DNA of 29,730 nt. Source: a virus. Shown here one piece after another: positions 1 through 29,730 of the stretch (positions are counted from its first letter, which is position 1; each line of letters opens with the position of its first letter). The position numbers and the translations under genes are program-made. The notes beneath the pieces were generated by a model that was given only the letters and a program-made list of their open reading frames with translations, ran no database searches and had not been told where the DNA came from. The DNA is taken from the IMG/VR virus record IMGVR_UViG_3300027861_000146, positions 1 through 29,730 of that record, one strand, 5' to 3'.

Positions 1-199
1 ACCATAACCCAACATAACCCAAATAACCCAATGGGTTTTTTCGGTTTATAGAATAACCCAACATAACCCAGTGAAAGCCAAATAACCTTAAAGATAAAGA
101 GAAAGATAAAGATAAAGATAAAGATAAAGATAGAGGTATAGATAGAGGTATAGATAAAGAGAAAAATATAGATAAATAAAAAAAAATAAAAAAAAATTA
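1..199. repeat. Terminal direct repeat, left copy
   Basis: Bases 1-199 are repeated at the right end of the window (29538-29730). The match is base for base except that this copy has four consecutive GATAAA units where the right copy has three. The segment contains the ATAACCCA array, the hexamer tract and the start of the A/T tract. The simplest reading is a circular or circularly permuted phage genome whose assembly overlaps itself, with slippage in the hexamer. Real terminal redundancy is the alternative and cannot be excluded from sequence alone. Confidence 0.9.
4..89. repeat. Iteron-like array of ATAACCCA repeats
   Basis: Exact ATAACCCA octamers begin at 4, 14, 23, 53 and 63, and a degenerate ATAACCTT begins at 82. 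The intervals are 10, 9, 30, 10 and 19 bp, all close to whole DNA helical turns, so a protein binding all copies would sit on one face of the helix. At 26-38 the octamer is followed by its own inverse (AACCCA then TGGGTT) and six T residues, which could also form a tight hairpin with a T tail. The array lies next to a very AT-rich tract, as in iteron-type replication origins. A terminase recognition site or operator array are other options. Confidence 0.6.
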
Positions 200-210
200 T
201 AAAAATATAT
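91..210. repeat. GATAAA hexamer tract and A/T-rich tract
   Basis: From about 91 the sequence is a purine-rich run of GATAAA and variants (GAGAAA, GATAGA, GGTATA), including four perfect tandem GATAAA units at 105-128 and a double GATAGAGGTATA at about 129-152. It then becomes almost pure A/T up to 210. The strand asymmetry (few C, few T runs) and low melting stability fit a DNA unwinding element beside the iteron-like array. The copy number differs by one unit between the two terminal repeats, which marks it as slippage-prone. No gene is visible between 1 and 267. Confidence 0.55.
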
Positions 211-246
211 ACTTTTTCATATTTCCTACATATTTATTAGTATAAC
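211..246 (+). promoter_or_regulatory. Putative phage promoter, copy A
   Basis: This block reads ACTTTTTCATATT, seven bases, then TATTTAT followed by TAGTATAAC. The same two-part motif recurs upstream of the small gene at 1466 and of the sigma-like gene at 6605, with nearly the same spacing (19-20 bases between the starts of the two parts) and always just before a gene. The TATTTAT element lies 37 bases before the ATG at 268. Assignment as a promoter is inferred from repetition and position only. Confidence 0.4.
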
Positions 247-267
247 AAAAAATAAAAGAGTAAAATT

Positions 268-429
268 ATGAAAGAAGTAAAAGAAATTAAAACATGTTTA
301 TTGAAGTTGGATGAAGAATTATTCAACCAATTTAGTAAGTTCTGTAAGGATAATGGTTATACAAAAACAGGATGGCTTAGAGTACAAATAATAAGACAAC
401 TAAAAGAATTAGAACAAGATGAAAAATAA
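268..429 (+). CDS. Ribbon-helix-helix DNA-binding protein, small
   Basis: A 53-residue protein with the pattern of a ribbon-helix-helix (CopG/Arc-like) fold. It has an alternating beta strand near the N terminus (KTCLLKLDEELF, about residues 8-19), a helix with a GYTKTGWLR turn (about 30-38) and a second amphipathic helix ending in RQLKELEQ. Such proteins act as dimeric transcriptional repressors. It is the first gene after the ATAACCCA array and putative promoter A, and it overlaps the start of the next gene by 11 bases, so the two are probably co-translated. Candidate targets are the repeat array or the hairpin at 2122-2139; that link is a guess. The start ATG has an AAATT upstream context and no Shine-Dalgarno sequence. 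Confidence 0.65.
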   Translation: MKEVKEIKTCLLKLDEELFNQFSKFCKDNGYTKTGWLRVQIIRQLKELEQDEK

Positions 430-979
430 TATGGAAAATGTAATTATCTATTCTTCAATATGGGATTTTACAGATGAATTATCTGATGAACAAACAGGTA
501 AATTATTTAAGGGTATAAACCAATGGAGAAAAGGAGAAGAAGTAATATTTGATGATTTATTACTAAAAGGTATATGGATGGGTATTAAACCAACATTAGA
601 AAACACAAAAAAGAATTATTATAAGAAAGTTGAAGCCAATCAAAAGAATGGTAAGAAAGGTGGTAGACCTAAAAAACAAAGTAATACTTCAACTAAAGAA
701 ATATTAAATGAAGGTGGTAAGATTAAATCTAACGAAGTTAAAACTATAAGTGATAACAACATACCACAAAAGAAAGATAATGTCTTAAAAGAGATAAAAC
801 TCACTAAACAAAAACAAGATGATTACTCAATTGAAATAGCAGAAGGAGAAGTTGTTAAACTAAATGAAAATGATTATAATTTAATTATGGGTGATGATAA
901 GTTAGAAAAGAAAGTAAGACAGAGTAATAACCAACAAGGAGTAGAGTATTGGTTAAAATTACATAAGAATAGAAAATAA
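419..979 (+). CDS. DUF6291-like protein, possible replication-associated
   Basis: A 186-residue protein. The N-terminal 70 residues contain a strand (NVIIYSSIWDF), the motif SDEQTGKLFKGINQW and GIWMGIKPTLENTKKNYYKKVE. This matches the small domain known as DUF6291, common in phages and mobile elements of Bacteroidota and often placed where a replisome-organiser gene would sit. It is followed by a basic KNGKKGGRPKK linker (77-86), typical of these proteins, and a charged, low-complexity C terminus. It overlaps the RHH gene by 11 bases, and an alternative ATG lies at 431. Because no other replication gene is recognisable, it is the best candidate for recruiting host replication proteins, but no catalytic motif is visible. 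Confidence 0.55.
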   Translation: MKNNMENVIIYSSIWDFTDELSDEQTGKLFKGINQWRKGEEVIFDDLLLKGIWMGIKPTLENTKKNYYKKVEANQKNGKKGGRPKKQSNTSTKEILNEGGKIKSNEVKTISDNNIPQKKDNVLKEIKLTKQKQDDYSIEIAEGEVVKLNENDYNLIMGDDKLEKKVRQSNNQQGVEYWLKLHKNRK

Positions 980-995
980 TAAAACAACAAAAACT

Positions 996-1409
996 ATGGA
1001 AGAATTAAAACCGATAAATGGGAACTGGATGCAGACAATTGCACATCTACTAAACAAGATGATTACTAATACAGAAGATTATACAGGTAATACAGAAGTA
1101 AGTATAATTGAAAGTATATGTTTACCACCTAACCAACATATAGAAGTGTATAACCCTCACCCGATAAAGAATAAGATACCAAAGATAAACATAGAGAAGA
1201 GAACGTGTCCTTCACCACCCAAAGTATCAAAAATGAAGAAGAGTGATTTATACCTTCGTAATTGTGGTAAATGGAACCCTACCAACTCTAACTACAAAAG
1301 ATGTATGAGTTGTGTTGATAATCATTATACAGAAGTAGAAAATACAAAAGGATATGTATCAATAATGGATATGAATATACAAAAAAAATGTTATTGTAAA
1401 AAAAAATAA
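996..1409 (+). CDS. Unknown protein with NGxW motif and Cys-rich C terminus
   Basis: A 137-residue protein I do not recognise as a whole. The N terminus contains KPINGNWMQTIAHLL (residues 5-19). This closely resembles the EPVNGSWIQAISVFYGG repeats of the tail protein at 18038-19111. The middle is rich in Pro, Lys and Asn. The last 50 residues contain five cysteines (CGKW, CMSC and CYC), which could bind a metal. The gene follows the DUF6291-like gene after 16 bases and is followed by putative promoter B. The function could be a regulator or a small virion-associated protein; neither is shown. Confidence 0.5.
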   Translation: MEELKPINGNWMQTIAHLLNKMITNTEDYTGNTEVSIIESICLPPNQHIEVYNPHPIKNKIPKINIEKRTCPSPPKVSKMKKSDLYLRNCGKWNPTNSNYKRCMSCVDNHYTEVENTKGYVSIMDMNIQKKCYCKKK

Positions 1410-1420
1410 AAAAAATATGA

Positions 1421-1452
1421 ACTTTTTCAGATTACAGACTATTTATAATTAA
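1421..1452 (+). promoter_or_regulatory. Putative phage promoter, copy B
   Basis: ACTTTTTCAGATT, six bases, then TATTTAT, matching copy A (211) and copy C (6562). It lies in the short gap after the Cys-rich gene, 26 bases (TATTTAT to ATG) before the small gene at 1466. The first part is identical to copy A for nine bases. It is inferred to be a transcription start region. Confidence 0.4.
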
Positions 1453-1465
1453 AGACACAAAGATT

Positions 1466-1642
1466 ATGACTAGATTAAAAGAAATGGAAGAGATGTTACA
1501 ATACCTATTGGAATATGATAGTGATTTAGAAGAGATGAGTGATGAGTTAAAAAGAAACATAGAAGAGTATCTATCAAAGTATAATAAGTATTTAACTTAC
1601 AAAGATGAAAAAGATAATACATCTAAAAAAAATGGTAGATAA
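1466..1642 (+). CDS. Small acidic helical protein, unknown
   Basis: A 58-residue open frame preceded by the recurrent start context AGATTATG. The product is strongly helical and charged (RLKEMEEMLQYLLEYDSD and EEMSDELKRNIEEYLSKY), suggesting a coiled-coil pair of helices, with a Lys-rich C terminus. Its stop overlaps the next gene if that gene starts at 1632, or sits one base before the alternative ATG at 1644, which is typical of coupled phage genes. No family recognised. Confidence 0.5.
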   Translation: MTRLKEMEEMLQYLLEYDSDLEEMSDELKRNIEEYLSKYNKYLTYKDEKDNTSKKNGR

Positions 1643-2012
1643 GATGAACCTAAAGAAGATTGAATTATATATGGATAAGATTATTCAGAATGAGGAGATT
1701 GAGGATGCTATGGATTGGTTGTTAGATTTAGGGACATTAAAGAAGACAGGTAATGAGTTATTGGATATATATGCTACAGATATGGAACAATACTCAGTAT
1801 TATTACTAACACAACTATCAGATGAAAAATATGAGTTCTGTGCTAAGATTAGAGATGTGATTGAGATTACAACCAAAGATATGGAAAGGTTGATTAAGAT
1901 GAAAAATGTAGATGAAGATGAGAAACAAGAATTACTGATGGAGTTAAGATTTATATATGATTTATATAGGTTATCAGTAGTTAAGGTATTAGAAGATGTA
2001 GATGAAGATTAA
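1632..2012 (+). CDS. Helical protein of unknown function
   Basis: About 126 residues (start 1632) or 122 (start 1644). The open frame extends upstream to an ATG at 1605, but that would overlap the preceding small gene by 38 bases. The ATG at 1632 has a run of seven A before it, like other starts here, and 1644 begins one base after the preceding stop. The protein is rich in Asp, Glu, Leu and Met, almost all helix, with no catalytic or membrane motif. It ends a short unit and is followed by a rho-independent terminator at 2078-2112. Function unknown; a small host-takeover or regulatory protein is possible. Confidence 0.5.
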   Translation: MVDKMNLKKIELYMDKIIQNEEIEDAMDWLLDLGTLKKTGNELLDIYATDMEQYSVLLLTQLSDEKYEFCAKIRDVIEITTKDMERLIKMKNVDEDEKQELLMELRFIYDLYRLSVVKVLEDVDED

Positions 2013-2077
2013 AAATATTGTATTTGCCATAGTATAATAAATGTTTTATAATTGTTTTATTTGTTATTATTATCCAT

Positions 2078-2112
2078 AAAAGGGGGTTTATCTACGGATT
2101 TACCCCTTTTTT
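2078..2112 (+). terminator. Rho-independent terminator
   Basis: The arm AAAAGGGGGT (2078-2087) pairs with ACCCCTTTTT (2102-2111), with one G-T wobble, around a 14-base loop, and the hairpin ends in a T run. It lies 65 bases after the stop of the gene at 1632-2012 and closes the early unit. The rest of the gap 2013-2196 holds a TATAAT-like element at 2033 and a second inverted repeat at 2122-2139. Confidence 0.75.
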
Positions 2113-2121
2113 GTTTGTTAT

Positions 2122-2139
2122 TACGGAATAAGTTCCGTA
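2122..2139. promoter_or_regulatory. Inverted repeat TACGGAA-TAAG-TTCCGTA
   Basis: A perfect 7-bp inverted repeat with a four-base spacer lies between the terminator and the gene at 2197. It is not followed by a T run, so it is more likely an operator or an mRNA hairpin than a terminator. Its GC content stands out from the surrounding A/T. The RHH protein at 268-429 is one possible binder, but nothing in the sequence proves this. Confidence 0.4.
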
Positions 2140-2196
2140 TCTTTATTGTATAGAAAAACAAGTAGATTACTAATTCACACAAAAACAATAGAGATT

Positions 2197-2484
2197 ATGA
2201 AACTTATATCAGAAACAGACACAACACCATTCATCAACAGAGTACTTATTACAGAAGGATATTTAGATACTTACTATGGTGATATAGTAAGAAGAATAGA
2301 TAAAGATGATAAATTAGATTTTGACTTTGAGAAAAGATATGGACATAAAAGATATCAGTATAAAGTAAGAGTTTTAATAAATGATAAATATGGTGATATG
2401 GTAATAGAGAAACAATTCAATGAGTATAGTGAAGCAACAAAGTATTGTGAGACTATGGGATTTACAGAAGTGTATTATAACTAA
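2197..2484 (+). CDS. Small hypothetical protein
   Basis: A 95-residue protein. A longer in-frame reading from a TTG at 2146 runs through the hairpin region, but the ATG at 2197 carries the AGATTATG start context seen at four other genes here, so it is preferred. The central part (IDKDDKLDFDFEKRYG) is charged, and the C-terminal half has alternating strands (RYQYKVRVLINDKYGDMVI) and an EATKYCETMGF segment. The overall pattern suggests a small alpha/beta fold. Not recognised. It begins the second transcription unit after the terminator. Confidence 0.55.
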   Translation: MKLISETDTTPFINRVLITEGYLDTYYGDIVRRIDKDDKLDFDFEKRYGHKRYQYKVRVLINDKYGDMVIEKQFNEYSEATKYCETMGFTEVYYN

Positions 2485-2496
2485 AAAATAGAAATA

Positions 2497-2577
2497 ATGA
2501 AAGAGGATGAAATCATATTTGGTAATTTAACAGATGAAGAGATAGATATCATCCTAACCTTCATATCTCCACCCTAA
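2497..2577 (+). CDS. Possible 26-residue peptide
   Basis: A short frame beginning ATGAAAGAGGATGAA 12 bases after the previous stop, encoding a 26-residue peptide with an acidic N terminus and a hydrophobic end (ILTFISPP). Spacing and start context (GAAATA before ATG) fit a translated gene. At this length chance occurrence is quite possible. Confidence 0.3.
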   Translation: MKEDEIIFGNLTDEEIDIILTFISPP

Positions 2578-2634
2578 GAGACTTAAATAAACAAAAGGTA
2601 GTCTATATATACTTTATGATATAACACTATAAAA

Positions 2635-3117
2635 ATGGAATATTTTGAGTTAGAAATACAAGATGGTATAAAGTTGAAACACAACTATAAAAATCATCAT
2701 GACCTTATTGAGGATATAGAGAAAAAATATATTAGTTTAGAATGGGACTTCAATGACTATAAAAACTTTAATATAAAAAAATCTCTATTAGAAGTGATGG
2801 AGCATTTTCTAACTTCTACTCAACACCTATACTTTATTACATCAACTGATATGGAGTATGTAAAGATTGGTATATCTAATAATGTTGATAAAAGATTAAA
2901 GCAATTAAAAAAATCAACACCATTTGATATAGAGTTATATAAGTCAGTAGATTATGGGGGAGTATATGAACATTCATTACACACCACCTATAAGAGTAAT
3001 AACACAACTTTTGATACTGCGTTTGATGGTTCTACTGAATGGTTTATATTAGATGATAAACTAAAAAGATATATAGATAGCGTTGATATTAAAAAATTAA
3101 AAAAGAAGTATGGCTAG
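2635..3117 (+). CDS. T5orf172/MUG113-type GIY-YIG domain protein
   Basis: A 160-residue protein whose residues 64-139 fit the T5orf172/MUG113 branch of the GIY-YIG nuclease superfamily. HLYFITS and YVKIGIS are the two strands replacing GIY and YIG, followed by KRLKQLKKSTP, an EHSLHTTYK helix carrying the likely catalytic Glu at 112, and STEWF. The N-terminal 60 residues are a separate helical part. Such proteins occur freely in phages, where roles range from DNA nicking to regulation. The gene overlaps the small terminase candidate by 8 bases and is preceded by a 57-base AT-rich gap containing TATATACTTTATGATATAAC, which may be a promoter. The nuclease fold is fairly sure; the role is not. 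Confidence 0.7.
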   Translation: MEYFELEIQDGIKLKHNYKNHHDLIEDIEKKYISLEWDFNDYKNFNIKKSLLEVMEHFLTSTQHLYFITSTDMEYVKIGISNNVDKRLKQLKKSTPFDIELYKSVDYGGVYEHSLHTTYKSNNTTFDTAFDGSTEWFILDDKLKRYIDSVDIKKLKKKYG

Positions 3118-3538
3118 AAGAAAAAATCCTAAATATAAAAAACAGGATTTAATTACAAAGATTGTAGAGATGAGTTGTAATGGTGAAAACCAACAAGTGA
3201 TATTTGACTGGTTAAAGACAGAAGGTGAGATATCTCAATCTGCATGCTATAAGTTTATGAAAGAAGCCAAACCAATTATAAATGAAACCTTATCAGAATT
3301 ATATAAAGATGATTTAGATAGGAGTATAAGGGAGTTAGAGAGAGAAGCACAAGAGGCTAAAAACAATGAAGAATATAGATTGGCTTTTGATATAAGAAAA
3401 CAGATACATAAATTAAAAGGAATAGATACTCAATCTATTGATATTACCTCAAAGGGTGATAAGATAAATCAGATAGAAGTAATCAAAATAATAGAAGTTA
3501 AAAATGAAGACGATGAAGACACTAAAACTGAAGGATAA
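3110..3538 (+). CDS. Probable small terminase subunit
   Basis: A 142-residue protein with a basic N terminus (ARRKNPKYKKQDL), a helix-turn-helix-like stretch ending SQSACYKFMKEAKPII (about residues 42-57), a long charged helix and the segment AFDIRKQIHKLKGIDTQSID followed by a strand-rich acidic tail. This arrangement is typical of small terminase subunits of Bacteroidota phages, which bind the packaging site and pass DNA to the large subunit. It lies four genes upstream of the large terminase, with a KTSC and a GIY-YIG gene among those between. Sequence similarity in such proteins is weak, so the call rests on pattern and context. Confidence 0.55.
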   Translation: MARRKNPKYKKQDLITKIVEMSCNGENQQVIFDWLKTEGEISQSACYKFMKEAKPIINETLSELYKDDLDRSIRELEREAQEAKNNEEYRLAFDIRKQIHKLKGIDTQSIDITSKGDKINQIEVIKIIEVKNEDDEDTKTEG

Positions 3539-3776
3539 GTATAAAGGTATTAGAGTAACGAGAAGTAACATTACAATCGGTAAAATTACCTTTGATAGTA
3601 ATTCTGTAAAAGAGGAACACTACCAAAATTATTATGATTTAGGATTTACTGAATTATTTGAGTTAGTAGAAGAAGCACCAAAGAAGGAGATTATTGTTGA
3701 AGAAGAAAAACCAAAAAAGAAAAGACCTGTAAGAAGGAAGAAGAAAACTGATAACAAAGACACAACAGAAGAGTAA
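3504..3776 (+). CDS. Small basic-tailed protein, unknown
   Basis: A 90-residue protein with a compact N-terminal half (KYKGIRVTRSNITIGKITF, then HYQNYYDLGFTELFEL) and a long charged tail alternating acidic (EEAPKKEIIVEEEKP) and strongly basic (KKKRPVRRKKK) stretches. Small proteins of this design occur among packaging and head genes in Bacteroidota phages; their function is unclear. It overlaps the small terminase candidate by 35 bases and the KTSC gene by one base. An alternative start at 3513 would remove three residues; 3504 is chosen because it follows a run of A. Confidence 0.45.
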   Translation: MKTMKTLKLKDKYKGIRVTRSNITIGKITFDSNSVKEEHYQNYYDLGFTELFELVEEAPKKEIIVEEEKPKKKRPVRRKKKTDNKDTTEE

Positions 3777-4087
3777 TGGATTTAGAAAGGATTAAAAGGT
3801 TACATTGGTTAAGAGTATTTATAAATGATGATGTTATCTCTACCAACGTTAAAAGATTAAAATGGGATAGTGAAACAAATGAATTAGTTATACAATTCCA
3901 AAATGATAGATACTACACTTATAGTGGTGTTCCAGAGGCTATTTATAATAATATAGAAGATGGACTAGCAGGAACTAAAACAGCAGGTGAATGGGGTCCT
4001 ATTGGTAAATTTCCTTCAGTTGGGGCAGCAGTTCACCAATTCTTAATTGAAGGTGGTTTCCAATATAGAAGAGGTGGAAGAATATAA
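3776..4087 (+). CDS. KTSC domain protein
   Basis: A 103-residue protein. Residues 20-60 follow the KTSC domain pattern: a TNVKRLKWDSETNELVIQF strand pair, then YYTYSGVPEAIYNNI and a short helix. KTSC domains (named for the lysyl-tRNA synthetase C-terminal context) are small beta/alpha modules frequent in phages and often stand alone. A nucleic-acid-binding role has been proposed but is not established. A C-terminal 35-residue extension is Gly-rich and basic (FQYRRGGRI). It begins at the stop of the preceding gene (overlapping TAATG), so it is translationally coupled. Confidence 0.65.
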   Translation: MDLERIKRLHWLRVFINDDVISTNVKRLKWDSETNELVIQFQNDRYYTYSGVPEAIYNNIEDGLAGTKTAGEWGPIGKFPSVGAAVHQFLIEGGFQYRRGGRI

Positions 4088-4127
4088 TATTATTTGGAAA
4101 CATTAGTTATTTTCATTATATTGTAGT

Positions 4128-4601
4128 ATGGAAGGTAAAATATATTATTTATGTAGTAGTGATGGTAATCCTAGATATATTGGTTTAACGGAACAAGATT
4201 TACATGTAAGGTTAAATAATCATAAATATGATTTAAGACATAACCAACATAAAATAAATTGGGTTAAAAAATATAGACATGAAATGGAGATACATCTTAT
4301 AGAAGATAATATAAAATCTATTGAAGAATTAAAAGAAAAAGAAATATATTATATAAACTTATATAGAGAAAAAGGTTATAGTTTATTAAACGCTACCGAT
4401 GGTGGTGATAGTTGCCCTTATAGTAGAAAAGGTGTTCCCAATAAAAGTAAGGGTAAATCAAAATATGATACTATTAAACATATGGTTAAGGAAGATATTA
4501 AAAATGGTATCTCTCAACCACAATTAGTAAAAAAATATAACATAAGTAAAGGTGGTATTTATAGAATATCATTAGAGTTAAAAAAAGAATTATGCCGTTA
4601 A
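4128..4601 (+). CDS. GIY-YIG endonuclease with C-terminal HTH
   Basis: A 157-residue protein. The N terminus is a GIY-YIG nuclease: IYYLCSSDGNPRYIGLT (residues 5-21, both signature strands), LHVRLNNHK with the conserved Arg, and KEKEIYYINLY carrying the catalytic Glu. A GVPNKSKGKSK linker leads to a C-terminal helix-turn-helix (ISQPQLVKKYNISKGGIYRI), as in free-standing homing endonucleases with NUMOD-type DNA-binding tails. It lies between the small and large terminase genes and overlaps the next gene by 10 bases. A selfish homing role is likely; a role in packaging, as described for HNH nucleases near terminases, is the alternative. Confidence 0.75.
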   Translation: MEGKIYYLCSSDGNPRYIGLTEQDLHVRLNNHKYDLRHNQHKINWVKKYRHEMEIHLIEDNIKSIEELKEKEIYYINLYREKGYSLLNATDGGDSCPYSRKGVPNKSKGKSKYDTIKHMVKEDIKNGISQPQLVKKYNISKGGIYRISLELKKELCR

Positions 4602-5374
4602 AGAGATGTGAAGACAATAACCAAAGAGGTTGGAAATGGGGTGATAAAGGAAAGTGTTATACTGGTGAAGATGGTAAAGAGAAAGCGATGAGACAAGGTC
4701 GTGCCATTGGTGATTATGAATTAGAAACATATAATGACTATCCAAAGTCAGCGTCAGAAAACGCCTGTAAAGTATTAAGGTGGAGAGATGTGCACGGAGA
4801 TGAGGTAGATGGGATGACAAGAGTTGGATGGACACGTGCTAACCAATTGTGTAAGGGTGAAAACATCAGTAGAGATACTATTGCTAGAATGGCTTCATTC
4901 GCTAGACATAGAAAGAATGCTGAGATATCAGAAGAGTTTAAAGGAACCCCTTGGAAAGATAAAGGATATGTAGCATGGTTAGGATGGGGTGGAACCAGTG
5001 GTGTAGAATGGGCTCAGAGAAAATTAAAAGAAATAGATAAGTTAGAGAAGGTAAATAACTTTCAAGAACTACAAAGAAAAGTTAGGGTAGGATTTGACTT
5101 TGATGATTTATTAAGTAAGTATAAATTAAGAGAGTTGGTTAAAGAGTTAATCACTGCTGGTGGAACAGAAATATATATAGTAACAGATAGAACACAATCA
5201 TTCCAATTATATAGAGTAGCTACAGAATTAGGTATTCCAAACTACAGAGTATTTATGATGGGTAGTATTGAAAAGAAGATTGAGAAGATTAAACAATTAG
5301 GTTTAGAAAAGTTTTATGATAACAATAAAGAGGTAATAAATAAATTACCAAATATAGGGGAATTAATTCGATAG
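4592..5374 (+). CDS. Phage mosaic-domain protein fused to HAD-like domain
   Basis: A 260-residue protein of three parts. Residues 4-38 (KRCEDNN, GWKWGDKGKCYTG, a KAMRQGRAI helix) form a small Trp/Gly/Cys module seen in many phage head proteins. Residues 54-146 (LRWRDVHGDE, VGWTRANQLC, ISRDTIARMASFARH, VAWLGWGG) match a module often fused to phage prohead proteases. Residues 164-260 look like a HAD-superfamily hydrolase: motif I FDFDD (D169, D171), motif II IYIVTDR (T198), a Lys in the IEKKIEKIK helix and motif IV FYDNN, where the usual second Asp is Asn. The role could be a phosphatase or a structural leftover. It lies directly upstream of the large terminase with no gap. Confidence 0.6.
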   Translation: MPLKRCEDNNQRGWKWGDKGKCYTGEDGKEKAMRQGRAIGDYELETYNDYPKSASENACKVLRWRDVHGDEVDGMTRVGWTRANQLCKGENISRDTIARMASFARHRKNAEISEEFKGTPWKDKGYVAWLGWGGTSGVEWAQRKLKEIDKLEKVNNFQELQRKVRVGFDFDDLLSKYKLRELVKELITAGGTEIYIVTDRTQSFQLYRVATELGIPNYRVFMMGSIEKKIEKIKQLGLEKFYDNNKEVINKLPNIGELIR

Positions 5375-6556
5375 ATGGAATTAGAGTTAAGGACTACAAA
5401 AGTCTTCAGTAAAAATCATCAACATTTACATAGTGATGATATAAGATTTATAATCAATCAGGGTGGGAGTAGGAGTTCAAAAACTTATTCCCTTTGTCAG
5501 TTACTAATAGTCTATGCTCTACAGACACCTAATAAGGTAATATCAATTGTAAGGAAGTCTTTTCCCGCATTGAGAGCAACAGTAATGAGAGATTTCTTTG
5601 ATGTCTTAAAAGAGTTAGATTTATATAATTCAGATTACCATAATAAAACTAATCATATCTACAGATTTCCAAATGGAACTGAAATAGAGTTTTTCTCAGT
5701 AGATGATGAACAAAAGATAAGAGGTAGAAAAAGAGATATCTGTTGGTGTAACGAAGCGAATGAAATAAATAGAGATGAGTTTGTTCAGTTAAATATTAGG
5801 ACTGACAATAAGTTCTTTTGTGATTTCAACCCATCAGATACGGAACATTGGTTGTATGACTTAATAGAGAGACCTGACGCTGTTAAATTACATTCGACAT
5901 ACAAAGACAACCCATTCCTACCAAAGTCTCTTATAAAGGAAATTGAAGAATTAATAAAAACAGATGAGGACTACTATAATATTTATGCTTTGGGGTTACC
6001 ATCTAAATCAAAACATACAGTATATAGTCATCAAAAGTATTATACATTCTTACCAGAAAAAACAGAAACAATATTAGGATTAGACTTTGGATACACTCAT
6101 CCAACCGCACTTATCAAATGTGATTTTATAGAGAATGAAGTATATGTAGAAGAATTACTATATGAGAGTTATTTAACAACACCAGAGTTAATAGAAAGGA
6201 CGAAGGAAATCTTTAAGGTGAATAACTTACCAATGAATACTCAAATCATATGTGATTATGCTCGTCCAGAAATAATGGAAGATATGAGACGTAGTGGTTT
6301 TAATTGTTTTAACGCAATCAAAAATGTTAAAGAGGGTATTGATAGTGTTAAGTCTAAACAACTATTTATACACGATGATAGTATCAATCTAAAAAAAGAA
6401 TTAAATAACTACAAATGGAAATCCAAAGGTGATAAACTTACGGATGAAGTAATTAAAAAGTTTGATGATGGTATGGATGCTATGAGGTATGCTGTATTAT
6501 ACTATAAGAAAAATAATAGTAGTGGTGGTTGGGAATTTACATCTTTTTCATTATAA
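5375..6556 (+). CDS. terL: Large terminase subunit (PBSX-type)
   Basis: A 393-residue packaging motor ATPase and nuclease. The N-terminal ATPase shows a Walker A-like motif QGGSRSSKT (29-37), a Walker B region ICWCNEANE (122-130) with catalytic Glu, and the coupling motif CDFNPS (149-154). The C-terminal RNase H-like nuclease shows LGLDFGYTHP (D237), ICDYARPE (D294) and FDDGMDAMRY (364-373), the three acidic sites that bind metal ions. Motifs and length match the PBSX/terminase_3 family. It starts immediately after the stop of the HAD-fusion gene. The portal gene, usually adjacent, is 19 kb downstream on this map. Confidence 0.95.
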   Translation: MELELRTTKVFSKNHQHLHSDDIRFIINQGGSRSSKTYSLCQLLIVYALQTPNKVISIVRKSFPALRATVMRDFFDVLKELDLYNSDYHNKTNHIYRFPNGTEIEFFSVDDEQKIRGRKRDICWCNEANEINRDEFVQLNIRTDNKFFCDFNPSDTEHWLYDLIERPDAVKLHSTYKDNPFLPKSLIKEIEELIKTDEDYYNIYALGLPSKSKHTVYSHQKYYTFLPEKTETILGLDFGYTHPTALIKCDFIENEVYVEELLYESYLTTPELIERTKEIFKVNNLPMNTQIICDYARPEIMEDMRRSGFNCFNAIKNVKEGIDSVKSKQLFIHDDSINLKKELNNYKWKSKGDKLTDEVIKKFDDGMDAMRYAVLYYKKNNSSGGWEFTSFSL

Positions 6557-6561
6557 ATCGA

Positions 6562-6597
6562 ACTTTACCAAATTACTAGATATTTATATAGTATAAA
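6562..6597 (+). promoter_or_regulatory. Putative phage promoter, copy C
   Basis: ACTTTACCAAATT, six bases, then TATTTAT and TAGTATAAA, in the 48-base gap between the large terminase and the sigma-like gene. It is the third copy of the two-part motif also at 211 and 1421, and its second part matches copy A. It would start a middle or late unit headed by the sigma-like gene. Confidence 0.45.
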
Positions 6598-6604
6598 CTT
6601 ATAA

Positions 6605-7216
6605 ATGGATTACTATAGAACAATCACTAATTTTATTGAGGACAGATATAAATACTTATTAGGTTGTTGTGTTAATATTTTAAAATATAATGATAATGTC
6701 TTACCAGAAGAGTTATTATCAGAATTGACACTACACTTATACACTGAAGAAGAAAAGATAATAGAGTATATTCAAATCAATAAATTAGAAGCCTTCTGTG
6801 TTAGTTGGTTAAACATACAAGGTAAATATCAAACATCACCTGTCAATAGAAAACACACTAAACCAAATACATATCAATTAGACGATTATACAAAGGATAG
6901 TTTAGAATATACAGATGAAGTATTAGAAGATGAATTATATGATGATTATTATTATAGAAACTTATCGAGACACTTTACTGAAGAACAAATCGGTAAAATA
7001 AAGTTGGTAGATGATATTATACCAAAACTAACCAAATCAGAACAGATATTATTTAATGCTTACTTTATAGAAAATCTATCATATGATAAAATAGTAAAGA
7101 AATATACCTTCTATAGAGAGAAGGATGGTAAGAGGGTTACATACAAATCAAAGAAAAGTATATATAATCTTATGAAAGGGTTAAGAGAAAAAATAACAGA
7201 ATTATTAAACAAGTAG
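6605..7216 (+). CDS. RNA polymerase sigma factor-like protein
   Basis: A 203-residue protein with sigma-70-like organisation. An N-terminal helical part (LPEELLSELTLHLYTEEE) resembles region 2. The C terminus (LTKSEQILFNAYFIENLSYDK, then a basic loop and KSIYNLMKGLREKI) resembles region 4, whose helix-turn-helix reads the -35 element. Between them is an acidic Tyr/Asp-rich linker. Divergent sigma-like proteins are common in Bacteroidota phages and may redirect host RNA polymerase to late promoters. It is preceded by promoter copy C, and three bases separate it from the methyltransferase. The match is by pattern and moderate in strength. Confidence 0.55.
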   Translation: MDYYRTITNFIEDRYKYLLGCCVNILKYNDNVLPEELLSELTLHLYTEEEKIIEYIQINKLEAFCVSWLNIQGKYQTSPVNRKHTKPNTYQLDDYTKDSLEYTDEVLEDELYDDYYYRNLSRHFTEEQIGKIKLVDDIIPKLTKSEQILFNAYFIENLSYDKIVKKYTFYREKDGKRVTYKSKKSIYNLMKGLREKITELLNK

Positions 7217-7219
7217 ATT

Positions 7220-7897
7220 ATGGAAATAAATAAGATATATAATGAAGATTGTTTAGAGACAATGGGTAGGATAGAAGATAACACCATTGATTTAATAATC
7301 ACATCACCACCATATAATAAAGGGTATTGGAGTAGTAATAGAAGAATGGGTAATGGTTTTAATACAAAGAGTAGAAGGATTGAATATACCAACTATGATG
7401 ATAATATGGAACCAGAAGAATATGAGGAATGGCAGAGAAAGATTATCAGTGAATGTTTAAGAATATTAAAACCTACAGGTAGTTTATTTTATAATCATCA
7501 ACCGATACAAAAAAACCATCAAGAAGTAAATCCACTATATGTATATGATTTTCCTGTAAAACAAACAATAATATGGAATAGAAAGAATACACCAAAGTTG
7601 GATAAGAGTTACTTTTTCCCTACCATTGAATGGATATATTGGATACAGAAAGATAAGTCATCTAGAGTGAAGTTTAATAGAAAAAACTCAATGTTTAATA
7701 AAGTTATATGGGATATAAATCCAGATAGAGATAATCCCTTTCCAGCACCATTTCCAGAAGAGTTGGTGTTGAATTGTTTATTGAGTTGTAGTGATGAAGG
7801 AGATTTAGTATACGACCCATTTATGGGAAGTGGAACAACTGCTAAGGTATGTAAAGATAATAACAGAAACTACATAGGTAGTGAAATAGGAAAATAG
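7220..7897 (+). CDS. DNA methyltransferase, orphan (beta class)
   Basis: A 225-residue S-adenosylmethionine-dependent DNA amino-methyltransferase. The catalytic motif TSPPYN is at 28-33 and the cofactor motif DPFMGSGTT at 199-207, so the order is catalytic first, as in the beta class (N6-adenine or N4-cytosine). The target-recognition part would lie around 40-75 and 100-190. No restriction endonuclease gene lies beside it, so it is probably an orphan enzyme that protects phage DNA from host restriction or marks sites for regulation. It starts three bases after the sigma-like gene with the AGATTATG context. Confidence 0.92.
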   Translation: MEINKIYNEDCLETMGRIEDNTIDLIITSPPYNKGYWSSNRRMGNGFNTKSRRIEYTNYDDNMEPEEYEEWQRKIISECLRILKPTGSLFYNHQPIQKNHQEVNPLYVYDFPVKQTIIWNRKNTPKLDKSYFFPTIEWIYWIQKDKSSRVKFNRKNSMFNKVIWDINPDRDNPFPAPFPEELVLNCLLSCSDEGDLVYDPFMGSGTTAKVCKDNNRNYIGSEIGK

Positions 7898-7900
7898 ATT

Positions 7901-8146
7901 ATGAATGTAAATGCGAGAAACTTCATCAATGAAGTAAATGAGGAAAACCTACATGAAAAGGTAGGAGAGTTGTTATCAACAATAACAAGAAATCATGTAT
8001 CATCAACACAGACAGATATAATGTTTGAATTGTGGTATATGGTTAGTGGTATAAGAGATACTGGTAAAAGTTGTGGTAAATGTAGGGGTAATATACATAC
8101 TAAATTAAAGAGATGGTATAATGATAAAAACAATAAATCAAAATAA
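7901..8146 (+). CDS. Small CxxC protein, unknown
   Basis: An 81-residue protein with a helical N terminus and a C-terminal segment SCGKCRGNIHTKLKRWYND. The CxxC pair followed by a basic helix ending in WYN recurs in small phage proteins of Bacteroidota, where the function is not known; with only two cysteines, a single-chain zinc site is unlikely. It begins three bases after the methyltransferase stop with the AGATTATG context, so it belongs to the same unit. Confidence 0.55.
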   Translation: MNVNARNFINEVNEENLHEKVGELLSTITRNHVSSTQTDIMFELWYMVSGIRDTGKSCGKCRGNIHTKLKRWYNDKNNKSK

Positions 8147-8157
8147 TATATTTTAAT

Positions 8158-8772
8158 ATGATGAGATTATTTAAGAAAAATAAAGACATAGGTTTAGGTT
8201 GGAAAGATATTAGATTATCTCAACTACAAGAGATACATACACTACCAGAATACGATGATAAAATCGATTTGATGGTAAATGTCTTATCTATACTATTAGA
8301 CAAAGACCCATCTGATATTGAGGATATGTTAGTTACAGATTTACTAGTAGAGTATAATAGATGGGAATTCTTAAAGGAACAACCAAAAGAAGAACTAATA
8401 CCAATTGTAAAACATAATGGTAAAAAATATGGTATCATAGAATTAGATAAGATGACTTTAGGACAATATGGTGATATTGAAGAGTATTTATCTGATGGTA
8501 ATATCTTTGATAACATACATAAGGTATTGTCTGTTATATACTTACCTGTTAAGAAATACAATAGATTAACACATAAATACGAAGTGGAAGAATATAGTCC
8601 TTCAACTGAAAGAGAAGATATGTTTAAAGAATTAACGATGGATATATTATACCCAACTATACTTTTTTTTTGTCGTATCGTAAGTCATTATATAGTAGGT
8701 TTGCAACACTCTTTAGTGGGGAAGAAGGAGAAGGAGTTGATGGAGATGATATCCCAACAGGAAGAAGTATAG
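8158..8772 (+). CDS. Tail assembly chaperone, short form (G-like)
   Basis: A 204-residue zero-frame product. The fold is mainly helical. The segment MTLGQYGDIEEYLSDGN followed by NIHKVLSVIYLPV (about 99-130) is typical of the tail assembly chaperone family in phages of Bacteroidota. These proteins bind the tape measure while the tail tube polymerises and are not part of the virion. Near its end, at codons for Leu-Phe-Phe, lies a nine-T run where a -1 slip would continue into the overlapping frame 8670-8942. Such G/GT-like pairs usually sit next to the tape measure gene; here it is 11 kb downstream. Confidence 0.7.
   Translation: MMRLFKKNKDIGLGWKDIRLSQLQEIHTLPEYDDKIDLMVNVLSILLDKDPSDIEDMLVTDLLVEYNRWEFLKEQPKEELIPIVKHNGKKYGIIELDKMTLGQYGDIEEYLSDGNIFDNIHKVLSVIYLPVKKYNRLTHKYEVEEYSPSTEREDMFKELTMDILYPTILFFCRIVSHYIVGLQHSLVGKKEKELMEMISQQEEV
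8663..8671 (+). other. Programmed -1 ribosomal frameshift site
   Basis: Nine consecutive T follow AC. In the zero frame the codons are CTT TTT TTT TGT, which contains the slippery heptamer T-TTT-TTT. After a -1 slip the next codon is the TTG at 8670, the first codon of the downstream open frame. The fusion would have 171 residues from the first frame and 90 from the second, 261 in all. The upstream and downstream parts both look like chaperone sequence, which supports a real fusion rather than two genes. Confidence 0.75.
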
Positions 8773-8942
8773 AAGATGCTAAGATGAGAGCAGAAGAGAA
8801 GATTAGGAAAAAATGGAATATAATGAATATGATAGACACTCTAGCGGAGGGTAACATACTCAAATATGAAGAGGTAGTTAGATTACCAATATTATTCTGT
8901 TTTACCTTTTTATTATATAAAAAAGAAACAAAAGAAGGATGA
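8670..8942 (+). CDS. Tail assembly chaperone, frameshift-encoded C-terminal part (T-like)
   Basis: A 90-residue frame that lacks its own ATG at the start and begins at the slippery T run, so it is read as the C-terminal part of a 261-residue fusion with the chaperone. It contains an acidic Gly-rich linker and a helical end (IMNMIDTLAEGNILKYEEVV, then LPILFCFTFLLYKKE). This resembles the C termini of GT-type long-form chaperones, which contact the tape measure and the tail tube protein. Its stop overlaps the next ATG (ATGA). Confidence 0.7.
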   Translation: MSYRKSLYSRFATLFSGEEGEGVDGDDIPTGRSIEDAKMRAEEKIRKKWNIMNMIDTLAEGNILKYEEVVRLPILFCFTFLLYKKETKEG

Positions 8943-9376
8943 TTACATACAATACAATTTTAAAGACGTTTGAGGAGATATCAGAAAGACATCTTCAGAT
9001 AAATAATTTTGGAACAGGTGATTTAGATGAGGTAGACACATTCTCAAATGAAGGTAAGTTTCCAGTATTATGGGTTATACCTCAAAGAGTTCAGTTGGGG
9101 GCTAACTCAATGATTTATACTATAAGGGTTATGGTATTCGATATTAGTGAAACTGATGATAGTTTAGATGATGAACAATACTCTGACACCATTTTAATTT
9201 TAAATGATGTTATGTTCATTTTAAACACTGATGATTTTTGGAATGGAGATGAAGCATCGGTTATTAATACACCAACTGCTACACCATTTAGACAAAAATT
9301 TACATCATATTGTGTAGGTTGGTTTGCTGATTTTGATATTGAAGTTCCTACATTTAATAATAAGGGTTATTGTTAA
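8939..9376 (+). CDS. Probable tail terminator or head-tail joining protein
   Basis: A 145-residue protein with a helix near the N terminus, a FPVLWVIPQRVQLG strand, YTIRVMVFDISETDD, a helix with SDTILILNDVMFIL, and a strand-rich C terminus. This alpha/beta order resembles tail terminators and joining proteins of siphoviruses and a recurring family in Bacteroidota phages. It overlaps the chaperone frame by four bases (ATGA) and the next gene by one (TAATG). The family assignment is from pattern, not from a diagnostic motif. Confidence 0.5.
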   Translation: MITYNTILKTFEEISERHLQINNFGTGDLDEVDTFSNEGKFPVLWVIPQRVQLGANSMIYTIRVMVFDISETDDSLDDEQYSDTILILNDVMFILNTDDFWNGDEASVINTPTATPFRQKFTSYCVGWFADFDIEVPTFNNKGYC

Positions 9377-9828
9377 TGGAAAACGAAGAAGACATATTAA
9401 AGGCTCTTAATTTTTTAGGGGAAAGTATTGTAGGAGATATGAAATCTATCATTGAACTGAATGGTAGTATTGCTACAGGATGGTTAATTGATAGTATCGC
9501 TTCTAAAGTGTTTAAGGATAAGAATGATGTATATTCGTTATCCTTTTCTTATTTGTTTTATGGTAAGTTTGTGGATAAGGGTAGAAAACCTGGTAAAATG
9601 CCACCGATAGATGATATTAGAGATTGGTGTAGGATTAAAGGTATACCTCAATCAGCAGCATATCCAATAGCGAAGAAGATTGGTGATAAGGGTTATAAGG
9701 GTATAAACTTTACTGAACCAATTAGAGATGATATTAAAGTAATAAAAGATATTATGGGTGAGAAGTTCGCTTCATATTTTACAACAGAATTATTAAAAAA
9801 TATAAACAAAGAAACTTATGGCAGTTAG
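9376..9828 (+). CDS. HK97 gp10-like head-tail component
   Basis: A 150-residue protein. The signature is YGKFVDKGRKPGKMPPIDDI (about 71-90) and the following RDWCRIKGI and AYPIAKKIGDKGYKG, which match the tail-completion / HK97 gp10-like family whose members join the tail to the head or regulate tail length. The frame could be opened at a TTG at 9370, but ATG at 9376 overlaps the previous stop as TAATG, the usual coupling. Its end overlaps the next gene by 11 bases. Confidence 0.65.
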   Translation: MENEEDILKALNFLGESIVGDMKSIIELNGSIATGWLIDSIASKVFKDKNDVYSLSFSYLFYGKFVDKGRKPGKMPPIDDIRDWCRIKGIPQSAAYPIAKKIGDKGYKGINFTEPIRDDIKVIKDIMGEKFASYFTTELLKNINKETYGS

Positions 9829-11539
9829 TATATTAAAAACACCATCAGAAGGACAAACAAAACCAATGATGCCAGCATATAATGGATTACCTTATATAGT
9901 TGAGAGTGATAAATCAAAAAGATTAAACTATAAATACATCGCTGATGTGTATGTAAATGGTGTTAAATCTGTAACACTTAAACATAATCAAGACTTAACT
10001 AATCAGATAGGTATATTTGATGTTGGTAGGGTTGTGGAGAATACCTTAAAAACAAGAAGATACGATTATACGACACCTGGTTTCGCTGGTGATACAACAG
10101 CATATAATAATTATTATATTAAGTTTGGTGAAGAATATGAAAGGTATTTGGAATATACACAAGCACAATCATATGGGGGTGGAGCACAAACAAGATTGAC
10201 TTCGTTTCAACATAATCTTAGGGTTGGTGATTTTGTTGTATTACAGAATAATACTAATAGTGATTATGATTTTGACTTCTTTGGTAATATATACTTTGAG
10301 GTTTTATTAACTACTGCTAATACTTTTATTATAGATAAACCTTGGACTTCTAATTCATCTGGTTTAGTTATAGAAGGAGAACACTTCACAGATAATTATT
10401 ATTATTCACATCCAACATTAGGGGCGTTAGTAGGATTTGTTATACCAGAGAATTTAAGACCTACTAATATAAATGTAGGAGATACAGTAGTAGTATCAAA
10501 TAGAAAGGCACCAGTAGTATTAGGGGTGCAAGGTTATGATGGTGAATGGTTAGTTGTTGATATTATAACAGATGGGTTAAATAAGATTATTGTAACAAAT
10601 TGTCCTTGGAATACATCAACATCTCTAGTTCCAGGTGTTATATACGCTAAGGATAAGTATAAGTTTGAAAATCAGATACAATCATCAACTGAATATAGTT
10701 GGAATGGTGGGTTACAATACAAAGACTATTTATCTTATGATATTGATGATTTTTATATATCATCAGCACCATCATCACAAGGTAGATTTTTAACAAATGG
10801 ACCTAAACAAAGAAGTATAAGAGAAGAACAAGTAGAATATTTATCACTCATCAATTGGGATAACACTAATTCTTTTAATATGACTGCTGTTTTTAAATCT
10901 TATACTTCAGATGGAACTTTAGTTGATACATATACAATTAATTTAGGAACAAGCACTAAACAATGGAAAGTTTTACAAGTAGGTGTAGGAACTGAAAATC
11001 TAAACACTTATTTAGATTTTACAAACGCTTCTTATTATACATTTTATATACAAAATAGTCTAACAACACAAATTTCTGAGGAAATTAGATTTAATATAGA
11101 CAGAGAATGTTATAGATATGAACAAAAAAGACTTATGTGGTTGAATAGATTAGGTGGATGGGATTTCTATACATTTAATCTACGAAGTGATAAGACAATA
11201 GATATCAATAGAAGTGAGTTTAAGAGAAATTTAAGGTCTTATAATTCAACTACAGAGTTATATAACTACTCAATGGGTGATAGAGGTAGGACAACATATA
11301 ATGTCAAAGCTGGTTTAACTGAAACTTGTTTTTCTAATTGGATATTAAAAGATGAAATGGAGTGGTTAGAAGAACTATACACATCACCAGAAGTATATTT
11401 AGTAGAAGATACGAATAGTATGTTACCAATCAATATTACAGATGATAGTGTTACATTAGGTAATACTAAAAATAATAGATTAGTTTCATATTCAATAACA
11501 TTTAAACACTCAAACGATAGAGTAATACAGAGAGGGTAA
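9818..11539 (+). CDS. Putative distal tail or baseplate protein
   Basis: A 573-residue beta-rich protein. The N terminus (PMMPAYNGLPYIVES, then YIADVYVNGV and a VGRVVENTL segment) and the later FNIDRECYRYEQKRLMWLNR followed by GWDFYTFNLRSDK recur in large virion proteins of Bacteroidota phages placed between connector genes and tail hub genes. No enzyme motif is visible. Position directly before the 981-residue protein suggests a tail-tip or distal-tail role. It overlaps neighbours by 11 bases upstream and one base downstream. Confidence 0.5.
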   Translation: MAVSILKTPSEGQTKPMMPAYNGLPYIVESDKSKRLNYKYIADVYVNGVKSVTLKHNQDLTNQIGIFDVGRVVENTLKTRRYDYTTPGFAGDTTAYNNYYIKFGEEYERYLEYTQAQSYGGGAQTRLTSFQHNLRVGDFVVLQNNTNSDYDFDFFGNIYFEVLLTTANTFIIDKPWTSNSSGLVIEGEHFTDNYYYSHPTLGALVGFVIPENLRPTNINVGDTVVVSNRKAPVVLGVQGYDGEWLVVDIITDGLNKIIVTNCPWNTSTSLVPGVIYAKDKYKFENQIQSSTEYSWNGGLQYKDYLSYDIDDFYISSAPSSQGRFLTNGPKQRSIREEQVEYLSLINWDNTNSFNMTAVFKSYTSDGTLVDTYTINLGTSTKQWKVLQVGVGTENLNTYLDFTNASYYTFYIQNSLTTQISEEIRFNIDRECYRYEQKRLMWLNRLGGWDFYTFNLRSDKTIDINRSEFKRNLRSYNSTTELYNYSMGDRGRTTYNVKAGLTETCFSNWILKDEMEWLEELYTSPEVYLVEDTNSMLPINITDDSVTLGNTKNNRLVSYSITFKHSNDRVIQRG

Positions 11540-14484
11540 TGAGAAATTATAAATTAACAGTAAAATCACAATTAGGAACATCTTACGATACTTTAGATTT
11601 ATATGATAATGTTAATATACCAGTTGTTTTTAACGTTAAAGATGTTAGAGAACCACAGAGTATAAAAACTAATTATACTAAACAATTCGATATTCCAACA
11701 TCACATATAAATAATATATTCTTTGAGGGTATTAGAGAGAGTGGGTTTTCAGTATATGAGTTTAACCCTAATCATAAAGTAGAGTGTCAGTTGATGTATG
11801 ATGATAATGTTATTATTGATGGATACCTACAAGTAATAGACGTTAATAAAACAGACGAAGATGGTTATTATTCAATTGTTATCTATGGTGAATTATCTTC
11901 CATATTCAACGAGCTGGTTGGTTGTAAAATATCTGATTATGATATTTCTGAATTTAACCATAAATACACTGAAGAAAATATTAAAAATAGTTGGAATACA
12001 TCTATACAAAGAAATGGTTTAGATATACCATTCTTAAAAGGTAGAGGTTATGTATATCCACTTATATGGAGAGGACAACAAGATGAAAATCTAAAGGTAG
12101 AGGATTTCTTACCAGCGGTATACATTAAAACAATATGGGATAAGATATTTGAAAATACAGGTAAGAAATATAAATCTGATTTTCTAAATAGTGATAAGTT
12201 TAAGAGTTTAATTTTACCATACCCTAATAGTAATTTTTTATTAAGTGATGAAGAAAAGTTAAGTAGAGTATTCAATGCTGAGATAGATGCTAGTGATTTT
12301 AATGATTTGGGTATTAGTGGTTATAAAAAGTTTTACACAGGTCATGCTGATATTGCTTATAACTCACCAAAGTATAAGATTAAGTTTCCAACAAAAACTG
12401 ACCCTAACGGATTATTTTTTAATGGTGATACATTCATATCAAAGGGTAAACAAAACACTACCATAGCGGCTAATATCTGTATAAAAACAATATTCAGAGC
12501 ATCACCTTCTCAACCATCTGGTTTCTTAATTACTGGTCCTAATAATACAGGTAAGGTTTATCTTAAAAATGAAACAACAGGACAATTTTTACACTCTGAA
12601 CCATTTGAGGTAATACACGAAACTGGTGTTGTAGGAGCATTAGGAACTGATTATGTTGTAGAACAAAGTGTATTTTTAGATTATACTGGTTTATTAGAAG
12701 AAAATAATAGTTATTCTGTTTATATTGATTTTAATCAGTCTGCTGGACCTAACGCATCGAAGTTTGTAAATACAATAGACCAAATAATTCCTGGTTTTAT
12801 ATTGAATGGGGTATCAACTGATGTAGATTGTAAAACTGAAATATATTCTACCTCAGCTCAAGAATGGATTTTAGAAGGTGATATTGTTAATATGAACCAA
12901 TCTATACCAAATGATATTACTTGTGTTGATTTCTTAAAAGATATTAATAAGATGTTTAACCTTTATTGGGTTGCTACGGATGATGATACATTCGAAATAG
13001 AACCTAGAGAAACATTTTATACATCTGATGATGTTAATTCATATGATTGGACAGAAAAGTTTGATAGAGAAACTGAAATTAAGATTACACCACTAGCAGA
13101 GTTAAATAATAAACAATATTTATTCACATATAAGGAAGATGATGATTATTATAACGAAACATATACCAATACACATAAAGAAATATATGGACAAAGAGAG
13201 ATTGTAGTAAATAATGATTTTGTAAGTGGTGAAGAAAAAATAGATGTTAAGTTTTCATCATCACCTTTGGTTAAGTTTAACAATACAAATATTGTAACAA
13301 CTTCTTTTTTGACTTTTGAGGATGGTTTCTTTGAGAGAAAAGACGTTAAAAGTAGAATATTAGTATATGGTGGGTTAGTTGATGGAACCACTTTTAAGAT
13401 AAAAGATACATCTTATACTCAATACCCATATGCTGGACACTTTGATAATCCATACTCACCAACATATGATATCAATTGGGGACAAACCAAAGAATATTTT
13501 TATGATTGGACATTAGTTCCAGAAGATAATCTATTTAATACATATTGGAAAAACTTCATATTAGACATTATCTCACCAGATAGTCATATGTTAGTAGGTG
13601 AATTACATTTAACACCATTAGACATACTTAAATTAAGTATATTCGACACTATACAAGTTGATAATGTATTCTATAAAATAAATAAGTTAGAATATAATAT
13701 ATTTACAGAGAATGCTAAGGTAGAATTATTCAAAACTTATACATATCTTAACTTCCCTTCTAAAAGTGTTACATCAACAGGTAATAGTGGTGTAGGTGGT
13801 AAACCAATAACTGAAATAGTCAATGGAACTTTTAATCCTAAACCAGGTTGGGGTGTTCCATATACAGAACCATATGGTGGTAATAGTGGAACAGGTGGTG
13901 TTTCACCTAATCCTACAACTTATGGAACGTGGGTTAATCAAACATCTTTAGGTTTTGGTGGTTGGTATAATAAACAAAATGAAAATTTAGATACCAAAGG
14001 TAAGACAGGAAACAATACATACTCTAAAGGTAACTTAACTACTAACATTAATCAAAACACTTATAAAAAAGGTAGTTGGTGTGGTATAATGGGAACTGAA
14101 AATTATGTTTCACCACAAGCGTTATCAATATCAATTAAAGGTAATAAAAATAGAGTTTCAGATGGGGTTAATAATGTATCCATAATGGGTAATAATAACT
14201 TCATAGAAGCTGGTGTTCAGAACACTAGTGTTATTGGTGATAACTTATATATAACTAAATCTAATTCTCAATACATCAATGGTGATATCATAGAAAAAGG
14301 AACAACAAAACAAACACCAAACTTTATTGGTGGTATGGTAAATAGAACTTCTGTTCCTTATTTTAGTGGTGATAATATTGATTTAGTTCAATGTCCAATT
14401 AATAGTGTTCAAAACACTGGTGGTATTAGTAGATTTAATTTCATTAATTGCGGTGTTGATAATAGTTTAGAGTTTTTATTCTAA
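11539..14484 (+). CDS. Putative tail hub / tail-tip protein
   Basis: A 981-residue protein. The N-terminal 150 residues contain VKDVREPQSIKTNYTKQFDI and a GYLQVIDVN strand, a motif set found in large tail proteins of Bacteroidota phages that I believe form the tail hub. The middle is beta-rich with many aromatic residues. From about residue 745 it becomes Gly- and Asn-rich (GNSGTGG), then ends in a repeated ladder (KGNKNRVSDGVN, MGNNNFIEAGVQN, IGDNLYITKSNS) suggestive of a beta-solenoid or a fiber attachment point. It begins within the stop of the preceding gene. The hub role is inferred from order and size. Confidence 0.5.
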   Translation: MRNYKLTVKSQLGTSYDTLDLYDNVNIPVVFNVKDVREPQSIKTNYTKQFDIPTSHINNIFFEGIRESGFSVYEFNPNHKVECQLMYDDNVIIDGYLQVIDVNKTDEDGYYSIVIYGELSSIFNELVGCKISDYDISEFNHKYTEENIKNSWNTSIQRNGLDIPFLKGRGYVYPLIWRGQQDENLKVEDFLPAVYIKTIWDKIFENTGKKYKSDFLNSDKFKSLILPYPNSNFLLSDEEKLSRVFNAEIDASDFNDLGISGYKKFYTGHADIAYNSPKYKIKFPTKTDPNGLFFNGDTFISKGKQNTTIAANICIKTIFRASPSQPSGFLITGPNNTGKVYLKNETTGQFLHSEPFEVIHETGVVGALGTDYVVEQSVFLDYTGLLEENNSYSVYIDFNQSAGPNASKFVNTIDQIIPGFILNGVSTDVDCKTEIYSTSAQEWILEGDIVNMNQSIPNDITCVDFLKDINKMFNLYWVATDDDTFEIEPRETFYTSDDVNSYDWTEKFDRETEIKITPLAELNNKQYLFTYKEDDDYYNETYTNTHKEIYGQREIVVNNDFVSGEEKIDVKFSSSPLVKFNNTNIVTTSFLTFEDGFFERKDVKSRILVYGGLVDGTTFKIKDTSYTQYPYAGHFDNPYSPTYDINWGQTKEYFYDWTLVPEDNLFNTYWKNFILDIISPDSHMLVGELHLTPLDILKLSIFDTIQVDNVFYKINKLEYNIFTENAKVELFKTYTYLNFPSKSVTSTGNSGVGGKPITEIVNGTFNPKPGWGVPYTEPYGGNSGTGGVSPNPTTYGTWVNQTSLGFGGWYNKQNENLDTKGKTGNNTYSKGNLTTNINQNTYKKGSWCGIMGTENYVSPQALSISIKGNKNRVSDGVNNVSIMGNNNFIEAGVQNTSVIGDNLYITKSNSQYINGDIIEKGTTKQTPNFIGGMVNRTSVPYFSGDNIDLVQCPINSVQNTGGISRFNFINCGVDNSLEFLF

Positions 14485-14526
14485 AAAACAATAATTGATA
14501 ATAATATATTTAATAAAAAATAGTTT

Positions 14527-16704
14527 ATGTCGTTAAATACACAAAATACAAGAGTAACTTTTAAATACTCAACAATAAGTGGGGAAACTCCAACAATAGC
14601 ACCATCGTTAGACCATACTGATGGTAGTTGGACACCAACGGATTTATATGTAGGGGAGTTTTTCTTAAATTCAGTTGATGATACAATGTGGATTAGAACC
14701 TTAAATGGTATTATTCCACTTACAAGTGGAACAACATCAGTAAATATTTCTACATTTGTTAATAAGACAGGAGATACGATGACAGGTGATTTAAATTTAC
14801 CTTCATTGTCAGCTTCTACATCAGTAACTTCACCAACATTTAATGGAACAACATTTAGTGGTGGTAGTTTTTATGGTGATGGAAGTAATCTAACTGGAAT
14901 TACAGCAACTTGGAATGGTGGAACTGTAACAGGTGATACGACATTTACAGGACAAGTCGATTTATGTGGTGCTGGAGTGACTTTAGATAGTATAGAGGTA
15001 TGTAGTGGTTCAACACTTCAAATAATCGGTAATACGGAAGTAAATGGGACTTTAACGACAACAAATGACTTAACAGTAGGTGGTGTAATTTATGGTGATG
15101 GTAGTGGTATAACAGGAATACCTTCTTTATCAGCGATTACATTGGATGAAGTTTTAATACAAGGTGATACATCAGTAAATGGAGATATCAATTTAACTAA
15201 TGGTAATATTACTTTAACTAATGGTAGTTATTATGGTGATGGAAGTAATCTAACAGGTTTTACATTCAGTGGTATTTCACTATTTGAAGAAGGAACTGGT
15301 ACTTTATCAACACAAAGAAAAGATACTGGTGATGATGCAAGTGGTAATTATTCATTCGTTGTAGGTCTATCGAATAGTGGAACAAGTATAGCTTCTATAT
15401 CAATGGGAACTGCTAATCTTTCAAGTGGTGATAGGTCAGTGGCATTAGGTAGAGAAAATACATCGAGTGGTAATAGGTCTTTTGCTGGTGGATACTTAAA
15501 CACGTCATCTAATAATCAATCATTCGCTTTTGGTTATAATAATTCATCATCAAATCAATATTCACTATCTTTTGGTAGTAGTAATATATCAAGTGGTTTA
15601 TATTCAGTAGCTATAGGTAATACTAACCAAACAACAGGGTCTTATTCAACAGCTATTGGTGGGTTAAATCAAGTTATTAATTCTAGTGATGGAAGTGTAG
15701 CTCTTGGATATTTAAATGAAATAGATGGTATGACTTATTCATTCGCATCTGGATATGACAATACAATAGATACATCAACAGGTTATTCGGTAGTTATGGG
15801 TAGGGGTAATACTAACTCTACGAATTATTCTATTGTGATGGGACACCAGAATACTTCATTATCAACAGCTAACTATTCAGCTAACTTTGGACAAAGTAAT
15901 ACAATAGGTGGTAATTATTCATTCGCTGTAGGTTATAATAATACAACTTCAACAGCACAAGCTTCATTGGTAATGGGGTATGAAAATACTTCAACAGGAA
16001 GTTATTCATCAGTGATTGGAGGACAAGATAATATATCTTCTTCACAACATTCATTTATCGGTGGAGGACAAGGTAATAGTGGTGATACAGGTGGTTATCA
16101 AGCCATATTAGGTGGAGCACTTAACAGAGCAACTGCTAATTATTCATCAACACTAGGTGGGTCACTCAATATTGTAAGTGGTGTTCAATCATCAGTTATT
16201 GGTGGTGTTGAAAACACAGTAACAGGTGATAGGTCAGCTATTATAGGTGGTAGTGGTAATACAGTTGATGGTGAATATTCAGTTATTCTTGGTGGTAGTG
16301 GGTTAGTTAATAATAAGGATAACACAGCAATGGGTTATAATATAATAGGAACAAATCAAGTTGAAACCCAAAAACAATTCAAAGCACCAACAAAAATAAA
16401 TGGTGTTATATCATCTAATACTTTTGATTATGATTGTAACGTTGGTATGTCACAAATACTTGATTTACAAGCAGCAACATCAGCTTCAACACTTACTTTT
16501 TCAAACCCAATTAATGGTAATACATACGCATTGGTTGTGATACAAGGAACTGGTTTATATAATCTTGTATTACCAACTGGTTATTGGTTAAACGATACTG
16601 TATTTGATTTTACAACACTAGCAGATAATGAAAGAGCAATGATAACCGCAACTAGATTAAATAGTGAATGGTACTTTGCTGTTAAAGAACTAACATTAAT
16701 ATGA
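14527..16704 (+). CDS. Tail fiber with trimeric-autotransporter-like repeats
   Basis: A 725-residue fiber. The N-terminal 80 residues (YVGEFFLNSVDDTMWIRTLN, then NKTGDTMTGDLNLP) are an attachment and short-shaft part. Three copies of YGDGSNLTGI-type motifs (GDGSNLTGI, GDGSGITGI, GDGSNLTGF) follow. Residues about 255-605 are a long series of 14-20 residue repeats of the form S-A-x-G-x-N-x-S-x-x-Y-S, as in the head domains of YadA-like adhesins, which form left-handed parallel beta rolls as trimers. The C-terminal 110 residues (LTFSNPINGNTYALVVI) form a capping beta domain common in fibers of these phages. It would bind the host surface. A 42-base AT-rich gap precedes it. Confidence 0.8.
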   Translation: MSLNTQNTRVTFKYSTISGETPTIAPSLDHTDGSWTPTDLYVGEFFLNSVDDTMWIRTLNGIIPLTSGTTSVNISTFVNKTGDTMTGDLNLPSLSASTSVTSPTFNGTTFSGGSFYGDGSNLTGITATWNGGTVTGDTTFTGQVDLCGAGVTLDSIEVCSGSTLQIIGNTEVNGTLTTTNDLTVGGVIYGDGSGITGIPSLSAITLDEVLIQGDTSVNGDINLTNGNITLTNGSYYGDGSNLTGFTFSGISLFEEGTGTLSTQRKDTGDDASGNYSFVVGLSNSGTSIASISMGTANLSSGDRSVALGRENTSSGNRSFAGGYLNTSSNNQSFAFGYNNSSSNQYSLSFGSSNISSGLYSVAIGNTNQTTGSYSTAIGGLNQVINSSDGSVALGYLNEIDGMTYSFASGYDNTIDTSTGYSVVMGRGNTNSTNYSIVMGHQNTSLSTANYSANFGQSNTIGGNYSFAVGYNNTTSTAQASLVMGYENTSTGSYSSVIGGQDNISSSQHSFIGGGQGNSGDTGGYQAILGGALNRATANYSSTLGGSLNIVSGVQSSVIGGVENTVTGDRSAIIGGSGNTVDGEYSVILGGSGLVNNKDNTAMGYNIIGTNQVETQKQFKAPTKINGVISSNTFDYDCNVGMSQILDLQAATSASTLTFSNPINGNTYALVVIQGTGLYNLVLPTGYWLNDTVFDFTTLADNERAMITATRLNSEWYFAVKELTLI
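14862..14894 (+). repeat. Direct repeat in fiber gene, copy 1
   Basis: A 33-base segment encoding the FYGDGSNLTG motif recurs at 15222-15254 with one mismatch, exactly 360 bases apart. Near identity at the DNA level, beyond that needed for the protein, suggests recent duplication or selection for recombination between shaft modules. Confidence 0.75.
15222..15254 (+). repeat. Direct repeat in fiber gene, copy 2
   Basis: Second copy of the 33-base repeat at 14862-14894, encoding YYGDGSNLTG. Recombination between the two in-frame copies would delete 120 residues of the shaft. Confidence 0.75.
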
Positions 16705-16728
16705 TAATAAAATAAAAAATATATAAAA

Positions 16729-17019
16729 ATGGCGATAAAAATCACAGATGAAATCATCACAGATAAAGGTATAACTACTGAATTATACATCAACATATGT
16801 TCAGTTGAATATAATAAAAATATTGGAGATATGGTAATAAACTTAAACGTTTATAAAAACCAATTAGATAGACAAGAGGGTGAAAGATGTAAGACTTTTG
16901 TAATCCCAAAAAGTATAATATCAAAATGGGGTGTTGAAGAATTGACTGACAACGCATTTGTTGTTGCTTATAATAAATTAGGTGAATATTTTAACGAATA
17001 TAGAATAGAGAAAATATAA
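16729..17019 (+). CDS. Small protein between adhesin genes, unknown
   Basis: A 96-residue protein with beta strands (TTELYINICSVEYNKNIG, MVINLNVYKN) and a helical end (AFVVAYNKLGEYFNEYR). I recognise the general type as a small gene found among fiber genes of Bacteroidota phages, but its role is unknown; an accessory virion protein or a fiber chaperone are options. An A-rich stretch ending TATAAAA precedes the ATG, and the next gene starts one base after its stop. Confidence 0.5.
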   Translation: MAIKITDEIITDKGITTELYINICSVEYNKNIGDMVINLNVYKNQLDRQEGERCKTFVIPKSIISKWGVEELTDNAFVVAYNKLGEYFNEYRIEKI

Positions 17020-17020
17020 T

Positions 17021-17800
17021 ATGATAAATAGTATATTACCCGCAATTATAGGACAACTACAACCCTCTGGTGGGTTTGTTTTACCTACACCAACATCGGA
17101 CTTTGACCCAGCGTTTGGTTGTTATTCAGACGCTGGTATAACACCATCAACTGATAATACACTATTATACCAATGGGATGATAATGGTACGTTAGGGAAC
17201 ACAGGTGAACAAACATCGAGTAGTAGAAGACCTTTATGGAGAGCTGATGGTGGAGCACTTAGAAATAATAAACCATATGTAGACTTTGTAAGTTTAGATT
17301 ATATGCAAATTATTGATAGTAGTTTTGATTATAGAGATAGTGCTATGACTTTTTATTTAGTTGTAGATGATGCTGATGGTAATTATAATACTATGTTAAT
17401 GAAGGGTTCGGATTGGAACTGGGATGATGGATTTATTATATATGGTGATAGTTCAAATAACTTTGTTACTTCTGTAAATGAATGGACTGCTGGTCGTATC
17501 ACAAATACTGATGGTAGTAGTGGATATGAGGTTAGAGCATTTAGGTTTAATCAATCGTTCTCTGACCCTCAAAACAATAATAGAGTAAATACCAACGCTG
17601 ATGACACAGGAACAACTTATTCATCGGTTGATACACCAATTAAGAATGCTTTGATTGGAGCTAGTTGGGATAGTAGTGGAACAGGACCTACATTATATGC
17701 TGATGTTAAAATGTATAGAATGTTGATATATAATGAATATCACGATGATACTAAATATGGTGAAATAATAGATTATTTAATGACTGAATATGCGATATAA
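17021..17800 (+). CDS. LamG/concanavalin-like lectin domain protein
   Basis: A 259-residue protein. Residues about 75-259 follow the jelly-roll pattern of LamG/concanavalin A-like domains: YVDFVSLDYMQIIDSS, SAMTFYLVVDDAD, NALIGASWD, YADVKMYRMLIYNEYHDD and a closing EIIDYLMTEYAI helix, the usual final signature. The N-terminal 30 residues (PAIIGQLQPSGGF) probably anchor it to the tail. It probably binds a surface glycan of the host. It overlaps the next small gene by 11 bases and sits between two small genes. Confidence 0.7.
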   Translation: MINSILPAIIGQLQPSGGFVLPTPTSDFDPAFGCYSDAGITPSTDNTLLYQWDDNGTLGNTGEQTSSSRRPLWRADGGALRNNKPYVDFVSLDYMQIIDSSFDYRDSAMTFYLVVDDADGNYNTMLMKGSDWNWDDGFIIYGDSSNNFVTSVNEWTAGRITNTDGSSGYEVRAFRFNQSFSDPQNNNRVNTNADDTGTTYSSVDTPIKNALIGASWDSSGTGPTLYADVKMYRMLIYNEYHDDTKYGEIIDYLMTEYAI

Positions 17801-18032
17801 GATAAAAACTTTTGATACAGAAACCGAAGCATCTAATTTAATTAGTGAAATAGAAGGTTTAATAGATGATAAATATGGTGAACCATTGTATTCATCAACA
17901 CTAATAAAATGGGGTGTAATAATAGATGATTATTTTAAAGGACCCATAATAACAATAATTGGACAATCAGATTATGATAGTCTTGAAGAATTAGAAGGTC
18001 ATAATCCAGACTGGTTCGAAGTAAAAAATTAA
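17790..18032 (+). CDS. Small alpha/beta protein between adhesins, unknown
   Basis: An 80-residue protein beginning inside the end of the lectin gene. It contains KIKTFDTETEASNLISEIEG, a strand IKWGVIIDDYF, PIITIIGQSDYDSL and an acidic end. The short alpha/beta order and placement directly after a receptor-binding gene fit a fiber-assembly or chaperone role, as small genes after fiber genes often have, but no family is recognised. Confidence 0.5.
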   Translation: MRYKIKTFDTETEASNLISEIEGLIDDKYGEPLYSSTLIKWGVIIDDYFKGPIITIIGQSDYDSLEELEGHNPDWFEVKN

Positions 18033-18037
18033 AATGT

Positions 18038-19111
18038 ATGAGTGATATTAAAATAATTATATGGGCTAATAATTTAGGGATTACTGAACCTGTTAATGGT
18101 AGTTGGATTGAAGCAATCTCTGATTTTTATGGTAGTCATCCTAACCAACCACACATTCAATCAATAGCAGAAGGTTTAGGGTTAACTGAACCAGTTAATG
18201 GTAGTTGGATACAAGCAATATCTGTTTTTTATGGTGGAACTACTGATGGTGAACCTTATATTTCACAAATAGCAACACTAACTAGTGGTGGAACTAGTTC
18301 AGAATTCTTTGAAATGACTATCGACACAACTCAAACAGGTAGTGCTTCTGATACTTTTATCTTACTTTGTGGTAACATAGGAACTTATAATGCTGTTATT
18401 GATTGGGGTGATGGTTCTACTTCTGACATAACTACTTATAATGATGCTGATTTAACACACGTATATAGTTCTAGTGGAACTTATCAAATTAAGATTAGTG
18501 GAGAATTACCTCAAATTAGATTTTTAGGTGGTGGTGATTGTTTAAAAGTTATTTCTATTGATAATTGGGGTACCATTCCTTGGTATTCATTTCAATATGC
18601 TTTTAGTGGTTGTAGAAATATGGATATTCTAGCGACTGATTACCCAGATTTAACAACGAACTCAGTTCAAAGAATTGACCAAATGTTTAGAAATAATAAT
18701 TCTCTTACAGTTGCTGATTTTAGAGAATGGGATACTTCAAATGTTACTTCTATGGGTATAATGTTTGCTGGTTGTAATTCTGCTACAGAGATTAATTTAA
18801 CTGGTTGGGATACATCTAATAATACTAATTGTAGTCAAATGTTTAATTCAGCTGCTAATGATGTTGTAATTGGTATGGATACACACAATATAGAAAAGGT
18901 TACTGTTTTTAGCCACTTTATGTTTAGTTGTTCATTTTCAACTACTGAATATGATAAGGTTTTAGTTTCGTGGGCAGCACAAGACGCAGTTAATGGGTTA
19001 AATGTGAATTTTGGTGGTTCACAATATACTTTAGGTAGTGCAGCAGCAACAGCTAGACAAAGTTTGTTAGATGACGATTTATGGACAATAACCGATGGTG
19101 GAGGAATATAA
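18038..19111 (+). CDS. Tail adhesin with NGSW repeats, PKD-like and BspA-like repeats
   Basis: A 357-residue protein of three parts. Residues about 12-75 hold two copies of a 43-residue repeat (EPVNGSWIEAISDFYG and EPVNGSWIQAISVFYG). Residues about 88-155 resemble a PKD-like beta domain (VIDWGDGSTSDIT, then YSSSGTYQIKISG). Residues about 160-330 hold BspA/DUF285-type surface repeats, seen as FREWDTSNVTSMGIMFAGC and LTGWDTSNNTNCSQMF. DUF285 repeats occur on bacterial surface proteins that bind host matrix, so a binding role on the phage tail is reasonable. It starts five bases after the small gene and ends 12 bases before the next. Confidence 0.7.
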   Translation: MSDIKIIIWANNLGITEPVNGSWIEAISDFYGSHPNQPHIQSIAEGLGLTEPVNGSWIQAISVFYGGTTDGEPYISQIATLTSGGTSSEFFEMTIDTTQTGSASDTFILLCGNIGTYNAVIDWGDGSTSDITTYNDADLTHVYSSSGTYQIKISGELPQIRFLGGGDCLKVISIDNWGTIPWYSFQYAFSGCRNMDILATDYPDLTTNSVQRIDQMFRNNNSLTVADFREWDTSNVTSMGIMFAGCNSATEINLTGWDTSNNTNCSQMFNSAANDVVIGMDTHNIEKVTVFSHFMFSCSFSTTEYDKVLVSWAAQDAVNGLNVNFGGSQYTLGSAAATARQSLLDDDLWTITDGGGI

Positions 19112-19123
19112 AAAAAATAAAAT

Positions 19124-19324
19124 ATGATAGTAGTAGATAAGAGTGTAAAAGAGGTTATGTGGTGGATTACATATAACGAAGATAAAACTATAGTGGATTA
19201 CGATAAAACAGAACCTAATCAACAAACGGAAACAGGTTTACCTTTATGTTTAGTATACGACAATGAAGAAGATTGGTTAGAGGCTTTATATAATATATTT
19301 GGAATAACACCAGAGGAGGACTAA
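19124..19324 (+). CDS. Small acidic protein, unknown
   Basis: A 66-residue acidic protein (VKEVMWWITYNEDKTIVDYD, then YDNEEDWLEALYNIFG). It lies between two adhesin genes, 12 bases after one and one base before the other. The pattern of a strand pair and an acidic helix fits a small fiber-associated or chaperone protein. Not recognised. Confidence 0.45.
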   Translation: MIVVDKSVKEVMWWITYNEDKTIVDYDKTEPNQQTETGLPLCLVYDNEEDWLEALYNIFGITPEED

Positions 19325-19325
19325 T

Positions 19326-19904
19326 ATGGGAACTAAAATAAGTGAAAAGAAATACAAACATATTCTTCAATGGGATGAGGATAGACAAGACTTATTGTTA
19401 AAGGAATATGTTCCTACTGTATGGAATGTTTTAACTGAACAATATGATATTGCACTTGTTGGAACTTATAAAGTGGGTGGTGGAGATTTCGCTGATATGT
19501 ATGATGTTACAGGTGGAACTACAACCACAATATCTTCAACAGGTGTTTATTATAAGGTGAATGCTAATACTAGTAATGTCCATATAAAAGGATTTACACA
19601 CACTAATGGTAGATTGACTAAAGTTGGTGATGAATACAATCCAATCAAAGCAGAAGGAAATATCTCTTTTGCTGGTAGTAATAATGATGAAATTCATGTT
19701 GAATTCTTTATAAATGGTGTATCAATACCATCTAGTTTAGGAACAAAAGTTATTAGTGGTGGTGGTAAAGGGGATACAATATCTTTTCATTGTTTAACAG
19801 ATATGAATGATGGTGATTACATAGAAGTATATGTAGCAAATGTCAGTGGTAGTAGAGATGTTACACTAGAGAATATGAGTATTATTCTAACTGAATTGAC
19901 TTAA
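19326..19904 (+). CDS. TNF/C1q-like jelly-roll virion protein
   Basis: A 192-residue protein. The N-terminal 40 residues (KHILQWDEDRQDLLLKEY, then VPTVWNVLTEQYD) form an attachment segment. The remaining 150 are all beta (TISSTGVYYKVNA, IKAEGNISFAGS, ISFHCLTDMNDGDYIEVYVA, DVTLENMSIILTEL), with the order and closing strand typical of TNF/C1q-like trimeric jelly rolls in phage receptor-binding and head-decoration fibers. It is the last of the adhesin-like genes before the tape measure. Confidence 0.6.
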   Translation: MGTKISEKKYKHILQWDEDRQDLLLKEYVPTVWNVLTEQYDIALVGTYKVGGGDFADMYDVTGGTTTTISSTGVYYKVNANTSNVHIKGFTHTNGRLTKVGDEYNPIKAEGNISFAGSNNDEIHVEFFINGVSIPSSLGTKVISGGGKGDTISFHCLTDMNDGDYIEVYVANVSGSRDVTLENMSIILTELT

Positions 19905-19946
19905 AAACAATAACCACCTAAAATATATTTTAATTAAAAGAAGAAT

Positions 19947-22778
19947 ATGGCTAACGAACAGATTAATATAGACATTTTAATTAATGCATCCAAATCAGCT
20001 AAAACACTTAAAGAACAAAGAAAGGCTTTAGACGACTTAAAAGATGGTTTAGATGAAGTTAAATACGGAAGTGGTGCGTTTGAATTACTAAATGAAGAGG
20101 TTAATAATCTTTCTTCATCAATGGGTAACCTAAACTTAAAGTTTGAGGATGTATATGGTGATATTCAACCACTTACAGGTAGAATTGGTGAGTTGGAAGA
20201 TAGGATGTATGAATTAGCGTTAGCTGGACAACAAAATACCAAAGAGTTTAGGGAAATACAGGAAGAGTTAGTTCGAATGAAAAGGACTGTAACTGATGTT
20301 GATACTGAATTAGATAGTTTTGTTGATAGAGGTAGAGGTATAAATCAAGTGACTGGTGCTGTTCAAGGTTTAGTAGGGGCATTCAATATTGGACAAGGTG
20401 TTGTTGCTTTATTTGGTGATGAAAATCAAGAATTAGAAGAAACACTTATAAGGTTAAATGCTGGTATGTCTATATTATTGGGTGTTCAAGAAGTATCTAA
20501 CCAACTAACACAAAAAGGAACATTACTTAACCGAGCGTTTAATTTAGTATTAAAAGCTAATCCAGTATTTTTATTGATTGGTGCATTGACAGCAGTAATA
20601 TCTGTTTATAAATTATGGAACTCTGCAACTGATGATAGTATAGAAAAACAAAAAGAATTAAATCAACAATTAGAAGAGTTTAAGAGATTACAAGAAGCTA
20701 ACTTATCTATTACAACACAGGTAGCTGAGTATAATTTATCTATAGCTGAATTAGAAGGTGCTTCCGCACAGGAAATATATGATTTGAAAATAGCTTTATT
20801 ACAGGCAGAAGAACAAACTGCTAAAGATGTTTTTGATGTTAATGTAAGAAGAATAAATGAATTAAGAGATGTTAAAGATGAAGATTTAATTAAAGAAAGA
20901 GATAAACTAAAAGAAGAGAATAATGAATTAAATACAAAATTAAGGATAGATGAAACATTCTTAAATTCATTTGGTAAAAGAAGGGTTTTATTAGAAAAAG
21001 AGTTTAATAAAGAAATATCAGATAATCAAAAAGAAGTTACCGAAATAAGAAGACAAAGTATTATTGATATCAATAAATTACTTAGACAACAAATTGATTT
21101 ACAAAAAAGTTTAACTGCTGATATCACTTCTATTGGTGATTGGAACGAATTAACTATTCAATCAACTAATGCTATTAAGAGTTTTTTAAATAGTCAAAAA
21201 GAAATTAAAGAAACTTATTTAGATACTAAAGAAACTTTGGATAATAATCTTAAAGATAGTCTTATCTCACAAGAAGATTATAATGAAGCAACTAGAAAAA
21301 GTATAAAAATATACACTGATAGTATTATTACTACAACTAAATTATTTAAGTCAAAATCAATAGAATTAAATAATGATATTCTCGATACATATACAGAGAA
21401 CTCAATTGAGTTTTCAAAAACACAAGTTGATAACACCAACACTCTAATTTCTGAAAAACAAAGAGAAAGAGATGAGATAAATAGAATACAAGATGAAAGA
21501 TTATCAAAGGAAGACCTTAACTATCAAGAAATAGTAAGGATTGAAAGTGAAAGATTTAATTTAATTACTCAAAACATTGCTGAAGAAAAAGAACTTGTAG
21601 AACAATTAAATACTGATAAAATTAGAGTATTAAAGGAAGAGTTTGTATTGGAAAAAACTTTATTAGATAGTCAAATTAAATCTAATGAGTTTTATTTAAA
21701 CCAACTTTCTAGTTTTATTGACGAACAAAAAAAATTATTGTCATCTGAAAACCTAACAAGAGAAGAAACACTTGTTTTAGAAGACAGACTTAAAGTATTA
21801 GAAAGTGCTAAAGAAGATACACTTCGTATAGAGGATGAATTAACAAAAGAATTACGTAGAATTCGTAATAAAGTTAAAGATGAAACTATTAAAATAGAAA
21901 AAGAAACTATTGATGGTATAACTAAATTAAATAAAATAAGGGTTGATGAAACATTATCAGCTTGGGATTTTATTAAAAAATATATTAAAGAAAACCCAAT
22001 TGCTACTGCTGAGGCATTCTCACAAGTATTTACATCATCACTACAATCAATTGATAGTTTTTTAACTTCATATGAAAATAGAAGAATTAGTTTTATCCAA
22101 CAAGAAACTGACTTAAAATTAGAAGCTATTGATGTTGAGAAACAAGCCTTTTTAGATAGTATCACTCAACAGACAAACGCTGAAAAGTTTAAAGCCGATA
22201 AATTAAAAGAGTTTGATGATAAAGCAGCAGTTGAGGAAAAGAAAAGAGATAAAGAGATTGCTGAAGCACAATATAAGGGTGAGATTAGAAAGTGGGAATA
22301 TAGTTATTTAGAAGCTATTGTAAACTTAGGTAAATCTTTATTAGGTGCTGCGAGTAATCCTTTTCAATTAGCAGTAGTGGGTGCTTTAGGTGTTACACAA
22401 CTAGCTACCATACAAGGTAATAAACCACAACCACCTCAATTTGGTATGGGGGGTATGATTGATGGACCTTCTCATAATGGTGGTGGTGTTGATATCAATG
22501 CTGAAGGTGGTGAAGTTATAATCAATAAAAAATCATCAGCAGCTTTCTTACCAATATTAGATAGTATAAATCAAGCATATGGTGGAACACCTTTAATGAA
22601 TACTAATGTTATGGCTAATGGTGGTATTGTTGGTGGTAATTCATCTATTGATACTTCTAATTTAGAGAACATAGTATCTCAAATACTAAATAGACCGATA
22701 AAAACATATGTTGTAAGTGGTGATATGACTTCTCAACAGAATAGTGATATGGTGTTAAAAAACAGAACAAGTTTTTAA
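19947..22778 (+). CDS. Tail tape measure protein
   Basis: A 943-residue protein, the second-longest here. It is largely predicted coiled coil (Glu/Lys/Leu-rich stretches at about 15-125 and 230-770). There is a hydrophobic segment ANPVFLLIGALTAVISVYKL at 204-223 and a second at about 785-825, as in proteins that line the tail tube and enter the host membrane. The C terminus is Gly-rich (FGMGGMIDGPSHNGGGVDI, EGGEVIIN), a signature of siphovirus tape measures. By the usual ratio of about 1.5 angstrom per residue the tail would be near 140 nm, an inference. It lies directly upstream of the head protease/scaffold gene. Confidence 0.88.
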   Translation: MANEQINIDILINASKSAKTLKEQRKALDDLKDGLDEVKYGSGAFELLNEEVNNLSSSMGNLNLKFEDVYGDIQPLTGRIGELEDRMYELALAGQQNTKEFREIQEELVRMKRTVTDVDTELDSFVDRGRGINQVTGAVQGLVGAFNIGQGVVALFGDENQELEETLIRLNAGMSILLGVQEVSNQLTQKGTLLNRAFNLVLKANPVFLLIGALTAVISVYKLWNSATDDSIEKQKELNQQLEEFKRLQEANLSITTQVAEYNLSIAELEGASAQEIYDLKIALLQAEEQTAKDVFDVNVRRINELRDVKDEDLIKERDKLKEENNELNTKLRIDETFLNSFGKRRVLLEKEFNKEISDNQKEVTEIRRQSIIDINKLLRQQIDLQKSLTADITSIGDWNELTIQSTNAIKSFLNSQKEIKETYLDTKETLDNNLKDSLISQEDYNEATRKSIKIYTDSIITTTKLFKSKSIELNNDILDTYTENSIEFSKTQVDNTNTLISEKQRERDEINRIQDERLSKEDLNYQEIVRIESERFNLITQNIAEEKELVEQLNTDKIRVLKEEFVLEKTLLDSQIKSNEFYLNQLSSFIDEQKKLLSSENLTREETLVLEDRLKVLESAKEDTLRIEDELTKELRRIRNKVKDETIKIEKETIDGITKLNKIRVDETLSAWDFIKKYIKENPIATAEAFSQVFTSSLQSIDSFLTSYENRRISFIQQETDLKLEAIDVEKQAFLDSITQQTNAEKFKADKLKEFDDKAAVEEKKRDKEIAEAQYKGEIRKWEYSYLEAIVNLGKSLLGAASNPFQLAVVGALGVTQLATIQGNKPQPPQFGMGGMIDGPSHNGGGVDINAEGGEVIINKKSSAAFLPILDSINQAYGGTPLMNTNVMANGGIVGGNSSIDTSNLENIVSQILNRPIKTYVVSGDMTSQQNSDMVLKNRTSF

Positions 22779-22780
22779 AA

Positions 22781-22794
22781 TATCTACAAATAAT
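22781..22794 (+). promoter_or_regulatory. TATCTACAAATAA motif, copy 1
   Basis: TATCTACAAATAAT occurs in the gap upstream of the protease/scaffold gene. Near copies lie upstream of the capsid gene (23920) and the tail tube gene (24935). Repetition before three consecutive virion genes suggests a late promoter part or an mRNA element that enhances translation. Confidence 0.35.
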
Positions 22795-22815
22795 AAAAAA
22801 ATAATAATTAACGTT

Positions 22816-23919
22816 ATGGAAAAGAAATTACCATTATATAAGATTAAAGTAAATCCAGAGGACGAAAGTGGGGTTTATGCAGTGTCATTAGTAGACGAAC
22901 CAGCCATAGAGTATGATTGGGTTAAGTTATCTAAACAAGTTGAAATGAACTTCTCTGTTGATACAGATAAACAATTACTTTATGGACCGATGTTAGTCCC
23001 TAATAAGATGATTTATAGAAGGGATGAGAATGGTTATGAATATAACATTATGTTCGATAAAGAAACTATTGAACTAATCGCTGAAAAGTTTAATAGAAAT
23101 AAATTAGGTGATAAGTTTAATCTTCAACATTCAGATGTAGAAGTCGAAGCATTCTTAAAAGAGAATTGGTTGACTGACAAACCAGATAAATCAGAAAAGT
23201 ATGGTTTTGAATTACCAGAAGGTACGTGGTTTGGAGCAGTTAAGGTTGTTGATGAAGACTTTTGGAAGGACAAAGTTAAAGAAGAAGAAGTAAAAGGGTT
23301 TTCAGTGGAGATACTAGCTGGAGCTGAATTAGTAGAATTAAGTATCAATAATAATAAATCCAAAAAAAATACAAAAAAAATGGAAAAAACTGAATTAGCA
23401 AATGTTATGAAAACTGATGGTGTTGCTGTTTATTATGAAGGTGATTTTGTTGTTGGTGCAGAAGTATTCTTAGATGAAGAAATGACACAACCAGCACCAG
23501 AAGGTGAACACGAACTAGAAGGTGGAATTAAGATTGTTGTTGAAGAAGGTAAAGTTTCTGAAATTATTGAAGTTGAAGAGGAAGAAGTTGTTGAAGAAAC
23601 AACAGAAGAATTAGAAACAGAAGAAGTAGTTGAAGATACTAAAGAGGAACTATCTTTTGATGAAAAAGTGTTAAATATTATTCAACCTTTATTAGACAAC
23701 GTTATCACACAACACTCTGAGATTATGAATAAAATCACAGAAATGGAAGCGAACATCGCTAAAGAAAGAGAAGAAGAAATGAGTGAGTTAAAATCACAAG
23801 TGGAAAAATTATCTTCAATGGCGGGTGCTGAAACTATCACTAAAAAAACAGATGATAGAAAAATAAAAGTAGAAAATGAAATATCTGAAAAGATTAACAT
23901 CTTTAGAAAATTTAGATAA
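22816..23919 (+). CDS. XkdF-like prohead protease fused to scaffold
   Basis: A 367-residue protein. Residues 1-178 match the XkdF/peptidase S78_2 type: YAVSLVDEPAIEYDW, LLYGPMLVPNKMIYRRD, FNLQHSDVEVEAF with a candidate catalytic His at 105, GTWFGAVKVVDEDFW, and KGFSVEI with candidate Ser at 163. From residue 189, immediately after a Lys/Asn-rich linker, the sequence changes to VYYEGDFVVGAEVFLDEEM and acidic low-complexity, then a coiled coil (about 290-340), as expected for a scaffolding protein. The protease would cleave the scaffold during capsid maturation. The internal Met at 189 follows a long A run and could start a separate scaffold. It precedes the capsid gene. Confidence 0.75.
   Translation: MEKKLPLYKIKVNPEDESGVYAVSLVDEPAIEYDWVKLSKQVEMNFSVDTDKQLLYGPMLVPNKMIYRRDENGYEYNIMFDKETIELIAEKFNRNKLGDKFNLQHSDVEVEAFLKENWLTDKPDKSEKYGFELPEGTWFGAVKVVDEDFWKDKVKEEEVKGFSVEILAGAELVELSINNNKSKKNTKKMEKTELANVMKTDGVAVYYEGDFVVGAEVFLDEEMTQPAPEGEHELEGGIKIVVEEGKVSEIIEVEEEEVVEETTEELETEEVVEDTKEELSFDEKVLNIIQPLLDNVITQHSEIMNKITEMEANIAKEREEEMSELKSQVEKLSSMAGAETITKKTDDRKIKVENEISEKINIFRKFR
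23380..23919 (+). CDS. Possible nested scaffold start within protease gene
   Basis: An in-frame ATG at 23380 (residue 189 of the fusion) is preceded by an A-rich run interrupted only by T and C, the same start context as other genes here. Translation from it would give a 179-residue product covering only the scaffold part. Nested in-frame scaffold genes are known in lambda (Nu3 within C). Whether it is used cannot be told from sequence. Confidence 0.4.
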   Translation: MEKTELANVMKTDGVAVYYEGDFVVGAEVFLDEEMTQPAPEGEHELEGGIKIVVEEGKVSEIIEVEEEEVVEETTEELETEEVVEDTKEELSFDEKVLNIIQPLLDNVITQHSEIMNKITEMEANIAKEREEEMSELKSQVEKLSSMAGAETITKKTDDRKIKVENEISEKINIFRKFR

Positions 23920-23936
23920 TATCTACAAATAAGTAA
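23920..23936 (+). promoter_or_regulatory. TATCTACAAATAA motif, copy 2
   Basis: TATCTACAAATAAGTAA lies immediately after the protease/scaffold stop and 56 bases before the capsid ATG. The 72-base gap also holds TATAGTTTAATCTATATTAT and a long A-rich leader before the start, the largest leader of any gene in this part, fitting strong expression of the capsid gene. Confidence 0.35.
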
Positions 23937-23991
23937 TAGTATATAGTTTAATCTATATTATAAAATAAAAAAAAGTAAAAACTAAAAAAAA

Positions 23992-24909
23992 ATGAAAAAC
24001 TTTAAATTATCATTTACAGACAATACCACTTATACTGGTAAAGATTTAGAAGGATTTTTTGCTAACGCATTATTGAAAGGTGTGTCAAAAGAAAGTTTCA
24101 AACTAATTCCTGATGTAAAATCAAAAGCGAAAATCGCTCAATTAAATTTAGGTTCAATCCTACAAGATGCTGATTGTACATTCTCAAACACAGGAGAAGG
24201 AACATTATCACAGAAAAGTGTTGAAGCACACGCAGTAAAAATTAATTTATCTTATTGTAGTAGAACTTTCGAGACCAATTATCTTTCAGAATTGATGAGA
24301 GCTGGTTCTAACTCTGACCAAGTAATGCCAGAGACTGTTGAACAATTCTTACTACAAGAAGTATCAAATAAAATTTCTAATGATTTAGAATACATTGTAT
24401 GGCAAGGAAGTGGTGCTACAGTTGCTACTAACTTTACATCAGAGATTGGATTAGAAGCTAAGTTACTTGCTGATGGTGATGTAATTGACGTATCTGCAAC
24501 TACTTTAGATGCTGGAAATATCATCGCTGAAATGAATAAAGTATATGACGCTATTCCAGCGGAATTAAGAGACAAAGAAGATTTGGCTATCTATGTTGGA
24601 ACTGCTGCTGGTGCTTTCTACAGACAAGCATTGGCTAACGCATCTGCTGAAACTTACTACATGCAGAAACATGATGAGTTAGAATTCTTAGGTGTTAAAA
24701 TTATTGTTGCTGGTGGATTATCTGCTAACAAAATGGTTGCTGCACAACAATCTAACTTATTATTGATTACTGACTTAATGTCTGACTTCGGTGAATTATT
24801 GATTTTACCTCAAAGAAGTGTAACAGGTGAACCAGTTGTAAGAATGGTTGCTGATATGAAATTCGGGACTGATTTCGTATATGGTTCTGAGATAGTATAT
24901 TACTCATAA
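23992..24909 (+). CDS. Major capsid protein
   Basis: A 305-residue protein in the position of a capsid gene, after the protease/scaffold. It shows the pattern of the HK97-fold capsid proteins of Bacteroidota phages: an N-terminal arm, IAQLNLGSILQDADCTF, an SVEAHAVKINLSYCSRTFE strand, a helix ending SNKISNDLEYIVWQG, a helix INEMNKVYDAIP-like region at about 178-195 and a final VVRMVADMKFGTDFVYGSEI strand set. The base composition is slightly less AT-rich and more uniform than its neighbours, as expected for an abundant protein. Its stop lies in the base of a strong hairpin terminator. Confidence 0.85.
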   Translation: MKNFKLSFTDNTTYTGKDLEGFFANALLKGVSKESFKLIPDVKSKAKIAQLNLGSILQDADCTFSNTGEGTLSQKSVEAHAVKINLSYCSRTFETNYLSELMRAGSNSDQVMPETVEQFLLQEVSNKISNDLEYIVWQGSGATVATNFTSEIGLEAKLLADGDVIDVSATTLDAGNIIAEMNKVYDAIPAELRDKEDLAIYVGTAAGAFYRQALANASAETYYMQKHDELEFLGVKIIVAGGLSANKMVAAQQSNLLLITDLMSDFGELLILPQRSVTGEPVVRMVADMKFGTDFVYGSEIVYYS

Positions 24910-24938
24910 TTGATGGGGGGTTTTACCCCCACAATTTT
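24908..24938 (+). terminator. Terminator overlapping the capsid stop codon
   Basis: AATTG, a bulged A, and TGGGGG pair with CCCCCA and CAATT (24926-24936), giving 11 bp with one bulge around a six-base loop, with T residues after the C/G block. The capsid TAA (24907-24909) lies in the base of the stem. It is the strongest hairpin in the window and would end or attenuate capsid transcripts and protect their 3' end. Confidence 0.8.
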
Positions 24939-24949
24939 ACAAATAATAA
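24935..24949 (+). promoter_or_regulatory. TTTTACAAATAA motif, copy 3
   Basis: TTTTACAAATAATAA directly follows the capsid terminator and lies 23 bases before the tail tube gene. It differs from copies at 22781 and 23920 only at its 5' end. It may restart transcription or serve in translation initiation. Confidence 0.3.
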
Positions 24950-24971
24950 TTTTAAAAAAAAATAGAAAAAA

Positions 24972-25496
24972 ATGGCTTGTAATTGCTCAAACTTAATATC
25001 TGGAGGTATTTTAAAATCTTGTGATTTTAACTCTGGTGGGGTTGAAAAAATCTATATCGCTGACTTTTGTAAAGTATCTGGTTATACCGAAACAAATAGT
25101 GAAATCACAGCTATCGTAGCTGGTGCAGATTTTTACGAATTCCAATTTAATAGAAACACATCGTCTTATTCTGAAAACACAGTAATAAATTTAGAGGCGG
25201 GTTCGACATACTACGAACAAACAATAACATTAGTTCTTAACAGAAGAGATAAGACTAAAGCGGAGGCTATCAAAGAATTGACTGCTGGACAAAAACAATT
25301 ATTTGTTATCGTAAAAGATAGTAATGGATTGTATTGGGCACTAGGAAAAGATAGTGGTGGTTATGTTACAGAAATCACTGGTGGTTCTGGTGTTGCTAAA
25401 GGTGACGCTAATGGTTATAACATCATATTTACAGCGGAAGAAGCGGATAACGCACCTGAAGTTGATAGCACTATTATTGCTGCTTTATTAGCGTAA
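24972..25496 (+). CDS. Probable major tail tube protein
   Basis: A 174-residue protein: a Cys-rich start (MACNCSNLISGGILKSCDFN) then SGGVEKIYIADF, a beta strand DFYEFQFNRNTSSYSEN, YEQTITLVLNRRDKTKAEAI, LFVIVKDSNGLYWALGKDSG and a final GVAKGDANGYNIIFTAEE. This set is that of the small tail tube family in Bacteroidota siphoviruses, which stacks in rings around the tape measure. A leader with A-rich context and flanking terminators on both sides point to an abundant, separately regulated product. Confidence 0.65.
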   Translation: MACNCSNLISGGILKSCDFNSGGVEKIYIADFCKVSGYTETNSEITAIVAGADFYEFQFNRNTSSYSENTVINLEAGSTYYEQTITLVLNRRDKTKAEAIKELTAGQKQLFVIVKDSNGLYWALGKDSGGYVTEITGGSGVAKGDANGYNIIFTAEEADNAPEVDSTIIAALLA

Positions 25497-25519
25497 TAAT
25501 TAGTATTATGTATATTAAG

Positions 25520-25551
25520 AGGTTGGTGATTAATTTCATCAACCTTTTTTT
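25520..25551 (+). terminator. Rho-independent terminator after tail tube gene
   Basis: AGGTTGGTGA (25520-25529) pairs with TCATCAACCT (25536-25545), one G-T wobble, around TTAATT, followed by seven T (25545-25551). It is a classical terminator 23 bases after the tail tube stop. The rest of the 102-base gap 25497-25598 holds an AT-rich leader for the next gene. Confidence 0.85.
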
Positions 25552-25598
25552 ATTATATAAACAAAAAGTAATGAAATTATATTTTATAAAAAGAGATT

Positions 25599-25994
25599 AT
25601 GATTTTAATAGAAAAAGATACTGCTAAAGACATCGACCTTACATTAAATGAAAAAAGTGTGTATTATAACAATAATGTTCAACCTTATTTTTTGTTTATA
25701 TTTCAAAGTGAAACAGACCCAGCTGCAACAATAAAGTTTACTGCTGAGGATACATCAACACTACCAGATAGATACAATAGATTTAGAATTACAGAAACAC
25801 CTACATCTGATTTATTGAATGGTGATATCTATATGACAGGTAACACATCACAATGGACTTATGAGGTATATGAGAGTGGAACACAATTTAGTGCATCTAC
25901 GTTAGATGTATCTTATACGACAGGTAAAATAATAGAGAAGGGTAGAGTTCAGTTAAAAGGAAATGATACCAATATAAATGACATATATAAATAA
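25599..25994 (+). CDS. Beta-rich virion protein, unknown
   Basis: A 131-residue protein with many strands (VQPYFLFIFQSETDP, NRFRITETPTSDLLNGDIYM, SQWTYEVYESG, then IIEKGRVQLKG). This family occurs next to head or tail genes of Bacteroidota phages; the LNGDIYM and KIIEKGRVQL segments recur. It is probably a head or tail minor component. The start has the AGATTATG context. Confidence 0.55.
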   Translation: MILIEKDTAKDIDLTLNEKSVYYNNNVQPYFLFIFQSETDPAATIKFTAEDTSTLPDRYNRFRITETPTSDLLNGDIYMTGNTSQWTYEVYESGTQFSASTLDVSYTTGKIIEKGRVQLKGNDTNINDIYK

Positions 25995-26002
25995 TTTTTA
26001 AA

Positions 26003-27199
26003 ATGGGAATATTTAATTTTAATAAAAAAGAACAATCAGTAACACCTGTTGAAACCACAACTAATAAAGGTGGTGATAGTGTAGATAATGTATTTAACTT
26101 TCAAATACAAAATTCGTTACCGATTATAAAGGAACAAAATAATTCTGAATGGGTTAATTATAAATCTGATTTGGGCGATGAATATCCAATCTATTTAGAG
26201 AGTTTATATAACACTTCACCAACTCATCAAGCTATTGTTAACACAAAGTCTTTAATAGTTGCTGGTGATGGATTTGAGGTAGATGATAGTAACCTTACAG
26301 AAGAACAAAAGTTAGACTTATATAAGATGATGGAGTTCACTGATGGTAAAAGAGATATTGAGGATTTTATTACTGACTTATCAAAGGATGGTGAATTATA
26401 TGGTAGTATAGCAATAGAAGTTATTTGGAGTTTAGACTTCACCAAAATAGTTAAGATAAATAGAATATCACCTAAACACATTAGAGTAGGAAAGTATGAA
26501 GATGGTGAAATCAATTGTTATTATTATTCTAGAGATTGGAGTAATAGAAGAGAAGAGGTTACAAAGATACATGCGTTTGATACCAATGATAAAGAACACC
26601 ATAGACAACTTATATATGGTGGGACACATAAAGTTTCAAATGAATATTATTTTGAGCCATCATATCTTGCTTCAACTAACTGGATTGAATTAGAAGCTAA
26701 CACAGGATTATTCTATAGAAGTTTAATGGAGAATGGTTTTAACCCTTCTGTTGTTGTAAGGTTCTTTAGGAAACCATCATCATTAGAAGAAAGAGATGAA
26801 GTTGTTAGAGGATTAAAACAATCATTTGGTGGTGTTAAAAATAGTGGTAAAGCGATAGTAATGTTCAGCGACGGGAAGGAACTAGCACCAGAAGTAGAAC
26901 CAATACAGACTGCTAATTTAGATAAACAATACACCGTACTAGCGGAACAAATCCAATCTAAGATACTTACAGGTGCTAGGGTTACTACACCATCATTATT
27001 TGGTATAAACATCGCTGGTAAGTTAGGTGAGAGTGATTTCGAAACACAGGTAGAGGCTTTTACAAAGTTTGTAATACGTCCACAACAACAATTCTTAAAT
27101 AGAATTATAAATAAACTACTAAAGGTTAATGGGTTAAATGTGAATTTTAGAATTCTTCCATTAGAAATTGGTAAAGATAATAAAACAGAAAACAACTAA
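26003..27199 (+). CDS. Portal protein
   Basis: A 398-residue protein with the order of HK97/PBSX-type portals: SPTHQAIVNTKSLIVAGDGF (clip and wing start), LYGSIAIEVIWS, INRISPKHIRVG, a FEPSYLAS segment, EANTGLFYRSLMENGF, FRKPSSLEERDEVVRGLKQ, then ILTGARVTTPSLFGI and FVIRPQQQFLNRIINKLL. It forms the dodecameric channel through which the terminase packages DNA. It lies 8 bases after the preceding gene and 6 before the connector. The distance to the large terminase (about 19 kb) is unusual. Confidence 0.85.
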   Translation: MGIFNFNKKEQSVTPVETTTNKGGDSVDNVFNFQIQNSLPIIKEQNNSEWVNYKSDLGDEYPIYLESLYNTSPTHQAIVNTKSLIVAGDGFEVDDSNLTEEQKLDLYKMMEFTDGKRDIEDFITDLSKDGELYGSIAIEVIWSLDFTKIVKINRISPKHIRVGKYEDGEINCYYYSRDWSNRREEVTKIHAFDTNDKEHHRQLIYGGTHKVSNEYYFEPSYLASTNWIELEANTGLFYRSLMENGFNPSVVVRFFRKPSSLEERDEVVRGLKQSFGGVKNSGKAIVMFSDGKELAPEVEPIQTANLDKQYTVLAEQIQSKILTGARVTTPSLFGINIAGKLGESDFETQVEAFTKFVIRPQQQFLNRIINKLLKVNGLNVNFRILPLEIGKDNKTENN

Positions 27200-27205
27200 T
27201 ATATT

Positions 27206-27775
27206 ATGGCTACATTTCAATCATTCGTTAGTGAATATTTTTTAAAATCTTTCACACCCATAAGTCAAAATGTGGATATCACAGAGGTTACACCTCATCT
27301 AGAAACAGTAGAACTAATTAACACAAGAGAGTTAGTAGGTAGACCTTTATATGATGATTTAAAAACAAAGTTTATTGCTCAAACGTTAGACACTAATGAA
27401 GTAGAATTGGTAAGTTTATTGAAGAGAGCAATATCATACAGAGCAACTGCTGAGTGTATTCCATTCTTATCAATGAAGATTACATCAAAAGGAGTTCAAA
27501 CTCTTAGAGGAGATTATAGTGATACACCTGGTCTTAACTCAATTAAATACTTAAAATCAGAATTAGAGAATAAAGCAGAATACTACGAACAAAGAGCAGT
27601 AGAATATTTATGTAAGAATAGTAAATACTTTCCGTTATACAACACTTCAGATGATATTGAAGGTATTATATCAACTAGTGAAACAAGATACGATAGTGAT
27701 GTTTATTTAGACGTTGATAGTGATTTAAGATTAAATAAATATTTTTACGGACCTAACCAAAATCTAAACCCTTAA
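27206..27775 (+). CDS. DUF6712-like head-tail connector
   Basis: A 189-residue mostly helical protein: PHLETVELINTRELVGRPLY, LLKRAISYRATAECIPFL, MKITSKGVQTLRGDYSD, and a helix ending AEYYEQRAVEYLCKN. This matches the DUF6712/head-tail connector type directly downstream of portals in Bacteroidota phages, whose helix bundle binds the portal. The start has the ATTATG context, 6 bases after the portal stop. Confidence 0.65.
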   Translation: MATFQSFVSEYFLKSFTPISQNVDITEVTPHLETVELINTRELVGRPLYDDLKTKFIAQTLDTNEVELVSLLKRAISYRATAECIPFLSMKITSKGVQTLRGDYSDTPGLNSIKYLKSELENKAEYYEQRAVEYLCKNSKYFPLYNTSDDIEGIISTSETRYDSDVYLDVDSDLRLNKYFYGPNQNLNP

Positions 27776-27778
27776 ACA

Positions 27779-28204
27779 ATGAACAAGATTGGTATATTAT
27801 TAATAAGTCTGTGTAGTTTTCTATTACCGATAAAACCAATGGTATTGATAGTAGTTAGTGTAACTATTTTAGATACTATGGTTGGTATATACGCAGCAAT
27901 CAAAAAAGAAGGTAGGAAATCCTTCAGAAGTGGTAAATTATGGAACATAGTTCCTAAAGTATTTTTTTACTCTATAACGATACTTCTTTCATTTTTGGTA
28001 GATACATATATACTAGGTGGAGAAGCCTTCTCTATACCTCTCTTATTAAGTAAGGCATCGTGTGTATTATGGGTATTCATCGAAACAAAGAGCATTGATG
28101 AAAACTTACAGAAGTTAGGTAATAAACCAATTATGGTTACTATTAAAAATCTTATCACAGGTGTTAAGAATATAAAAAAAGATATAAATGAAATAAAGAA
28201 ATGA
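27779..28204 (+). CDS. Phage holin (holin_4-like)
   Basis: A 141-residue membrane protein. Hydrophobic segments at about 4-22 and 23-40 (the latter LIVVSVTILDTMVGIYAAI), 61-78 (KVFFYSITILLSFLVDTY) and 84-98 (IPLLLSKASCVLWVFI). The signature DTMVGIYAAIKK followed by RSGKLW is typical of the toxin-secretion/phage-lysis holin family. A basic C terminus completes it. It would open the inner membrane for an endolysin, but no endolysin gene is recognised. It starts three bases after the connector stop. Confidence 0.8.
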   Translation: MNKIGILLISLCSFLLPIKPMVLIVVSVTILDTMVGIYAAIKKEGRKSFRSGKLWNIVPKVFFYSITILLSFLVDTYILGGEAFSIPLLLSKASCVLWVFIETKSIDENLQKLGNKPIMVTIKNLITGVKNIKKDINEIKK

Positions 28205-28263
28205 TAATAATCGGTTTAATTTGTAGTGGGGTATGTTTGTATATGATAATGACAATGGGGTAG
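28201..28263 (+). CDS. Possible 20-residue membrane peptide after holin
   Basis: An ATG overlapping the holin stop (ATGA) opens a 20-residue frame, MIIIGLICSGVCLYMIMTMG, almost entirely hydrophobic, long enough to span a membrane once. Coupling to the holin suggests a lysis-related peptide, but a short chance frame is also likely. Confidence 0.3.
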   Translation: MIIIGLICSGVCLYMIMTMG

Positions 28264-28301
28264 ATGAATGGGACGAATGGTTTCCAGACAATAATGTATA
28301 A
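28233..28301 (+). CDS. Possible 22-residue acidic peptide
   Basis: An overlapping frame in -1 register to the 28201 frame encodes a 22-residue acidic peptide (GVDEWDEWFPDNNV at its end). Read together with the 28201 frame through a shift, it would give one small protein with a membrane segment and an acidic tail. Its stop abuts the terminator at 28303. Confidence 0.25.
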   Translation: MFVYDNDNGVDEWDEWFPDNNV

Positions 28302-28302
28302 A

Positions 28303-28335
28303 AAAAAGGTAGAGATGAACAGTCCCTACCTTTTT
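28303..28335. terminator. Bidirectional terminator between convergent units
   Basis: AAAAAGGTAG (28303-28312) and CTACCTTTTT (28326-28335) are perfect inverted repeats of 10 bp around a 13-base loop. Five T follow on each strand, so the hairpin can stop transcription from the plus-strand late genes and from the minus-strand unit at 28414-29487. Confidence 0.85.
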
Positions 28336-28355
28336 CACGTAAATTAAACAAACAA

Positions 28356-28372
28356 AAACTACAACGTAGTTT
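28356..28372 (-). terminator. Second hairpin, likely minus-strand terminator
   Basis: AAACTAC and GTAGTTT surround a three-base loop, a 7-bp inverted repeat. On the minus strand the stem is followed by TTGTTTGTTT, fitting an extra terminator after the nuclease-like gene. The remainder of 28302-28413 shows no gene. Confidence 0.5.
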
Positions 28373-28413
28373 ATTAAACTCTCCTTCTAATATACATATT
28401 TAATATTATAATA

Positions 28414-28908
28414 TCAACTCCATAGTTGATTATCTTTTTTAATTTTTACTACATTGAATATATCCTTATGGTAGTTTCTATGGATACATACTCCTTCTAC
28501 TCTACCACCATCACCACTTCTACTTTTCCAGTCAATACCATCACCATCTTCATTATGTTCTCTTACAAAGTCTCTTAACTTATCTGATTGAATGAAGTAT
28601 GCTTCCTCAAAGTCGGGAAAGTAATATACAAAATAATCTGCTTCACTACTCATTATCCCACTATCTCTACCACTACAAGATACTTCTATAAAAATGTTAT
28701 ATGTTTTATAACCTTTTATATGTTCATATCTATCAGTTTTAACCTCAAAAGTTATCTCACTTTCAGTAGATGAGGTAATTCTAAAATCATATAATTTATC
28801 ATTCCTATATTCTGCAACCTTATAGGTAGGTCTCTTATCTGTAATATACTCTGCAATAACCCTCTCACCTTTATTACCTTGTGCGAGGTCTTTTAACCAT
28901 TTACTCAT
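28414..28908 (-). CDS. PD-(D/E)XK nuclease-like protein
   Basis: A 164-residue protein with the core of PD-(D/E)XK nucleases: helix KGERVIAEYI with E15, YDFRI with D41, and the strand ITFEVKTDR with E55 and K57 after a Ser/Thr loop, then NIFIEVSCSGRDSGIM. Length and order resemble small resolvase-like or MRR-like nucleases of phages. It may process branched DNA, degrade host DNA, or act in packaging; the sequence does not decide. It is the second gene of the minus-strand unit, 45 bases after the sigma-like gene. Confidence 0.65.
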   Translation of the reverse strand: MSKWLKDLAQGNKGERVIAEYITDKRPTYKVAEYRNDKLYDFRITSSTESEITFEVKTDRYEHIKGYKTYNIFIEVSCSGRDSGIMSSEADYFVYYFPDFEEAYFIQSDKLRDFVREHNEDGDGIDWKSRSGDGGRVEGVCIHRNYHKDIFNVVKIKKDNQLWS

Positions 28909-28953
28909 TTTGTTGTTGTTCTGTTGTGTGTTATATAAATAAATATACAGGTT

Positions 28954-29487
28954 TCAGTTTTTTTTATTATGGTTAAAATAATATCTTAATTTTCTTCTGT
29001 ATTGTTGATGCCTTCTTTGGTCTCTATAACAAAATGGTTCTTGTGTTTTAGGGTTGGGGAAAAGATGTTTATCTGATGTTGGCGCTAATTTATATTTATA
29101 GTATTCTATCAACTCATTGAAGTTATCATCACCAATGATTTCTTTTATCTTCTTTCTAATTGGATTATCCTCAATAACATAATACTCTATGTAATCACTA
29201 CCTTCACCTATATCTTCTCTGATATCATCATCATACTCAATGAAGTTATTCTTTTGATTATTTTTTTTATCACATAAACCATATAAAGTATTTCTATATG
29301 CGATAAAGATATAGTCCTCAATAGTATCCATATCTATTCTACCTCTTTTGTATTGTTTATATACTCTGATAAAGACTTCATTATAGATATCATCCTTATC
29401 ATATGATACAAGTTGGTTGATGTAACCAGAATATTTATATTCCCATTTCCTTCTGTTGGTATCTAAAACTTTTAATATTTCTTCCAT
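28954..29487 (-). CDS. Sigma-70 region 2-like protein
   Basis: 177 residues from the ATG at 29487. A longer reading upstream to 29601 would run into the terminal repeat and is unlikely. Residues 20-76 follow sigma region 2: YINQLVSYDKDDIYNEVFIR and IEDYIFIAYRNTLYGLCDKK, with a basic start to the linker. The C-terminal half (HQQYRRKLRYYF) is basic and lacks a clear region 4, so it may be a shortened or diverged sigma. It is the first gene of the minus-strand unit, so it could be an early regulator or a switch between units. Confidence 0.5.
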   Translation of the reverse strand: MEEILKVLDTNRRKWEYKYSGYINQLVSYDKDDIYNEVFIRVYKQYKRGRIDMDTIEDYIFIAYRNTLYGLCDKKNNQKNNFIEYDDDIREDIGEGSDYIEYYVIEDNPIRKKIKEIIGDDNFNELIEYYKYKLAPTSDKHLFPNPKTQEPFCYRDQRRHQQYRRKLRYYFNHNKKN

Positions 29488-29501
29488 ATAATAAATTATA
29501 A

Positions 29502-29534
29502 TTGAAGAGTTATATGTTTTTTTTAGTTGAAGAG
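29502..29534. promoter_or_regulatory. TTGAAGAG direct repeats upstream of minus-strand sigma gene
   Basis: TTGAAGAG begins at 29502 and again at 29527, 25 bases apart, just upstream of the sigma-like gene start and beside the terminal repeat. They could be binding sites for a regulator of the minus-strand promoter. The region between is T-rich and has no gene. Confidence 0.3.
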
Positions 29535-29537
29535 AAT

Positions 29538-29730
29538 ACCATAACCCAACATAACCCAAATAACCCAATGGGTTTTTTCGGTTTATAGAATAACCCAACA
29601 TAACCCAGTGAAAGCCAAATAACCTTAAAGATAAAGAGAAAGATAAAGATAAAGATAAAGATAGAGGTATAGATAGAGGTATAGATAAAGAGAAAAATAT
29701 AGATAAATAAAAAAAAATAAAAAAAAATTA
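29538..29730. repeat. Terminal direct repeat, right copy
   Basis: It matches bases 1-199 with one GATAAA unit missing (three here, four on the left). See the left copy for interpretation. When the ends are joined, the gap between the minus-strand sigma-like gene and the plus-strand RHH gene is about 317 bases and is the only long non-coding region of the genome. Confidence 0.9.

Follow-up and report, generated by a model that had tools for sequence, protein, structure and literature searches.

The window analysed here, the whole 29,730-nucleotide stretch of IMG/VR virus record IMGVR_UViG_3300027861_000146, opens with an array of short direct repeats, tandem hexamers and an A/T tract, followed by a small ribbon-helix-helix (RHH)-like gene and a gene of the uncharacterised Pfam family DUF6291 (Table 1). 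The elements described in an earlier note on this DNA, namely five exact octamers and one variant with start-to-start spacings of 10, 9, 30, 10 and 19, GATAAA hexamers and an A/T tract, were all confirmed, and the octamer array is not a product of chance, because exact ATAACCCA occurs just twice in positions 300-29500 with both strands counted. A sigma-70 scan of positions 1-600 found no promoter, an Rfam search gave no match, single-strand folding was unremarkable (z -1.57), and a terminator-like match at 25-37 was discarded, being the dyad itself. GC skew tracks gene strand, nearly all window genes lying on one strand. As a separate observation, a promoter-like motif, a ACTTTTTCA-like sequence followed after ~10 nt by TATTTAT recurs at 213-240, 1421-1447 and 6560-6588 and resembles sequences 5' of genes in sibling phages.

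Table 1. Features of the array and of the genes around it (positions in the window).
Feature	Position	Strand	Remarks
Left iteron group, ATAACCCA x3	4-11, 14-21, 23-30	+	steps 10, 9
Dyad AACCC-AAT-GGGTT, then T run	25..37	not assigned
Right iteron group, ATAACCCA x2	53-60, 63-70	+
Variant iteron ATAACCTT	82-89	+
Variant iteron running into hexamers, ATAACCTTAAAGATAAAG	82..99	+
Tandem GATAAA-type hexamers	89..176	+	presumed unwinding element; TRF score 106
A/T tract	~160-211	not assigned	presumed part of unwinding element
Promoter-like ACTTTTTCA...CATATTTATT	213..240	+	inferred; 5' of operon
RHH-like small gene, 53 aa	268..429	+	weak PHROG matches only, E 0.0075-0.07
DUF6291 gene	431..979 (ATG 419 or 431)	+	proposed origin-recognition initiator; Pfam PF19808 E 2.9e-17
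NGKKGGRPKK codons	647..676	+	motif class accompanying AACCC iterons
Linker SNEVKTxSDxNIPQ	719..769	+	common at DNA level with sibling HTH initiators
Sigma-factor-like gene, divergent, far side of array	28954..29487	-	phrog_1740 E 4.4e-6
Second contig-end copy of 1-199	29538..29730	+	identical minus one 6-bp hexamer unit

The recurrence of the array at the far contig end had been overlooked in the earlier note. Relatives of the window were retrieved through TerL, the sigma-like gene and the gene at 28414-28908, direct searches of viral contigs with the DUF6291 protein and with a 19-mer of the array having returned no match. Three of these siblings (L005, L012 and L013) have contigs that continue across the window's end junction, in the order portal-to-holin genes, two genes on the minus strand (the homologue of 28414-28908 and one that is sigma-like) and the genes from 996 on; the ends of the window contig therefore overlap and join there. 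The genome is thus circular or terminally redundant, and the array is a single intergenic locus per genome, lying between divergent genes that start at ~29487 on the minus strand and at 268 on the plus strand. The break in the contig probably fell within the variable hexamer run, and the one-hexamer slip is as expected from an assembly break at a microsatellite. Near-exact end overlaps of this kind, differing by one hexamer, may escape exact end-repeat detection, so that a genome is called linear.

Its presence at both contig ends, upstream of the terminase genes, would also suit a site for the small terminase (3110-3538), either pac or a physical terminal repeat; recognition by this protein had been entertained in the earlier note. 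We consider this highly improbable: the ends overlap with the one-hexamer slip, siblings with homologous TerS (50-54%) and TerL (76-88%) carry unrelated repeats at this place in contigs that run through it, and the iteron/hexamer module goes with DUF6291 in phages of other groups.

What occupies the same slot in the sibling phages is informative about its function. The ATAACCCA array is absent from it in L005, L007, L012, L013 and L021, all of which hold ~3-5 iterons of 22-23 bp with differing sequences, followed by AT-rich 12/13-mer repeats and then a gene with an HTH-like N-terminus; L013 shares 78-92% identity with the window in many neighbouring proteins. The slot protein of L007 matches HTH_36 (E 6.3e-8) and PHROG replication-initiation families (phrog_270 at E 2.6e-8). 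The iterons and the initiator-like HTH gene of the siblings mark the slot as a replication module in this group of phages. Alignment of the linker of the window DUF6291 gene gave a score of 54 with L012 (shuffle maximum 33) and of 46 with L005 (shuffle maximum 36), and the sequences suggest that N-domain and origin were exchanged between the window and sibling initiators while the linker was retained. Window and siblings thus agree in slot, in similar flanking genes, in the order of iterons before AT-rich repeats and, for L012 and L005, in the linker, whereas they differ in iteron length and sequence, in hexamers versus 12/13-mer AT repeats and in a DUF6291 versus an HTH N-domain, an apparent cassette exchange.

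Two further features of the siblings were recorded. A conserved leader hairpin separates the AT-rich repeats from the HTH initiator gene (L005 4862-4945, L012 4842-4925, L013 4263-4346 on the minus strand, L021 1255-1345), with arms GTTGGAGG/CCTCCAAC that become GTTGGTGG/CCACCAAC in L021, including one compensatory pair; none was seen in the window. In L007 (4174-5509) the initiator and the sigma-like gene are both reversed relative to the other siblings, which suggests inversion of the module.

The product of 431-979 scores 63 bits against PF19808, above the gathering cut-off of 27.2, and DUF6291 genes elsewhere carry an iteron-plus-hexamer module of this kind and themselves occupy a position like that of lambda O; the view that no initiator is recognisable therefore falls. 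Its companion statement, that no helicase or polymerase is recognisable, stands among the window proteins scanned, and host enzymes are for that reason presumed to act in replication. In cultured phages the DUF6291 gene lies mostly directly 5' of a gene for DnaB, primase/helicase, replication P or a DNA replication protein, and the hosts of DUF6291 phages include Vibrio, Shewanella, Pseudoalteromonas and Flavobacterium, many further DUF6291 phages being uncultured. Homology to O-like initiators covers the C-terminal half of the DUF6291 protein of Pseudoalteromonas phage PS_L5 (phrog_391, E 9.4e-27), and a C-terminus of the PS_L5 type is fused to an HTH N-domain in Vibrio phage K67; DUF6291 is accordingly an alternative N-terminal module in lambda-O-like initiators. 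In the window protein, Pfam and PHROG searches recognised no O-like, DnaD-like or other helicase-loading domain at the C-terminus. The papers searched contain no mention of a DUF6291 protein, for which recognition of phage origins, and thereby the start of DNA copying, is the likely job on sequence grounds.

The modules inside DUF6291 genes of unrelated phages closely parallel the array of the window. Of 39 non-redundant DUF6291 genes, 38 contain tandem hexamers, positioned ~305-410 nt from the gene start; most genes have ~10-bp iterons, often AACCCA, just 5' of them, and strand and order of these intragenic modules equal those of the window array. Hexamers exceed codon-order shuffles in 38/39 genes and synonymous shuffles (p<0.05) in 27/39. 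AACCC spacings of 9, 10, 19, 20 or 30 account for 37 of 47, AGCAAA-type genes have an equivalent ladder, and a common pattern elsewhere is 10, 9, 20, 10 against 10, 9, 30, 10 in the window, the 10, 9 step of the left iteron group being found also in L101, L119 and L098. Conservation of octamer spacing in relatives, which the earlier note had named as a check, is thus borne out by the recurrence of a 9/10/20/30 lattice in DUF6291 genes. Because the iteron steps include values not divisible by 3, the ~10-bp lattice is a property of the DNA, and an explanation of the intragenic repeats by protein-level repeats only was rejected. Similarity extends to finer detail: AACCCAGTGGGTT or close variants form an equivalent of the dyad at the same place inside the DUF6291 genes of L063-L065, L067, L073, L076 and L077, and AACCTTAAAGATAAAG of the window is found identically inside the L236 DUF6291 gene.

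A module profile trained on 17 intragenic DUF6291 modules, with the window excluded, matches only the array within the window, at its two end copies (19.5 and 18.8 bits, E 1.4e-5 and 2.4e-5), the best score on 100 dinucleotide-shuffled windows being 10.3 bits; on the siblings it gave no significant match. The sequence and position of the array, its likeness to the intragenic DUF6291 modules and its coupling to DUF6291 are directly established, and the profile together with this coupling strongly supports, at the level of sequence, the iteron-origin organisation put forward earlier.

A reverse search with the window 16-mer AACCCAAATAACCCAA against IMG/VR, in which gene annotation was disregarded, leads to the same family. 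Among the matches listed, the 16-mer falls within a same-strand DUF6291 ORF at 49 of 117 loci and 5' of a DUF6291 gene at 4 others; at least two further loci (L185, L236) belong to DUF6291 genes not picked up by the test profile, and many of the remaining loci among the matches listed are in genes coding for NNPNNPR-like peptides, ParB-like in look. The usual, though not universal, site of the module is inside the DUF6291 gene, whereas the window array is intergenic. The motif lies ~100 bp upstream of the DUF6291 gene in L235, L238 and L240, and in the distant phage L270 (identity 24% for portal, 29% for major capsid) an array almost like that of the window lies outside the gene, adjoining RHH-like and DUF6291 genes and oriented opposite to the gene, with ATAACCTTAAAGAGAAAG as the counterpart of AACCTTAAAGATAAAG and an A/T tract likewise 3' of the hexamers; its DUF6291 protein is 51% identical to that of the window over ~116 residues. 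Since these four phages are similar in this respect, an array outside the gene is a recurrent variant, not an oddity.

The neighbouring RHH-like gene invites other interpretations. Binding to short tandem repeats is known from RHH proteins such as MetJ and ParR, a precedent under which dimers of the RHH protein (268-429) would occupy the 10-bp-phased octamers as an operator and repress two divergent promoters, replication starting elsewhere. The array does sit between divergent genes, 5' of the RHH-like gene; L270 likewise has such a gene ahead of DUF6291, as do PS_L5 and ZP9 when judged by eye. Recognition by this protein, also raised in the earlier note, is nevertheless improbable in our judgement, as AACCCA iterons accompany DUF6291 with or without a preceding RHH-like gene and are kept where HTH-type or other small genes precede it (L065, L067, L076), as they lie in most relatives inside the DUF6291 gene and are then followed by hexamers, and as the RHH gene of L270 has a likely operator of its own in two upstream palindromes, TTTAGAAT(G/C)ATTCTAAA (239-255 and 301-317), distinct from the iterons. 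Centromere-like partition sites of the ParR/parC type also consist of ~10-bp direct repeats next to an RHH-type gene, which those of the window resemble, and the phage might on that account persist as a plasmid; we give this hardly any credence, given that the window proteins scanned included no recognisable ParM, TubZ or ParA and that the hexamer element, like the replication setting of DUF6291, is in keeping with an origin.

Reading of the array by the DUF6291 protein receives further attention from the pairing of protein motifs with iterons. Across 99 DUF6291 proteins, a short basic motif after the third helix pairs with the iteron class, with 0 mixed pairs among those assigned, although the classes were set after viewing the data, the sequences are related, and motif and iterons are close neighbours in most genes and could travel together. 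The pairings are NGx[KRS]GGRPK with AACCC, GKLGGRPK with AGCAAA, GNLK[RK][WY] with TCGCA, GAxKRW with GATRGCAAACG, and RYATK with TACCA. L090-L093, which carry NGKLGGRPKK, were excluded from class assignment; the informative position may accordingly be that preceding GGRP instead of the N. In the window and in L270, motif and array lie apart, and both fit the rule.

The predicted DUF6291 fold comprises a confident three-helix domain (residues ~10-75) and a low-confidence remainder. It does not look like a winged helix, and a comparison with the PDB found no relative, so that DNA binding by DUF6291 is put forward here as a predicted property, while a structure search against viral models returned mostly DUF6291 proteins, plus one DnaD-domain protein. 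Tentatively, and at somewhat less than even odds, DUF6291 may represent a new class of origin-recognition domain, in which three helices and a short basic iteron-specifying tail form part of modular initiators in many phages and are exchanged with the origin as a cassette.

Altogether, the sequence comparisons favour, with a probability of roughly 0.85, an iteron origin of the lambda-O/SPP1 type that is read by the downstream DUF6291 protein and lies outside its gene. Iteron binding, melting, helicase loading and origin activity in the window phage are inferred from these comparisons: the DUF6291 protein (431-979) would bind the AACCCA iterons about every 10 bp on one helix face, the resulting nucleoprotein complex would open the adjoining GATAAA hexamers and A/T tract, the host replicative helicase would be loaded at the opened element, and host enzymes would carry out DNA synthesis.

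Known phage systems offer partial counterparts to this arrangement. In lambda, iterons and an AT-rich tract are found in the origin, which is located within O (PMC7466680). Phage SPP1 has two sites whose direct repeats are bound by gp38, oriL within gene 38 and oriR at a different place, and both include an AT-rich unwinding element (PMC6316719). As in lambda, iterons are followed by an AT-rich tract, the initiator has separate N- and C-terminal modules, and most DUF6291 phages have the origin inside the initiator gene; unlike lambda, the iterons form a ~10-bp lattice, the N-domain is DUF6291 and not a winged helix, the putative window origin is outside the initiator gene, and no P-type loader was found in the window. 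The proposed combination of direct repeats, AT-rich unwinding element and phage origin-binding protein resembles that of SPP1, whose oriR shows that such an origin can work away from the initiator gene, whereas the window has one locus rather than two and a DUF6291 domain without detectable homology to a known initiator N-domain.

DUF6291 thereby gains a testable role as an origin reader, with likely binding sites and an unwinding element defined across phages, and the data suggest a code relating protein motif to DNA iteron. In lambda-type systems the origin is coding sequence, so that mutations in iterons and in protein are hard to separate; the presumed origin of the window, being outside the initiator gene, allows each to be altered without the other. 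Furthermore, replication modules consisting of initiator N-domain, iterons and unwinding element are suggested to be exchanged between otherwise similar phages.

Two other observations concern genes on the far side of the array and beyond. The minus-strand gene at 28414-28908 codes for a 164-aa protein whose conservation extends to relatives at 46 IMG/VR loci and whose only Pfam similarity is a weak one to NOV_C; genome collections yielded 0 relatives of it and 1 DUF6291 locus. A second window gene, at 6605-7216, is weakly sigma-factor-like (phrog_1740, E 6.6e-4) and, together with the minus-strand gene at 28954-29487, possibly serves phage transcription control.
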